DNA of 64,000 bases, taken from Cupriavidus pauculus (GTDB lineage: Bacteria; Pseudomonadota; Gammaproteobacteria; Burkholderiales; Burkholderiaceae). The first letter of the stretch is position 1. Each line of letters begins with the position of its first letter. Location of the stretch: assembly GCF_003854935.1 (NCBI RefSeq), contig NZ_CP033969.1, positions 3,472,001-3,536,000 of the forward strand, written 5' to 3'. The notes under the pieces were generated by a model that ran no database searches, was not told the origin of the DNA, and worked only from the letters and a program-made list of their open reading frames with translations. The position numbers and the translations under genes were made by a program. This document shows positions 1-64,000 of the stretch, piece after piece.

Positions 1-444
1 CAGGTCGCGGCCGTCCACGGTGCTGCCCAGGTGCGACAGCCTGGCCACCGGCGAGCGCTGGCACGACGCCAGCAGCGCCAGGTGACGCTCATCGGAATAC
101 GGCTCGAAATAGGCAAACCAGACGCTGTCGTGCGACGGCGTGAAGTCGACGGTCATGGTCTGGCCGTCGTACTGGGTCGGCACGCGGAACCAGTGCGCGC
201 GGTCGTACGACGCCACGGCGCGATAGTCGCGCCAGCCGTCCGGGTACGTGCACTCGCCCGCGTTCAGGAACCGCAGCCGGCAGGCCTGCCCGGCCGCGCC
301 CTGCAGCCGGAAGTGGAACCACTGGCGAAAGTCGGCGTGGGAATCGGCGCGGATGCGCAGGCGGATGTCGTCGGCGCGGTCGATCGATTCGACTTCGATC
401 GCGCCGGAATCGAACATTGACGAGATATGGAGTGCCGAGGTCAT
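1..444 (-). CDS. M14-family metallocarboxypeptidase, N-terminal part (gene runs off the window)
   Basis: The first 148 codons of a minus-strand gene are present; the 3' end lies outside the window. The start is the ATG at 444. The protein begins with a beta-rich region (FDSGAIEV, then WFHFRLQG near residues 42-49, then WFAYFEPYS near 115-123) and ends in GRDL. In cytosolic-carboxypeptidase-like M14 enzymes this arrangement sits just before the zinc-binding HxxE segment. The likely role is hydrolysis of C-terminal or side-chain amino acids by a zinc carboxypeptidase. The zinc ligands and catalytic Glu are not in the window, so activity cannot be judged. Its start lies 26 bp from the stop of yaaA, which reads in the same direction upstream. 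The family assignment is from recalled similarity. Confidence 0.7.
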   Translation of the reverse strand, partial: MTSALHISSMFDSGAIEVESIDRADDIRLRIRADSHADFRQWFHFRLQGAAGQACRLRFLNAGECTYPDGWRDYRAVASYDRAHWFRVPTQYDGQTMTVDFTPSHDSVWFAYFEPYSDERHLALLASCQRSPVARLSHLGSTVDGRDL

Positions 445-470
445 GGGGATAGGGTCCTGTTTGTCTCGGG

Positions 471-1256
471 TCAGTCTTCCAGGCGGCGGCGGAACACCCA
501 GCGCGCGTCGTCCGAGGCGGCCTTGTCGAAAGCGTAGCCGTCCTCGTTGAAGCGCTTGAGCCGGGTGGCGTCGGTCACGCGGTGCGTGACCGCGTAGCGT
601 GCCATCGTACCGCGCGCCCGCTTGGCATGGAACGAGATGATCTTGTAGCGGCCGCCCTTCCAGTCCTCGAACACGGGCGTGATGACCCGCGCGTCGAGCA
701 CCTTCGGACGCACCACCTTGAAATATTCCTCGGACGCCAGGTTCACCAGCGTCGGCGCGCCCTCGTGCTTGAGCGCGGCCATGTCCTTGTTGAGCAGCTG
801 GGTGACGTCGTCGCCCCAGAACGCGTACAGGTCGCGGCCGGCGGCGTTGTCCAGCCGGGTGCCCATTTCCAGCCGGTAGGGCTGCATCCAGTCCATCGGC
901 CGCAGCAGGCCGTACAGCCCGGACAGGATGCGCAGGTGCTTCTGCGCGAACGCCAGGTCGTCGGTGGACAGCGATTTCGCGTCCAGCCCGTCGTAGACGT
1001 CGCCGTTGAACGCCAGCACCGCCTGCTTGCTGTTGGCGGCCGTGAACTCGGGCGACCAGTCGGCGTAGCGGGTCACGTTGAGCACGGCGAGCTTGTCGGA
1101 GATGTCCATCAGCGACGCCACGTCCTGCGGCGCCAGCTTGCGCAGGCGGTCGATCAACGTGGCCGAACGGTCGATGAAACGCGGCATCGTGTGGGTCTTG
1201 ACGCGCGGCGGTGTCTCGTAGTCCAGGGACTTGGCGGGAGACAGGACGATGAGCAT
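471..1256 (-). CDS. yaaA: peroxide stress protein YaaA (DUF328)
   Basis: This 261-residue protein has the family's usual length. The start was set at the ATG at 1256 because the protein then opens with [14 protein letters not shown], the conserved YaaA N-terminus; the same frame stays open further upstream but that part has no family character. Conserved segments include [23 protein letters not shown] and the C-terminal [12 protein letters not shown]. In E. coli YaaA limits intracellular free iron and Fenton damage during peroxide stress, and the fold binds DNA. It is divergent from the PIN-domain gene with about 40 bp between the two starts. No OxyR-like site was recognised in that gap. Confidence 0.9.
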
Positions 1257-1296
1257 GGCAAAATCGCGGGCAGAAACAAAGCTGAGATTGTAGCGA

Positions 1297-1869
1297 ATGC
1301 CCACCGAAGCCACCGCCGGCGCCCTGCCCCGCACCCCCGCGCCTGCCCCCGGCGCCACCTCCGACACCCCCGCCGGCGCGCCGCGCGTGGTGCTTGATTC
1401 CAACGTCTGGGTGGACCTGTTGGTCTTCCGGGACCCCCACGTCGAGCCGATCCGGGCCGCGCTGGCCACGGGCGCCATCGCGCCGGTGATCCGGGCCGAC
1501 TGCCGCGAGGAACTGCGCCGCGTGCTGGCCTATCCGCAGTTTGCGCGGTTCGCGGTCGACATCGACGCGGCGCTGGCCGAGGTAGACCGCCTGGCCACGC
1601 TCGAACCGCTGCCGCCGGCCGCCGAGGCCGACGCCGTCCGCCTGCCGAAGTGCCGCGACACCGACGACCAGAAGTTCATCGAACTGGCCCACTTCGCGCG
1701 CGCCGTGCTGCTGGTGTCGAAGGACAAGGCCGTGCTGAAGCTCAGGAGCCGCCTGCGCCGCACCAGCGGCGTGGACGTGCTGCCGCCGCTGGCCTTTGCC
1801 GGCTGGCTCGGCGGCTGGCAGGCCAGCGGGCGGGCGCCCGCAGCCGCCGCCGGAACCCCGCTAGAATGA
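1297..1869 (+). CDS. PIN-domain protein, putative toxin-type ribonuclease without a visible antitoxin
   Basis: This 190-residue protein carries a PIN-like domain of the COG1569 type (putative toxin component, PIN family). After an Ala/Pro-rich N-terminal stretch of about 28 residues comes [12 protein letters not shown] with the first acidic residue D34. Further acidic residues are E72, the cluster RDTDDQ at 120-125 (D121, D123, D124) and D143 in SKDKAV. These are consistent with the four-acid metal site of PIN ribonucleases. No short antitoxin frame lies directly upstream, only the 40-bp divergent gap to yaaA. The aminotransferase gene begins 43 bp downstream. The role as a toxin is inferred only from the family name; it could be a housekeeping RNase. 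Confidence 0.75.
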
Positions 1870-1912
1870 CGCTCTGCCTGCCTGCCCGAGACCTTTTCCG
1901 CCTTCGTCCCAC

Positions 1913-3082
1913 ATGTCCGAATCGACCCTTGCCCCGCTGAATCCGCCGCTGTCCCGCCTGCCCAACGTGGGCACCACGATCTTCACCGTGATGTCGGCGC
2001 TGGCCGCCGAGAAGAACGCCGTGAACCTGGGCCAGGGCTTTCCGGACTTCGACTGCGACCCGCGCATCGTCGACGCCGTGGCGGCCGCCATGCGCGCTGG
2101 CCACAACCAGTACCCGCCGATGGCCGGCGTGCCGCGGCTGCGCCAGGCCATCGCCGCCAAGATCGCCACGCTGTACGGCCACCAGTACGACTGGAACACC
2201 GAGATCACGGTCACGGCCGGCGCCACGCAGGGCCTGCTGACGTCGATCCTGTGCGCGGTGCACCCCGGCGACGAGGTCATCGTGCTGGAGCCGTGCTACG
2301 ACAGCTACCTGCCGTCGATCGAGCTGGCCGGCGCCACGGCCGTGCCCGTGCGGCTGGAGGCGCCGCTGTTCCGCATCCCGTTCGACAAGCTGGCCGCCGC
2401 GATCACGCCCAGGACGCGCATGATCATGATCAACACGCCGCACAACCCGACCGGCACGATCTGGCGCGCCGAGGACATGCAGCAGCTGGCTGACCTGCTG
2501 GCCGGCACCGACATCCTGCTGCTGTCCGACGAGGTCTACGAGCACATGGTCTACGACGGCCAGCCGCACGCGTCGGTATCGCGCCACCCCGAGCTGGCGC
2601 GCCGCAGCTTCGTCGTGTCGAGCTTCGGCAAGACCTACCACGTGACGGGCTGGAAGGTTGGCTACGTGGCCGCGCCGGCCGCGCTGATGCACGAATTCCG
2701 CAAGGTGCACCAGTTCAACGTGTTCACGGTGAACACCCCGGTGCAGCACGGCCTGGCCGACTACATGGCTGATCCCGCGCCGTATCTGGACCTGGCCGCC
2801 TTCTACCAGAAGAAGCGCGACTATTTCCGCGCCGGACTATCCGGCACGCGCTTCAAGCTGCTGCCCTCGGACGGCACGTACTTCCAGTGCGTGGACTATT
2901 CGGCCATCTCCGACATGAGCGAGGCCGATTTCTCGATGTGGCTGACGCGCGAAATCGGCGTGGCCGCGATCCCGGTCTCCGCCTTCTACTCGGCCCCGCG
3001 CGAGTCCGGCGTGGTGCGGTTCTGCTTCGCCAAGAAGGAAGAAACGCTGAAGCTGGCGCTGGAGCGTCTGGCAAAGCTGTGA
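1913..3082 (+). CDS. ybdL: PLP-dependent methionine-type aminotransferase (YbdL family)
   Basis: This is a 389-residue class I/II aminotransferase. It opens with LPNVGTTIFTVMSALAAEK and LGQGFPDFD, typical of the YbdL/kynurenine-oxoglutarate transaminase branch. The PLP Schiff-base lysine is K240 in SSFGKTYHVTGWK. NTPHNPTG (the Asn that contacts the cofactor) and LLSDEVYEHM (Asp pairing with the pyridine nitrogen) are also present. E. coli YbdL prefers methionine and aromatic amino acids with 2-oxo acids as acceptor; the substrate here is inferred. The gene follows the PIN gene closely and may be co-transcribed with it. The protein should be cytosolic, and all the catalytic motifs I looked for are intact. 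Confidence 0.85.
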   Translation: MSESTLAPLNPPLSRLPNVGTTIFTVMSALAAEKNAVNLGQGFPDFDCDPRIVDAVAAAMRAGHNQYPPMAGVPRLRQAIAAKIATLYGHQYDWNTEITVTAGATQGLLTSILCAVHPGDEVIVLEPCYDSYLPSIELAGATAVPVRLEAPLFRIPFDKLAAAITPRTRMIMINTPHNPTGTIWRAEDMQQLADLLAGTDILLLSDEVYEHMVYDGQPHASVSRHPELARRSFVVSSFGKTYHVTGWKVGYVAAPAALMHEFRKVHQFNVFTVNTPVQHGLADYMADPAPYLDLAAFYQKKRDYFRAGLSGTRFKLLPSDGTYFQCVDYSAISDMSEADFSMWLTREIGVAAIPVSAFYSAPRESGVVRFCFAKKEETLKLALERLAKL

Positions 3083-3126
3083 TGGGGATTGCAACTGTGA
3101 GGGGTGTGAAGCGCTGAGGGTTGTAG

Positions 3127-3250
3127 CTCCCCTCTCCCGCCTGCGGGAGAGGGGTTGGGGGTGAGGGCCAGCGGTGCAAACTGCCACCCGTCGGCAAGCA
3201 GAACCTCAACGCCCCCACCCCCGGCCCCTCTCCCGCACGCGGGGGAGTGG
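3127..3250. repeat. paired interspersed palindromic repeats
   Basis: The first unit has a perfect 12-bp stem (3129-3140 with 3143-3154, arms CCCCTCTCCCGC/GCGGGAGAGGGG, 2-nt loop) and a G-rich tail TTGGGGGTGAGGGC. A degenerate unit in the opposite orientation lies at about 3212-3249. The two face each other, as in REP/BIME-like elements, between convergent genes (aminotransferase and GST). They could end transcription from either side, but there is no T-run. Confidence 0.85.
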
Positions 3251-3273
3251 AGCAAACAAGCGGAAAACGATGG

Positions 3274-3915
3274 TTACCGATTCCGACTCAGCATCAGCTC
3301 GGTGTTGGCCTTCCGGTCGGCATTGACCTTCTGCACGCTCGGCCGTTCGGCCATCCGCTTCAGGTAGTCCTTCACCGGCAGGCCGGCCAGCAGGTCCTCG
3401 CCGTAGATGATCTTGGTGCACGACGACACCAGCGGCAGGTGACACACGGCGGCGCAGTCGGCCAGCGTGAAGGTGTCGCCGGCGACATACGGCGAGAACT
3501 TCGCCAGCTTGCCGAAGGCGGGGATGAACTTGTCCAGCAGCGCGCGCTGGCGTTCCTTCACGCGGTCGCTGACCTTGCCGCCGAAGAACGCCTCCGGGTA
3601 CAGCTCGCGGGCGGTCAGTTCCAGGTACAGCTCCATGAACGTGACGAGTTCGCGCACCTTGCCGGCCTGGTACGGGTCCTTCGGCAGCAGCGGGGCCTGG
3701 ATGTAGGTGGTTTCGATGTACTCGGCAATCGCCTCGGACTCGCACAGCGGGCCGGCATCGGTGATGATGTAGGGCACCTTGCCCAGCGGGGACGCCGCCA
3801 GGTCGGTCTCGCCAATCCAGGCCAGCACTTCCTCGAACGGCAGGTTCTTTTCCAGCAGGGCCAGCTTGACCTTGTTGTAGTAGTTGCTGGCGGAAAATCC
3901 GCAGAGCTTCAGCAT
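3274..3915 (-). CDS. glutathione S-transferase family protein
   Basis: This 213-residue protein has the usual GST length. The start at 3915 is preceded by GGAGAG in a suitable ribosome-binding position, and the N-terminus MLKLCGFSASNYYNKVK begins the thioredoxin-like domain. LGKVPYII gives the cis-proline loop, and GPLCESEAIAEYIE supplies the Glu-Ser pair that binds the gamma-glutamyl group. The C-terminal all-helical domain contains GDTFTLADCA, the usual N-capping/hydrophobic staple region. The substrate is unknown. It is divergent from the 3-hydroxyacyl-CoA dehydrogenase, and the 175-bp shared upstream region carries an operator-like palindrome nearer the dehydrogenase. Confidence 0.85.
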   Translation of the reverse strand: MLKLCGFSASNYYNKVKLALLEKNLPFEEVLAWIGETDLAASPLGKVPYIITDAGPLCESEAIAEYIETTYIQAPLLPKDPYQAGKVRELVTFMELYLELTARELYPEAFFGGKVSDRVKERQRALLDKFIPAFGKLAKFSPYVAGDTFTLADCAAVCHLPLVSSCTKIIYGEDLLAGLPVKDYLKRMAERPSVQKVNADRKANTELMLSRNR

Positions 3916-4045
3916 GTGTGTGTCTCTCCAGGTAGGTGGAATCGCCGGTGTCGACCCCAGGCCGCACCGCCGCCGTCTGCCCCGCCTTGCATGGCCGATC
4001 AGCGCACGCCGCATGCGCGGCGCCTCTGTCGCTGAAGGTGCAGAA

Positions 4046-4063
4046 AACGTACGATCGTGCTAA
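4046..4063. promoter_or_regulatory. candidate TetR-type operator upstream of the 3-hydroxyacyl-CoA dehydrogenase gene
   Basis: AACGTACGATCGTGCTAA has a palindromic core ACGATCGT and ends 27 bp before the ATG of the dehydrogenase. A close relative (GAACGGTCGTGCTAA) lies before the DUF1178/acyl-CoA dehydrogenase operon at 37981. Both are followed by a T-run and GGACCG. The form resembles what I recall of fatty-acid-degradation operators of TetR regulators in beta-proteobacteria (FadP type). The regulator itself is not in this window. Confidence 0.5.
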
Positions 4064-4090
4064 TTTAGCCACAACTTTTTTGGACCGACA

Positions 4091-5614
4091 ATGCGCAATT
4101 CCACTATCCAATCGCTCGGCATCGTTGGCACCGGCGCCATGGGCCGCGGCATCGCCCAGATCGCCGCGCAGGCGGGCCTTGCCGTCAGCCTGTTCGATAC
4201 CAACGCCCAGGCCGTGGCCGCTGCGCGCCAGTACCTGCAGGATACCTTTGCCAAGCTGGCCGACAAGGGCAAGATCAGCGCCGCCGACAGCGAGGCCGCG
4301 CTGGCCCGCGTGAAGGCGTGCACCGCGCTGGAAGACCTGGCCGGCTGCGACATGGTCGTGGAAGCCATCGTGGAAAAGCTCGACGTCAAGCGCGACCTCG
4401 TGGCCCGGCTAGAGGCGATCCTGCCGGACGACGCGGTGATTGCGTCGAACACGTCGTCGCTGTCGATCACGGCCATCGCCGTGGGCGCCCGCCAGCCGGG
4501 CCGCATCGTCGGCTATCACTTCTTCAACCCGGTGCCGCTGATGAAGGTCGTGGAAGTGATCGACGGCCTCTCTGGCGACCCGGCCGTCGGCGACCGCCTG
4601 ATGGAGCTGTCGCGCCGCATGGGCCATACGCCGGTGCGCTGCAAGGACATGCCGGGCTTCATCGTCAACCATGCTGGCCGCGGCATGAACATCGAGGGCC
4701 TGAAGGCCGCGCAGGAAGGCGTGGCCGCGTTCGTCGACATCGACAACATCATGCGCGAGCAGGCCGGCTTCCGCATGGGTCCGTTCGAGCTGATGGACCT
4801 GACCGGGCTCGACGTGTCGCACCCGGTGATGGAGTCGATCTACAACCAGTTCTACCAGGAAGCGCGCTACCGCCCGTCGCCGATCACGCAGCTGCGCTAC
4901 ACCGGCGGCCTGCTGGGCCGCAAGACCGGCGCGGGCTTCTACGCCTATCCGGACGGCCAGAAGCAGGTGCCGGCCGCCCAGCCCGTGCCCGACGCCCGCC
5001 CGGCCAGCGTCTGGGTCAGCCGCGCCAACGCGCGCGGCCACGCGATGACCGTGAAGCTGCTGGGCGCGCTGGGCGCGACGGTCGAAGGCGGCAACGCCCC
5101 GTCGGCCGACGCGCTGATCGTGGTGACGCCGCTGGGCCTGGACGCCACCACCGCCGCGCTGGAGGAAGGGCTGGACGCCACGCGCGTGGTCGCCATCGAC
5201 ACGCTGCTGCCGTTCGAAGCCACCAAGCGCCGCACGCTGATGACCACGCCGGCCACCAGCGCCGCCGCCCGCGACGCCGCGCACGGCCTGCTGGCCAGCG
5301 ACGGCGTGCCGGTGACCGTGATCCGCGACTCGGCCGGCTTCATCGCCCAGCGCATCATCGGCTGCATCGTCAACATCGCCAGCGACATCGCGCAGCAGCG
5401 CATTGCCACGCCGACCGACATCGACCTGGCCGTGAACCTGGGCCTGGGCTACCCCAAGGGCCCGCTGGCGCTGGGCGACACGATCGGCCCCGGCGTGATC
5501 CTGGAAGTGCTGCGCAACATGAACCGCCTGACCGGCGACATGCGCTACCGCCCGAGCCCGTGGCTGTGGCGCCGCGCGGGCCTGGGCCTGTCGCTGCTGA
5601 CCGAAGAAGCCTGA
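4091..5614 (+). CDS. paaH: 3-hydroxyacyl-CoA dehydrogenase (PaaH/HbdA type)
   Basis: This 507-residue NAD-dependent enzyme oxidises (S)-3-hydroxyacyl-CoA to 3-oxoacyl-CoA in beta-oxidation or phenylacetate/aromatic acyl-CoA degradation. The Rossmann motif GTGAMG is at residues 13-18. ASNTSSLSI and GYHFFNPVPLMKVVEVI carry the catalytic Ser/His/Asn region, and the N-terminal unit ends with TGAGFYAYPDG. A second C-terminal 3HCDH-like module follows (IRDSAGFIAQRIIG, GYPKGPLALGD), giving the long form of the family rather than the roughly 280-residue short form. The gene is followed by a strong hairpin and then an enoyl-CoA hydratase gene. Whether the physiological substrate is straight-chain or aromatic cannot be read from sequence. 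Confidence 0.88.
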   Translation: MRNSTIQSLGIVGTGAMGRGIAQIAAQAGLAVSLFDTNAQAVAAARQYLQDTFAKLADKGKISAADSEAALARVKACTALEDLAGCDMVVEAIVEKLDVKRDLVARLEAILPDDAVIASNTSSLSITAIAVGARQPGRIVGYHFFNPVPLMKVVEVIDGLSGDPAVGDRLMELSRRMGHTPVRCKDMPGFIVNHAGRGMNIEGLKAAQEGVAAFVDIDNIMREQAGFRMGPFELMDLTGLDVSHPVMESIYNQFYQEARYRPSPITQLRYTGGLLGRKTGAGFYAYPDGQKQVPAAQPVPDARPASVWVSRANARGHAMTVKLLGALGATVEGGNAPSADALIVVTPLGLDATTAALEEGLDATRVVAIDTLLPFEATKRRTLMTTPATSAAARDAAHGLLASDGVPVTVIRDSAGFIAQRIIGCIVNIASDIAQQRIATPTDIDLAVNLGLGYPKGPLALGDTIGPGVILEVLRNMNRLTGDMRYRPSPWLWRRAGLGLSLLTEEA

Positions 5615-5621
5615 CCCCCGC

Positions 5622-5655
5622 ACGGGCGCCCCGACGAGACACGGGGCGCCCGTTT
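5622..5655 (+). terminator. hairpin terminator or attenuator after the 3-hydroxyacyl-CoA dehydrogenase gene
   Basis: A perfect 12-bp GC-rich stem pairs 5622-5633 with 5642-5653 across an 8-nt loop and is followed by only TTTC. It begins 8 nt after the stop codon. Because the next gene reads in the same direction within 80 bp, it may reduce rather than stop read-through. Confidence 0.65.
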
Positions 5656-5694
5656 CGTATCCCCCCGGCAATCCTTATCAGAACAGAGGCCGCC

Positions 5695-6474
5695 ATGACC
5701 GCCCAGCTACTTTCCGAACGCGTCGACGCGACGCTCGTCCTGACCATCTCGAACCCCGAGGCGCGCAACGCGCTGCATCCGGACATCTACGCCGCCTCGC
5801 AGGAGGCGCTGGAAGTGGCCGCGCGCGATGACGCGATCCGCACCGTGGTGCTGACCGGCGCCAACGGCGTGTTCTGCGCCGGCGGCAACCTGAACCGGCT
5901 GCTCGGCAACCGCTCGCAGCCGCCGGCGGTGCAGGCCGAGAGCATCGAGACGCTGCACCACTGGATCGAATCGTTCCACGCGTTTCCCAAGCCGATCATC
6001 GCCGCCGTGGAAGGCCCGGCCGCCGGCGCCGGCTTCTCGCTGGTGCTGGCCTGCGACTTCGTGGTGGCCGCCAGCGACGCCAAGTTCGTGATGGCCTACG
6101 TCAAGGTCGGGCTGACGCCGGACGGCGGCGGCTCGTACGAGATTGCCCGCATGCTGCCGCGCCAGCTGGCCAGCGAGATCCTGATGGAAGGCAAACCGGT
6201 GGACCCGGCGCGGCTGGCACACTTTGGCATCGTCAACCGCGTGGTCCAGCCGGGCCACGCGCTGACCGAGGCGCTGCGGATTGCCGACAACCTGGCCAAG
6301 GAATCGCCGAACGCCGTGCGCGGCATGAAATCGCTGATCAACCATGCCGGCACCGCCACGCTGACCGAACACCTGGCCGCCGAGCGCGACAGCTTCGTGG
6401 CCGCGCTGCACCACCGCGACGGGGGCGAGGGCATCACGGCCTTCCTGGAAAAGCGCAAGCCGAACTATCGCTGA
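5695..6474 (+). CDS. enoyl-CoA hydratase/isomerase family protein
   Basis: This 259-residue crotonase-fold protein starts at the ATG at 5695 (MTAQLLSERV); the open frame upstream lies inside the preceding gene and is not coding. The oxyanion-hole segments are FCAGGNL (residues 60-66) and EGPAAGAGFS (106-115). In true hydratases a Glu follows at the position where this protein has AYVKVG (near 134-139), and an Asp is present in LTPDGGGS (D143). This pattern is closer to isomerase or other crotonase members such as PaaG. It could act as a cis-trans or delta3-delta2 enoyl-CoA isomerase rather than a hydratase. It sits between a hydroxyacyl-CoA dehydrogenase and an ACAD10/11-type kinase gene, which supports a role in acyl-CoA oxidation. 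Confidence 0.85.
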   Translation: MTAQLLSERVDATLVLTISNPEARNALHPDIYAASQEALEVAARDDAIRTVVLTGANGVFCAGGNLNRLLGNRSQPPAVQAESIETLHHWIESFHAFPKPIIAAVEGPAAGAGFSLVLACDFVVAASDAKFVMAYVKVGLTPDGGGSYEIARMLPRQLASEILMEGKPVDPARLAHFGIVNRVVQPGHALTEALRIADNLAKESPNAVRGMKSLINHAGTATLTEHLAAERDSFVAALHHRDGGEGITAFLEKRKPNYR

Positions 6475-6542
6475 CGCCCGGGCATATCCGGCGGCGACAA
6501 TTCCGACAACGACGACAAAACACATTGCGGAGAGAGACACAC

Positions 6543-7622
6543 ATGAGCAGCAGCAACGTTTCGCATTTCGAAGGCACGCGCCCCGTGGCCGACCAGCAGC
6601 GCTTTGACGTCGGCGCGCTGGAGGACTGGATGCGCCAGCACGTGGCCGGCTTTGCCGGGCCGCTGAGCGTCGAGCAGTTCAAGGGCGGCCAGTCCAATCC
6701 CACCTTCAAGCTGGTCACGCCGGGCCAGACCTACGTGATGCGCGCCAAGCCGGGCCCCAAGGCCAAGCTGCTGCCGTCGGCCCACGCCATCGAGCGCGAA
6801 TACCGCGTCATGAAGGCGCTGGCCGGCACCGACGTGCCGGTCGCGCACATGTTCGCGCTCTGCGAGGACGAGGCCATCATCGGCCGCGCCTTCTACATCA
6901 TGGAATTCGTCAGCGGCCGCGTGCTGTGGGACCAGTCGCTGCCGGACATGACCCCCGCCCAGCGCGGCGCGATCTACGACGAGATGAACCGTGTCATCAC
7001 CGCGCTGCACACGGTCGACTACAAGGCCATCGGGCTGGCCGACTACGGCAAGCCCGGCAACTACTTCCAGCGCCAGATCGAGCGCTGGAGCAAGCAGTAC
7101 AAGCTGTCCGAGACCGAATCGATCCCGGCCATGGACCAGCTCATGGCGTGGCTGCCCGATCACATCCCGCAGGAAGACGTGGATCTGACCAGCATCGTCC
7201 ATGGCGACTACCGGCTCGACAACCTGATGTTCCACCCGACCGAGCCCAAGGTGCTGGCCGTGCTGGACTGGGAGCTGTCCACGCTGGGCCATCCGATGGC
7301 CGACTTTGGCTACCACTGCATGAGCTGGCACATCCAGCCCGGCCAGTTCCGCGGCATCGCCGGGCTAGACCACCAGGCGCTCGGCATCCCCGACGAAGCC
7401 GCGTACCGCCGCCTGTACGAACAACGCACCGGCCGCCAGATCACCGGCGACTGGAACTTCTACCTGGCCTTCAGCATGTTCCGCATCGCCGGCATCCTGC
7501 AGGGCATCATGAAGCGCGTGGTGGACGGCACGGCATCGTCCGCCCAGGCCCTGGACGCCGGCAAGCGCGCCCGCCCGATGGCGGAAATGGGCTGGGAGTA
7601 CGCGAAGAAGTCGGGGGCGTAG
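6543..7622 (+). CDS. phosphotransferase family protein (aminoglycoside-phosphotransferase fold, ACAD10/11 N-domain type)
   Basis: This 359-residue kinase-like protein starts at the ATG at 6543, which follows a GGAGAGAG ribosome-binding site. The catalytic loop is HGDYRLDN at 220-227 and the metal-binding acid is in LDWELSTLGHP (D242). The N-lobe has MRAKPGPKAKLLPS, where the ATP-contacting lysine is expected. In eukaryotes this domain is fused to acyl-CoA dehydrogenase in ACAD10/11, which process 4-hydroxy fatty acids through a phosphorylated intermediate. Free-standing bacterial versions are common in beta-oxidation operons, and the neighbours here fit that. True aminoglycoside resistance is unlikely in this context. 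Confidence 0.82.
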   Translation: MSSSNVSHFEGTRPVADQQRFDVGALEDWMRQHVAGFAGPLSVEQFKGGQSNPTFKLVTPGQTYVMRAKPGPKAKLLPSAHAIEREYRVMKALAGTDVPVAHMFALCEDEAIIGRAFYIMEFVSGRVLWDQSLPDMTPAQRGAIYDEMNRVITALHTVDYKAIGLADYGKPGNYFQRQIERWSKQYKLSETESIPAMDQLMAWLPDHIPQEDVDLTSIVHGDYRLDNLMFHPTEPKVLAVLDWELSTLGHPMADFGYHCMSWHIQPGQFRGIAGLDHQALGIPDEAAYRRLYEQRTGRQITGDWNFYLAFSMFRIAGILQGIMKRVVDGTASSAQALDAGKRARPMAEMGWEYAKKSGA

Positions 7623-7999
7623 GGCTGAGGTGCGGCCTGACCAGCTCCCCTCTCCCGCCTGCGGGAGAGGGGTTGGGGGTGAGGGCCAAGCGGGTCGCCT
7701 GCGAAGAACGCTTGTCAATGCCCGACGGCCGGCCCTCATCCCCGGCCCCTACACCAGCGGCGGAAGAAGGCAGCAAACCCAAGCTCAAGTCATCAGACAA
7801 CTGAGCACGCCGGTCCACATGGCTCCGTCTGCGCCGAGACATTGAACGCCCCACCCCAGCACCCGCCCCCACCCTAATGTCCCAACATTCATCCCCTCCC
7901 TTCTACGTGTTTTCCCGATAGACCCGACCGCGATCCCAGCCTACACTCCCATCCATCGTTGTACGACGACTGATGATAAGTGTTGACTGGAGACACAGC
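7623..7999. other. non-coding gap between phosphotransferase and Bug-receptor genes
   Basis: This 377-bp stretch holds a copy of the interspersed palindrome near its left end and a degenerate opposite-facing copy about 60 bp further. The remainder (about 7760-7999) has no convincing reading frame or RNA gene. The last 100 bp presumably contain the promoter of the receptor gene; no clear -35/-10 pair was recognised. Confidence 0.6.
7645..7690. repeat. interspersed palindromic repeat, copy identical to the one at 3127
   Basis: The stem pairs 7647-7658 with 7661-7672 and is followed by the same G-rich tail. The unit matches the copy beginning at 3127 over about 45 nt without a difference. A decayed inverse partner (GGCCCTCATCCCCGGCCCCT) lies at 7731-7750. 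Confidence 0.85.
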
Positions 8000-9004
8000 A
8001 TGACCTCTTCCCGCCGCCAATTCCTTGGCCAGCTTCCGGGCCTTGCGGCTCTCGGTGCCGTGGGCACGTCCGGCATCATTGCCCCGGCCACCTCGTGGGC
8101 CCAGGACAAATGGCCAACCAAGCCGATCCGGCTCGTGGTGCCCTATCCCGCCGGCGGTTCGTCGGACATCATCGCGCGCCTGATCAGCAAGCAGCTGGGC
8201 GAAGCGCTGGGCCAGCCGATCGTGGTGGACAACCGCCCGGGCGCCAACGGCAATATCGGCGCCGCCATGGTGGCGCAGGCCGGATCCGAGAACCACACGC
8301 TGCTGCTGTGCGACGTCGGCGCGCTGGCGATCACCCCGTCGGTCTACACCAAGCTGACGTTCAATCCGGACAAGGACCTCAAGGGCGTGGCGATGCTGGC
8401 CTACTCGCCGCACCTGCTGGTCGTGCACCCCTCTGTGCCGGCCAACAACCTCAAGGAACTGGTCGAGCTGTCGCACAAGCAGTCGCTGAACTTTGCCGTG
8501 ACGGCCATCGGCAGCGCCCCGCACCTGGCCGGCGTGGCCGTGCAGCAGGCCACCAAGGCCGCGTGGCAGTACGTGCCGTACAAGGGCGGTGCGCAGGCGA
8601 TTGCCGACACGGTCGGCGGTACCGCCCAGGTGCTGATGAACGGCATGCTGGCGACCTATCCGCACGTGCAGTCCGGCAAGCTGAAGCTGCTGGCCGTATC
8701 CAAGCGCACGCGTATGGCGCTGGTCGGCCAGACGCCGACGATTGCCGAAAGCGGCGTGCCGAACTTCGAATCGGGCACGTGGCAGGGCGTGATGGCGCCG
8801 GCCGGCATGCCCGACGCGCTGGTCCAGCGCATCAACACCGAGCTGGTCAAGATCATCCGCACGCCTGAAATCCGCGCCAACCTGGCCGGCCAGGGGGCGG
8901 AAGTGGTGACGATGTCGCCGGCCGAGACCAACAAGTGGTTCCAGGCCGAGGAGAAGCGCTGGGCACAAGTCGTGAAAGCGGCAGGGGTCAAGCTGGACGC
9001 CTGA
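8000..9004 (+). CDS. Bug-family tripartite tricarboxylate transporter receptor (periplasmic)
   Basis: This 334-residue protein starts at the ATG at 8000, preceded by GGAGA. A signal peptide with SRRQFLGQL near the N-terminus resembles a Tat signal, though the second Arg is followed by Gln, and cleavage is expected near residue 34 (TSWA-QD). The mature protein opens with WPTKPIRLVVPYPAGGSSD and VVDNRPGANGNIG, which are diagnostic of Bug receptors. These bind carboxylates or amides in the periplasm and usually feed a TctAB membrane pair. No tctA or tctB is present here, so it is an orphan receptor, which is very common in Cupriavidus and Bordetella. The ligand is unknown. Confidence 0.9.
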   Translation: MTSSRRQFLGQLPGLAALGAVGTSGIIAPATSWAQDKWPTKPIRLVVPYPAGGSSDIIARLISKQLGEALGQPIVVDNRPGANGNIGAAMVAQAGSENHTLLLCDVGALAITPSVYTKLTFNPDKDLKGVAMLAYSPHLLVVHPSVPANNLKELVELSHKQSLNFAVTAIGSAPHLAGVAVQQATKAAWQYVPYKGGAQAIADTVGGTAQVLMNGMLATYPHVQSGKLKLLAVSKRTRMALVGQTPTIAESGVPNFESGTWQGVMAPAGMPDALVQRINTELVKIIRTPEIRANLAGQGAEVVTMSPAETNKWFQAEEKRWAQVVKAAGVKLDA

Positions 9005-9032
9005 GTCCAGACCAACAACATGCAGCACTGGA

Positions 9033-9061
9033 ACGGGCGCGATCTTCGCGCCCGTTTTTTT
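9033..9061 (+). terminator. Rho-independent terminator of the Bug-receptor gene
   Basis: A 10-bp perfect stem (9033-9042 with 9046-9055) with a 3-nt loop runs into seven T residues, about 30 bp after the stop codon. It is a textbook intrinsic terminator. Confidence 0.93.
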
Positions 9062-9091
9062 ATGCCCGCGCGCCGCCGCGATGGGCCACGG

Positions 9092-10996
9092 TCAGTCGCC
9101 CAGCGCCACGCCTTCGCGGCGCGGATCGGCGCCGCCGGCCCAGACGGCCTTGCCGTCCACGGTCTTGCGCATGATGGCCTGCGTGCCGCTGGTCATCTCG
9201 ATCTCGGCCACCTGATGGCCCTGCTGGCGCAGCGCGTCCACCAGCCGCGGCGTCACCAGTCCGCGCTCCACCTCGGTCGGGCCGTTGCGGCTGCCGAAGT
9301 TGGCCATGCCCACGGCCTGCTGCACGTCCATGCCCCAGTCGAGCAGGCCGACCAGCGTCTTCGACACGTACTCGATGATCTGCGACCCGCCCGGCGACCC
9401 CAGCGCGGCCACCAGCTTGCCCGACTGACGGTCGAACACCAGCGTCGGCGCCATCGACGAGCGCGGCCGCTTGCCGGCCTGCACGCGGTTGGCCACGGGC
9501 TTGCCGTTCTCGGTCGGGGTGAACGAGAAATCGGTAAGCTGGTTGTTGAGCATAAAGCCGCGCACCATGATGTGCGAGCCGAAGTACGACTCGATCGTCG
9601 TCGTCATCGACAACGCCCCGCCCCGGTTGTCGACGGCCACGATCTGCGACGTGGAAATACGCGGCGGCGAGCGGTCCGGCGCGAACGCCACCTTCACGCC
9701 GGGTGGCGTGCCGGGCTGGGCCTTGCCCATGCTCTTGTCGCCAATCAGTTGCGCGCGCTCGGCCAGGTAGTTCGGATTGACCATCGCGGCCACGTCCACG
9801 GGCACGAAGTCGGCATCGGCCACGTAGAGGCCCCGGTCGGCATAGGCCAGCCGGTCGGCCTCGGCGATGGCATGCACCGCCAGCGGGTTCGGCTCCATCA
9901 GCGACGGCAGGTCGACGCGCGACGGCTTCAGGCTGGCCAGCGCATAGCGCGGGTCGCGCTTTTCCAGCGCCTCCAGCGTGCCCAGGATCTGCGCGATGGC
10001 AATGCCGCCCGACGACGGCGGCGGCATGCCGCAGACCTTCCACTGCCGGTAGTCGGTGCAGACCGGCACGCGCACCTTGGCCTTGTAGCCCTTGAGATCG
10101 GCCACCGAGAGGCTGCCGGGGTTCGGATGCGCGTTGACCTTGGCGGCGATGTCGCGCGCGATCGGGCCGTTGTAGAACACGTTCGGGCCGTTGCGGGCAA
10201 TCTCGCGCAGCGTCTGCGCCAGTTGCGGATTGCGGATCAGCGTGCCGACCGGCTTGGCCTTGCCCTGCGCGTCAAGGAAGTACGCGGTCATCTCGGGCGA
10301 GCCGCCCATGAACTTGTCCGCCGCGACCTGCGTGTAGAGCCGCTGCGACATCGGAAAGCCCTTCTCGGCCAGCCGGATGGCGGGCTGGAACAGCCGCGCC
10401 CACGGCAGCCGGCCATGCTCGCGATGCGCCATTTCCAGCGCGCGCAGCACGCCCGGCACGCCCACCGAGCGTCCGCCGATCTGACCTTCGGAGAACTCCA
10501 TCGGCTTGCCGTCGGGCCGCATGAACAGGTTCTCGGTGGCGCCGGCCGGCGCGGTCTCGCGGCCGTCGTATGCCTGCACGCGCTTGCCGTCCCAGTACAT
10601 GATGAACGCGCCGCCGCCGATGCCGGTGGCCTGCGGCTCCACCAGCGTCAGCACGGCCTGCATGGCCACGGCCGCGTCGATGGCCGAGCCGCCGGCCCGC
10701 AGGATCTCGCGCCCGGCCTCGGTGGCCAGCGGATTGGCCGCGGCCGCCATGTGCTTCTGCGCGTAGGTGGTGGTCATGCCGGGCCGGTAGCCCGACGACA
10801 CCTCGGGTGCGGCCGGCATGGGCGCCTGGGCCGCCGGCGCCGAGGCCGGGCCCTGGGCGGCAGCCGGCTTGCCGGCGTCCTTGTCCGTCGTGCCGCACGC
10901 GGCAAGCAGCGCCGTCAGCGCCACGGCCAGCGTGGCGCGCCAGCGCGGCGATTGGAAACCGGAAACCTGGGAAGTTGCTGCAACGTCGTCAGTCAT
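9092..10996 (-). CDS. ggt: gamma-glutamyltransferase, predicted lipoprotein
   Basis: This 634-residue Ntn-hydrolase cleaves gamma-glutamyl bonds of glutathione and transfers or hydrolyses the glutamyl group. The start at 10996 has a GGAGAC ribosome-binding site; the longer frame upstream lacks one. The N-terminus is a lipoprotein signal ending LLAAC with C34 as the lipidation site, then an Ala/Pro linker. The substrate-binding DGRE is at 144-147. Autocatalytic processing would occur before T449 in ISTSQIVAVD, where the usual second Thr and His are Ser and Gln. MTTTIESYFGS and SSMAPT complete the small subunit. The enzyme is expected to be membrane-anchored in the periplasm. A lipoprotein gene reading the same way lies upstream, 224 bp away. 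Confidence 0.9.
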   Translation of the reverse strand: MTDDVAATSQVSGFQSPRWRATLAVALTALLAACGTTDKDAGKPAAAQGPASAPAAQAPMPAAPEVSSGYRPGMTTTYAQKHMAAAANPLATEAGREILRAGGSAIDAAVAMQAVLTLVEPQATGIGGGAFIMYWDGKRVQAYDGRETAPAGATENLFMRPDGKPMEFSEGQIGGRSVGVPGVLRALEMAHREHGRLPWARLFQPAIRLAEKGFPMSQRLYTQVAADKFMGGSPEMTAYFLDAQGKAKPVGTLIRNPQLAQTLREIARNGPNVFYNGPIARDIAAKVNAHPNPGSLSVADLKGYKAKVRVPVCTDYRQWKVCGMPPPSSGGIAIAQILGTLEALEKRDPRYALASLKPSRVDLPSLMEPNPLAVHAIAEADRLAYADRGLYVADADFVPVDVAAMVNPNYLAERAQLIGDKSMGKAQPGTPPGVKVAFAPDRSPPRISTSQIVAVDNRGGALSMTTTIESYFGSHIMVRGFMLNNQLTDFSFTPTENGKPVANRVQAGKRPRSSMAPTLVFDRQSGKLVAALGSPGGSQIIEYVSKTLVGLLDWGMDVQQAVGMANFGSRNGPTEVERGLVTPRLVDALRQQGHQVAEIEMTSGTQAIMRKTVDGKAVWAGGADPRREGVALGD

Positions 10997-11161
10997 GCGG
11001 TGTCTCCTGGGGGAAGGCTTCGGCGATTGTAGCGGCGAACGGGGCGCCCGGACTTGCGAATAGTCTGAAAACGGCACCCCGGGCGGCCACCGCGTCTGGA
11101 GCCGCCAGTCCTGCCGCCAGTCCTGCCGCCAATCCCCCAGCCAGCCCGGCCGTCACACGGC

Positions 11162-11185
11162 AAAACGGGAGGCCCATGCCTCCCG
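11162..11185 (-). terminator. intrinsic terminator after the CAP-domain lipoprotein gene
   Basis: An 8-bp stem (11166-11173 with 11178-11185, loop of 4) is followed on the minus strand by TTTT. It lies about 30 bp beyond the stop codon of the CAP-domain gene and before the downstream ggt gene. Confidence 0.75.
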
Positions 11186-11217
11186 TCCTTGCTTTGTGTC
11201 GACTTCCGACGACCGCG

Positions 11218-12396
11218 TCAGCGCGTGGTGAACGCCCAGTTCAGGTTCACGCCCTGCCCGTTCAGCGTGCCGCTGACGGTGACGTTGTAGCGCGTGCCGG
11301 CGGCCAGCGGCGCGCGCGGCGTGCAGATCGCCAGGCCGCGCGCGGCGCCGGACATGCCCGCGGTGCGCGCGTCCACCTTCTCGCACGGCACGCCGTTGCC
11401 GGCCGCGTCGGTAATCGTGAAGGTGTCGGCGTTGAACGCCAGATTGGTGTTCACGGCCTGCACGGTCACCGGATAGCCCATGGTCTGCCCCGCGTAGGCC
11501 GGTGCCGGGTTCGGGCTTTCGTTGTTGACCCAGCTTGCCGGCACGTCGGCCTGGCCGTTGTAGGGGTAGGCCACCATCTGGTTGTCGGCGCCGCCCTGGC
11601 TGCGGTCGGCCAGGTCGATCGTCTGGTAGTAGTACGCCTGCGTGCCGCCGCTGCTGCCGGCGGCCACGCTCTCGGCAAACCCGCTGCCAGCCGAGCCGTA
11701 GCTGCCCAGCAGCGCGGCGCGATGGAACGGCGCGTCCACCAGATCCACCACAAGCTGGTCCTTCGGCGTCATCGACAGGCTGGCGCCCGACTGCGACGTC
11801 CAGCGGTTGGCGCCGGCCACCACTTCGGCCGTGGCGTTGGTCGGATAGGCGGCCTGGATGCGGTCGTTGGGCGCCGCGCCGGTGTAGCCGGTCTTGCCCG
11901 ACTGCTCGTCGTGCGTGAGCGTGTTGTTGGCCAGCATGTAGGCCGTGTGGTTCTGCGCGACGGTGTTCAGCGCATCGCGCGCGGTCAGCGGCGCCAGGCC
12001 CACCTGCTCGCGGCGATAGTTGGCGTAGCACAGGCCCGCGCTGCGGGCATCGGCCAGCACGCGATAGCCGGACACGCCGGTGCCGCGCGCGGGCAGCAGC
12101 GCGACCGATCCGGTGACCGGGGCCGGCGCGCTGCCGGACACGGTGTAGCAGGCCCGGTCGGTGCCGCCGGCCGTGGGCGCGGTGGCCGTGGCGCCCGTGC
12201 CCGTCGACGGCTGCGTGCCGGTGCCCGTCGCGGGCTGCGCCGCCGATTGCGCCGGGCTGCCCGACGCCGCCGTGCTGCTGCTGCCGCCATCGCCGCCACC
12301 GCAGGCGGCCAGCGTCAGCGCCGCGCCGGCGGCCATGGCGCCGCAGGCCAGCGGGCGCAGCTTCAGAAAGGCAAAGGGCAAGGGTTTCCCTGACAT
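11218..12396 (-). CDS. CAP/SCP-domain lipoprotein
   Basis: This is a 392-residue protein with a lipobox LTLAAC (C32), followed by a low-complexity Gly/Ser/Thr/Ala linker up to about residue 85. The CAP (SCP/PR-1-like) domain occupies roughly 115-260 with YRVLADAR, NYRREQVGLAPL, QNHTAYMLANN, THDEQ and DRIQAAYP then AEVV, in the order seen in bacterial CAP proteins. The C-terminal 130 residues look like a beta-sandwich ending in LNWAFTTR. Function is unknown; bacterial CAP proteins are extracytoplasmic. An ATG 18 nt upstream (12414) is an alternative start, but the one chosen has a GAGA at better spacing. Confidence 0.78.
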   Translation of the reverse strand: MSGKPLPFAFLKLRPLACGAMAAGAALTLAACGGGDGGSSSTAASGSPAQSAAQPATGTGTQPSTGTGATATAPTAGGTDRACYTVSGSAPAPVTGSVALLPARGTGVSGYRVLADARSAGLCYANYRREQVGLAPLTARDALNTVAQNHTAYMLANNTLTHDEQSGKTGYTGAAPNDRIQAAYPTNATAEVVAGANRWTSQSGASLSMTPKDQLVVDLVDAPFHRAALLGSYGSAGSGFAESVAAGSSGGTQAYYYQTIDLADRSQGGADNQMVAYPYNGQADVPASWVNNESPNPAPAYAGQTMGYPVTVQAVNTNLAFNADTFTITDAAGNGVPCEKVDARTAGMSGAARGLAICTPRAPLAAGTRYNVTVSGTLNGQGVNLNWAFTTR

Positions 12397-12620
12397 GGAA
12401 TCGTCTCGGTGCATGGCAATCTAGGAATGGGGAAACTGCCCGCATGGCGGCCGCGCGGGCCGTCACAACGCCAACCAGGGCGCGGCAGCGCCGCGATGGG
12501 AGGCGTCCGGGGCAGATGGAACGGGGTGATGGTAGGGAGGCATCCCGGACCCGTCCAGCCTGCGAACATTTTCTTACGGTGTGATCCGGGCGCGCTGCAC
12601 GTGGCGGCCCGGCGGGCGAT

Positions 12621-13571
12621 TCAGGCGGACGGGGGCGCCTCGCCGGTCACATCGGCCATGCCGTTGCCCAGCGACGTCATGACCGCCATCAACTGCTCGC
12701 GCAGCCAGCGGTTGGCGCCGTCGTTCTCGCCGCCAGCGTGCCAGTACAGGTGCAGCTCCAGCGACGGCACCTTGAACGGCAGCGACAGCAGCCGGTTGGC
12801 GTACGGCTCGTTGGCGATACGCGCGTAGCGCAGCGGCAGCGTGGCCAGCAGATCGGTACAGCTCACCACGCGGCAGGCCGCCGCATAGTGCTGGCAGCGC
12901 AGCCGCACGCGGCGCGTCAGGCCCATCCGGTGCAGCGCCTGGTCTTCGAGCCCCGCGCCGCGCCGGCGTGACGAGACGTGGACGTGCTCGGCAGCCAGGT
13001 AGCGTTCCAGCGTCAGTTCCTTCTTGACCAGCGGATGGTCGCGCCGGGCCAGCACGACCATCGGATCGGACATGAACGCGACATGGTGGATTGCCGGCGA
13101 GACCGGCAGCAGGATGTCGATGGCGGTGTCCAGCGTGCCGGCCAGCAGTTCGGACTCCATCTCGCGGCGGTCGAAGCGGATGGCGGCGATTTCCACGTGC
13201 GGCGCCATGGCCGTCACGCGGGCCATCAGCGGCGGCAGCAGCGTGCTTTCCAGCGCGTCGCGCATGCCGATGGTGAAGCGGCGCGTGGTGTTGGCGGGGT
13301 CGAAGTGCGGCGTGTCCTGCAGCGTGCGCGCGAACGATTGCAGCGCGCCGCGCACCTCGCCGGCCAGCGAGCGCGCCAGGGGCGTGGGCGCCATGCCCTG
13401 CCCGCGCCGCTCGAACAGCGGGTCGTCGAACAGCGTGCGCAGCCGGCCCAGCGCGTGGCTCACGGCCGGCTGGGTCAGGTTGAGCTGGCGGGCCGCGGCG
13501 GTGATGCTGCCTTCGCTGTAGATGGCGTCGAAGACGACGAACAGATTAAGGTCGATCCGGCTCAGTTGCAT
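12621..13571 (-). CDS. LysR-family transcriptional regulator
   Basis: This 316-residue regulator starts at the ATG at 13571 with AGGAAG upstream; the frame continues further upstream but the family N-terminus begins MQLSRIDLNLFVVFD. The winged HTH spans residues 1-60 (GSITAAARQLNLTQPAVSHALGR region). The C-terminal effector-binding domain follows (TIGMRDALES, TDLLATLPLRYA). It belongs to the NodD/LinR-like branch with ERRGQGMAPT. It is divergent from an acyl-CoA dehydrogenase gene, and the intergenic region contains a T-N11-A box, so it probably controls that gene and itself. The inducer is unknown, plausibly an acyl-CoA or its acid. Confidence 0.9.
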   Translation of the reverse strand: MQLSRIDLNLFVVFDAIYSEGSITAAARQLNLTQPAVSHALGRLRTLFDDPLFERRGQGMAPTPLARSLAGEVRGALQSFARTLQDTPHFDPANTTRRFTIGMRDALESTLLPPLMARVTAMAPHVEIAAIRFDRREMESELLAGTLDTAIDILLPVSPAIHHVAFMSDPMVVLARRDHPLVKKELTLERYLAAEHVHVSSRRRGAGLEDQALHRMGLTRRVRLRCQHYAAACRVVSCTDLLATLPLRYARIANEPYANRLLSLPFKVPSLELHLYWHAGGENDGANRWLREQLMAVMTSLGNGMADVTGEAPPSA

Positions 13572-13672
13572 GGCACCTTCCTGCACGAACAATGGACTGG
13601 CGCGACACCCCGGCGCCGATGTCGCGCATTCTGGCACGGAATGCAGCACATTGATACTGACCAATCCAGAAA

Positions 13673-13693
13673 ATTCATTTTTCTAATTTGAAT
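13673..13693. promoter_or_regulatory. candidate LysR-type operator
   Basis: ATTCA-N11-TGAAT is a perfect 5-bp inverted repeat with the T-N11-A spacing of LysR regulators. It lies 61 bp upstream of the acyl-CoA dehydrogenase ATG and about 100 bp upstream of the divergent lysR start, in an AT-rich patch that stands out from the GC-rich surroundings. Confidence 0.65.
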
Positions 13694-13754
13694 CGTTCCG
13701 CTAGAGTAGCCACAGTCGGCACGCGCGTGCCCACCAAACCCCCGAGGAGACCTC

Positions 13755-15017
<1,263 letters not shown>

Positions 15018-15050
15018 CCTGCCCCGCCCTGACCTGACCTGACCTGCCGC

Positions 15051-15087
15051 CCGGGCCGGCGCCCCCACTCCAGGGGGCCCGGCCCGG
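15051..15087 (+). terminator. GC-rich hairpin after the acyl-CoA dehydrogenase gene
   Basis: Two stacked stems (15051-15057 with 15081-15087, and 15061-15066 with 15073-15078) form an extended hairpin about 35 bp after the stop. The T-run (GTTTTT) is 25 nt further on, so intrinsic termination is uncertain. The preceding sequence contains short direct repeats of CTGAC. Confidence 0.45.
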
Positions 15088-15167
15088 CGCGTTAGATCTC
15101 CCGTCAGCAGGGTTTTTCACTCTGTGCTGTAATGCCTCCGCCAATTCACCATGGAGCGCGTTGCAAA

Positions 15168-15860
15168 ATGATCGACGTCTATTCGTGGGCCACCCCGAAC
15201 GGCCACAAGGTCCACATCATGCTCGAGGAATGCGGTCTCGAGTACAAGGTGCATCCGATCAACATCGGCGCCGGCGACCAGTTCGGCGACGACTTCCTCA
15301 AGATCAGCCCCAACAACAAGATCCCGGCGATCGTCGACAGTGACGGCCCCGACGGCGCGCCGATCTCGCTGTTCGAATCGGGCGCGATCCTGCTCTACCT
15401 GGCCGGCAAGACCGGCAAGTTCCTGCCCGACGACGTGCGCGGCAAGTACGACGCGCTGCAATGGCTGATGTTCCAGATGGGCGGCGTGGGCCCGATGCTG
15501 GGCCAGGCGCACCATTTCCGCATCTACGCCCCGGAAAAGATCGAATACGCGGTCAACCGCTACACCAACGAGGCCCGGCGCCTGTATGGCGTGATCGACA
15601 AGCAGCTGTCCCGCCACGCCTGGCTGGCCGGCGACGGCTACACCATCGCGGACATCGCCACCTTCCCGTGGCTGCGCAGCTGGCAGAACCAGGGCGTGGA
15701 GCTGGACGACTACCCGCACCTGAAGCGCTGGTTCAACGAGATTGCCGAGCGCCCGGCCGTCAAGCGCGGCGTGGAGGTGCTGGCCAAGGAGCGCAAGCCG
15801 CTGCAATCGGACAAGGAACGCGAGATCCTGTTCGGGGCCACGCAATATCAGCGCCGCTGA
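15168..15860 (+). CDS. yfcG: glutathione S-transferase, YfcG/nu-class disulfide oxidoreductase type
   Basis: This 230-residue protein starts at the ATG at 15168 (MIDVYSWATPNGHK), with GGAG upstream. ATPNGHKVHIMLEE and ISPNNKIPAIVD match E. coli YfcG, a nu-class GST that binds glutathione disulfide and reduces disulfides rather than conjugating glutathione. The Thr-Pro-Asn motif after the first strand is the class hallmark. FESGAILLYLA supplies the Glu-Ser that binds glutathione, and GDGYTIADIATFPW lies in the helical domain. It stands alone between an acyl-CoA dehydrogenase and a regulator. It is cytosolic and likely serves redox homeostasis. Confidence 0.85.
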   Translation: MIDVYSWATPNGHKVHIMLEECGLEYKVHPINIGAGDQFGDDFLKISPNNKIPAIVDSDGPDGAPISLFESGAILLYLAGKTGKFLPDDVRGKYDALQWLMFQMGGVGPMLGQAHHFRIYAPEKIEYAVNRYTNEARRLYGVIDKQLSRHAWLAGDGYTIADIATFPWLRSWQNQGVELDDYPHLKRWFNEIAERPAVKRGVEVLAKERKPLQSDKEREILFGATQYQRR

Positions 15861-16258
15861 CCGCCGCCGGCCGTTGCCGGAATGACACATTACCGTCAAC
15901 CGATGCCGGCCTCGGTTTCGGCCGGCGGGGTGTGACGGAGGTTGGCTGCGGGGTGGCAAGGGGGCCGGCTGCACGGCCTTTCGGAACCTGCCAGGCAGGC
16001 CGGGGGTGCCCGGCGCCCCGGTATCCGCAATGGACGGCGTGGCGCGGTTTTCCGCCCCGCCGCCCATGCCGGGCGGGGCCGTTTTCGGTGCCCCTGTGTT
16101 CGACGGACAGGCTGGCATCTGTGCCGCCATCGCGATAGTCAGCGCGCTTAGGATTGCGATCTGGCACCGATAGAACGACGAACTATAAGTTGTCGTTGTG
16201 CATAGGTCGAACCCTTAGGCTCGATCGACTTAGCGACTTAGTATCCACACAGCAGCAT
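15861..16258. other. non-coding gap before the XRE regulator
   Basis: This 398-bp gap has a 7-bp hairpin (15905-15911 with 15920-15926) that may end the GST transcript, a GC-rich middle with no supported gene, and a nested inverted repeat near its right end described separately. An open frame running from 16154 into the regulator is not supported as coding upstream of 16259. Confidence 0.55.
16174..16197. promoter_or_regulatory. nested inverted repeat, candidate operator of the XRE regulator
   Basis: The arms are AACGAC (16174-16179) and GTCGTT (16192-16197), with an inner AACT-ATA-AGTT palindrome. It lies 61 bp upstream of the XRE gene in an AT-richer stretch. Small XRE regulators often repress their own promoter through such a site. 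Confidence 0.5.
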
Positions 16259-16636
16259 ATGACAGCAGACCCACTCAAGCTGTTCGGGCGGCACCTGACC
16301 TGGTTGCGCAAGCAGCGCGGTTGGTCACAGGAAGCGCTGTCGCTGGAAAGCGGCCTGGCCCGATCGTACCTCAGCGGCATCGAACGCGGCACGCGCAATG
16401 TTGCGCTATACAACATATGTACCCTCGCGGATACGCTCGGTGTTGCGCCAACCGAGATGCTTGACTTTTCCAAGCATCGTGCCGAGGAGAGCCAGGACGC
16501 GCCCCGGTCGCCGTTCGACGCCGAGCAGTCGCCGTCCGTGCAGGCCACGCTGCGGTACATGGCGGAACTGAACGACGTGGACCGCGACGTCGTGGCCGGC
16601 GTGGCCCGCGCGCTGGCCCGGCGCCACACGCGCTGA
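16259..16636 (+). CDS. XRE-family helix-turn-helix regulator
   Basis: This 125-residue protein starts at the ATG at 16259. The HTH covers about residues 8-62: FGRHLTWLRKQRGWSQEAL, ESGLARSYLSGIERGTRN and NICTLADTLGVAPTEML. The remaining 60 residues (rich in charged residues, ending VARALARRHTR) have no recognised domain. The LARSYLSGIERGxRN pattern resembles controller-type and phage-repressor-like XRE proteins that are common as lone chromosomal regulators in Burkholderiaceae. There is no toxin gene or restriction gene next to it. A nested inverted repeat upstream suggests autoregulation. Confidence 0.85.
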   Translation: MTADPLKLFGRHLTWLRKQRGWSQEALSLESGLARSYLSGIERGTRNVALYNICTLADTLGVAPTEMLDFSKHRAEESQDAPRSPFDAEQSPSVQATLRYMAELNDVDRDVVAGVARALARRHTR

Positions 16637-16690
16637 AGCACCACCCCGGCGCCCAGGCCGGGCGCCCTTCGCCAGCCGCGCCGCGCGCGC

Positions 16691-17314
<624 letters not shown>

Positions 17315-17345
17315 GATCGAAAGCTTCAGGAGTTGGGCCGGCCGC

Positions 17346-18038
17346 CTACGAGCGGAACAGCCGGGAATACTGGGTCTCGTGCCGGGCCGACAGCAGCCCG
17401 AGCATGGGCGAGAACGTGGAGAGCCGCGGCGGCTCGGCATCGGCGCGGCGTACGGCTTCGTCGACGGTCGCCTGCACGGCGCCATGCAGCCCAAGCAGGA
17501 TGCGTTGTCCGGCCACCTGCCCCAGCGGCACGGCCTTGATCGCGGCGGCCACCTGGTTCTCGGCCCAGTTGAACGCATAGGCCGCCAGGCCGTCGCGCCC
17601 GTCGATGCCCAGCGCCACGCAGGCCGCCGTGAACGCCGTGGGCAGGCACAGCGGCGACAGGTCGCGCAGCACGCCGCGCATGGCGTCGTCGCCCCAGCCC
17701 ATCTGCGCGACGAGCTTCGCCAGCGACCATCCCATCTGCTCGGTCTCCAGCCGCAGCTCGGCCGTCTCGCGCGTGGCATGGAACCAGCCGTTCCAGTGCG
17801 CCACCGCGTCGTGATCGCCAGCCCGCCACGCGCGATGCAGCAGCAGCCAGACCGGCGCCTCGCACTGGGCCTGCACGTGCGACAGGTTGTCGTGAATCCA
17901 CCGCTCCGCCGTGCCGGCATCGGCCACCAGCCCGCAGTCGATGGCCGCCTCCAGCCCCTGCGAATAGCTGAACCCGCCAATCGGCAGCGCCGGCGAGGCC
18001 AGGTGCAGCAGGGAGATGAGCTGTGGGAGGGTTGTCAT
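17346..18038 (-). CDS. ureF: urease accessory protein UreF
   Basis: This 230-residue helical protein bridges UreD and UreG in the urease activation complex and gates GTP hydrolysis. Conserved segments are [18 protein letters not shown] near residues 13-30, [18 protein letters not shown] and the C-terminal [19 protein letters not shown]. Its ATG overlaps the stop codon of the upstream DUF559 gene by 4 nt (ATGA), which implies translational coupling to a gene that is not normally part of urease clusters. The length is normal and no residues appear disrupted. Confidence 0.96.
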
Positions 18039-18646
18039 GGGGCGCCCTGGATGCGCCGGCCCTGTCCGCCGGCGGGACGGGGGACCGCATGATCGGTGAC
18101 CGGGGACGGCAGTTCTACGAAACCGCGTGCCAGCACGGCCAGGCGGATCGATTCCAGCACGCCGTCGATCTCGTGGTCGATCTGGTTGTTCCAGAAGCGC
18201 AGGACCGTGTAGCCCTGCGCCTGCAGCCAGCGGTCGCGGGCCATGTCTGCCAGCGTGCCGTGCTGGCTGCCGTCGGCTTCGATGATGAGGTGGTACTGCA
18301 TGCAGACGAAGTCCGCGACGTAGGGTCCCAGTGGCACCTGCCGCTTGAACTTCAGCCCGAGAAACCGGTGAGCCCGGAGGAAGTACCAGAGGCGTTCTTC
18401 GGCATTGGTCTGGCGGGTGCGGAGGGACTTTGCGAACGCGTAGCGACTCAGGCGCCGGCCCTCTCCCCCGGCCCCTCTCCCGCCAGCGGGAGAGGGGAGC
18501 AAACCAGCAGCCTCGCCAGCGCTGGCGTCGGCAAGCAAACCGGCAGCCTTGCCGGTGCTGGCAGGGGCGTTATCAGTTCCATTGGTGGTCTCCCCTCTTC
18601 CGCTTGCGGGAGAGGGGTTGGGGGAGAGGGCCAGCCGTTCAACCAT
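18035..18646 (-). CDS. DUF559 nuclease-like protein embedded in the urease operon
   Basis: This 203-residue frame starts 13 bp after the ureE stop and overlaps ureF by 4 nt. The conserved DUF559 domain covers about residues 68-178: [17 protein letters not shown] (E84), [16 protein letters not shown] (D112), [10 protein letters not shown] (E123, D125, Q128, H129), and [12 protein letters not shown]. This matches the Vsr/PD-(D/E)XK-like endonuclease fold suggested for the family; no activity is established. The first 65 residues are coded largely by interspersed palindromes ([26 protein letters not shown]) and are probably not a folded domain, so the true start may be internal. DUF559 is not a known urease factor. 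Insertion together with its repeats is the likely origin. Confidence 0.8.
18472..18497. repeat. interspersed palindromic repeat inside the DUF559 gene
   Basis: An 11-bp perfect stem pairs 18472-18482 with 18487-18497 around a CCAG loop. It belongs to the same family as the copies at 3129 and 7647 and codes for part of the low-complexity N-terminal region of the DUF559 protein, immediately before its conserved domain. Confidence 0.85.
18592..18634. repeat. interspersed palindromic repeat at the start of the DUF559 gene
   Basis: A 12-bp stem with one G-T pair joins 18592-18603 to 18606-18617, followed by a G-rich tail TTGGGGGAGAGGGCC. With the copy at 18472 it brackets about 95 bp in opposite tail orientation, the paired arrangement also seen at 3127-3250. 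Confidence 0.85.
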
Positions 18647-18659
18647 TGATCACATCCCG

Positions 18660-19238
18660 TCAATGCTCATGCCCACAGTGTCCCCCATGCCCATGCGAAT
18701 GCCCATGCCCATGCCCATGCCCATGGTGATCGTGGAACACCGCCTGCGCCGTGGCGTAGTCTTCGGCGAACGTGGCGTCGTGGCCATGTTTGTGGCCGCC
18801 GCCGTAGGCGCCGGCTTCGGGTTCGAAGGGGGCGCTGGCGCGGGATGCCTGGACGCCCAGGCGGGCCAGCATGTCGGCCAGCACGGGGTCGTATTCCAGC
18901 CGCAGGTAGTCGCGGCCCACTTCCACGGGGGTGTGGCGGTTGCCCAGGTGGTAGGCTGCGCGCATCAGGGCCTGGGGATCGGTGGCGCTGACTTCGAGCA
19001 CCGATTCCGCAGCGGCCTGGACTTCCACGAAGGTGCCGTCCTCGGCCACCAGCAGGTCGCCGCCGCGCAGCACGGTGCCGCGCGGCAGGAACAGCGCGGC
19101 CTCGGTGCCGTTATCGAGCACCGCGCGCAGGCGGCTCTTGCTGCGGTCGCCGAATGGCAGCACCAGCTTGGGGGCGCGGCGCACCAGTACCGGTGCGATG
19201 CCATGCGGCGCGGGCAGGACTTTGTCGATCTTGATCAC
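18660..19238 (-). CDS. ureE: urease nickel metallochaperone UreE with His-rich tail
   Basis: This 192-residue protein binds nickel and passes it to UreG and urease. The N-terminal half (MIKIDKVLP to about residue 70) is the peptide-binding domain; [14 protein letters not shown] contains the conserved metal-site His region, followed by [13 protein letters not shown]. The C-terminal tail from about residue 146 is very rich in His and Gly (KHGHD, then alternating HGHG to HCGHEH), of the type that stores several nickel ions. The tail DNA is an ATGCCC-like hexamer tandem. The gene starts 3 bp after the ureC stop. Confidence 0.96.
18686..18726. repeat. hexanucleotide tandem repeat coding the UreE His/Gly tail
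   Basis: About four exact ATGCCC units (18699-18722) plus degenerate flanking units code for alternating Gly-His on the minus strand. The unit is a multiple of three, so gain or loss would change tail length without a frameshift. Confidence 0.8.
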
Positions 19239-19241
19239 GGG

Positions 19242-20959
<1,718 letters not shown>

Positions 20960-20960
<1 letters not shown>

Positions 20961-21265
20961 CACAGCGCTCCCATGATCTTGCCGTTGAAGCCGTAGACGA
21001 TGCGGTCGCCGTCCAGCGCCACGAGCTGCACCGTGCGCGACTGGCCGGGCTCGAAGCGCACGGCCGTGCCCGCCGCGATGTCCAGCCGGAAGCCGCGCGC
21101 GGCCTCGCGGTCGAACGACAGCGCCGCGTTCGTCTCGTAGAAGTGGAAGTGCGAGCCCACCTGCACCGGGCGGTCGCCCGTGTTGGCCACGGTCACGCTG
21201 ACCGTCGGCCGGCCCGCGTTCAGTTCGATCTCGCCGTCCAGCGGCATCAGTTCCCCGGGAATCAT
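20960..21265 (-). CDS. ureB: urease beta subunit UreB
   Basis: This 101-residue structural subunit opens with [16 protein letters not shown] and contains [18 protein letters not shown] and [17 protein letters not shown], all hallmark segments. It forms the (UreABC)3 trimer with UreA and UreC. Its stop overlaps the ureC start by one base, so translation is coupled. It is separated from ureA by the ureJ gene. Confidence 0.97.
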
Positions 21266-21286
21266 CGCCTGGCTCCTTGGGTTGGG

Positions 21287-21964
21287 TCAGGCCACCAGCA
21301 GGCCGGCGCCGTACAACGCCACGCCTGCCCCCGCCACGCGCGCGATCCAGCCCGCATGGCGGCGCAGGAACGTGCCGGCGCCGATGCCCATCACGTGCAG
21401 CGCCATCGTGCTCGCGGCAAAGCCGCCGACGTAGGCCAGCACGGCCGGCAGCGCGGCGGCCGTGGCGGGCAGCTCGGCGCCGTGCGCGTAGCCGTGGAAC
21501 AGCGCGAAGCCGCCGACGATGGCCATGCCGGCCGGCGCCGACAGCCGGGCGCGTGCGGCCACCAGCAACCCGATCACGAGCAGCGAGGCGGCGATCATCG
21601 GCTCCACGGCCGGCAGCGACAGGCCCGCCAGGCCCAGCACCGCGCCCACCAGCATCATCGCCACGAACACGAACGGCAGGCGCAGCAGCGCGCGCTTCGC
21701 ATCGCCCTGCCCGAACGCGCTTTGCGTCGGCGCGGCCAGCGCGCTCCAGACGCCCACGGCGGCCATGGCCAGCAGGTGGTCGGCGCCCGTGAACGGATGG
21801 GCCAGCCCGGCGAACAGGCTGGCGCCGACCGTGGCGGCGTCGTGGCCCGGATGGGCCAGGGCCGAGGCGGCGGCCAGCGACAGCGCGGCGCCGGTGGCCA
21901 CGCGCGGCGCCAGCGTGCGCAGGCGGCGGCGGACGGTATCGAGGGAATGGGCGGAATGGCGCAT
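21287..21964 (-). CDS. ureJ: HupE/UreJ-family nickel-handling membrane protein
   Basis: This 225-residue protein starts at the ATG at 21964, preceded by AGAGGA; frames starting further upstream lack such a site. An N-terminal signal ends around SALA, followed directly by the HPGHD motif that is characteristic of mature HupE/UreJ proteins and is thought to bind nickel. About six hydrophobic helices follow, with [12 protein letters not shown] and [15 protein letters not shown], both typical metal-binding His segments. It probably acts as a nickel permease or channel that supplies urease. It lies between ureA and ureB, splitting two structural genes, an arrangement I recall from Cupriavidus. Confidence 0.9.
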
Positions 21965-22022
21965 CGGGTGGTTCCTCTTGTTGTGCATGTCGGATGGGCG
22001 GGGCTGGCGCGGCATGGGCGCG

Positions 22023-22325
22023 TCAGACAATCGGGTGGTGGACGGTCACGAGCTTGGTGCCGTCCGGGAAGGTGGCCTCGACCTGGATCTCGGGGATCAT
22101 CTCGGCCACGCCGTCCATGACTTCCTCGCGCGCCAGCACGGTGGTGCCTTCGTGCATCAGCTCGGCCACGGTGCGGCCATCGCGCGCGCCTTCCATGATG
22201 GCGGCCGTGATCAGCGCCACGGCCTCGGGGTAGTTGAGCTTGAGCCCGCGCGCGCGGCGGCGTTCGGCCAGCAGCGCGGCGGTGAAGATCAGCAGCTTGT
22301 CTTTCTCGCGCGGTGTCAGTTCCAT
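22023..22325 (-). CDS. ureA: urease gamma subunit UreA
   Basis: This 100-residue subunit begins [23 protein letters not shown] and contains [12 protein letters not shown] and [15 protein letters not shown], and ends with a [13 protein letters not shown] motif; all are canonical. It assembles with UreB and UreC. It follows ureD by 27 bp and precedes ureJ by 58 bp in the same direction. Confidence 0.97.
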
Positions 22326-22352
22326 GTGTCGGATCCAGTTCTTCGTGGTTGT

Positions 22353-23282
22353 TCAGGTGGCCCAGAGCCGCAGCGGGCGGGCCGGCACGCCGTGCAGCGG
22401 CTGGCGCAGGACCTGCCAGCCGTCGATCATCAGGTGTCGCACGGCCTCCATGTCGCGGCCCAGCACGCGCATCAGTAGCATCGGCATCGATGCCGGCCCG
22501 GCGGCGGCCAGGCAGGTCACGCCGGCGCGCAGGTCGGGCCGGTACGGCAGCGACGCAGCCAGCGCCTCGGCCAGATCCTGCGTGGCGCCCTGCCCCACGG
22601 CCCAGAGCGTGCCGAGGATGGGCAGGCCGTCCAGGCCGGCCACCGCGCCGCGCAACGGCGACGCGGCGTCGAAATGCGACTGCTCGATCCACAGCGCGCG
22701 GCCGGCGCAGGCAATGCGCGTGTCGAGCCACAGCGATCCGCTGGCCCAGCGCTCGCCCGAGGCCAGCCGGCCCAGCACGACGGCGTCCCAGCCGATGGCG
22801 CTGCCGCCGGGCGCCACGTCGACGTCGGTGCCGATCCGCGCGCGGGCATCGTCGAACACGATGTTCTCCTGCGGCAGCCAGTCCAGCCGTGCGCCTTCGG
22901 CCACGTCGATGCGCACATGCTGCGCGGCGTCGCGGCCGAGCGACTTGTACCACTTGGTGGCGCCCGGCGTTGCCAGCACCGCATGGGCGCCCGGCGCCAC
23001 GGCGATGTCGATGTCCAGCCGGTCGCCACCAGCCACGCCGGCCGGCGGGTGCAGCACCACGCCGTGGCAGATGTCGCCCTCGGGATAGAGCGGCTTCTGC
23101 ACGCGCAGCGGGCCTTCGTGGCGGCGCTCGACCATGGCGGTGCGGCCCGCGCGCACGGCAAAGCGCAGGCGCAGGCTGGCGTGCCACGTGGACGAGGCGG
23201 CAAGCGACGAAGGGAAATCGGGGTGACGCATCGAAACGGATTCGGCGGGTTCAGGGGGCGCGGGGGCGTTGGCGGCGATCAT
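22353..23282 (-). CDS. ureD: urease accessory protein UreD
   Basis: This 309-residue scaffold protein binds apo-urease and receives UreF and UreG during nickel insertion. Recognisable segments include ASLRLRFAVRAGRTAMVERRHEG (split around residue 40), VQKPLYPEG, HPPAGVAGGDRLDID, TPGATKWYKS and WLPQENIVFDDA. The start at 23282 gives a short Ala/Pro extension; an in-frame ATG at 23231 (MRHPDFPSS) is possible but has no ribosome-binding site. It is the first ure gene after urtE, 57 bp downstream, and is probably on the same transcript. Confidence 0.95.
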   Translation of the reverse strand: MIAANAPAPPEPAESVSMRHPDFPSSLAASSTWHASLRLRFAVRAGRTAMVERRHEGPLRVQKPLYPEGDICHGVVLHPPAGVAGGDRLDIDIAVAPGAHAVLATPGATKWYKSLGRDAAQHVRIDVAEGARLDWLPQENIVFDDARARIGTDVDVAPGGSAIGWDAVVLGRLASGERWASGSLWLDTRIACAGRALWIEQSHFDAASPLRGAVAGLDGLPILGTLWAVGQGATQDLAEALAASLPYRPDLRAGVTCLAAAGPASMPMLLMRVLGRDMEAVRHLMIDGWQVLRQPLHGVPARPLRLWAT

Positions 23283-23339
23283 AGCGCGCGGCCGCCTCCA
23301 CCGGAAGGCGGCACGGCGGCCGGCGCAGGCGGCGCGGCG

Positions 23340-24032
23340 TCAGACGGCGATCAGCTCGCGCACACCGTCCTGCTCCATCGTCGCGCCCGCGCCCTTGGCC
23401 ACCACCTCGCCGCGGCTCATCACCACGTAGTGGTCGGCCAGGTGGCGCGCGAACTCGTAGTACTGCTCCACCAGCAGCACGGTCATGCCGTACTCGTCCA
23501 CCAGCAGCCGCAGCGCCCGGCCGATGTCCTGGATGATCGACGGCTGGATGCCCTCGGTGGGCTCGTCCAGGATCAGCAGGCTGGGCTCGCTCATCAGCGC
23601 GCGGCCGATGGCCAGTTGCTGCTGCTGGCCGCCCGACAGGTCGCCGCCGCGCCGCTGGCGCATGGTGCGCAGCACCGGGAACAACTGGTAGATGCGGTCC
23701 GGCACGCCGTCCGGCTTGCCGCGGCTGGCCGCGCCGATCAGCAGGTTTTCCTCGACCGTCAGGCGCGGAAAGATCTCGCGCCCCTGCGGCACATAGGCCA
23801 GCCCGGCCGACACGCGCTCGTACGGCGCCTTCTTCTCCAGCGCCTTGCCGTCCCAGCGGACCGTGCCGCTGCGCGTGGGCACCACGCCCATCAGGCACTT
23901 CAGCAGCGTGCTCTTGCCCACGCCGTTGCGGCCCAGCAGCGTGGTCAGCCGGCCCTGCGGCACGTCGAACGAGACATCGCGCAGGATGTGGCTGCCGCCG
24001 TAGAACTGGTTCAGTGCATTGACCTGCAGCAT
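23340..24032 (-). CDS. urtE: urea ABC transporter ATP-binding subunit UrtE
   Basis: This 230-residue LivF-like ATPase has Walker A GRNGVGKST (34-42), the signature LSGGQ (132-136), Walker B LLILDEPTE (152-160) and a switch His region LLVEQYYEFA. It pairs with UrtD to power urea import through UrtB and UrtC. It starts 2 bp after the urtD stop and is followed by ureD. Confidence 0.95.
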   Translation of the reverse strand: MLQVNALNQFYGGSHILRDVSFDVPQGRLTTLLGRNGVGKSTLLKCLMGVVPTRSGTVRWDGKALEKKAPYERVSAGLAYVPQGREIFPRLTVEENLLIGAASRGKPDGVPDRIYQLFPVLRTMRQRRGGDLSGGQQQQLAIGRALMSEPSLLILDEPTEGIQPSIIQDIGRALRLLVDEYGMTVLLVEQYYEFARHLADHYVVMSRGEVVAKGAGATMEQDGVRELIAV

Positions 24033-24034
24033 CG

Positions 24035-24883
24035 TTATCTTCCCAGGTAGGATTCGATCACGCGCTCGTCGCGCTTCACGGCGTCGAGCGTGCCCTCGGC
24101 CAGCAGGCTGCCTTCGGCGAGCACGGTGACCTTGCCGGCGTCGCCGGCCAGCGCGGCCACGAATTCCATGTCGTGCTCCACCACCATCATCGAGCAAGTG
24201 CCGCGCAGGCTGTTCAGCAGGCCGGCCAACTGCATCGTTTCCTCGTCGGTCATGCCGGCCACCGGCTCGTCGAGCAGCAGCAGCTGCGGTTGCTGCATCA
24301 GCAGCATGCCGATCTCCAGCCGCTGCTTCTGCCCGTGCGACAGCAGGCCCGCCGGCCGGTAGGCTTCGTCCTCCAGCCCGGTCAGCGCCAGCGTTTCCTC
24401 GATGCGGCGGTGGCCGTCGCCGGTCAGCCGCGCGCGCAGCGACGACCACCAGCGCTTGTCGGCCTTCATCGCCAGTTCCAGGTTTTCCCAGACTTCGTGC
24501 TGCTCGAAGACCGTGGGCTTCTGGAACTTGCGGCCGATGCCGGTCTGGGCGATCTTCGGCTCGGTCATGCGCATCAGGTCGATGGTCTGGCCCAGGAACA
24601 CGCGGCCCGTGACGTTGGCGTTGCGCGGGCCGGTCTTGCCGGTAATCACGTCCATCATCGTCGTCTTGCCGGCGCCGTTGGGGCCGATCACGCAACGCAG
24701 CTCGCCGTGGTCGATCGACAGCGACAGCTTGTTCAGCGCGCGAAAGCCGTCGAACTGCACGGTCAGGTCCTCGATGTAGAGGATCGGGCCGTGCGTGGTG
24801 TCGATGACGCCCGGCTCGACGATGCGGCCCAGGCCCGTGGCGTCGCCGTTTTCGGCCTGCTCCACTCCCAGTGCGGCGTTCAT
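24035..24883 (-). CDS. urtD: urea ABC transporter ATP-binding subunit UrtD
   Basis: This 282-residue LivG-like ATPase has Walker A GPNGAGKTT (67-75), signature LSHGQ (181-185), Walker B LLLLDEPVAG (201-210) and VVEHDMEFV as the switch-His region. The LSHGQKQ variant and PVAGMTDEE are typical of UrtD. About 30 residues precede the conserved domain, longer than most LivG proteins. Its start codon overlaps the urtC stop by 4 nt. Confidence 0.95.
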   Translation of the reverse strand: MNAALGVEQAENGDATGLGRIVEPGVIDTTHGPILYIEDLTVQFDGFRALNKLSLSIDHGELRCVIGPNGAGKTTMMDVITGKTGPRNANVTGRVFLGQTIDLMRMTEPKIAQTGIGRKFQKPTVFEQHEVWENLELAMKADKRWWSSLRARLTGDGHRRIEETLALTGLEDEAYRPAGLLSHGQKQRLEIGMLLMQQPQLLLLDEPVAGMTDEETMQLAGLLNSLRGTCSMMVVEHDMEFVAALAGDAGKVTVLAEGSLLAEGTLDAVKRDERVIESYLGR

Positions 24884-26082
24884 GCGTTGCTCCCTTGTTG
24901 CGGCGCGGCCACCGGTTCCTCGGCCGCCGCGGCGTCGATCTTCTGCGCGGCGGTGCGCCGGCCGCGCAGGCGGCGCACCAGGCCGACCACGCCGTCGGGC
25001 AGGTACAGCGTCACCAGCACGAACATCGCACCGAGCAGGAACAGCCAGTACTCGGCAAAGTACGCCGTGAACATCGTCTTGGCACCGTTGACCAGGAACG
25101 CGCCGACGATCGGCCCAATCAGCGTGCCGCGCCCGCCCACGGCCACCCAGACGGCCATCTCGATCGAGTTGGCCGGCGACATCTCGCCCGGGTTGATGAT
25201 GCCCACCTGCGGCACGTACAGCGCGCCGGCAATGCCGCACAGCACGGCCGAGAACGTCCAGACGAACAGCTTGTAGCCAAGCGGGTTGTAGCCGGAAAAC
25301 ATCACGCGCATCTCGGCGTCGCGCACGGCCGTGACCACGCGGCCGAGCTTGGACGTGACGATGTAGCGGCACGCGACGAACCCGCCGACCAGCGCCAGGA
25401 ACGTCAGCACGAACAGCGCGGTGCGCGTCTCCGGCGCGGCCACGGCGTAGCCGGCGATGCGCTTGAAATCCGTGAAGCCGTTGTTGCCGCCGAAGCCGGT
25501 CTCGTTGCGGAAGAACAGCAGCATCGCCGCGTAGGTCATGGCCTGCGTGATGATCGACAGGTAGACGCCCTTGATGCGCGAGCGGAACGCGAAGTACCCG
25601 AACAGCCAAGCCAGCACGCCCGGCACCAGCACCACCAGCAGCAGCGCGTACGGCAGGTGCTCGGTGCCTTGCCAGAACCAGGGCAGTTCCTTCCAGTCCA
25701 GGAACACCATGAAGTCGGGCAGGTCGCTCTTGTAGACGCCCTCGCGGCCGATGGACCGCATCAGGTACATGCCCATCGCGTAGCCACCCAGCGCGAAGAA
25801 CAGCCCGTGGCCCAGGCTCAGGATGCCGCAGTAGCCCCAGACCAGGTCCAGCGCGATGGCGGCCAGCGCAAAGCACATGATCTTGCCGACCAGCGTCAGC
25901 GCGTAGGCCGACAGGTGCAGCGGATGCCCCTCGGGCAGCAGCAGCGCGCAGACCGGCACGCCGATGCCGACGATGGCGGTCAGCGCCACCAGCAGGGTCC
26001 AGACGCGGACCGAGAACAGCGGCTGGCGCTCGGGCACGGCCAGGCGGAACGTCTTGCCGGATTCAGAGGAAAAACTGCGCAT
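24880..26082 (-). CDS. urtC: urea ABC transporter permease UrtC
   Basis: This 400-residue LivM-type permease has about ten predicted membrane helices. GYCGILSLGHGLFFALGGYA is the conserved LivM signature near residue 85-104, and AVRDAEMRVMFSGYNP is the cytoplasmic loop that contacts the ATPases. The C-terminal tail is Ala/Glu-rich and cytoplasmic. It starts 1 bp after the urtB stop and overlaps urtD by 4 nt, so the three genes are tightly coupled. Confidence 0.95.
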   Translation of the reverse strand: MRSFSSESGKTFRLAVPERQPLFSVRVWTLLVALTAIVGIGVPVCALLLPEGHPLHLSAYALTLVGKIMCFALAAIALDLVWGYCGILSLGHGLFFALGGYAMGMYLMRSIGREGVYKSDLPDFMVFLDWKELPWFWQGTEHLPYALLLVVLVPGVLAWLFGYFAFRSRIKGVYLSIITQAMTYAAMLLFFRNETGFGGNNGFTDFKRIAGYAVAAPETRTALFVLTFLALVGGFVACRYIVTSKLGRVVTAVRDAEMRVMFSGYNPLGYKLFVWTFSAVLCGIAGALYVPQVGIINPGEMSPANSIEMAVWVAVGGRGTLIGPIVGAFLVNGAKTMFTAYFAEYWLFLLGAMFVLVTLYLPDGVVGLVRRLRGRRTAAQKIDAAAAEEPVAAPQQGSNA

Positions 26083-26083
26083 G

Positions 26084-27730
26084 TCAGGCCTCCGCGCTGC
26101 GCCCCTTGAGCGCGAAAAGTCCCTGTGGCCGTTTCTGGATGAACAGCACGATCAGCACGAGGACGAAGATCTTGGCCAGCACCGCGCCGTAGAACGGCTC
26201 GATGAACTTGTTGATGATGCCCAGGCCGAAGGCGCCGACGATGGTCCCGGCCAGCTGGCCCACGCCGCCGAGCACCACGACCATGAACGAGTCGATGATG
26301 TACGCCTGGCCCAGATCCGGGCCCACATTGCCGATCTGCGACAGCGCGCAGCCGCCCAGCCCGGCGATGCCGGCGCCGAACGCGAACGCGTAGCTGTCCA
26401 CCTTCCAGGTGCGCACGCCCACGCAGGCGGCCATCGTGCGGTTCTGCGTCGTGGCGCGCACGAACAGGCCCAGCCGCGTGCGGTTCAGCACGGCCCAGGC
26501 CACGGCCACCACGCCCAGCGCGAACAGGATGATGACCACGCGGTTGTACGGGATCACGAGCCCGGCCATCGCGGTAAAGCCGCCGCTCATCCACGCCGGG
26601 TTGGCCACCTCCACGTTCTGCGCGCCGAAGATCGTGCGCACGGCCTGCATCAGCAGCAGGCTGATACCGAACGTGGCCAGCAGCGTTTCCAGCGGACGGC
26701 CGTACAGGTGGCGCAGCACGATGCGCTCGATCGCGAAGCCGACCAGGCCGGCGGCCAGGAACGATGCCGGCAGCGCGGCCAGCAGGTACCAGCCGAACGC
26801 CTCGGGCGGCGCGTAGGCGCGGAACAGCGTCTGCACCACGTAGGTGGCATAGGCGCCGATCATCAGGAATTCGCCGTGCGCCATGTTGATGACGCCGATC
26901 AGGCCGTAGGTGATGGCCAGGCCCAGCGCGGCCAGCAGCAGCACGCTGCCCAGGCTCAGGCCCGCGAACAGGTTGCCGACCACCTCGGCGCGGCGCTCGC
27001 CGCTGCGCAACTGGTCGATGGCCTGCTGGGCGGCCACGCGCACGCCCTCGTCGGGCTCGCGATACTTGCCGGCGTCGTCCTTTTCCATCAGCGGCGCCAG
27101 CTTCTGGCGCGACTGCGGGTTGCTGTCGCTGGCCAGGATGCGGATGGCCTCGATGCGGTCGCCGCGCGCCGCGTCGGTACCCTCGGCCAGCACCGTGCTG
27201 GCCCAGATCACGTCGAGCCGGGCGCGCAGGCCGGCGTCGGCCTCGGCCTTGCGGGCTGCCTCCACCGCCGGGCGCGACGCGCTCTCGGGCTGGTCCAGCA
27301 GCGTGGCGATGGCCTGCGTGCGGACGGCGATGTCGGCCGACTGCAGCAGCAGGCTGCTGGCGGCACTGTCGACGATGGCGCGCAGGCTGTTGTTCAGCGT
27401 CAGCGATTCCAGCGAATCGGCCGGCACGGTGACCGGCTGGCCGGTGATCGCGTCGAGCGTCTTGTCGCCGTCGGTGCGCACCATGCCCACGGACGGCGCG
27501 TACTGCAGCGCATCGTCCTGCAGCGCCTTCAGGATCGGCTCGGCCTGGGCGGGCGGCGCCTGCGTGATGCGGGTCAGCGCGGCGGACTTCGCATCGAAGT
27601 CGTCTTCGGCCAGCGGCTTCAGGTCCGCCTGGGTCAGCGGCGTGGCGGCCCAGAGCGGGGCGGCGGCCAGCAGCAAGGCGGCAAGCACGGCGCGCAGCCA
27701 TGCCAGCCATGACGCATGTGGTCGGTGCAT
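26084..27730 (-). CDS. urtB: urea ABC transporter permease UrtB
   Basis: This 548-residue protein is much longer than LivH because of a periplasmic N-terminal domain typical of UrtB. A signal-like helix (residues 12-29) is followed by a soluble Ala/Leu-rich helical domain to about residue 240 (PLAEDDFDAKSAALTRI, ILASDSNPQSRQKL), then the LivH-type permease core with ITYGLIGVINMAHGEFLMIG and the ATPase-contact loop RATTQNRTMAACVGV. It lies 113 bp downstream of urtA, and that gap contains one interspersed palindrome. Confidence 0.95.
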   Translation of the reverse strand: MHRPHASWLAWLRAVLAALLLAAAPLWAATPLTQADLKPLAEDDFDAKSAALTRITQAPPAQAEPILKALQDDALQYAPSVGMVRTDGDKTLDAITGQPVTVPADSLESLTLNNSLRAIVDSAASSLLLQSADIAVRTQAIATLLDQPESASRPAVEAARKAEADAGLRARLDVIWASTVLAEGTDAARGDRIEAIRILASDSNPQSRQKLAPLMEKDDAGKYREPDEGVRVAAQQAIDQLRSGERRAEVVGNLFAGLSLGSVLLLAALGLAITYGLIGVINMAHGEFLMIGAYATYVVQTLFRAYAPPEAFGWYLLAALPASFLAAGLVGFAIERIVLRHLYGRPLETLLATFGISLLLMQAVRTIFGAQNVEVANPAWMSGGFTAMAGLVIPYNRVVIILFALGVVAVAWAVLNRTRLGLFVRATTQNRTMAACVGVRTWKVDSYAFAFGAGIAGLGGCALSQIGNVGPDLGQAYIIDSFMVVVLGGVGQLAGTIVGAFGLGIINKFIEPFYGAVLAKIFVLVLIVLFIQKRPQGLFALKGRSAEA

Positions 27731-27792
27731 TCAGGAGTCTGGTGTAGCGCGATGGATCGCGTCTTTTGTTCGTTCGGATGACCTGCGGGCGC

Positions 27793-27819
27793 CCCCTCTC
27801 CCGCCGGGCGGGAAAGGGG
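27793..27819. repeat. interspersed palindromic repeat between urtA and urtB
   Basis: A 12-bp stem with one mismatch joins 27793-27804 to 27808-27819 with a 3-nt loop. It is a diverged member of the family described at 3127. Lying between the abundant binding-protein gene and the permease gene, it could stabilise the urtA message or reduce read-through. Confidence 0.8.
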
Positions 27820-27843
27820 ATGCATGACCAAGCCGGGGGCGGC

Positions 27844-29097
27844 TTAGTTGACCTTGTCGGCCTTGCCTTCGTTGCCGGCGATGAACGGGCTCCACGGCTG
27901 GGCGCGGACCGGCTTGGCCGTCTTCCACACCACGTTGAACTGGCCGTCGCCCTTCACCTCGCCGATCATCACGGGCTTGTAGAGGTGGTGGTTGTCACCC
28001 ATGGTCAGCGTGAAGCCGTCCGGGGCCTTGAAGGTCTGGCCGTACATGGCGGCGCGCACCTTGTCCACGTCGGTGGTGCCGGCCTTCTTGACGGCCTGGG
28101 CCCACATGTGGATGCCCACGTAGGTGGCTTCCATCGGATCGTTGGTCACGCGCTTGTCGCCGCCGGGCAGGTTGTTGGCCTTGACCCATGCCGCCCACTG
28201 CTTCTTGAATGCATCGTTCTGCGGGTTCTTGACCGACATGAAGTAGTTCCACGCGGCCAGGTGGCCCACCAGCGGCTTGGTGTCGATGCCGCGCAGTTCT
28301 TCCTCGCCCACGGAGAACGCCACCACCGGCACGTCCTTGGCCTTCAGGCCGGCGTTGCCCAGTTCCTTGTAGAACGGCACGTTGGAGTCGCCGTTGATCG
28401 TCGAGATCACGGCGGTCTTGCCGCCCTGCGAGAACTTCTTGATGTTGGCGACGATGGTCTGATAGTCGCTGTGGCCGAACGGGGTGTAGACCTCCTCGAT
28501 GTCCTTGTCGGCCACGCCCTTGCTCTTCAGGAACGCGCGCAGGATCTTGTTGGTGGTGCGCGGGTAGACGTAGTCGGTGCCCAGCAGGAAGAAGCGCTTG
28601 GCGCCGCCGCCTTCCTTGCTCATCAGGTATTCCACCGCCGGGATGGCCTGCTGGTTCGGCGCGGCGCCCGTGTAGAACACGTTCTTGGACATTTCCTCGC
28701 CCTCGTACTGCACCGGGTAGAACAGCAGCGAATTCAGTTCCTCGTAGACCGGCAGCACGGACTTGCGCGACACCGACGTCCAGCAGCCGAACGTGACCGC
28801 GACCTTGTCCTTGGTGACAAGCTGGCGGGCCTTCTCGGCGAACAGCGGCCAGTTCGAGGCGGGGTCCACCACCACGGGCTCAAGCTTGCGGCCCAGCAGG
28901 CCGCCGCTCTTGTTGATCTCGTCGATCGTCATGAGCGCCACGTCCTTCAGCGACGTCTCGGAAATGGCCATCGTGCCGGACAGCGAGTGCAGGATGCCGA
29001 CCTTGATCGGCTCCTTGGTCTGCGCCATCAGCGGGCTGGTACCGATCATCGCCGCGGCGGCCACCGCCGACAGCTTCAGCATGTCACGTCGTTTCAT
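27844..29097 (-). CDS. urtA: urea ABC transporter substrate-binding protein UrtA
   Basis: This 417-residue periplasmic receptor starts at the ATG at 29097, with GGGAG 6 nt upstream; the frame extends further but includes the promoter region. A signal peptide (MKRRDMLKLS to about SPLMA) has a KRRDMLKL twin-Arg-like start, so Tat export is possible. The mature part begins KEPIKVGILHSLSGTMAISE, with TFGCWTSVSRKSVLPVYEE and LFYPVQYEGEE, all hallmark UrtA segments. It binds urea or short amides and delivers them to UrtBC. It is the first gene of the urt-ure series and is preceded by a sigma-54 promoter. Confidence 0.96.
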   Translation of the reverse strand: MKRRDMLKLSAVAAAAMIGTSPLMAQTKEPIKVGILHSLSGTMAISETSLKDVALMTIDEINKSGGLLGRKLEPVVVDPASNWPLFAEKARQLVTKDKVAVTFGCWTSVSRKSVLPVYEELNSLLFYPVQYEGEEMSKNVFYTGAAPNQQAIPAVEYLMSKEGGGAKRFFLLGTDYVYPRTTNKILRAFLKSKGVADKDIEEVYTPFGHSDYQTIVANIKKFSQGGKTAVISTINGDSNVPFYKELGNAGLKAKDVPVVAFSVGEEELRGIDTKPLVGHLAAWNYFMSVKNPQNDAFKKQWAAWVKANNLPGGDKRVTNDPMEATYVGIHMWAQAVKKAGTTDVDKVRAAMYGQTFKAPDGFTLTMGDNHHLYKPVMIGEVKGDGQFNVVWKTAKPVRAQPWSPFIAGNEGKADKVN

Positions 29098-29152
29098 TGC
29101 AGCTCCCAGTTTGTCGTGTTTGGTAGGGACTACGCACCCCGGGTGATGCTTC

Positions 29153-29168
29153 TGCAACTAGCGTGCCA
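29153..29168 (-). promoter_or_regulatory. sigma-54 (RpoN) promoter of urtA
   Basis: On the minus strand the sequence is TGGCACGCTAGTTGCA, a near-perfect match to the -24/-12 consensus TGGCACG-N4-TTGCA, with GG and GC exactly spaced. The predicted transcription start is near 29143, giving a leader of about 46 nt to the urtA ATG. RpoN dependence implies activation by an enhancer-binding protein, most likely NtrC under nitrogen limitation. Confidence 0.88.
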
Positions 29169-29239
29169 TCGGGCGCATCGCCCGCAAACCGTTGCCAGGC
29201 ATCGGCGACGCGACAAATCGGCGGAAAGGGAATCGCGGC

Positions 29240-29254
29240 GCACCAGGACGGTGC
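29240..29254. promoter_or_regulatory. candidate NtrC enhancer site
   Basis: GCACC-AGGAC-GGTGC is a perfect inverted repeat matching NtrC half-sites (GCACC-N5-GGTGC), 72 bp upstream of the -24 element. The spacing is normal for an enhancer-binding protein acting on a sigma-54 promoter. Confidence 0.72.
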
Positions 29255-29284
29255 GCGTGCCGCGCGGGGCAGGCGGCAGGAGGA

Positions 29285-29301
29285 TGCACCGATGCCGTGC
29301 A
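29285..29301. promoter_or_regulatory. second candidate NtrC site
   Basis: TGCACCGATGCCGTGCA is a 17-bp sequence with TGCAC and GTGCA arms in the same arrangement as the E. coli glnA NtrC site. It lies 31 bp beyond the first site. A weaker 15-bp form, TGCGCCGCCGGTGCA, is at 29326-29340. Confidence 0.5.
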
Positions 29302-29358
29302 TCGATGCGGCACGGTGCAGGACCGTGCGCCGCCGGTGCATGGCGCACCGCGGGCAAT

Positions 29359-29385
29359 AAAAAACGGGGCCCGAAGGCCCCGTTT
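29359..29385 (-). terminator. terminator of the cyo operon
   Basis: An 8-bp GC stem (29364-29371 with 29376-29383) with a CGAA/TTCG loop runs into a T-run on the minus strand (A-run 29359-29364 on the plus). It is about 23 bp past the cyoD stop and insulates the urtA promoter. Confidence 0.9.
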
Positions 29386-29407
29386 CGTCAGATACCGGCG
29401 ACGGCGG

Positions 29408-29758
29408 TTACTTGCTCATCCACGGCATCATGTTCGCGTTCATGTTGTGCATGATCCAGAGCGAACCGGCCAGCACGATGAACAGGATCAGGACCGTGAA
29501 CAGCAGCGCCATCACGTTCCACTTCTGGCCATCGGAGCCGTCCAGGTGCAGGAAGTACTTCAGGTGGACGACGATCTGCACGACGGCCATGCCCAGGATG
29601 ATCCAGAGCGTGGTGGCGCGGTCCATCGAGCCGTCCATCACGATCTTGAACGGGATCACGGTCAGGATCACGGCCAGCACGAAGCCGATGACGTACGACT
29701 TGACGCTGCTGTGGCCGTGCGACGCGCCGTGGGCGCTCGTAGCGTGTTGCTGTGCCAT
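29408..29758 (-). CDS. cyoD: cytochrome bo3 ubiquinol oxidase subunit IV
   Basis: This 116-residue subunit has a His-rich cytoplasmic N-terminus and three membrane helices (VIGFVLAVILTVIPF, LWIILGMAVVQIVVHLKYFL region, LLFTVLILFIVLAGSLWIMH). HLKYFLHL is a family hallmark. It stabilises assembly of the CuB centre in subunit I. It is the last gene of cyoABCD and starts next to the cyoC stop. Confidence 0.95.
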   Translation of the reverse strand: MAQQHATSAHGASHGHSSVKSYVIGFVLAVILTVIPFKIVMDGSMDRATTLWIILGMAVVQIVVHLKYFLHLDGSDGQKWNVMALLFTVLILFIVLAGSLWIMHNMNANMMPWMSK

Positions 29759-30403
29759 TTACATTGCTCCCATCAGGTAGACGACCGTGAACACGCCGAT
29801 CCAGACCACGTCCAGGAAGTGCCAGAACAGGCTGAGGCAGTTCAGGCGCTTGGCCACCACCGGCGTCAGGCCCTTCTTCGACAACTGGTACATCAGCACC
29901 AGCATCCACACCATGCCGCTTGCCACGTGCAGGCCGTGCGTGCCGACCAGCGTGAAGAACGACGACAGGAACGCGCTGCGGCTGGGGCCGGCGCCTTCGT
30001 GGATCAGGTGGGCGAACTCGTTGATTTCCATCGCCATGAAGCCCGCGCCAAGCAGGAACGTCACGGCCAGCCAGAACATCACGCGACCACGCTGCTGGTT
30101 CTGCATCGACACCATGGCAAAGCCGTAGGTGATCGACGAGAACAGCAGGATGGCGGTTTCCACGAGCACGTAGTTGAGCTCGAACAGCTCCTTGCCCGAC
30201 GGGCCGCCCGCCACTTCGCCACGCAGGACGGCGAACGCGGCGAACAGGCACGCGAACAGGATGCAGTCGCTCATCAGGTACAGCCAGAACCCGAAGATCG
30301 TGTTCTCGCTGGTGTCGTGATGCGCGTGGTCGTGCGCCTCGTCGTGCGAGTGCGCATGCGCGGGGGCTTGCGCCCCGAAGCGGTCAAGAACTTCTGTCGA
30401 CAT
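29759..30403 (-). CDS. cyoC: cytochrome bo3 ubiquinol oxidase subunit III
   Basis: This 214-residue membrane protein has a His-rich N-terminus and five expected helices. It shows [42 protein letters not shown] and [15 protein letters not shown], all typical of the heme-copper oxidase subunit III family. It has a structural role in the quinol oxidase and lies directly between cyoB and cyoD. Confidence 0.96.
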
Positions 30404-30408
30404 GGTTA

Positions 30409-32385
30409 TCAGCCCTGGGCAGCCACACGCTGCTGGTAGCGGGTTTCGATCTGCTCGACCTCGGCGGCCGGCACGTAGTAGTCGATGTGGTCATCGTTGG
30501 CGCGGCGGATGAACGCCACGACCATGCCGACCAGGCCCACGGCGGCCAGCCACCAGATGTGCCAGGTCAGCGCGAAGCCCAGCGCCAGGCTCCAGGCACC
30601 CATGTAGAAGCCGGCTGCCGTGTTCTTCGGCATGTGGATCTGCTCGAAGCCGCTGGTCGGCATCTTCTCGCCACGGGCCTTCATGTCGGCAAACGCGTCC
30701 AGGTCACGCACCACCGGGGTGTGCGCGAAGTTGTAGAACGCGGGCGGCGACGACGTGGCCCATTCCAGCGTGCGGCCACCCCACGGGTCGCCGGTCACGT
30801 CGGCCAGCTTCTTGCGGTCGCGGATCGACACGACGATCTGCAGCACCTGGAAGCCGATGCCCATCGCCACGAACACCACGCCCACCACGGCCAGGTGCAG
30901 CCAGGGCGTCCATTCCGGGTTGTCGGTATGGTTCAGGCGGCGCGTCATGCCCATCAGGCCCAGCACGTACAGCGGCATGAACGCGAAGTAGAAGCCCACC
31001 AGCCAGCACCAGAAGGCGCACTTGCCCAGGCGCTCGTTCAGCTTGAAGCCGAACGCCTTCGGCCACCAGTAGGTGACGCCGGCCAGGTAGCCGAACAGCA
31101 CGCCGCCGATGATCACGTTGTGGAAGTGGGCGATCAGGAACAGCGAGTTGTGCAGCACGAAGTCCGCTGCCGGCACGGCCATCAGCACGCCGGTCATGCC
31201 GCCGATCACGAACGTGATCATGAAGCCCAGCGTCCACAGCACCGGCGACGTGAACTGCACGCGGCCACGGTACATCGTGAACAGCCAGTTGAAGATCTTC
31301 ACGCCCGTCGGGATCGAGATGATCATCGTCGTGATGCCGAAGAACGCGTTGACGTTGGCACCGGAGCCCATCGTGAAGAAGTGGTGCAGCCACACGATGA
31401 ACGACAGGACCATGATCGCGGCCGTGGCGTAGACCATGCCCTTGTAGCCGAACAGCTTCTTGCCCGAGAACGTCGAGATGATTTCCGAGAAGATGCCGAA
31501 GGCCGGCAGGATCAGGATGTACACCTCGGGGTGGCCCCAGATCCAGATCAGGTTCACGTACATCATGGCGTTACCGCCGCCATCGTTCGTGAAGAAGTGC
31601 ATGTCGAAGTAGCGGTCCAGGCCCAGCAGCGCCAGCGACACGGTCAGCACCGGGAAGGCGGCCACGATCAGCACGTTGGTGCACAGGGCCGTCCAGGTGA
31701 ACACCGGCATGCGCATCAGCGTCATGCCCGGGGCGCGCATCTTCAGGATCGTCACCAGGAAGTTCACGCCGGTAAGCAGCGTGCCCAACCCTGAAATCTG
31801 CAGCGACCAGAGGTAGTAGTCCACCCCCACGCCAGGGCTGTAGTCCAGGCCCGACAGCGGCGGGTAGGCCAGCCAGCCGGTGCGCGCGAACTCGCCAACG
31901 CCCAGCGACACGTTCACCAGCATCGCGCCGGCCACGAACAGCCAGAAGCTCAGCGTGTTCAGGAACGGGAATGCCACGTCGCGCGCGCCAATCTGCAGCG
32001 GCACCACGAGGTTCATCAGGCCCGTCATCAGCGGCATGGCCACGAAGAAGATCATGATCACGCCGTGGGCCGTGAACACCTGGTCGTAGTGCTCGGGCGG
32101 CAGGAAGCCGGTGGCACCGTTGGTGGCCACGGCAAGCTGGGTACGCATCATGATGGCGTCGGCAAAGCCGCGCAGCAGCATGATCAGCGCCACCAGCGAG
32201 TACATCACGCCGATGCGCTTGTGGTCGACCGAGGTAATCCACTCGGTCCACAGGTAGTCCCACTTCTTGAAATACGTGATCGCGCCGAGCAGCGCCAGCC
32301 CGCCAAGGGCCACGCAGCTCAGCGTGATCATGATGATCGGCTCATGAAACGGAATCGCCGACAAACTCAATTTGCCAAACATCAT
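30409..32385 (-). CDS. cyoB: cytochrome bo3 ubiquinol oxidase subunit I
   Basis: This 658-residue catalytic subunit reduces oxygen to water and pumps protons. Expected signatures are visible: [15 protein letters not shown] (low-spin heme His), [17 protein letters not shown] (CuB His cross-linked to Tyr) and WLHHFFTMG (the two remaining CuB His), and then [14 protein letters not shown] (heme ligands). [10 protein letters not shown] begins the first core helix. It accepts electrons from ubiquinol and has about 15 helices. It lies between cyoA and cyoC with 5-6 bp gaps. Confidence 0.97.
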
Positions 32386-32390
32386 TGCTC

Positions 32391-33359
32391 CTAGATTTGC
32401 GCGCCCACGGCCGGGGTGGCCGGCGTGGTCAGGGACACACGCTCTTCGCCGAGCGTGTTACGCGACGTGCAGACCGGACCGCCATCGAAACCTTCGCGGG
32501 CGATTGCACGGCCGTCGTGCCCCATGTACTGATGCAGGATGCCGGTGAACAGGTTGTCTTCGACCTTGCCGAAGTACGTCACCGGTTCTGCCTCGCTCGG
32601 CTTGGCCAGGACCTTGTAGTCCGCGGCGGCGAGCTGCTTGCTGGACGCGCGCACCTGCTCCACCCACTTGTCGAACTCGAAGTTCGACATGGCGATGGTC
32701 TTGAACTTCATGCCCGAGAAGCCGCCGCCACTGTAGTTGGCGGACATGCCGTCGTACGTGCCGGCTTCATTGGCGATGAGGTGCAGCTTGGTCTCCATCC
32801 CGGCCATGGCGTACACCTGGCTGCCCAGTTGCGGGATGAAGAACGAATTCATGATCGAATCCGACGTGATCTTGAAGTTCACCGGCGTGTTCACCGGCAG
32901 CGCCAGCTGGTTGACCGTCGCGATCTTCAGTTCGGGATAGATGAACAGCCATTTCCAGTTCATCGCCACGGCTTCCACCTGCACGGGCTTGACGCTGGAT
33001 TCCAGCGGCTTGTACGGATCGAGGTCGTGGGAAGACTTCCACGTGATGATGCCCAGCGCGATGATGATCAGGCACGGGATCAGCCAGACCACCACTTCGA
33101 TCTTCGTCGAGTGCGACCAGTCGGGGTCGTAGGTGGCCGACGTGTTGCTGGCGCGGTACTTCCACGCGAACACGAGCGTCAGGATGATGACTGGCACGAC
33201 GACCAGCAGCATCAGCCAGGTGGCGATCAGGATGATGCCCTTGATGTCCACGCCGACCTGCCCTTTCGGGTTCATCAGCGCAAAGTCGCAGCCGGCCAGC
33301 AGGAGCAGGCCAAGGCAAGGCAGGTACCGCATCAGGCGCGGCATTGTTGGTGTCTTCAT
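32391..33359 (-). CDS. cyoA: cytochrome bo3 ubiquinol oxidase subunit II, lipoprotein
   Basis: This 322-residue subunit starts at the ATG at 33359 (an ATG five codons on, MPRLMRY, is an alternative). The signal ends in LLLLAGC with C24 as the lipidation site. Two membrane helices are followed by a periplasmic cupredoxin-like domain ([43 protein letters not shown]) that lacks the CuA ligands, as expected for a quinol rather than cytochrome c oxidase. It is the first gene of the cyo operon, preceded by a long non-coding region. Confidence 0.95.
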
Positions 33360-33760
33360 GTCACGACGGTCTGGTTGCGCCACGCCTGTGCACAAGCGAG
33401 GCACTGCCGCCTGCTGCACGGGGCAACGGGCTGGCTGGGCTGGGGAAAACCGGGGACGTGTCCTAAGCTGGCGCGTGCGGAAAATGGGGCGTGCAAGCGC
33501 CGGCGGACCATGCGGCCGGGCAACGCCATGAGCGCGGCTGGACAGCAACTGACGACTGCGTGCGCGAAACGCGGGGGGCGCCAAGCGTGCGCTGAGGTAA
33601 CCGACTGCCTACTGCGATCGGTCCCGGTTCGGAGCAGCCACCGGGACAAGCGTTGTGCAACGATGCCTACGCGGTATCCGCCTGCATTTGACCGCCTCGC
33701 CAGCGCAGCGAGAACGGTCTCCGAGCGGATATCGCATTACCTAAAACATCGTTGGCCGCG

Positions 33761-33790
33761 AATGTACCGCAACGCAACATTGCGGGTAAA
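33761..33790 (-). promoter_or_regulatory. candidate cyo promoter with inverted repeat in the spacer
   Basis: On the minus strand TTTACC (33790-33785) and TACATT (33766-33761) are separated by 18 bp. That spacer is almost exactly the inverted repeat CCGCAA-N7-TTGCGG (33767-33785). A regulator bound there would sit between -35 and -10. The hexamers are only moderate matches, so this is a suggestion. Confidence 0.4.
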
Positions 33791-33901
33791 CCCAAACACA
33801 ACGGAAACACTGTTCTTTTAATCGGACAATGTTTCAGCTGTCGCACAAAGGAAACAGATCACGTCATGAAGCGATGGACGACGCGAATCTGCTGGACAAA
33901 A

Positions 33902-33926
33902 GAAAAGGGCCGCGTTCTAGCGGCCC
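33902..33926 (-). terminator. terminator of the MaoC/acyl-CoA dehydrogenase operon
   Basis: A 7-bp GC stem (33907-33913 with 33920-33926) with a 6-nt loop is followed on the minus strand by a T-rich tract (CTTTTCTTTT). It starts about 25 bp past the MaoC stop. Confidence 0.85.
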
Positions 33927-33951
33927 CGCTGGCGCTGCGCTGACGGCGCGC

Positions 33952-34425
33952 TCAGGAGTAGCGGCGGGTGATCGATTCTGCCACGCAGACCGGCCGGTCG
34001 CTGCCTTCCCGCTCGACCGTGACCTCCCAGGTGGACTGCGCCCCAACCAGCCCGTTGGGCGCCGGGTCCAGCCGCTCCACCTTGAGCAGTTTCACGCGTG
34101 CGCGCAGGCGGCTGCCCACCGGCACCGGGGCGGTGAATCGCACCCGGTTCAGGCCATAGTTGACGCCCATCTTGACGCCTTCCATGTGGATGGCACTGTG
34201 CATGAACTGCGGCAGCAGCGACAGCGTCAGGAAGCCGTGCGCCACCGGGGCGCCGAACGGCGACTCGCGCCGGGCCCGCTCGACGTCCACGTGGATCCAC
34301 TGGTGGTCGCCGGTCGCCTCGGCGAACAGGTTCACCTGCTGCTGGGTGATCTCGAACCAGTCGCTGACGGCCACTTCCTGGCCCTGGAGGGATTCCAGTT
34401 CTTCCAGCGATGCGATGGTGCGCAT
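33952..34425 (-). CDS. MaoC-family dehydratase (R-specific enoyl-CoA hydratase type)
   Basis: This 157-residue hot-dog-fold protein starts at the ATG at 34425 with AGGAGAC upstream. The hydratase motif is FAEATGDHQWIHVDVERA (catalytic Asp and His near residues 40-45), followed by SPFGAPVAHGFLTLSLLPQF. NRVRFTAPVPVGSRLRARV is the usual strand after the active site. Such enzymes hydrate trans-2-enoyl-CoA to (R)-3-hydroxyacyl-CoA. It is the last gene of a DUF1178-acyl-CoA dehydrogenase-MaoC series and is followed by a terminator. Confidence 0.88.
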   Translation of the reverse strand: MRTIASLEELESLQGQEVAVSDWFEITQQQVNLFAEATGDHQWIHVDVERARRESPFGAPVAHGFLTLSLLPQFMHSAIHMEGVKMGVNYGLNRVRFTAPVPVGSRLRARVKLLKVERLDPAPNGLVGAQSTWEVTVEREGSDRPVCVAESITRRYS

Positions 34426-34460
34426 ATGCGTTGTCTCCTGTCGTGCTGTGGTAGGTGCTG

Positions 34461-34492
34461 CTGTGGTGCTGTGTTCCTGTGGTGCTGTGTTC
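34461..34492. repeat. two-copy 16-bp tandem repeat
   Basis: The 16-mer CTGTGGTGCTGTGTTC occurs twice without a gap (34461-34476 and 34477-34492), with partial copies on each side. It lies in the roughly 100-bp gap between two MaoC genes and looks like a slippage product with no evident function. Confidence 0.85.
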
Positions 34493-34526
34493 CTGTCGGC
34501 CGGATGTCCTGCTGCCGGCCGTTGCC

Positions 34527-34979
34527 TTACGCCGGGCGCCGCTTGTACATACCCATGCCCTTGACCGTGCAGACCACCTCGCCCTTCTGGTTCGTGCCGA
34601 CCCACTGGGTCATCACCACGCCCCGGTCAGGCTTGGAGCTGGACGGCCGGGCGTCCAGGATCTTGAGCGACGCGGTCAGCGTGTCGCCGGCATAGACCGG
34701 CTTGATCCAGCGGACTTCGTCCACGCCGGGCGAGCCCATGCTGGTGGAGCGGTCGCCCATCGACTGTACCAGCAGCCGCATGATGATGCCGCAGGTCATC
34801 CAGCCGCTGGAGATCAGCCCGCCGTAGATGCTCTGCTCGGCGGCGGCCTTGTCGATGTGGAACGGCTGGGGGTCGTACTGCCTGGCGAACGCGACGATTT
34901 CCTCTTCGGTCACGTGGTAGCTGCCGAGCGGGATCTCGCTGCCGACGACGTAGTCTTCGAAATACATCTTGCTGGACAT
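34527..34979 (-). CDS. MaoC-family dehydratase
   Basis: This 150-residue hot-dog protein starts at the ATG at 34979, with GGAG 8 nt upstream. MYFEDYVVGSEIPLG and FARQYDPQPFHIDKAAAEQS give the MaoC active-site region (Asp and His in the DPQPFHID segment), followed by IYGGLISSGWMTCGIIMRL. It differs from the downstream MaoC protein in the motif (DPQPFHID versus DHQWIHVD), suggesting different substrates or a heteromeric two-hot-dog enzyme. It lies between the acyl-CoA dehydrogenase pair and the second MaoC gene. Confidence 0.87.
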   Translation of the reverse strand: MSSKMYFEDYVVGSEIPLGSYHVTEEEIVAFARQYDPQPFHIDKAAAEQSIYGGLISSGWMTCGIIMRLLVQSMGDRSTSMGSPGVDEVRWIKPVYAGDTLTASLKILDARPSSSKPDRGVVMTQWVGTNQKGEVVCTVKGMGMYKRRPA

Positions 34980-34994
34980 CGGGGGCTCCAAAGC

Positions 34995-35026
34995 AAAAAA
35001 CCGCGCTCGGGGTGGCCGGCGCGGTT
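34995..35026 (-). terminator. hairpin after the small acyl-CoA dehydrogenase gene
   Basis: Stem 34999-35006 pairs with 35019-35026 (AACCGCGC/GCGCGGTT) and is followed on the minus strand by a run of six T. It is a good intrinsic terminator, yet the next MaoC gene begins only about 20 bp later, so it probably attenuates rather than ends the operon. Confidence 0.8.
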
Positions 35027-35043
35027 CGGGTCAATCGATGCGG

Positions 35044-36162
35044 TCAGGCGGCTTCCTGGAAGCCGGGCTGGCTGGCAAAGCGTCCCAGGTGGTGGTCCAC
35101 GTCGCCGAAGGTCGTGTTGATCAGCGTCAGCCGCTTGAACATGTGCGCGGCCGGCAGTTCGTCGGTCACGCCCATGCCGCCGTGGATCTGCACCGCCTCC
35201 TGGCCGACCGAGCGGGCCGCCTGGCCCACGCGCGCCTTGGCGGCGGACACGTAGCGGCGGCGCTCCTCGGGCGACGCCTCCTCGAAGCGCGCCGCGGCCA
35301 GCAGCGTGATCGAGCGCGACTGCTCGGCATGGATGAACATCTCGACCATGCGGTGCTGCAGCGCCTGGAAGCGGGCGATGGGCACGCCAAACTGCTGGCG
35401 CGTCTTGGCGTATTCGAGCGTGGCGGCGTTCAGCGTATCCATCACGCCAACGGCCTCGGCGCAGAGCAGCACGGCGGCATAGTCGGCCGTGGCCTCCAGC
35501 ACGTCCCAGCCCTTGCCTTCGGCGCCCAGCAGCGTGGCGGGGGCGTCGGTGAACGTCACGTCGGCCGCGCGCAGGTTGTCGATCGTGCGGTAGTCCTTGA
35601 CGCTGACGCCCGCGCCCAGCGTGTCGACCAGGAACAGCGAGATGCCATCGCGGTCAGACTGGCCGCCGGCCGTACGGGCCGACACCACCAGCTTGTCAGC
35701 TTGCGCGCCGTGGATCACCACGACCTTGCGGCCGTTGAGCTTGCCGCCCTTGGCCGTCACGGTCACGTTGTGCAGCTCGTAGCGCGCCTGCGGCTCGTTG
35801 AACGCCGTGGCCAGCTTCACTTCACCGCCGGCCACCTGTTCCAGCAGCGCGTCCTGCCCGCCGGCCAGCTTCAGTGCCTGCGTGGCCACCACGGTGGCAA
35901 AGTACGGCTCGACCACCAGGCCACGGCCCAGTTGTTCCTGCACCACCATCATGTCGACGGCCGTGCCCGAGAACCCGCCCTGCGCTTCCGGCACCGGCAG
36001 CGCCGTCAGGCCCAGTTCCACCAGGGCGCCCCAAGCCTGCTCGCCAAAGCCGGCATCGGTCTTGATGTTCTTCTTGCGCGATTCGAAGTCGTAGCTTTTC
36101 TCGACGAAGCGGCGGATGGCATCGGACAGTTGCTTCTGTTCGTCGCTGAGATTGAAGTTCAT
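35044..36162 (-). CDS. acyl-CoA dehydrogenase, PimD-like small subunit
   Basis: This 372-residue flavoprotein starts MNFNLSDEQKQLSDAIRRFV. The middle domain is divergent from classical acyl-CoA dehydrogenases (AFNEPQARYELHNV where TEP/GSD is usual), as in the small partner of two-subunit dehydrogenases such as pimeloyl-CoA dehydrogenase PimCD. The C-terminal domain keeps YAKTRQQFGVPIARFQALQHRMVEM and VQIHGGMGVTDELPAAHMFKR. It lies 13 bp downstream of the large-subunit gene. The pair is expected to form an alpha2beta2 enzyme in which flavin binding is shared. The substrate is unknown; pimeloyl-CoA is only one possibility. Confidence 0.87.
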   Translation of the reverse strand: MNFNLSDEQKQLSDAIRRFVEKSYDFESRKKNIKTDAGFGEQAWGALVELGLTALPVPEAQGGFSGTAVDMMVVQEQLGRGLVVEPYFATVVATQALKLAGGQDALLEQVAGGEVKLATAFNEPQARYELHNVTVTAKGGKLNGRKVVVIHGAQADKLVVSARTAGGQSDRDGISLFLVDTLGAGVSVKDYRTIDNLRAADVTFTDAPATLLGAEGKGWDVLEATADYAAVLLCAEAVGVMDTLNAATLEYAKTRQQFGVPIARFQALQHRMVEMFIHAEQSRSITLLAAARFEEASPEERRRYVSAAKARVGQAARSVGQEAVQIHGGMGVTDELPAAHMFKRLTLINTTFGDVDHHLGRFASQPGFQEAA

Positions 36163-36175
36163 GTCGCGTGTCTCC

Positions 36176-37378
<1,203 letters not shown>

Positions 37379-37467
37379 GCCCGTCTCCATTGGTGGTGCC
37401 GGCGGGCGCCGGCCGATTGTTTTCCCTGCGCATCGCTGCGCGGAAAAACCGGGCACAGGATGCTTGT

Positions 37468-37932
37468 TCAGTGGGCCGTCTGCTTCAAGGCGTCCGGCAC
37501 GATGAGCGGAAAGGTGTCGATGCCCTCTTCGGCCAGCGCCTGCACGTCCTCGGGGGTGGCCGAACCGCGGATGCCGCGTTCGGGCGCCTCCTCGTAATGC
37601 ATGCGCCGCGCTTCCTCGACGAAGCGCTCGCCCACGTCCTCGGTCTGCGCCAGCACCTGCCGCACGGCCTTCAGGTAGCGCGCCTGCAGCGCCTGCATCA
37701 ACTGCTGCGCCTCGGCGTTGCCTGGTTCCGCGCGGGCCTGCGTCGGCGCCGGCCTGGCGGTGGCACCCGAAAGATTCAGGCGCGGCGCGCTGGGCAGGCG
37801 GCTGACCGCATGGTCGCCACAGACCGGGCATTGGACGAGGTTGCGTGACATCTGCGACTGCGCGTCTTCCGCCGAGGCAAACCAGCCCTCGAATCGATGG
37901 TCTTGCGCACAGCGCAGGTCGAGCACCTTCAT
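37468..37932 (-). CDS. DUF1178 family protein (zinc-ribbon-like)
   Basis: This 154-residue protein starts at the ATG at 37932 with GGAAAG upstream. The conserved N-terminus is MKVLDLRCAQDHRFEGWFAS, followed by QCPVCGD, and C8 plus the CPVC pair suggest a zinc site. The centre is Ala/Pro-rich, then HYEEAPERGIRGSATPEDVQALAEEGI is the family's C-terminal block. The function is unknown. DUF1178 genes often precede acyl-CoA or NUDIX genes in beta-proteobacteria. Here it is 89 bp upstream of the acyl-CoA dehydrogenase pair and directly downstream of the operator-like site at 37981. Confidence 0.85.
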   Translation of the reverse strand: MKVLDLRCAQDHRFEGWFASAEDAQSQMSRNLVQCPVCGDHAVSRLPSAPRLNLSGATARPAPTQARAEPGNAEAQQLMQALQARYLKAVRQVLAQTEDVGERFVEEARRMHYEEAPERGIRGSATPEDVQALAEEGIDTFPLIVPDALKQTAH

Positions 37933-37980
37933 GATCTTTCCAGCCCGTCGGGCAATGTTAGCCGTGAATCGAAATTTTGT

Positions 37981-38011
37981 GAACGGTCGTGCTAATTTTT
38001 TTCGGACCGTT
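37981..38011. promoter_or_regulatory. candidate operator upstream of the DUF1178/acyl-CoA dehydrogenase operon
   Basis: GAACGGTCGTGCTAA (37981-37995) resembles the site before the 3-hydroxyacyl-CoA dehydrogenase gene at 4046. In addition AACGGTC and GACCGTT (38005-38011) form a perfect 7-bp inverted repeat with a 16-bp spacer. It begins 48 bp upstream of the DUF1178 ATG, in the position of a promoter. Confidence 0.5.
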
Positions 38012-38148
38012 TTCCACCTGGCAGGATACGCGCAAAACACAATTGCCGTGGCGGCGTAGCCAGGCCGCGCCGGACCGAGGGAAAACCCCGACCGGCGGGG
38101 AAGCAAGCTTACAGGATTGGCGTCGGATTTGACGGCGCCCGGCGGATG

Positions 38149-39129
38149 CTATGGGGCGCGGGGTGCCGGGGGCGGTTGCCCGTCGAGCATCGCGGCGCGT
38201 GCCGCGTCCCGGGCATCGGGAAAGTGCCGCGTCCGGATGGCGTCCGACTGGCGGCGGACTTCGTCGGCATCGAGCCCGCCGTGGCTGGCAACCGCGGCCA
38301 CGTCGGCGCGGTAGCTCGCGTACTTGGCGGCCCATGCGGCATCGGCGCGGCGCTGGGCGTCGAACCGTTGCACGGCGTCCTCGCCGACATTGGCGCGCAG
38401 GAATTCGCGCAATGCCTCGGGGCTCGCCCCCTTGGCGCGCAGGTCCTGCAACTGCTGGGTCAGCGCCTGCGCCCGGGGCACCGGCGCCGGCTCCGGGGCG
38501 CCCTGCCCCGACCGTAGCCGGGCGAGCAACTGTTGCTCGCGATCTTCCTCGTCGCCGTACCAGAGCCGCGCAACATTGGCACCCAGATGCTGCCGCCGCA
38601 GATCGGATCGCTTGCGCAGGAATTCCGCGATGCGCGGCAGCTCGGCGGTATCGGCCAGGTTGGCATTGCGGGCAAATCCATACGTCCGCAGCATGGCGTC
38701 GTGAGCGTCCATGTAGGACACGAAACGTCTGGCGAGGTCCAGCGCCTCGTTGCGCGCGACCGGTGCGGCGGCGCCCAGCGTCTTGTTGATGTGGGCAGTC
38801 AACAGGGCAATCTGGCGCTCCCGGTTGGCCCTGGGCGCGCTGGCCAGAAAGTATTCGAACAGGTCCCGGGTCTGGCGCGTGACGCGCAACCGTCCCTTCG
38901 CATCGGTGTGGAGCCCATCCGGGGCAACGGTGTCATCGCGCGCCGCTTCGGCACCGCGATCAGGGACGTTGCCGGCCGCCTCGATCCTTGCCGGCACCCC
39001 GACACCGGCGCCTGTCGAGGGTGCGGCGTCGCCACGCGTGATCTCATCGGCACGGTAGAAGGCCGCGATGGCGATGGCTGCGGCAAGCCCTACCGCACCG
39101 GCAGCCCATCTCAGCCCGGACCGGTTCAC
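38149..39129 (-). CDS. lifO: lipase-specific foldase (steric chaperone)
   Basis: This 326-residue protein has an N-terminal membrane anchor (residues 8-25), an Ala/Pro linker and a helical periplasmic domain, as in Lif foldases of Burkholderia and Pseudomonas. LRVTRQTRDLFEYFLASA (about 81-98) corresponds to the Lif motif RxxFDYFxSA. Here Asp is Glu and one residue is inserted before SA, and the following Gly-Glu is not clear. Further family blocks are RRFVSYMDAHDAM and REFLRANVGEDAVQRFDA. Its start overlaps the lipase stop by 4 nt. It should fold the secreted lipase in the periplasm before type II secretion. Confidence 0.9.
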   Translation of the reverse strand: MNRSGLRWAAGAVGLAAAIAIAAFYRADEITRGDAAPSTGAGVGVPARIEAAGNVPDRGAEAARDDTVAPDGLHTDAKGRLRVTRQTRDLFEYFLASAPRANRERQIALLTAHINKTLGAAAPVARNEALDLARRFVSYMDAHDAMLRTYGFARNANLADTAELPRIAEFLRKRSDLRRQHLGANVARLWYGDEEDREQQLLARLRSGQGAPEPAPVPRAQALTQQLQDLRAKGASPEALREFLRANVGEDAVQRFDAQRRADAAWAAKYASYRADVAAVASHGGLDADEVRRQSDAIRTRHFPDARDAARAAMLDGQPPPAPRAP

Positions 39130-40097
39130 AGGCCGGCCAGCTTCAGGCGGTTGGCGTGCTGCCGGATCACGGCCACGGGATCCGCTGACCAGAGCCCCCG
39201 CAGCCCGAGGATCTGGTTCACTTCATCGAAGTGGTTCCAGTCGTAGATGCCGAGCTCCTTGCCGAACCGGGCGCTGCACACCGAGACGAACCCGTCGTGG
39301 CTGCCGCCATTGCGCGACTCGATCAGCAGGCCCACCGGCACGAACACGAGGTCCGACGGATCGAGCACGTTGGTGGCGGACGCATTGCCGGTCCAGGAAT
39401 ACAGCAGCTGGGTCTCGCCGTTGCGAACGTCCACCTCGGCGGTGGGCCCGGTGCAATCTGCGGGCAGGCCGGCGCTGGGATACATGGCGTTGTAGGCGGC
39501 GGAGCCCTCGGTCGACAGTTGCTGCTGCAACGCTGCCGCATCCTGCGGTAGCGGCTGACCCGACGTCACCCCAATGGCGTATCCCATCAGGTTCAATGCC
39601 GCGATGAGCGCCAGTTGGACGGGCACGGGCTGCTCGCCCGTGAAGTCGAACAGTTCCATGCCCTTGTGCGGCGTGCCAATGGTCGTCACGGAAACCACGT
39701 TTTCTGGCAGTACCGTGGCCGCATAGCGCGAACTCAGCCCACCCATGCTGTGGCCGATGAGGTTGAACCGGCTGGGGCCGTTGACCACCATGAAATCCTG
39801 CATCCACTGGACGAGCTGCCCGCCGCGCCGGTCAGGCCCTTCGCCGTTCACGGCACTGAGGTGCACCACGAAGACTTCCGCGCCGTGGCTGCGCAGGTCG
39901 TCCGGAATGCCGTAGAAGTAGTCGGCCAGCCCAAGATACTGCGAGGTGCCGAGCCCGCCGTGGACCAGGATGATCGGCGCGTCGGTCTGCGCGTAGTCGG
40001 AGGGCTGGGCACGTGCCGATGCCGGCACCACCAGGACGAGCATGGCAACGGCAAGCGCGACCAGCCGGGCAATCTGGGAAACGGTCCGGATCAGCAT
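39126..40097 (-). CDS. lip: secreted triacylglycerol lipase (family I, foldase-dependent)
   Basis: This 323-residue lipase starts at the ATG at 40097, with a strong AAGGAG site. A signal peptide ends near SARAQ (about residue 31). The oxyanion-hole HGG is at 46-48, the nucleophile S117 lies in GHSMGG, D268 in GGSHDGFV and H289 in WNHFDEVNQ. C215 and C274 are placed to form the disulfide typical of family I.1/I.2. The middle residue of the nucleophile elbow is Met where His or Gln is usual. Exported by Sec and probably released by type II secretion after folding by the downstream foldase. Confidence 0.92.
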   Translation of the reverse strand: MLIRTVSQIARLVALAVAMLVLVVPASARAQPSDYAQTDAPIILVHGGLGTSQYLGLADYFYGIPDDLRSHGAEVFVVHLSAVNGEGPDRRGGQLVQWMQDFMVVNGPSRFNLIGHSMGGLSSRYAATVLPENVVSVTTIGTPHKGMELFDFTGEQPVPVQLALIAALNLMGYAIGVTSGQPLPQDAAALQQQLSTEGSAAYNAMYPSAGLPADCTGPTAEVDVRNGETQLLYSWTGNASATNVLDPSDLVFVPVGLLIESRNGGSHDGFVSVCSARFGKELGIYDWNHFDEVNQILGLRGLWSADPVAVIRQHANRLKLAGL

Positions 40098-40252
40098 AGG
40101 GGGCTCCTTGGATGCGCCGCGCCGACGGCGGCGGCGCGCACCGGTCTGCAGGCATTGCACCCGCAGGCCATCCCTATGCTAGGAACATAAAATTCCTGTT
40201 TCAACGTGACACTGCCCGGACAGCAACTGTCACGGCCGAAGCCGGCAACCAG

Positions 40253-40888
40253 TCAGTCGGCCGCGCGCTTCGCCGGGAACGGCGGCTCGGACTGCTCGCC
40301 CGGCTGCCACGTGCCCGAGACAATCTTTTCGAGCCAGAACGCGCCGATGATCGTCTTGACGTCGGTGATGCGGCCCTGGCGCACCCAGTCGATCACCTGC
40401 CCCACCGGCGTGATGAAGGTTTCCAGGAATTCGCCGTCGTCGAGCTTCGACGCGCCGGCCGTCAGGTCGCGGGCCAGGAACAGGTCGATGAACTCGGTCG
40501 AGTAGGAAATCACTGGATGGATACGCGTCAGGTAGTCCCATCGCCTGGCGGTGTAGCCGGTCTCCTCCAGCAGCTCGCGCTCGCCGCAGCGCTGCGCGCC
40601 CTCTTGCGGATCGAGCTTGCCGGCCGGGAATTCGAGCATGACCTCGCCCACCGGATAGCGGAACTGGCGCTCCATCAACACGGAGCCGTCGTCGAACAGC
40701 GGAATCATCATGACCGCGCCCGGATGCAGCACGTACTCGCGCCCGGTCTGCTTGCCGTCGGGCAGCCGCACGATGTCCTGCTTGAGCGTAAGGAACTTGC
40801 CGCGGTGGAGGGTCGCCGAGGCAACCGGCGTTTCGCGGAGATGAGTGTCCGCGTCGTCGGACGCGGGTACGGAAGTCTTGTCGGTCAT
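40253..40888 (-). CDS. NUDIX hydrolase, ADP-ribose pyrophosphatase type
   Basis: This 211-residue protein carries a perfect Nudix box: G90, E96, R104-E105, E108-E109 and G111 (GKLDPQEG, then ERELLEETGY). The flanks LMERQFRYPVGEVMLEFPAG and TEFIDLFLARDL match the NudF/ADP-ribose pyrophosphatase group, which cleaves ADP-ribose to AMP and ribose-5-phosphate. The start was set at the ATG at 40888. It lies just after DUF2818 and the nuo operon and may be co-transcribed with them, as I recall in related genomes. Other nucleotide-sugar substrates are possible. Confidence 0.9.
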   Translation of the reverse strand: MTDKTSVPASDDADTHLRETPVASATLHRGKFLTLKQDIVRLPDGKQTGREYVLHPGAVMMIPLFDDGSVLMERQFRYPVGEVMLEFPAGKLDPQEGAQRCGERELLEETGYTARRWDYLTRIHPVISYSTEFIDLFLARDLTAGASKLDDGEFLETFITPVGQVIDWVRQGRITDVKTIIGAFWLEKIVSGTWQPGEQSEPPFPAKRAAD

Positions 40889-40928
40889 GAACGCTCCGGG
40901 GGTGGCACGGGCCGGAGCAGGCAAGCCC

Positions 40929-41237
40929 TCAGGCCGTGCGATGTTTGACCAGGTATTGCCAGGTGAAGCCCGGGAAGGCGAACACCAGCATCATGCAGGC
41001 CGTGATGGCGTAGAACTGCCAGCCCTGCGGGAACACGTTGCCAAGGCCCGATTCCACCGCAAAGCCGGCGGCGCCAGCCACCGCGTACCAGACGACGAGT
41101 TCCACCAGGCGCAGCCACAGCGGCTTGCGGGCCCACCTGAGCCCCACCGCCGCGAACAGGCGCTGGTTGACGAACGGCAGGTTGGCACATACCAGTGCCA
41201 GCAGAATGACAAACCAACCGCCCGCCGAGGAACTCAT
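40929..41237 (-). CDS. DUF2818 family membrane protein
   Basis: This 102-residue protein has three hydrophobic segments (WFVILLALVCANLPF; LVELVVWYAVAGAAGFAV; FYAITACMMLVFAFPGF). It begins 17 bp after nuoN. DUF2818 proteins occur almost only behind nuoN in beta-proteobacteria, so a link to complex I assembly or stability is plausible but unproven. No catalytic motifs are visible. Confidence 0.85.
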   Translation of the reverse strand: MSSSAGGWFVILLALVCANLPFVNQRLFAAVGLRWARKPLWLRLVELVVWYAVAGAAGFAVESGLGNVFPQGWQFYAITACMMLVFAFPGFTWQYLVKHRTA

Positions 41238-41254
41238 CGCGCCACCTTGTTACG

Positions 41255-42730
41255 TTACGACGCCAGCGTCGCGCGGATGGCCTGGTAGCACAGGTTCATC
41301 AGCGCGGCCGGGAAGATACCCAGCAGGATCACCGCCAGGCCGTTCAGGCTCAGCACCGAGCGCAGGCCCGCCGACGCTTCCAGCGGCTCTTCGCCAGCCG
41401 GGGCATCGAAGTACATCAGCTTGACGATGCGCAGGTAGTAGAACGCGCCGATCAGCGAGAACACCACGGCCAGGATGGCCAGCCAGCTCATGCCGGCCTT
41501 CACCACGGCCGACAGCACGGCCAGCTTGGCGTAGAAGCCGACGGTCGGCGGGATGCCGGCCATCGAGAACATCATCACCAGCATCAGGAAGGCGAACCAC
41601 GGATGGCGGCGCGACATGCCCTTCAGGTCGTCCAGCGTCTCGGCTTCGAAGCCCTTGCGCGTGCGGATCAGGATCAGGCCGAACGTGCCGAGCGTGGTCA
41701 GCATGTACGTGATCGAGTAGAACATCGACGCGCTGTACGCATTGGCGGCGCCATCGGCCTTGCTGGCCACCACGCCGGACAGCATGCCCAGCAGGATGAA
41801 GCCCATGTGCGAGATCGTCGAGTACGCCAGCATCCGCTTCAGGTTGGTCTGGACGATGGCGGTCAGGTTGCCGATCACCAGCGACACGATCGACAGGCCC
41901 ACCAGCATCACCTGCCAGTCCGACGCCAGCGGCAGCAGCCCTTCCACCAGCAGGCGCATGATCAGCGCGAATGCGGCAACCTTCGGGCCGGCTGCGATCA
42001 GCAGCGTCACCGCGGTCGGCGAACCCTGGTAGATGTCCGGGATCCACATGTGGAACGGAGCGGCGCCCAGCTTGAACGACACGCCGGCCACGATGAACAC
42101 CACGCCAAAGGCCAGCATCGTCGTGTTGACGCGGCCCGACTCCACCACGCGGAAGACTTCGCCCAGGTTCAGCGAACCGGTGGCGCCGTACATCATCGAC
42201 ATGCCGTACAGCAGGAAGCCCGACGCCAGCGCGCCCAGCACGAAGTACTTGATGGCCGATTCCGACGTCACGCGCGAATCGCGGCGCAGCGCCACCAGCG
42301 CGTATGACGACAGCGACAGCAGTTCCAGGCCCAGGTACAGGGTCAGGAAGTTGTTGCCGGTGATCATCACGAGCTGGCCGCCCAGCGTGAACAGCGCGAG
42401 CATGTAGAACTCGCCCGCGTTCATGTCCCGGTTGCCCAGGTAGGTGCGCGTGTAGATCAGCGTCAGGAACATGCCCAGCGCGCAGAACGCCGACAGCACG
42501 TTGGCCATCGGGTCGATGACCACCAGGTTGGCGAACGCGTAGTGCGTCTGGCCGTTGGCCGCATCGATCGCGAACCAGACGGTCAGGACCAGCGTGGTCA
42601 GCAGCGAGAGCGGGTAGGCCACGCTGGTGCGGCCCTTGCCGCGCGCGAGGTCGATCCAGTTGATCGCCGCAATGGCGATCGCCAGGAAGATGATTGGCGC
42701 CACCGGGGCCAGGCTAGAGGACGATTGCAT
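41255..42730 (-). CDS. nuoN: NADH-quinone oxidoreductase subunit N
   Basis: This 491-residue antiporter-like membrane subunit of complex I has about 14 helices. It contains SAIKYFVLGALASGFLLYG, LGAAPFHMWIPDIYQG and AYSTISHMGFILLGML, the core of the proton-channel fold, with Lys and Glu residues within membrane segments. It is the last nuo gene; the start is 18 bp downstream of nuoM's stop. Confidence 0.97.
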   Translation of the reverse strand: MQSSSSLAPVAPIIFLAIAIAAINWIDLARGKGRTSVAYPLSLLTTLVLTVWFAIDAANGQTHYAFANLVVIDPMANVLSAFCALGMFLTLIYTRTYLGNRDMNAGEFYMLALFTLGGQLVMITGNNFLTLYLGLELLSLSSYALVALRRDSRVTSESAIKYFVLGALASGFLLYGMSMMYGATGSLNLGEVFRVVESGRVNTTMLAFGVVFIVAGVSFKLGAAPFHMWIPDIYQGSPTAVTLLIAAGPKVAAFALIMRLLVEGLLPLASDWQVMLVGLSIVSLVIGNLTAIVQTNLKRMLAYSTISHMGFILLGMLSGVVASKADGAANAYSASMFYSITYMLTTLGTFGLILIRTRKGFEAETLDDLKGMSRRHPWFAFLMLVMMFSMAGIPPTVGFYAKLAVLSAVVKAGMSWLAILAVVFSLIGAFYYLRIVKLMYFDAPAGEEPLEASAGLRSVLSLNGLAVILLGIFPAALMNLCYQAIRATLAS

Positions 42731-42748
42731 GATATTTCTCTCCCCCGC

Positions 42749-44215
42749 TTACAGCTTGGACTGTGCCACGTGGGACAGCAGGTTCACCACCGAGGCGTGC
42801 ATCACGTCGGTGAAGGGTTTCGGGTACAGGCCCATGTACAGCGTCAGGATGGCCAGCAGGCCGAACATCAGGAATTCCCGCTTGTTCAGGTCCACCAGTT
42901 CGCGCACGTGCTGGTGCACGATCTCGCCGAAGATCACGCGCTTGACCATCCACAGCGAGTAAGCCGCGCCCAGGATCAGGGCGGTGGCGGCCAGCAGGCC
43001 GATCCAGAAGTTGAACTTGACCGACGCCAGGATGACCATGAACTCGCCGACGAAGCCCGACGTGGCCGGCAGGCCGCAGTTGGCCATGGCGAAGAACACC
43101 GAGAACGCGGCGAACTTCGGCATCACGTTCACCACGCCGCCGTAGTCGGCAATCTGGCGCGAGTGCACACGGTCGTACAGCACGCCGATGCCCAGGAACA
43201 TCGCGCCCGACACGAAGCCGTGCGAGATCATCTGGATGATGCCGCCCTCGACGCCGAGGTCATTGAAGATGAAGAAGCCCAGCGTGACGAAACCCATGTG
43301 GGCGATCGACGAATACGCCACCAGCTTCTTCATGTCGGACTGCACCAGCGCCACGAGGCCGATGTAGATCACCGCGACCAGCGAGATCGTGATGATGAAC
43401 GGAGCCATGTAGTGGCTGGCGTCCGGCGCGATCGGCAGCGAGAAACGCAGGAAACCGTAGGCGCCCAGCTTCAGCATGATCGCGGCCAGCACTACGGAGC
43501 CGCCGGTCGGTGCTTCCACGTGGGCGTCCGGCAGCCAGGTGTGCACCGGCCACATCGGCACCTTCACGGCGAACGCCATGAAGAACGCCACGAAGATCGC
43601 GATCTGCTCTTCGAACGTCAGCTTGGCCTGGTGCCAGGACTGGATGTCGAAGGTACCGGTCTTGTTGTACAGGTACAGCAGCGCAACCAGCGTCAGCAGC
43701 GAGCCCAGCAGCGTGTACAGGAAGAACTTGAACGCGGCGTACACGCGGTTCGGGCCGCCCCAGACACCGATGATGATGTACATCGGGATCAGCGTGGCCT
43801 CGAAGAACACGTAGAACAGCATGCCGTCCAGCGCGCAGAACACGCCGACCATCAGGCCCGACAGGATCAGGAACGCCGCCATGTACTCGGCCACGCGCTC
43901 GGTGATCACTTCCCAGGCCGAGATCACGACGATCACGGTGATGAACGCGGTCAGCACCACGAACCACATCGAGATGCCATCGACGCCCAGGTGGTAGGCG
44001 ATGTTGAAGCGCTCGATCCACGGCGCCTGTACGACGAACTGCATGGCAGCCGTCGACGTATCGAAATGGAAGACCAGCGGCAACGTCACGACGAAGCTGG
44101 CGATGGCGCCGAACAGCGACATCCAGCGCACGAAGCCCTTGCTGTTGTCGGAGCCGAACATCAATACCAGCAGGCCGAAGAAGATAGGCAGCCAGATTGC
44201 GAGAGACAGAACCAT
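42749..44215 (-). CDS. nuoM: NADH-quinone oxidoreductase subunit M
   Basis: This 488-residue antiporter-like subunit has the signatures YHLGVDGISMWFVVLTAF, FFEATLIPMYIIIGVWGG, VPMWPVHTWLPDAHVEAPT and AYSSIAHMGFVTLGFF. The glutamate in FFEATLIP and lysines in mid-membrane helices form its proton path. It lies between nuoL and nuoN with short gaps. Confidence 0.97.
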   Translation of the reverse strand: MVLSLAIWLPIFFGLLVLMFGSDNSKGFVRWMSLFGAIASFVVTLPLVFHFDTSTAAMQFVVQAPWIERFNIAYHLGVDGISMWFVVLTAFITVIVVISAWEVITERVAEYMAAFLILSGLMVGVFCALDGMLFYVFFEATLIPMYIIIGVWGGPNRVYAAFKFFLYTLLGSLLTLVALLYLYNKTGTFDIQSWHQAKLTFEEQIAIFVAFFMAFAVKVPMWPVHTWLPDAHVEAPTGGSVVLAAIMLKLGAYGFLRFSLPIAPDASHYMAPFIITISLVAVIYIGLVALVQSDMKKLVAYSSIAHMGFVTLGFFIFNDLGVEGGIIQMISHGFVSGAMFLGIGVLYDRVHSRQIADYGGVVNVMPKFAAFSVFFAMANCGLPATSGFVGEFMVILASVKFNFWIGLLAATALILGAAYSLWMVKRVIFGEIVHQHVRELVDLNKREFLMFGLLAILTLYMGLYPKPFTDVMHASVVNLLSHVAQSKL

Positions 44216-44242
44216 TTGTTTGTTTTCCTTACTCGGTGCCTA

Positions 44243-46330
<2,088 letters not shown>

Positions 46331-46389
46331 AGGACGCTTATTGGTGTGCGGTCGGGATGCAGTCTTGGTTCATGTCGTGAGCGGTCATG

Positions 46390-46695
46390 TCAGCCCTTGA
46401 GGGTATCCATGTCGTCCACGTTGATCGTGTCCAGGTTACGGAACAGCACGACCAGGATTGCCAGACCGATTGCCGACTCGGCGGCGGCCACCGTAAGGAT
46501 GAAGAAAACGAAAACCTGTCCGGCCAGGTCGCCCATGTAGTGCGAGAAGGCGACGAAATTGATGTTCACCGCAAGCAGCATCAGTTCCAGCGCCATCAGC
46601 AGCACGATGACGTTCTTGCGGTTCAGGAAGATGCCGACGATGCTGATCGCGAACAGGATGGCACCGAGGACGAGAAAATGGGCGAGAGACAACAC
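46390..46695 (-). CDS. nuoK: NADH-quinone oxidoreductase subunit K
   Basis: This 101-residue three-helix subunit begins [21 protein letters not shown]. It keeps the two membrane glutamates, one in [14 protein letters not shown] and one in [13 protein letters not shown], which are part of the proton pathway. It lies between nuoJ and nuoL. Confidence 0.97.
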
Positions 46696-46711
46696 AGCGG
46701 GTTCTCCGGGC

Positions 46712-47350
46712 TTAGTTCTTGTTGGCGGAGGCTGCGTCCGCTTGGGCCCGGCCCTCGGCCGGCATCTTCACCATGCGCACGCGCTCGTCGCGGCGCACGC
46801 GAAGCTGGGCGCCCACGTCCTGCGCCTTGACGTCCTTGCGGCGGCGCAGCGTCAGCGCCACGGCGGCGATGATCGCCACCAGCAGGATCACGCCCGCCAC
46901 TTCGAAGGCGTACACGTAGTCCGTGTAGATCAGCTTGCCCAGCGCATGGGTGTTCGAGTAGTTCGGGTCCTGCGCGCCCGGCGGCAGCACCGCGTTGGTC
47001 GTGCCGATGAAGTTGCGCACGAGCACGATGGCCATTTCGGCGATGATCAGCGCACCGACGATCGACGCCATTGGCACGTAGGTCCAGAAGTCGCGGCGCA
47101 GGTGCTCGATGTCGATGTCGATCATCATCACCACGAACAGGAACAGCACCATCACGGCGCCCACGTAGACCAGCACCAGCAGGATGGCGAGGAACTCGGC
47201 CTTCAGGATCATCCAGATCGCCGCGGCGGTGAAGAACGCCAGGACGAGGAACAGTGCGGAGTGCACCGGGTTCTTTGCCGTGATGACTTTCAGTGCGGAA
47301 AGCACCAGCACCAGGGCAAAGGCATAGAAGATGGCTGTCGTGAGTTCCAT
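46712..47350 (-). CDS. nuoJ: NADH-quinone oxidoreductase subunit J
   Basis: This 212-residue membrane subunit starts at the ATG at 47350 ([19 protein letters not shown]). [20 protein letters not shown] is the family hallmark containing the pi-bulge helix involved in coupling. The C-terminal tail is charged and cytoplasmic. A gap of 165 bp with an 8-bp hairpin (47470-47477 with 47493-47500) separates it from nuoI, an unusually large space in this operon. Confidence 0.96.
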
Positions 47351-47515
47351 GGTCCCTATCGGATCCTCTTTGGGCCGCGCTGCCGCAGGCTGCCCGGGGG
47401 CGGCCCGCCGCTGGCGCGGCATCCTTCTCTTGGTTGCGTGCCCCTGAGGGGCCACTTCAAATTCGTTGCCGGAAGCGCTGCACCGTGTGCCCCGCTTCCG
47501 TCCAGCTTGCTGCGC

Positions 47516-48007
47516 TCAGCGGTACTTCGCGTCGGCAGCCTTGGCCGCGGCAATCTGCGGCTCGTAGCGGTCGCCCACGGCCAGCAGCATGTCCTTGGTG
47601 AAGTACAGGTCGCCGCGCTTTTCGCCGTGGTATTCGAAGATGTGCGTCTCGACGATGGCGTCCACCGGGCAGGCTTCCTCGCAGAAGCCGCAGAAGATGC
47701 ACTTGGTCAGGTCGATGTCGTAGCGCGTGGTGCGGCGCGTGCCGTCGTTACGCACGTCGGACTCGATCGTGATGGCCAACGCCGGGCACACCGCCTCGCA
47801 CAGCTTGCAGGCGATGCAGCGCTCTTCCCCGTTGGGGTAACGGCGCAGCGCGTGCAGGCCGCGGAAACGCGGCGACATCGGCGTCTTCTCTTCGGGGAAC
47901 TGGACGGTCACTTTCCGGGCGAAGAGATAACGGCCGGTCAGTGCCATGCCCTTGAAGAGTTCCTTCAGGAGCAGGCTGTTGAAGAAGTCCTTGATGGCGA
48001 GCAGCAT
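47516..48007 (-). CDS. nuoI: NADH-quinone oxidoreductase subunit I
   Basis: This 163-residue subunit carries two [4Fe-4S] clusters in [12 protein letters not shown] and [12 protein letters not shown], which are N6a and N6b in the electron path from NADH to quinone. The N-terminal amphipathic region ([18 protein letters not shown]) attaches it to the membrane arm. It lies between nuoH and nuoJ. Confidence 0.97.
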
Positions 48008-48078
48008 GACGATTGCTTCCTAAGTATTTCCGCGCGGCGCGCCCTGCCCGTTCGGGCGGCGCGCCATCGCCTGGCCTC

Positions 48079-49143
48079 TCAGTGCCAGATGTTCCACGGC
48101 GACTTGATCCAGATCGCCACAATGATCAGCCACGCCACGGTCAGCGGAATGAAGATCTTCCAGCCCAGACGCATGATCTGGTCATAGCGGTAACGCGGGA
48201 ACGAGGCGCGGATCCAGATGAACACCGACAGCAGCAGGAAAACCTTGATCACCAGCCAGAAGAAGCCCGGGATCGCGTTCGTGATGAAGCTGGAGAACGG
48301 CGGCGCCCAGCCTCCCAGGAACAGCAACGAGGTCATCGTCGAGATGATGATCATGTTGATGTATTCGGCCAGGAAGAACAGCGCGAACGTCATGCCCGAG
48401 TATTCGATCATGTGGCCGGCCACGATTTCCGATTCGCCTTCCACCACGTCGAACGGGTGGCGGTTCGTTTCCGCCACACCCGAGATGAAGTACACGGCGA
48501 ACATCGGCAGCAGCGGCAGCCAGTTCCACGACAGGATGTTGATGCCCTTGTCCGCGAAGTAGCCGACGTTCTGGCCGTTCACGATCGCCGACAGGTTCAG
48601 GCTGCCCGCCACCATCAGCACGGTGACCAGCGCGAAGCCCATGGCGATTTCGTACGACACCATCTGCGCGGCGGCGCGCATGGCGCCGATGAACGCATAC
48701 TTCGAGTTCGAAGCCCAGCCAGCCAGGATCACGCCGTAGACGCCCACCGAGCTGATGGCCATCACGTACAGCAGGCCGGCGTTCACGTCCGCCATCACCA
48801 CTTCGGGCTGGAACGGGATCACGGCCCACACGGCCACGGCCGGCATCAGCACCATCAGCGGCGCCACCAGGTACATGCCCTTGTTCACCTGCGACGGGAA
48901 CATGACTTCCTTGAGCAGCAGCTTCAGCACGTCGGCAATCGGCTGCAGCAGGCCCAGCGGACCCACGCGGTTCGGGCCGATACGGACGTGCATCCAGCCG
49001 ATCAGCTTGCGCTCCCACAGGATCAGGTAGGCCACGCACAGCAGCACCGGCACCACAATGACCACGGCACGGACCAGGATCCAGATCAGCGTCCAAGCGC
49101 TGCCGAAGATGGCCTGGCCTTGCGAGGTAATGAGATCGATCAT
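48079..49143 (-). CDS. nuoH: NADH-quinone oxidoreductase subunit H
   Basis: This 354-residue membrane subunit forms the quinone entry chamber. [20 protein letters not shown], the invariant loop after the first helix, and [21 protein letters not shown], the acidic E-channel loop, are both intact. [18 protein letters not shown] is the conserved C-terminal block. It lies directly after nuoG. Confidence 0.97.
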
Positions 49144-49161
49144 GTTGCTATCTCGCTCTTC

Positions 49162-51534
49162 TTATACGGTGGCCGTCGCGGCGGCGTTCTGGCCGGCCGA
49201 CAGGTCGATGGCTTTCTCAACGGTGACGTTGCCGAACAGCGGGCCCAGCGTCGCGGCGGCCACGGTGGCGGCCGGCACGCGCACGGCGTTGGCCGGCAGC
49301 GTCTTTTCCAGCGCCGCGGGCAGCACCACGCTGGCACCGTCCTGCGTCACGCGCACCGGATCGCCCGCCTGCACGCCGAGCTTGTCGAACAGCTCGGGCG
49401 ACAGGCCCACCGTCATCGCGCGGCGCGCGGCGGCGGTCAGCTGCAGCGAATCGGCACGGCGCACGATCGGGTCGGCGTGATAGATCGGCACGTCGGCGAT
49501 GCGCTCGATACCGCCGGCGGCAGCGGCCGTCACGCGGATCGGGGCATCGGTGGCGTTGTTCAGCTGCTCCGGCGCCAGCTTGACCAGCGCGGCATCGCGC
49601 ACGGACTCGGCGGTGTCGAAGTCGAAGCCTGGCACGTCGAGCAGGTTGCCCAGCACGCGCAGCACCTTCCAGCCCGGACGCGATTCGCCCAGCGCACGGA
49701 CCACGCCGTTGAAGCTCTGGGCACGGCCCTCGGCGTTCACGAACGTACCGGCGGTCTCGGTGAACGGCGTGATCGGCAGGATCACGTCGGCGTACTGCAT
49801 GGCCGCTTCCGAACGGAACGGCGACAGCACCACCACCGTACCGGCCTGCTGCAGCGCGGCCAGGGCCTTGCGCGCATCGGCGGTATCGAATTCGACTTCG
49901 GCGTTCAGCACGATGTAGGCGCGGCGCGGCGTGTCGAACATGGCCTGCGCGTTGGCGCCGCCTTGCTGCGGCAGCGCGCCGGCGATGTAGCCGCCGACCG
50001 TGTTGGCGGCTTCGGTCAGGAAGCCCAGCGTGGCGCCTGTTTCCGTGGCGATCCACTGTGCCAGCGCGTGCAGCGCCGAGAATTGCGGGTGGCGCACGGC
50101 CTCGTTGCCCAGGAACACGGCACGGCGCTCGCCCGACACCAGCGCGTCGGCCACGGCCTTGGCGGCATCGCCACCATCGAAGCCATCGGTGCCGGCCGGG
50201 GCGGCAACGCCCTTGGCGGCGGCCACGGCACGGGCCACACCGGCCAGTGCGGCGGTCCAGCCCGACGGGGCCACGTCGATACGGGCAGCCACCGGCATCA
50301 GCAGGTCTTCACCACCGGTGCCGATCACGGCCACGCGGGCACCCTTCTTGACAGCCTGGCGCAGGCGCGACGCCAGCAGCGGCTGGTCCTTGCGCAGCGA
50401 GGCACCGATCACCAGCGCCCGTTGCAGCGTGGTCACGTCGGCAATCGGCATGCCCAGCCACGGCGCACCCTTGAGGGCCGCCGAGAAATCGGTCTGGCGT
50501 AGGCGGAAGTCGACGTTGTCGCTGCCCAGGCCACGCACCAGGTTGCCCAGCAGGAACAGTTCTTCCAGCGTGCTGTGCGGGCTGGCGATGGCGGCGATCT
50601 GGTCGGCGCCATGCTCGCGCTTGATGCCGGCCAGGCCGTTCGCCACGTATTCCAGCGCGGTCTGCCAGTCGGTTTCGATCCACTGGCCGCCCTGCTTGAG
50701 CATCGGACGGGTCACGCGGTCGGCACTGTTCACGCCTTCGTACGAGAAGCGGTCCTTGTCCGAGATCCAGCACTCGTTGACATCCTCGTTTTCCAGCGGC
50801 ACCACGCGCATCACGCGCTGGTTCTTGGTCTGGACCACGATGTTGGCGCCCACGCCGTCGTGCGGCGACACCGACTTGCGGCGCGCCAGTTCCCACGTAC
50901 GGGCCGAATAGCGGAACGGCTTGCTGGTCAGCGCGCCAACCGGGCACAGGTCGATCATGTTGCCGGACAGCTCCGAATCCACGGTCTGGCCGACGAACGT
51001 CGTGATTTCCGAGTGCTCGCCGCGGTTCAGCATGCCCAGCTCCATCACGCCGGCCACTTCCTGGCCAAAGCGCACGCAGCGGGTGCAGTGGATGCAGCGC
51101 GTCATCTCCTCCATGGAGATCAGCGGGCCCACGTTCTTGTGGAACACCACGCGCTTTTCTTCCTTGTAGCGCGACTCCGATGCACCGTAGCCCACCGCCA
51201 GATCCTGCAGCTGGCATTCGCCGCCCTGATCGCAGATCGGGCAGTCGAGCGGGTGGTTGATCAGCAGGAATTCCATCACGGACTTCTGGGCCTTGACGGC
51301 CTTTTCAGAGTTCGTGAAGACCTTCATGCCGGGCGTCACCGGGGTGGCGCAGGCGGGCAGCGCCTTGGGCGCCTTTTCCACTTCGACCAGGCACATGCGG
51401 CAGTTCGCCGCGATGGACAGTTTGCGGTGGTAGCAGAAGTGCGGGATGTAAGTGCCCAGCTTGCGGGCTGCTTCCATGACGAGGCTGCCTTCCGCAACCT
51501 CCACCTTCTTGCCGTCGATCTCGAGTTCAACCAT
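49162..51534 (-). CDS. nuoG: NADH-quinone oxidoreductase subunit G
   Basis: This 790-residue iron-sulfur subunit starts at the ATG at 51534 (MVELEIDGKKVEVAEGS), 13 bp after the nuoF stop. The [2Fe-2S] N1b ligands lie in CYHRKLSIAANCRMC plus a later Cys. CPICDQGGECQLQD and CIHCTRCVRFG, followed by DLCPVGALTSKPF, supply the N5 and N4 clusters. The C-terminal molybdopterin-oxidoreductase-like domain has no cofactor role in complex I. Length is normal. Confidence 0.97.
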   Translation of the reverse strand: MVELEIDGKKVEVAEGSLVMEAARKLGTYIPHFCYHRKLSIAANCRMCLVEVEKAPKALPACATPVTPGMKVFTNSEKAVKAQKSVMEFLLINHPLDCPICDQGGECQLQDLAVGYGASESRYKEEKRVVFHKNVGPLISMEEMTRCIHCTRCVRFGQEVAGVMELGMLNRGEHSEITTFVGQTVDSELSGNMIDLCPVGALTSKPFRYSARTWELARRKSVSPHDGVGANIVVQTKNQRVMRVVPLENEDVNECWISDKDRFSYEGVNSADRVTRPMLKQGGQWIETDWQTALEYVANGLAGIKREHGADQIAAIASPHSTLEELFLLGNLVRGLGSDNVDFRLRQTDFSAALKGAPWLGMPIADVTTLQRALVIGASLRKDQPLLASRLRQAVKKGARVAVIGTGGEDLLMPVAARIDVAPSGWTAALAGVARAVAAAKGVAAPAGTDGFDGGDAAKAVADALVSGERRAVFLGNEAVRHPQFSALHALAQWIATETGATLGFLTEAANTVGGYIAGALPQQGGANAQAMFDTPRRAYIVLNAEVEFDTADARKALAALQQAGTVVVLSPFRSEAAMQYADVILPITPFTETAGTFVNAEGRAQSFNGVVRALGESRPGWKVLRVLGNLLDVPGFDFDTAESVRDAALVKLAPEQLNNATDAPIRVTAAAAGGIERIADVPIYHADPIVRRADSLQLTAAARRAMTVGLSPELFDKLGVQAGDPVRVTQDGASVVLPAALEKTLPANAVRVPAATVAAATLGPLFGNVTVEKAIDLSAGQNAAATATV

Positions 51535-51547
51535 GTTCTGCCACGCT

Positions 51548-52843
51548 TCAGGAATGGGCCGGGACCATGCACTGCTTGTGTTCGACGTGATACTCGAACT
51601 CTTTCCAGTAGTGCTTGAGCATGCCGCGTACCGGCATCGCCGCGGCATCGCCGAGCGCGCAAATCGTGCGACCCATGATGTTTTCCGCGACGTTGTTGAG
51701 CAGGTCCAGGTCTTCCTGGCGGCCTTCTCCGTGTTCAATACGATTCACCATGCGATAGAGCCAGCCGGTGCCTTCGCGGCACGGCGTGCACTGGCCGCAC
51801 GATTCCTCAAAGTAGAAATACGACAGGCGCAGCAGCGACCGCACCATGCAGCGCGTCTCGTCCATGACGATCACGGCGCCCGAGCCCAGCATCGAGCCGG
51901 CCTTGGCGATCGAGTCGTAATCCATGGTCGACGCCATCATCAGGTCCGCCGGCACCACCGGGGCCGACGAGCCGCCGGGGATCACCGCCTTGAGCGCCTT
52001 GCCGCCGCGCATGCCGCCCGCCAGCTCCAGCAGCGTGGAGAACGGCGTGCCCAGCGGGATTTCGTAGTTGCCCGGACGCTCGACGTCGCCCGATACCGAG
52101 AAAATCTTGGTGCCGCCGTTGTTCGGCTTGCCCATCTTCAGGTATTCCTCCGGGCCCACGGCCAGCAGGAACGGCACCGCGGCGAACGTCTCGGTGTTGT
52201 TGATCGTGGTCGGCTTGCCGTACAGGCCAAAGCTGGCCGGGAACGGCGGCTTGAAGCGCGGCTGGCCCTTCTTGCCTTCCAGCGACTCCAGCAGCGCGGT
52301 TTCCTCGCCGCAGATGTAGGCGCCGTAGCCATGGTGCGCGTGGAGCTGGAAGCTGAAGCCCGAACCCAGGATGTTGTCACCCAGGAAACCGGCGCGGCGC
52401 GCTTCTTCCAGGGCTTCCTCGAAGATCTTGTACTCGTTCCAGATTTCGCCGTGGATGTAGTTGTAGCCCACGGTGATGCCCATCGCGTACGCCCCGATGG
52501 CCATGCCTTCGATCAGCGCATGGGGGTTGTAGCGGATGATGTCGCGGTCCTTGAACGTGCCCGGCTCGCCTTCGTCCGTATTGCAGACCAGGTACTTCTG
52601 GCCCGGGAACGAACGCGGCATGAAGCTCCACTTCAGGCCGGTGGGAAAGCCCGCACCGCCGCGGCCACGCAGGCCCGACGCCTTGACGTCGGCAATCACC
52701 TGCTCGGGCGTTACCTTCTGCTCGAGGATGCGGCGCAGTTGCTGGTAGCCACCGCGCGCGACGTAGTCATCGAGGTGCCAGTTCTTGCCGTCCAGGCCGG
52801 CCAGGATCAGCGGCTTGATGTGACGGTCGTGCAGAGAGGTCAT
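51548..52843 (-). CDS. nuoF: NADH-quinone oxidoreductase subunit F
   Basis: This 431-residue subunit binds NADH, FMN and the N3 [4Fe-4S] cluster. [16 protein letters not shown] is the FMN/NADH glycine-rich loop, [19 protein letters not shown] the second nucleotide segment, and [15 protein letters not shown] supplies three of the four cluster cysteines. Its stop lies 13 bp before nuoG. Confidence 0.98.
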
Positions 52844-52844
52844 G

Positions 52845-53351
52845 TTACTTGTCCCCCTTGGCGGCGGCTTCGGCCTTGAGCTCGTCGACCAGGGCGTCGA
52901 GCTTCTGGTCGCTCATGAAGCTGCACATGCGGGTGTTGTTGACGATCATCACCGGTGCATCGCCGCAGGCGCCCATGCACTCGCCTTCCTTCAGCGTGAA
53001 GCAGCCGTCGGCGGTGGTCTCGTTGTAGTCGATCCCGAGCTTGCGCTTCAGGTATTCGCCGGCCCGCTCGCCGCCCGACAGCGCGCACGGCAGGTTGGTG
53101 CAGACGGTGAGCTTGTACTTGCCCACCGGCTTGGTGTCATACATGTTGTAGAACGTGGCCACCTCTTCCACCCACACGGGCGGCATTTCCAGGTAGCTGG
53201 CGACGAACTGCATGACTTCGGGGGAAACCCAGCCCACCTCGCCCTGTGCCACGGCGAGGGCCGCCATCACGGCCGACTGCTTCTGGTCGGCCGGATACTT
53301 CGCGATCGCGCGATCGATTTCCTTGAGAGCTTCTGCTGATAGCATGGTCAT
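52845..53351 (-). CDS. nuoE: NADH-quinone oxidoreductase subunit E
   Basis: This 168-residue subunit binds the N1a [2Fe-2S] cluster through CTNLPC and CMGACGDAP. The helical N-terminus is [21 protein letters not shown]. The start at 53351 (MTMLSAEAL) is uncertain: ATG at 53345 would remove two residues and neither has a clear ribosome-binding site. A 221-bp non-coding spacer rich in hairpins separates it from nuoD. Confidence 0.94.
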
Positions 53352-53572
53352 TGCAGTAATACGGCGGAGCCGTCGCGACTGTCGCGCGGCTCCACTGGTT
53401 TGCAGCCGTCGCTGCCATGTTCCGCCGGCCCGGAATGCTCCAGCGCATTCCTTGCCGGTCCGTCGCAGGCATCGCCTGCCGCCACCGTTACCGCCGGGGC
53501 CGGCCGAACACGCCCGGAAACGTCGTCCGGACAACGGCCTGTGACGGGATACCGCGTGCCTGCCGGTATCCC
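53352..53572. other. hairpin-rich spacer between nuoD and nuoE
   Basis: Four perfect short stems were found: 53366-53372 with 53387-53393, 53432-53438 with 53445-53451, 53465-53470 with 53474-53479, and 53546-53553 with 53565-53572. The last stands immediately after the nuoD stop. There are no T-runs after the stems, so strong intrinsic termination is unlikely. No coding frame is supported. Confidence 0.7.
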
Positions 53573-54826
53573 TTAGCGGTCGATCTCGCCGAACACGATG
53601 TCCTGCGTACCGATGATCGTGACCGCGTCCGCAATCATGTGGCCGCGGGCCATTTCGTCCAGCGCGGCCAGGTGGGCATACCCCGGGGCGCGGATCTTCA
53701 GGCGATACGGCTTGTTCGCCCCGTCCGAGATCGCGTAGATGCCGAACTCGCCCTTCGGGTGCTCCACCGCGGCATACGCCTCGCCCGGCGGCACGTGGAT
53801 GCCTTCGGTGAAGAGCTTGAAGTGGTGGATCAGCTCTTCCATGTTCGACTTCATGTCCACGCGCGACGGCGGTGCCACCTTGTGGTTCTCGGTGATCACC
53901 GGGCCCGGGTTGCGGCGCAGCCAGTCGATGCACTGCTTGATGATGCGGTTCGACTGGCGCATTTCCTCTACCCGCACCAGATAGCGCGAGTAGCAGTCGC
54001 CGGCCGTGCCCACCGGGATATCGAAGTCGAGCTGGTCGTACACCTCGTAGGGCTGCTTCTTGCGCAGGTCCCACTCGATGCCCGAGCCACGCAGCATCGG
54101 GCCGGTGAAGCCAAGCTGCAGGGCACGCTCCGGCGTGACCACGCCGATGTCCACAAGGCGCTGCTTCCAGATACGGTTATCGGTCAGCAGCGTCTCATAT
54201 TCATCCACGTACGTCGGAAAACGGTTCGTGAAGTCCTCGATGAAGTCCAGCAGCGAGCCCGAACGCGCCTCGTTCATGACCTTGATGGCGCGCTCGTTGT
54301 GGATCTTCGACGCACGATACTGCGGCATCGTGTCCGGCAGGTCGCGGTAGACGCCGCCCGGACGGTAGTACGCCGCGTGCATGCGCGCGCCGGACACCGC
54401 CTCGTACATGTCGAACATGTCCTCGCGCTCGCGGAACGCGTACAGGAACACGGCCATCGCCCCCACGTCCAGCGCGTGGGCGCCGATCCACATCAGGTGG
54501 TTCAGCAGGCGGGTGATCTCGTCGAACATCACGCGGATGTACTGCGCGCGGATCGGCACCTCGATGCCCAGCAGCCGCTCGATCGCCATCACGTAGGCGT
54601 GTTCGTTGGACATCATCGACACGTAGTCGAGACGGTCCATGTAGGGAACGCTCTGGATCCAGCTCTTCTGCTCGGCCAGCTTCTCGGTGGCGCGGTGCAG
54701 CAGGCCGATGTGGGGATCGGCACGCTGGATGACTTCGCCGTCCAGCTCCAGCACCAGGCGCAGCACGCCGTGGGCCGCCGGGTGTTGGGGACCGAAGTTG
54801 AGGGTGTAGTTCTTGATATCTGCCAT
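53573..54826 (-). CDS. nuoD: NADH-quinone oxidoreductase subunit D
   Basis: This 417-residue subunit is the 49-kDa homologue that forms the quinone-binding site with Nuo[20 protein letters not shown] and [16 protein letters not shown] carry the conserved His and the 'LLHRGTE' equivalent. The C-terminus [11 protein letters not shown] is canonical. It keeps the hydrogenase-like fold but lacks nickel ligands. It follows nuoC by 10 bp. Confidence 0.98.
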
Positions 54827-54836
54827 GACGCCGTTC

Positions 54837-55436
54837 TCAGTGCTTCGTGCCGCCGTAGTTTTCCTCGCGAATCACGCGCGGCGTGATTTCGCGCGGCTCG
54901 ATCGTCACCGGCTGGTAGATGACCCGCTTCTGCTCGGGGTCGTAGCGCATTTCCACGTAGCCCGACACCGGGAAGTCCTTGCGGAACGGATGGCCGACGA
55001 AACCGTAGTCGGTCAGGATGCGGCGCAGGTCCGGGTGGCCTTCGAACACGATGCCGTAGAAGTCGAACGCCTCGCGCTCGAACCAGTTCACCGAGTTCCA
55101 GACGTCGATCAGCGACGGCACGACCGGCATGTCGTCGTCCGGCGCGAACACGCGCAGGCGCAGGCGCCAGTTGTGCTTGATCGACAGCAGCTGGGTGACG
55201 GCGGCAAAGCGGGGACCATCCCAGGTGCCTTCGGCATAGTCGGAATAGTCGACGCCGCAGAGGTCCAGCGCTTGCTCGAAATGCAGCGAGGGGTCGTCGC
55301 GCAGCAGGCGCGCGGCGTCCAGGTAGTCGGCGGCCTTGACGATCAGCGTCAGTTCGCCGGTCGCCTCGATCAGGCTCTGCACGCGCTTGCCCAGTACTTT
55401 CTCGAGGGCGGCCTTGAGGGTATCGAGGTTCGCCAT
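54837..55436 (-). CDS. nuoC: NADH-quinone oxidoreductase subunit C
   Basis: This 199-residue subunit is the 30-kDa homologue. The start at 55436 ([16 protein letters not shown]) comes 1 bp after the nuoB stop. The family signature is [25 protein letters not shown] (residues about 119-143), followed by [19 protein letters not shown]. It is separate from NuoD, unlike the fused NuoCD of enterobacteria. Confidence 0.97.
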
Positions 55437-55437
55437 G

Positions 55438-55920
55438 TCAGCCCTTGCGCGCAATGGTGTTGGTACGCTTGATCTTGTTCTGGAGCTGGATCACGCCGTA
55501 GATCAGCGCTTCCGCCGTCGGCGGGCAGCCCGGAACATAGATGTCGACCGGCACGATGCGGTCGCAGCCACGCACCACCGAATACGAGTAGTGGTAGTAG
55601 CCGCCGCCGTTGGCGCACGAGCCCATCGAGATCACCCAGCGCGGCTCGGCCATCTGGTCGTAGACCTTGCGCAGCGCGGGGGCCATCTTGTTGCACAGCG
55701 TGCCGGCCACGATCATCACGTCGGACTGACGCGGCGACGGGCGGAAGATCACGCCAAAGCGGTCCATGTCGTAACGCGCGGCGCCGGCGTGCATCATTTC
55801 CACGGCACAGCAGGCCAGACCGAACGTCATGGGCCAGAGGGAACCCGTACGGGTCCAGTTGATCAGCTTGTCAGCGGTCGTCGTGACAAAGCCTTCGTTG
55901 AGAACGCCTTCGATTGCCAT
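55438..55920 (-). CDS. nuoB: NADH-quinone oxidoreductase subunit B
   Basis: This 160-residue subunit binds the terminal N2 [4Fe-4S] cluster next to the quinone site. The adjacent cysteines are in [12 protein letters not shown], a third is in [19 protein letters not shown] and a fourth in [14 protein letters not shown]. All are present. It starts 6 bp after nuoA. Confidence 0.98.
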
Positions 55921-55926
55921 TTCACA

Positions 55927-56286
55927 TCACTCCCAATCGAGCGCGCCCTTTTTCCAGATGTAGACGAAGCCCACGATGAATTCCAGCAGAAACACGCCCA
56001 TGGCGATGAATCCCGGCCAGCCGATGTCCTTGAGGGCAACGCCCCACGGAAACAGGAAGGCAGTTTCGAGATCGAACAGGATAAACAGGATGGCGATGAG
56101 GTAGTAGCGCACGTCGAACTTCATGCGCGCGTCCTCGAATGCTTCGAAGCCGCACTCGTACGGCGACAGCTTCGCTGCGTCAGGCTTGTTGGGACCGAGA
56201 ATCCTGCCGATCGACATCAGTGCCACACCGAGCACGATGCCAAACAGGATGAAGATGAGGACGGGGAAGTAGGCTTCGAGAGTCAA
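55927..56286 (-). CDS. nuoA: NADH-quinone oxidoreductase subunit A, TTG start
   Basis: This subunit of 119 residues has three helices and the conserved [23 protein letters not shown] loop (split here: [11 protein letters not shown] then [18 protein letters not shown]). The family N-terminus aligns with the TTG at 56286, giving (M)[15 protein letters not shown], with AAGG about 10 nt upstream. The open frame continues to an ATG at about 56361, but that extension has no similarity. A TTG start implies weak initiation for the first gene of the nuo operon. Confidence 0.9.
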
Positions 56287-56457
56287 GGTACGGCCAGCCT
56301 TATCTGGAATGTTGTCAACAGCACCAGCTAGCGGCGACCTGTTGCCCACCCCAGGCGCCATCCCGTCTTAGCTACGGCGCCGCCTTGCGGACTGCCGGAG
56401 AGCCATGCTGCAGCCCATGCATGACAGGGATGCGTCAATGACTTCCGATCAATTGTT

Positions 56458-56542
56458 TGGTGCCGACGGCGAGACTCGAACTCGCACAGCTTTCGCCACT
56501 ACCCCCTCAAGATAGCGTGTCTACCAATTTCACCACGTCGGC
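56458..56542 (-). tRNA. leuU: tRNA-Leu (GAG)
   Basis: The minus strand folds into a complete type II tRNA with acceptor stem GCCGACG/CGTCGGC, discriminator A and an encoded CCA. The anticodon arm is CTATC-TTGAGGG-GGTAG, giving anticodon GAG. A variable arm with a GGCGAAAGCT-like segment follows, as expected for Leu, and the T-loop is GTTCGAGTC. It lies between secG and nuoA on the same strand. Confidence 0.96.
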
Positions 56543-56654
56543 TGGGGGAGAAACAATATTGCCTTGCGCCGGGTTTTCAGGCCCTACGAAGCTTGGCGGA
56601 AGAAGTCTTTCCTCCCGCTTTTGCCCCGCGCTGGGGAATCGTTTCAAGCCCTGC

Positions 56655-56684
56655 ATTCTAACTCATGATTCCCGAATTGTTCAA
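56655..56684 (-). promoter_or_regulatory. candidate sigma-70 promoter of tRNA-Leu and possibly nuo
   Basis: On the minus strand TTGAAC (56684-56679) and TAGAAT (56660-56655) are separated by 18 bp, within an AT-rich patch after the secG stop. The predicted start near 56648 lies about 105 nt upstream of the mature tRNA. Confidence 0.6.
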
Positions 56685-56751
56685 TGCACAACTGCAAATT
56701 AACTCAGGAATCCGCTAACACACTGTTCGATTATTGCGCCGATCTGGCGCG

Positions 56752-57120
56752 TTACTTCGGCACTGCCGGGGCAGCCGGCGCGGAAGCGGCAGACGCTGCC
56801 GCGGCCGATGCTGCGGGGGCCGAAGCCGGCGCCGCCTGCGGTTGCTGGGCCGCGCCCATGACGCCCACCGAAGCCAGGGGCTTGTAGTTGCCCAGCAACG
56901 TCAGGCCCAGCGTCGAGGCAAAGAACAGCGCCGCCAGCACAGCCGTCGTGCGGGACAGGAAGTTCGCCGAGCCCGAGGCACCGAACAGGCTGCCCGATGC
57001 GCCGGAGCCGAACGCCGCGCCGACGTCGGCGCCCTTGCCATGCTGCAGCAGGACGAGGCCGATCACGCCCAGCGCGGACAGGACCTGCACAATGACCAAC
57101 AGAGTCTTGAAAATTGCCAT
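56752..57120 (-). CDS. secG: protein translocase subunit SecG
   Basis: This 122-residue subunit of the SecYEG translocon has two membrane helices (LLVIVQVLSALGVIGLVLLQ and TAVLAALFFASTLGLTLLG), with the family loop LLQHGKGADVGAAFGSGAS and SLFGASGSANFLSR. The C-terminal 35 residues are a low-complexity Ala/Pro/Ser tail common in this family. It follows tpiA by 50 bp. Confidence 0.95.
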   Translation of the reverse strand: MAIFKTLLVIVQVLSALGVIGLVLLQHGKGADVGAAFGSGASGSLFGASGSANFLSRTTAVLAALFFASTLGLTLLGNYKPLASVGVMGAAQQPQAAPASAPAASAAAASAASAPAAPAVPK

Positions 57121-57170
57121 TTCGTTAGATTCGTTTCGTACTTGCCTGATCAGACAGTCGCATCCGGCAT

Positions 57171-57908
57171 TCAGGCGTTGCCGATCGCGAGGAAATCATC
57201 CGCCTTCAGCGAGGCGCCGCCAATCAGCCCCCCGTCGATATCGGACATCGAAAACAGTTCAGCCGCATTGTCCGGCTTGACGCTGCCGCCGTACAGGATG
57301 GCCACGCGTCCGGCCACGCCGGCGTCCTTGCGGGCCACCTGCGCGCGCAGCGCGGCGTGCACGGCCTGGGCCTGCTCGCTGGTCGCGGTCTTGCCGGTGC
57401 CGATGGCCCAGACGGGCTCATAGGCCAGGACAATGCGACCCAGTTGTTCAATAGACAGCGCATCGAGCACGGCCTGGAGCTGGCGACCCACCACGGCCTC
57501 GGTCTGGCCCGCCTCGCGCTCGGCCAGCGTCTCGCCGACGCAAACCACCGGCACGATGCCCGATTCCAGCGCCCGCAGCGCCTTGGCGGCCACGGTGGCA
57601 TCCGTCTCGCCATGATAGGTACGGCGCTCGGAGTGTCCCACCAGCACGTAGGCGCAGCCGAATTCGGCCAGCATCGGCGCGGCGACCTCGCCGGTGAACG
57701 CACCGCGCGTCTCGGCCGAAGTGTCCTGGGCGCCCCAGGCGACCTGGGAACCGGTGAGCAGCGACTGGCACTGGGCAAGATAGGGGAACGGCGCGCAGAC
57801 AGCCAGTTTCGCCTTGGCCGGCGCTGCCTTGATGGCCTCGAGCAGGCCGGCGTTCGCCGCCAGACTGCCATGCATCTTCCAGTTGCCGATGACCAGCTTT
57901 TGTCTCAC
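57171..57908 (-). CDS. tpiA: triosephosphate isomerase
   Basis: This 245-residue enzyme interconverts dihydroxyacetone phosphate and glyceraldehyde-3-phosphate. The catalytic residues are all present: N9, K11 and H13 in GNWKMHG, H92 in VLVGHSERR and E164 in [15 protein letters not shown], the latter followed by the flexible loop 6. The phosphate-binding [10 protein letters not shown] is near the C-terminus. It lies upstream of secG, as in most beta- and alpha-proteobacteria. Confidence 0.97.
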
Positions 57909-58051
57909 AAGGGTCCCCTCTCGATCAAACCGGCTATTGTAGCGTGGTCAAGGGGGTGCCGCCAGCGCGTGACGGTCAATTGCGGACAGCCAGTGGCCGG
58001 CGGCCCACAATTGCATCGCTGCCGATGCAGTCGGGGCCGCCCGCGCGTGGC

Positions 58052-59056
58052 TTACCAGGTCAGCACGATCTTGCCGGTGTGCTCGCTCGATTCCATCAGA
58101 CGGTGCGCGTCCGCGGCCTGCGCGGCCGGGAACACCTTGTAGATCACGGGCTTGATCTTGCCCGATGCCAGCAGCGGCCAGACGTTCTGGTGCAGCGCCT
58201 GGGCGATGGCGCCCTTGAACGACGCCGGGCGCGGACGCAGCGTCGACCCGGTGATGGTGATGCGCCGGCGCAGGATGTCGCCCAGCGGGATCTCTGCCTT
58301 GGCGCCGCCCAGCAGCGCGATGATGACGATCCGGCCGTCGTCGGCGATGCAAGACAGTTCGCGCGCCAGGTACGAGCCGGCCACCATGTCCAGAATCACG
58401 TCCACGCCCTTGCCGTCGGTCAGCGCCTTCACCTCGGCCGCGAAATCCTGCGTCTTGTAGTTGATCGCCCGGTCGGCGCCCAGTTCTTCGCACGCCTTGC
58501 ACTTGTCGTCGCTGCCGGCCGTGACGAAGACCTTGAAGCCCATCGCCTTGGCGATCTGGATCGCCGTGGTGCCGATGCCGCTCGACCCGCCCTGGATCAG
58601 CAGCGTCTCCGCCGCCCCGCGCGGACCCTTGCCGAGCTGGCCGCGGTCGAACACATTGCTCCAGACGGTGAAAAACGTCTCGGGCAGCGCCGCCGCCTCG
58701 ATGTCGCTCAGCCCCTCGGGCACCGGCAGGCATTGCTCGATCGGCGCGGTACACAGTTCCGCGTAGCCACCGCCCTGGACCAGCGCACAAACCCGGTCGC
58801 CCACCTTGAGGCCGAAGCGGTTGGCCGCGTTCGACAGGTCGCCGCCCACCACCACGCCGGCCACTTCGAGGCCGGGCAGGTCCGAAGCACCCGGCGGCAC
58901 GGGATAGTTGCCCGTGCGCTGGAACACGTCGGGACGGTTGATGCCCGCCGCCGCGACACGAATCAGGATCTCACCGGCCTTCGGTTCCGGATCGGGACGC
59001 TGGGTCTCCTGCAGGACTTCAGGGCCGCCGTATTCACGGATCTCGATGGCTTTCAT
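58052..59056 (-). CDS. NAD(P)H-quinone oxidoreductase, zinc-independent (PIG3/QOR type)
   Basis: This 334-residue MDR-superfamily protein opens MKAIEIREYGGPEVLQ. It shows AAAGINRPDVFQRTGNYPVPPGASDLPGLEVAG, here spanning about residues 34-66, which is typical of PIG3-type quinone oxidoreductases. The NADPH-binding motif is IQGGSSGIGTTAIQIAKAMG (about 148-167), and VFVTAGSDDKCKAC follows. Catalytic zinc ligands are absent. It reduces quinones or enones using NADPH. It lies between pnp and tpiA on the same strand. Confidence 0.9.
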   Translation of the reverse strand: MKAIEIREYGGPEVLQETQRPDPEPKAGEILIRVAAAGINRPDVFQRTGNYPVPPGASDLPGLEVAGVVVGGDLSNAANRFGLKVGDRVCALVQGGGYAELCTAPIEQCLPVPEGLSDIEAAALPETFFTVWSNVFDRGQLGKGPRGAAETLLIQGGSSGIGTTAIQIAKAMGFKVFVTAGSDDKCKACEELGADRAINYKTQDFAAEVKALTDGKGVDVILDMVAGSYLARELSCIADDGRIVIIALLGGAKAEIPLGDILRRRITITGSTLRPRPASFKGAIAQALHQNVWPLLASGKIKPVIYKVFPAAQAADAHRLMESSEHTGKIVLTW

Positions 59057-59140
59057 GATGACTCCTCATTAATGGGGGGACGCCGCGCGCCAGTGTGCGG
59101 CGCGCTAGGGGGATCGAAGACTGTCCGGCAGTGTAAACAA

Positions 59141-59170
59141 AAAAGCGGCTGGACATTGCCAGCCGCTTTT
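59141..59170 (-). terminator. intrinsic terminator of pnp
   Basis: A 12-bp stem (59141-59152 with 59159-59170) with a 6-nt loop begins about 28 bp after the pnp stop. On the minus strand it is preceded by AAAA and followed by TTTTTTG. Confidence 0.92.
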
Positions 59171-59197
59171 ACCGTTACTGCCTGTAGGGGCTACAGC

Positions 59198-61363
59198 TTA
59201 CTGCTGCTGCTCCGGCGAGGCCGACGCGGGGGCGTCGCCCTGCTGGACGATCGGGCTGATGCTGCCGCCCTCTTCGGCCAGCGCCGCCTTCAGCGACAGG
59301 CGCAGGCGACCCTTCTCGTCGGCCTGGATCAGCTTCACGCGCACCTGCTGGCCTTCCTTCAGCCAGTCCTTGATGTCCTTCACGCGCTCGTTGACGATCT
59401 CCGAGATATGGAGCAGACCGTCCTTGCCCGGCAGGATGTTCACGATGGCGCCAAAGTCCAGCAGCTTCAGCACGGTGCCGGCGTAGATCTTGCCCACTTC
59501 GGCTTCCGCGGTGATGCCCTCGATGCGGCGCTTGGCCTCGGCCATGCCGTCGGTCGACGTCGACGCGATCGTGATCGTGCCGTCTTCCTGGATGTCGATG
59601 GTCGTGCCCGTTTCCTTGGTCAGCGCCTGGATGGTCGAGCCGCCCTTGCCGATCACCTCGCGGATCTTGTCCGGATGGATCTTCATCGTGATCATGCGCG
59701 GCGCGTGCGCCGACAGCTCGGTGCGGGCATGGCCCATCGCTTCCTGCATCTTGCCCAGGATGTGCATGCGGCCTTCGCGGGCCTGCGCCAGCGCCACCTG
59801 CATGATTTCCTTGGTGATGCCCTGCACCTTGATGTCCATCTGCAGCGCCGTGATACCCGTGTCGGTACCGGCCACCTTGAAGTCCATGTCGCCCAGGTGA
59901 TCCTCATCGCCCAGGATGTCGGTCAGCACGGCAAACTTGTTGCCTTCCAGGATCAGGCCCATGGCCACGCCGGCCACGTGCGCCTTGACCGGAACGCCGG
60001 CGTCCATCAGTGCCAGGCAGCCGCCGCAGACCGAAGCCATCGACGACGAACCGTTCGACTCGGTGATTTCCGAGACCAGGCGGATCGTGTAGGCGAACTC
60101 GTCTTCCTTCGGCAGCACCGGGATCAGCGCGCGCTTGGCCAGGCGGCCGTGGCCGATTTCACGGCGCTTCGGGCTGCCCACGCGGCCCGTCTCGCCGGTG
60201 GCGAACGGGGGCATGTTGTAGTGGAGCATGAAGCGGTCGCGGTACTCGCCGGCCAGTGCGTCGATGATCTGCTCGTCGCTCTTGGTGCCCAGCGTGGCCA
60301 CGGCCAGCGCCTGGGTCTCGCCACGCGTGAACAGCGACGAACCGTGGGCGCGCGGCAGCACCGACGAGCGGATCTCGATCGGGCGCACCGTGCGCGTGTC
60401 GCGGCCGTCGATACGCGGCTCGCCGGCCAGGATCTGGCCACGCACGATCTTGGCTTCCAGGTCGAACAGGACGTTGCCCACCTCCACCTTGTCGGCTTCC
60501 ACGCCGGCTTCGGCCAACTTGTCCTGCACCGTGGCGTAGACTTCCTTCAGCTTGGCGCTGCGGGCCGACTTCTGGCGCAGTTGATACGTTTCCTGCAGCA
60601 GCGGCAGGCCGATCTCGCTGACCTTGGCGATCAGCGCCTCGTTCCTGGCGGCCGGCGCCCAGTCCCATTCCGGCTTGCCGCCTTCACGGACCAGGTCGTG
60701 GATCGCGTTGATGGCGATCTGCATCTGCTCGTGGCCGTAGACCACGGCACCCAGCATCACTTCTTCCGACAGCTGGTTGGCTTCCGATTCCACCATCAGC
60801 ACGGCACGCTCGGTACCGGCGACCACGAGGTCCAGGTCCGACGCGGCGATCTGCGAACGGGTCGGGTTCAGCAGATACTGGCCGTCCTTGTAACCCACGC
60901 GGGCGGCGCCCACCGGGCCGCTGAACGGGATGCCCGACACGGCCAGCGCGGCCGACGAGGCGATCAGGGCCGGGATGTCGGCCGGCACTTCCGGGTTGAT
61001 CGACAGCACGTGGATCACCACCTGCACGTCGTTGTAGAAGCCTTCCGGGAAGAGCGGACGCAGCGGACGGTCGATCAGGCGCGACGTCAGCGTCTCGTTT
61101 TCCGACGGACGGCCTTCGCGCTTGAAGAAGCCACCGGGGATCTTGCCTGCGGCGTAGGTCTTCTCGATGTAGTCGACGGTCAGCGGGAAGAAGTCCTGGC
61201 CAGCCTTCGGGCTCTTGGCCGCCACCACGGTGGCCAGCACCACGGTGTCTTCCACGTCGACGATCACGGCGCCGGATGCCTGGCGCGCGATTTCGCCGGT
61301 TTCCATGCGGACCGTGTGCTGGCCCCACTGGAATTCCTTGACGATCTTGTTGAACATGGTCAT
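59198..61363 (-). CDS. pnp: polyribonucleotide nucleotidyltransferase (PNPase)
   Basis: This 721-residue exoribonuclease degrades RNA phosphorolytically from 3' ends and is part of the degradosome. The start at 61363 ([15 protein letters not shown]) has AAGGA 7 nt upstream. It has two RNase PH domains ([20 protein letters not shown], and [15 protein letters not shown] with [19 protein letters not shown]), a KH domain with [15 protein letters not shown] (about 560-575) and an S1 domain with [23 protein letters not shown], split about 625-647. The tail is Gln-rich. It follows rpsO with a 466-bp structured gap. Confidence 0.98.
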
Positions 61364-61730
61364 GAGCGTTCCTTGATTCATGCTTGCCCGCCGTTAACAG
61401 ATTCGGCGGGCGGACGCCTGCGCTCGCAGCGGCAGGCGAACTGCCGGATGGTTCCCGGTCCGCAGTCGCAGGGAAGTGCTATGCCATTCCATCGCGCCAT
61501 CGCCCGGTGCTCCCGGGCGATGCGAGGCGACAGGCGCGCCACGCGATGGAATGACACAAAACCCCGTTTCCTAGGCCGGCTCCGGTGTGTCAGAGCTACA
61601 GAAAGAGCGAGGTAACTTACTCCGTCACGCGGCGTGGCGCAACGGCGCCCGGGCCAGTTGCCCGGAACAAGTGTGAAACAGACATCACATCAACGGCTGG
61701 ATCCGGCAACCGAACGCCGGACCAGAAAAG
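61364..61730. promoter_or_regulatory. structured leader region of pnp
   Basis: Several hairpins precede the pnp start: 61387-61393 with 61404-61410, 61415-61421 with 61432-61438, and a large element in which 61485-61496 pairs with 61542-61553 (12 bp) enclosing 61498-61507 with 61513-61522 (10 bp). In E. coli the pnp leader is cleaved by RNase III and PNPase then represses its own expression. The long duplex here could play the same part. The pnp promoter should lie between 61555 and 61730, but no clear hexamers were identified. Confidence 0.7.
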
Positions 61731-61765
61731 CAAAATGCCTGCCCCAGCAGTGCTGGCGCAGGCAT
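61731..61765 (-). terminator. terminator of rpsO
   Basis: A 14-bp stem with one mismatch (61735-61748 with 61752-61765) and a 3-nt loop is followed on the minus strand by TTTTGCTTTTC. It lies about 65 bp past the rpsO stop. Confidence 0.88.
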
Positions 61766-61829
61766 CGCGGCCTCACGGGAAGTCGTGCCCGAACAACGCT
61801 TGCAGGACTCGTGCTGCCATCCGCAGACC

Positions 61830-62099
61830 TTACTTGCGCAGGCCCAGGGCTTCGATCAGGGCGCGGTAACGGTCGGCGTCGCTGGCCTTGAGGTAGTCCA
61901 GCAGGCGGCGACGACGGCTCACCATGCGCAGCAGACCGCGGCGGCTGTGGTGATCCTTCATGTTGGCCTTGAAGTGCGGGGTCAGTTCGTTGATGCGGGT
62001 GGTCAGCAGGGCGACCTGGACTTCGGGGCTACCCGTGTCGTTGGCACCGCGGGCGAACTTCTGGATGACTTCGGACTTGTTGATATTGGCAACTGCCAT
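61830..62099 (-). CDS. rpsO: 30S ribosomal protein S15
   Basis: This 89-residue ribosomal protein opens [18 protein letters not shown] and has [44 protein letters not shown] and the C-terminal [12 protein letters not shown]. All family blocks are intact. It binds 16S rRNA early in 30S assembly. The rpsO-pnp order is conserved across proteobacteria. Confidence 0.99.
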
Positions 62100-62210
62100 G
62101 ATGATTTCCTTTCACTTGCGATCGCTGCAGCGCGGAATGCGCCGCCTGCGTCGTGCCTTGTCTTGGCATCTGCCGCCCCATGGCCGGGGGCCAACGGACG
62201 ACAGCCGCGC

Positions 62211-62239
62211 ATTATAGCCGAATTCCTTCCCGCGGCGAA
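62211..62239 (-). promoter_or_regulatory. candidate sigma-70 promoter of rpsO
   Basis: On the minus strand a perfect -10 TATAAT (62216-62211) is preceded, 17 bp upstream, by TTCGCC. The predicted start is near 62204, giving a leader of about 105 nt to the rpsO ATG. Confidence 0.7.
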
Positions 62240-62258
62240 ATCCGCGCGCCGGCAGCGC

Positions 62259-63542
62259 TCAATTGCGCGGCGGGCGCTCCATCCGGCACGTGGTGGGCAG
62301 CGTGGTCTGGGCGGTCTTGAGCTTCTTCACGGTGCGGAACCCGTAGCCCGACCCTTCGTTGTCGAAGCGCACCTCCCCGCCCTGCCGGGCCATCACCGAC
62401 ACGTACAGCGGCTGCAGGACCTGGTGGTCGTCGGCGCGCACCGTGGCCTCGTGGAAGCCGTTGGTGAACCGCATGTCCTCCAGCGCGTAGGCCACGGCGG
62501 CAGCCTCGGTGGATCCGGCCTGCTCGATCGCGCGCGCCAGCATCTCGACCATCATCTGCATGCGCAGGTGCACGTAGTCGTCGCGCGGATCGGGGTAGCG
62601 CGTGCGAAACGCCTGGTAGAACGCGTCGGACGCCGCGCCGCCCACGTTCGGGTGCCATTCGGCCACGGCCAGCACCCGGCCCACGCCGGCATCGCCCATC
62701 GCCGCCGGGGCGCCCAGGCCGTTGCCGTAGAACGTATAGAACCGGGCCTTCAGGCCGCCCTCGCGGGCCGCCTTGATCATCAACGTCAGGTCGTTGCCCC
62801 AGTTGCCCGTGACCACGGCGTCGGCGCCGCTGGCCTTGATCTTGGCCACGTAGGGCGCGAAATCCTTAATCTTGCCGATCGGATGGAATTCGTCGCCGAC
62901 GATCTGGATGTCCGGCCGCTTGGCCGCCAGCATCTCGCGTGCCGAACGCGCCACCTGGTGGCCGAAGCTGTAGTCCTGGTCGATCAGGTAGACCTTGCGC
63001 ACGCCGTGCTCGGCGCGGATGGCCTCGGTCAGCGCCTGCATCCGCATGTCGGCGCTGGCGTCGAACCGGAAATGCCAGAAACTGCAATTCTCGTTGGTCA
63101 GCGTCGGATCGACGGCCGAGTAGTTCAGGAACAGCACGCGGGCGTCCGGCTGGCGCTGGTTCTGGCGGTTGATCGCCGCCACCAGCGCGCTGGCCACGGC
63201 CGAGCTGTTGCCCTGCAGGACGAACGGGATGCGCTTGTCCACCACGCTGCGGAACTGGATCAGGCTTTCGTCGACGTTGCCCTTGCTGTCGAACGTGACC
63301 AGTTCCAGCGGGTGCGCGCCATCCGGCAGCTTGACGCCGCCGCGCGCGTTGACCCGCTCCACCGCGATCCGCAGGTTGCGCACCACGGCCTCGCCCGCGT
63401 TGGCGAACGGACCGGACAGCCCGTCGATCATGCCCAGCCGGATCGGCGCGCCCGACGGCTGCTGCGCCATGGCGCCCGTCGCCGCGCAGCACAGCGCCAC
63501 AGCCAGCCAGCGCCGCACGCGGTTCATTCGGATCCCACCCAT
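62259..63542 (-). CDS. branched-chain amino acid-type ABC transporter substrate-binding protein
   Basis: This 427-residue periplasmic binding protein of the Leu/Ile/Val (Peripla_BP_6) type has a signal peptide ending near GAMA-QQ. The first lobe opens PIRLGMIDGLSGPFANAGEAVV, followed by VLQGNSSAVASALVAAINR, FLNYSAVDP, YLIDQDYSFGHQVARSA and ADAVVTGNWGNDLTLMIK. The start at 63542 (MGGIRMNRV) has GGAG 5 nt upstream; an ATG five codons later is possible. No permease or ATPase genes are adjacent, so it is an orphan receptor here and its ligand is unknown. Confidence 0.88.
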   Translation of the reverse strand: MGGIRMNRVRRWLAVALCCAATGAMAQQPSGAPIRLGMIDGLSGPFANAGEAVVRNLRIAVERVNARGGVKLPDGAHPLELVTFDSKGNVDESLIQFRSVVDKRIPFVLQGNSSAVASALVAAINRQNQRQPDARVLFLNYSAVDPTLTNENCSFWHFRFDASADMRMQALTEAIRAEHGVRKVYLIDQDYSFGHQVARSAREMLAAKRPDIQIVGDEFHPIGKIKDFAPYVAKIKASGADAVVTGNWGNDLTLMIKAAREGGLKARFYTFYGNGLGAPAAMGDAGVGRVLAVAEWHPNVGGAASDAFYQAFRTRYPDPRDDYVHLRMQMMVEMLARAIEQAGSTEAAAVAYALEDMRFTNGFHEATVRADDHQVLQPLYVSVMARQGGEVRFDNEGSGYGFRTVKKLKTAQTTLPTTCRMERPPRN

Positions 63543-63650
63543 TGCCACTCCAGTCATTCCAGTCGCTGCGAAAGCCGCGATGGTACACACAGACCGCCGG
63601 CCACCGCTACACTGGCGATCAACGCACTTTCGCTGCCGTTCACCGAGAAA

Positions 63651-64000
63651 ATGATGCTTTCCCCGAAATATCGTGCCGGCCGCTGGATGTCCGCGGCGCT
63701 GCTGGCCGCCGCCGCACTCGCCGGCTGTGCCAGCCTGGGCCCGGCCCTGGCGCCGGTCAGCACCGGCCTGAAGCTGGTGGGCCAGCCGCAGAGCGCCTTG
63801 GAGGCCACCTTCGGCAGGCCCACAGACGTCTACCGGCTGGACGACGGCACCACGCGCTGGTTCTATTCCAAGCAGCCGCTGGGCGAATATTCCTACGCCG
63901 CCGACTTCGACCGCGACGGCCGCCTGACCAATTTCCGCCAGATGCTGACCACGACCGAGCTGTACAAGTCGCAGGTCAACGTCTGGACCAAGAAGGACGT
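63651..64000 (+). CDS. predicted outer-membrane lipoprotein (gene runs off the window)
   Basis: A plus-strand frame begins at the ATG at 63651 and stays open to the window end (116 codons). The signal peptide ends in LAALAGC-like LALAGC with C26 as the lipidation site. The mature part (LKLVGQPQSALEATFGRPTDVYRLDDG, about residues 40-66, then TRWFYSKQPLGEYSYAADFD) resembles the SmpA/BamE-like domain, in which a short helix is followed by strands around a GxP motif. It is divergent from the binding-protein gene. The remainder is outside the window and the function is unknown. Confidence 0.75.
   Translation, partial: MMLSPKYRAGRWMSAALLAAAALAGCASLGPALAPVSTGLKLVGQPQSALEATFGRPTDVYRLDDGTTRWFYSKQPLGEYSYAADFDRDGRLTNFRQMLTTTELYKSQVNVWTKKD

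Follow-up and report, generated by a model that had tools for sequence, protein, structure and literature searches.

Why does a gene of the DUF559 family lie among the urease accessory genes of Cupriavidus pauculus? In the window (the whole stretch of 64,000 nucleotides that was analysed), ureE (18660..19238) and ureF (17346..18038), both on the minus strand and both identified by their Pfam matches, are separated by an open reading frame of 203 amino acids (18035..18646, minus strand). This frame matches PF04480 and is predicted to encode a Vsr-like PD-(D/E)XK nuclease. Its ATG at 18646 on the minus strand is 13 nt past the ureE stop codon (TGA, 18660-18662), and its own stop codon TGA overlaps the ureF start in an ATGA (18035..18038, minus strand). 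These coordinates confirm the position of the gene, 13 nt after ureE and with a 4-nt overlap with the ureF start, that was given in the original prediction.

The same prediction held that DUF559 and ureF are translationally coupled, and the comparison of 20 Cupriavidus copies supports this. The frame reaches the ureF start in 18 of them, with an overlap of 4 nt in 16 and of 1 nt in 2, the remaining two having gaps of 13 and 404 nt. This contact is kept even though the C-terminal extension past the DUF559 domain ranges from 3 to 108 amino acids across the Cupriavidus copies. With a chance of 1/3 per copy, frame contact in 18/20 would have a probability of 2e-7 if the copies were independent, which they are not. 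The retained frame into the ureF start (18/20 copies) indicates that selection probably maintains the coupling, and loss of the DUF559 frame at this junction probably harms the UreF supply. Judged from the sequences, the coupling is probably real but secondary to the association with repeats described below.

The Pfam profile DUF559 (PF04480) covers residues 70-169 with an E value of 5e-38 and 129.7 bits against a curated cut-off of 20.6, which places the protein in the family. The conserved domain (18140..18439, minus strand; profile match 131.3 bits) was modelled from a 63-sequence alignment with a mean pLDDT of 88.8. In structure comparison the predicted model matches 3hrl, 3r3p and 1cw0, in agreement with the Vsr-like fold suggested previously; PDB sequence matches with an E value above 0.1 were treated as chance. 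Amongst the active-site acids originally proposed, D112, E123 and D125 were right. The conserved glutamate in the alignment is however E83 and not E84, E83 being nearly invariant (alignment position 14) whereas the neighboring E84 varies among relatives. H129 and D134 complete a Vsr-like residue set, and the putative active site E83, D112, D125, H129 and D134 has a spacing, 29-13-4-5, identical to that of E73-D102-D115-H119-D124 in Caulobacter VsrA (PMC12907096). From its fold and residues, the protein is predicted to be a Vsr/homing-endonuclease-like PD-(D/E)XK nuclease. The median dN/dS was 0.14 over 84 of the 190 Cupriavidus DUF559 pairs, the 106 saturated pairs being left out. This indicates purifying selection, and rules out the decayed passenger that had been considered. 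DUF559 diverges faster than ureF, the sole neighbor compared (tree distance 0.94 vs 0.51; pS 0.72 vs 0.44). Since DUF559 is rare on plasmids and phages, an ordinary plasmid- or phage-borne element is unlikely.

Palindromes and the urease junction in Cupriavidus

Most of the first 65 DUF559 residues are encoded by a palindrome doublet (18454..18635) with a REPIN-like foot-hairpin-spacer-hairpin-foot layout. Its palindromes at 18474-18495 and 18594-18615 lie within one 53-nt inverted pair that is 85% complementary, and as single-stranded DNA the doublet folds 8 standard deviations better than shuffles (z -8.1). The doublet comprises a gene-facing triplex motif, made of a hairpin and a G-rich foot and read through by the open reading frame (18459..18496, minus strand), and an outer inverted motif (18593..18628, plus strand). 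Both were found with a pattern widened from a published rule (PMC4666352), namely CCCTCNCCC-loop-GGGNGAGGG-linker-GGGNGAGGG in which the linker may span 2-4 nt and 3 substitutions are allowed. The motif at 18459-18496 fits this widened rule with a 4-nt linker, whereas the published one requires an N3 linker and at most one mismatch. Judged by sequence, the window palindrome fits the published BoxC, or intrastrand-triplex, motif family. The arms around the window's gene are clear on one side only. On the ureF side a possible decayed arm (18051..18090) has a similarity of 14.0 to the arm of one relative (shuffled maximum 12.0), and shows no excess against four other relatives.

The window contains other occurrences of the palindrome, a dispersed doublet at 3130..3249 and a dispersed copy at 7635..7685. 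In the 6.18 Mb genome CCTCTCCCGCNNGCGGGAGAGG has 215 copies with at most 2 mismatches, and the reversed control pattern has 0. Chance palindromes are excluded by these counts, together with the control positions at other DUF559 loci. The description of the DUF559 N-terminus as built from two palindromes therefore stands, but these palindromes are not specific to the gene and belong to a genome-wide family of 215 copies. Amongst 87 listed palindrome places, 30 neighbor gaps do not exceed 260 bp, and 12 of them measure 90-99 bp, which is the mark of doublets.

The palindrome is present in all 60 Cupriavidus genomes searched, with 1 to 277 copies against 0 or 1 for the reversed control. A PF04480 match was found in 27 of the 60 genomes, and 19 have a full match (>100 bits). 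All 19 full DUF559 genes have a palindrome within 85 bp of the domain, and 11 have it on both sides within 150 bp. No palindrome was found in about 3.2 kb of sequence holding each of the weak PF04480 matches (10 of the 26 weak matches examined). The ureE-ureF junction houses the 19 full genes as well as one split gene (G053) and one additional copy (G186). Cupriavidus genomes with a full DUF559 gene have a median of 112 palindromes, against 75 for those without (Mann-Whitney p 0.005), and none of the 15 genomes having fewer than 36 copies carries a full gene. One genome, G043, has 262 copies and no full DUF559 gene.

The history of the gene at this site was analyzed on 60 junctions, from 59 of the 60 Cupriavidus genomes (one lacks a UreF match) and from G186. 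DUF559 is present in 21 junctions (one split), 13 contain palindromes only, and in 26 neither was detected. The junction is thus not always free of DUF559 in relatives, and an insertion in the window's genome alone is ruled out by the occupation of the same site in 21/60 junctions. On the ureF tree, DUF559 presence requires 17 changes against a shuffled mean of 17.6, and this single-gene tree cannot separate many losses from repeated gain. The DUF559 tree broadly agrees with the ureF tree (rho 0.74, 0 of 2000 permutations) with three supported conflicts. Eight junction pairs were aligned, of which three were readable (L179/L047, L158/L038 and L151/L001). In the L179/L047 alignment a single hairpin, located at the flanking hairpins, stands in place of the gene and its feet, an arrangement that looks like a collapse between palindromes, and a similar exchange at palindromes is seen between L158 and L038. 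Two histories fit, either an old DUF559 presence with many losses by palindrome collapse, or loss followed by homing-like re-entry. At the 3' ends of ureE, the length of the histidine-rich UreE tail varies strongly by short codon repeats across Cupriavidus species (L152-L189).

DUF559 loci and palindromes in other lineages

In other genera DUF559 relatives occupy other loci. We analyzed 80 named loci, which are the best 80 of at least 573 and were chosen by DUF559 domain similarity alone; the non-proteobacterial ones come from draft metagenome contigs and may be mislabelled. Since arms are lineage-dependent, just 19 of the 80 have the window's own palindrome nearby. A de novo test therefore took the place of the search with this palindrome, and the best inverted match between the 200-bp flanks was counted as an inverted pair if it scored at least 20. 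With four loci left out for too little flank, an inverted pair was found in 51 of 76 loci but at only 2 of the 2280 random control positions taken from these loci; the control positions are mostly coding DNA and may understate chance in intergenic DNA. In 28 cases the best match amongst all 76 right flanks was the partner arm of the locus itself. A triplex motif with at most 4 substitutions was found within 250 bp in 63 of the 76 loci, where about 1.7 were expected from 46 motifs in the 1.06 Mb of the loci remainder.

Two further sets gave similar counts. Amongst the 30 best-scoring Pseudomonadota DUF559 genes, 13 loci have an inverted pair against 4 of 621 controls. A third set of 40 loci was hand-picked from the Pseudomonadota list (19 from four multi-copy genomes, 1 from G599 and 20 others); 22 of these have an inverted pair against 0 of 920 controls, and the motif occurs in 28 of the 40 with 1.3 expected. 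No inverted pair of score 20 was found in 25/76, 17/30 and 18/40 loci of the three sets. In the third set, the two arms of a locus match each other with a median score of 27.5 (40 loci), compared with 15.5 among same-genome paralogues (36 pairs, best of four comparisons). The four multi-copy genomes have 5 to 8 DUF559 genes each, and 12 of the 19 examined have their own arms scoring at least 20, which differ from each other (L251-L269).

Within the window's own family, the window's palindrome was found at 2 of 8 DUF559 loci from other genera; in one other genus of this family (L062:517-952, from a genome of 1.3 Mb that is 70% complete) the Cupriavidus palindrome lies on both sides of DUF559. 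Some arms are long. The DUF559 gene of Legionella anisa (L088:9800-10500) has very long inverted arms (score 125) with G/C-rich ends and an A/T-rich loop inside, and a DUF559 gene from another Pseudomonadota family (L202:1300-2010, G475) has long A/T-containing arms (score 98.5) that are not of the triplex type.

In the family of G553, which we took as Enterobacteriaceae, 16 of 17 DUF559 genes (including one with an internal stop and one partial) are followed, 8-54 bp past the domain, by a motif whose foot points to the gene, and with few exceptions arms are confined to the 3' side. In E. coli the gene is ycjD, with a match in 3,365 of 5,426 genomes. In K-12 (L220:2700-2920) a full triplex motif lies about 170 bp downstream of ycjD and a degraded one at its stop codon. 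The published number of triplex motifs is 29 in E. coli strain 55989 and 1 in IHE3034 (PMC4666352), and ycjD is reported where the eefRABCD operon is absent, with conservation in phylogroups A, B1 and C (PMC12817139).

Genome-wide palindrome number also tracks DUF559, beyond the urease site. In 398 Pseudomonadota genomes we counted palindromes with at most 3 mismatches and called DUF559 at E values up to 1e-15, which gave 108 DUF559-positive genomes. The threshold for palindrome-rich genomes, 10 copies, is above the reversed control, which reaches 9 in two genomes. DUF559 is present in 39 of the 40 genomes with at least 10 palindromes, which span 13 families, against 69 of the 358 others (Fisher 7e-24, a statistic that ignores relatedness). 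Leaving out Cupriavidus gave 36/37 against 69/358 (3e-22, relatedness again ignored). Fewer than 10 copies of the window's palindrome were found in 69 of the 108 DUF559-positive genomes. The exact triplex pattern (loop 2-7) occurs in 25 of 149 Enterobacteriaceae genomes; DUF559 is present in 12 of the 15 with at least 10 exact motifs and in 5 of the other 134 (1.6e-11, uncorrected for relatedness). Like G043, some repeat-rich genomes are exceptions without DUF559 (G333, G477, G573 and G735). G333, a Pseudomonadota genome, combines 46 palindromes with the absence of any DUF559 match at E 1e-15; either it has lost DUF559 or another enzyme is the partner of its palindromes.

Finally, we compared arm types with resident genes by searching 14 genomes with a Mesorhizobium arm and a Bradyrhizobium arm. 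In two genomes the examined DUF559 gene has the Mesorhizobium arm, and these contain 94 and 161 copies of it; Rhizobium straminoryzae contains 19, Hoeflea one and the remaining ten genomes none. For the Bradyrhizobium arm, found at the examined gene of three genomes (in one case with a longer loop), the counts there are 112, 44 and 45; Rhodopseudomonas faecalis contains 65, two genomes a single copy each and the remaining eight none. Neither arm is present at the examined DUF559 genes of R. straminoryzae and R. faecalis. The arm of the gene and the dispersed family thus match in 5 of 5 genomes, and 2 of the 23 unmatched pairs are also high, which indicates that the matching is not strict. Across the set of 76 loci, the more alike two DUF559 proteins are, the more alike are their arms (rho 0.33, 0 of 2000 permutations).

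Possible roles of the DUF559 enzyme

DUF559 genes are associated with palindromes. The original prediction explained the gene either as a passenger carried in by the repeats or by a role in urease regulation, and neither is supported as the main explanation: DUF559 adjoins such palindromes at unrelated loci in many lineages, and palindrome number tracks DUF559 genome-wide. By analogy with RAYTs, we give slightly better than an even chance to DUF559 being the enzyme partner of a dispersed palindrome family, RAYT-like in its working and with an unrelated catalytic domain. We infer that the enzyme recognizes, cleaves and spreads the repeat. The typical unit would be an arm, the DUF559 gene and an inverted arm, each arm being a G/C-rich hairpin with a short foot that faces the gene and may turn back onto the hairpin to form a triplex as its third strand. 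The nuclease would recognize and cleave its own hairpin/foot DNA, in the way that Vsr and I-Bth0305I-type enzymes cleave DNA, and subsequent repair or replication would place copies of arms and of arm doublets at new sites, with the doublets as non-autonomous progeny of the unit. The Cupriavidus unit would sit at ureE-ureF with its frame held in contact with ureF. A broader proposal, to which we give somewhat less than an even chance, is that the DUF559 family is a second, transposase-free class of repeat-spreading enzymes, which recognize hairpin/triplex DNA and place copies of it across the chromosome, and which would explain the E. coli BoxC/triplex motif as well as several lineage-specific palindrome families in alpha-, beta- and gammaproteobacteria.

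The closest competing explanation is a caretaker role, in which the enzyme resolves hairpins formed by the repeats. DUF559 would then act on repeat hairpins or triplexes during replication or recombination and be kept where repeats are many, its arms being autoregulatory. The modelled Vsr-like repair fold, the link between palindrome copy number and DUF559 and the rarity of DUF559 on plasmids and phages are all consistent with such a role, as are the CD, NMR and footprinting results on the motif and its link to genomic instability (PMC4666352). However, genome care does not on its own account for copies having their own matched inverted arms, even as paralogues in the same genome (the medians of 27.5 and 15.5 above), and the repeats persist in many genomes without DUF559. 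We consider this role rather unlikely.

Alternatively, the palindromes may be spread by another enzyme or by recombination, with DUF559 as frequent cargo between two of them. The exchange at palindromes in L179/L047, and the similar one in L158/L038, could be produced by ordinary recombination, and the changes in DUF559 presence on the ureF tree carry no phylogenetic signal. Against this, the same gene family is cargo across many lineages and with different palindromes, the genome-wide copy number follows DUF559, arm type follows gene identity with the dispersed family matched in 5/5 genomes, and the gene is under purifying selection, which together make mere cargo clearly improbable. If DUF559 had the function proposed for Caulobacter VsrA, the repair of T:G mismatches where DNA is methylated, the repeats would be unrelated neighbors. 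This function has in its favor the Vsr fold match and the family and active-site spacing shared with VsrA, for which the repair role itself is based on genetics and a predicted structure (PMC12907096). Since it explains neither the arms nor the copy-number link, we regard it as very improbable. A urease accessory role, in which the DUF559 protein or its translation tunes the UreF supply, would agree with the frame contact in 18/20 copies but is extremely improbable, as 39 of the 60 ureE-ureF junctions do without DUF559 and its relatives sit at other loci in other genera.

The analysis suggests that a little-studied DUF559 nuclease spreads or manages a common orphan repeat of bacteria. If DUF559 is the agent of BoxC, an uncharacterized family with members in E. 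coli, Caulobacter and Cupriavidus gains a readily testable substrate, the repeat families of many genomes gain a cause and the triplex fold gains a biological reader.

Comparison with Vsr, BoxC and REP-RAYT systems

Caulobacter VsrA contains a DUF559 domain (PMC12907096), and the window's protein resembles VsrA and E. coli Vsr in fold and active-site spacing. It differs from VsrA in its palindromes, which are no part of the VsrA description in the available text of PMC12907096. I-Bth0305I, the homing endonuclease of PDB 3r3p, is 22% identical; DUF559 is flanked by palindromes, and no intron or intein was seen with it. NGO0050 (PDB 3hrl) is entitled 'putative endonuclease-like protein'.

BoxC palindromes, described in the 1990s, are also named PIT or TM_ECO intrastrand triplex motifs, and the rule 5'-CCCTCNCCC-N3-6-GGGNGAGGG-N3-GGGNGAGGG with at most one mismatch identified 3610 copies in 262 proteobacterial genomes (PMC4666352). 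The window's arms fit this pattern with a slightly wider linker and form the same inverted pairs, whereas the rhizobial arms (Mesorhizobium and Bradyrhizobium) are alike in layout only. According to PMC4666352 no function could be assigned to the motif, and 'nuclease' or 'endonuclease' does not occur at word starts in its text. Searches of open-licence PMC papers showed no link between DUF559 and such repeats, and the link to the triplex motif comes from the present analysis.

RAYT genes are described as 'always' flanked by two inverted REPs, co-evolving with them and diverging fast, and as having a presence that correlates with repeat number (PMC2817692). DUF559 likewise is an enzyme gene often flanked by inverted palindromes, which are scattered through genomes both as single copies and in inverted doublets. 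The gene co-varies with its palindrome, gene presence tracks palindrome number and the gene outpaces its neighbor in divergence. These hallmarks hold for DUF559 as trends, with the exception of 'always', since its flanking is looser and often one arm or none was found. The palindromes differ as well, carrying a triplex-forming foot where REPs carry a GTAG/CGTC tag (PMC3733652). The catalytic domain is a predicted Vsr-like PD-(D/E)XK nuclease and not the IS200/IS605-type tyrosine transposase of RAYTs, and the DUF559 enzyme is therefore not a RAYT. If the partnership proposed here is true, the REP-RAYT way of life arose twice, with unrelated nucleases.
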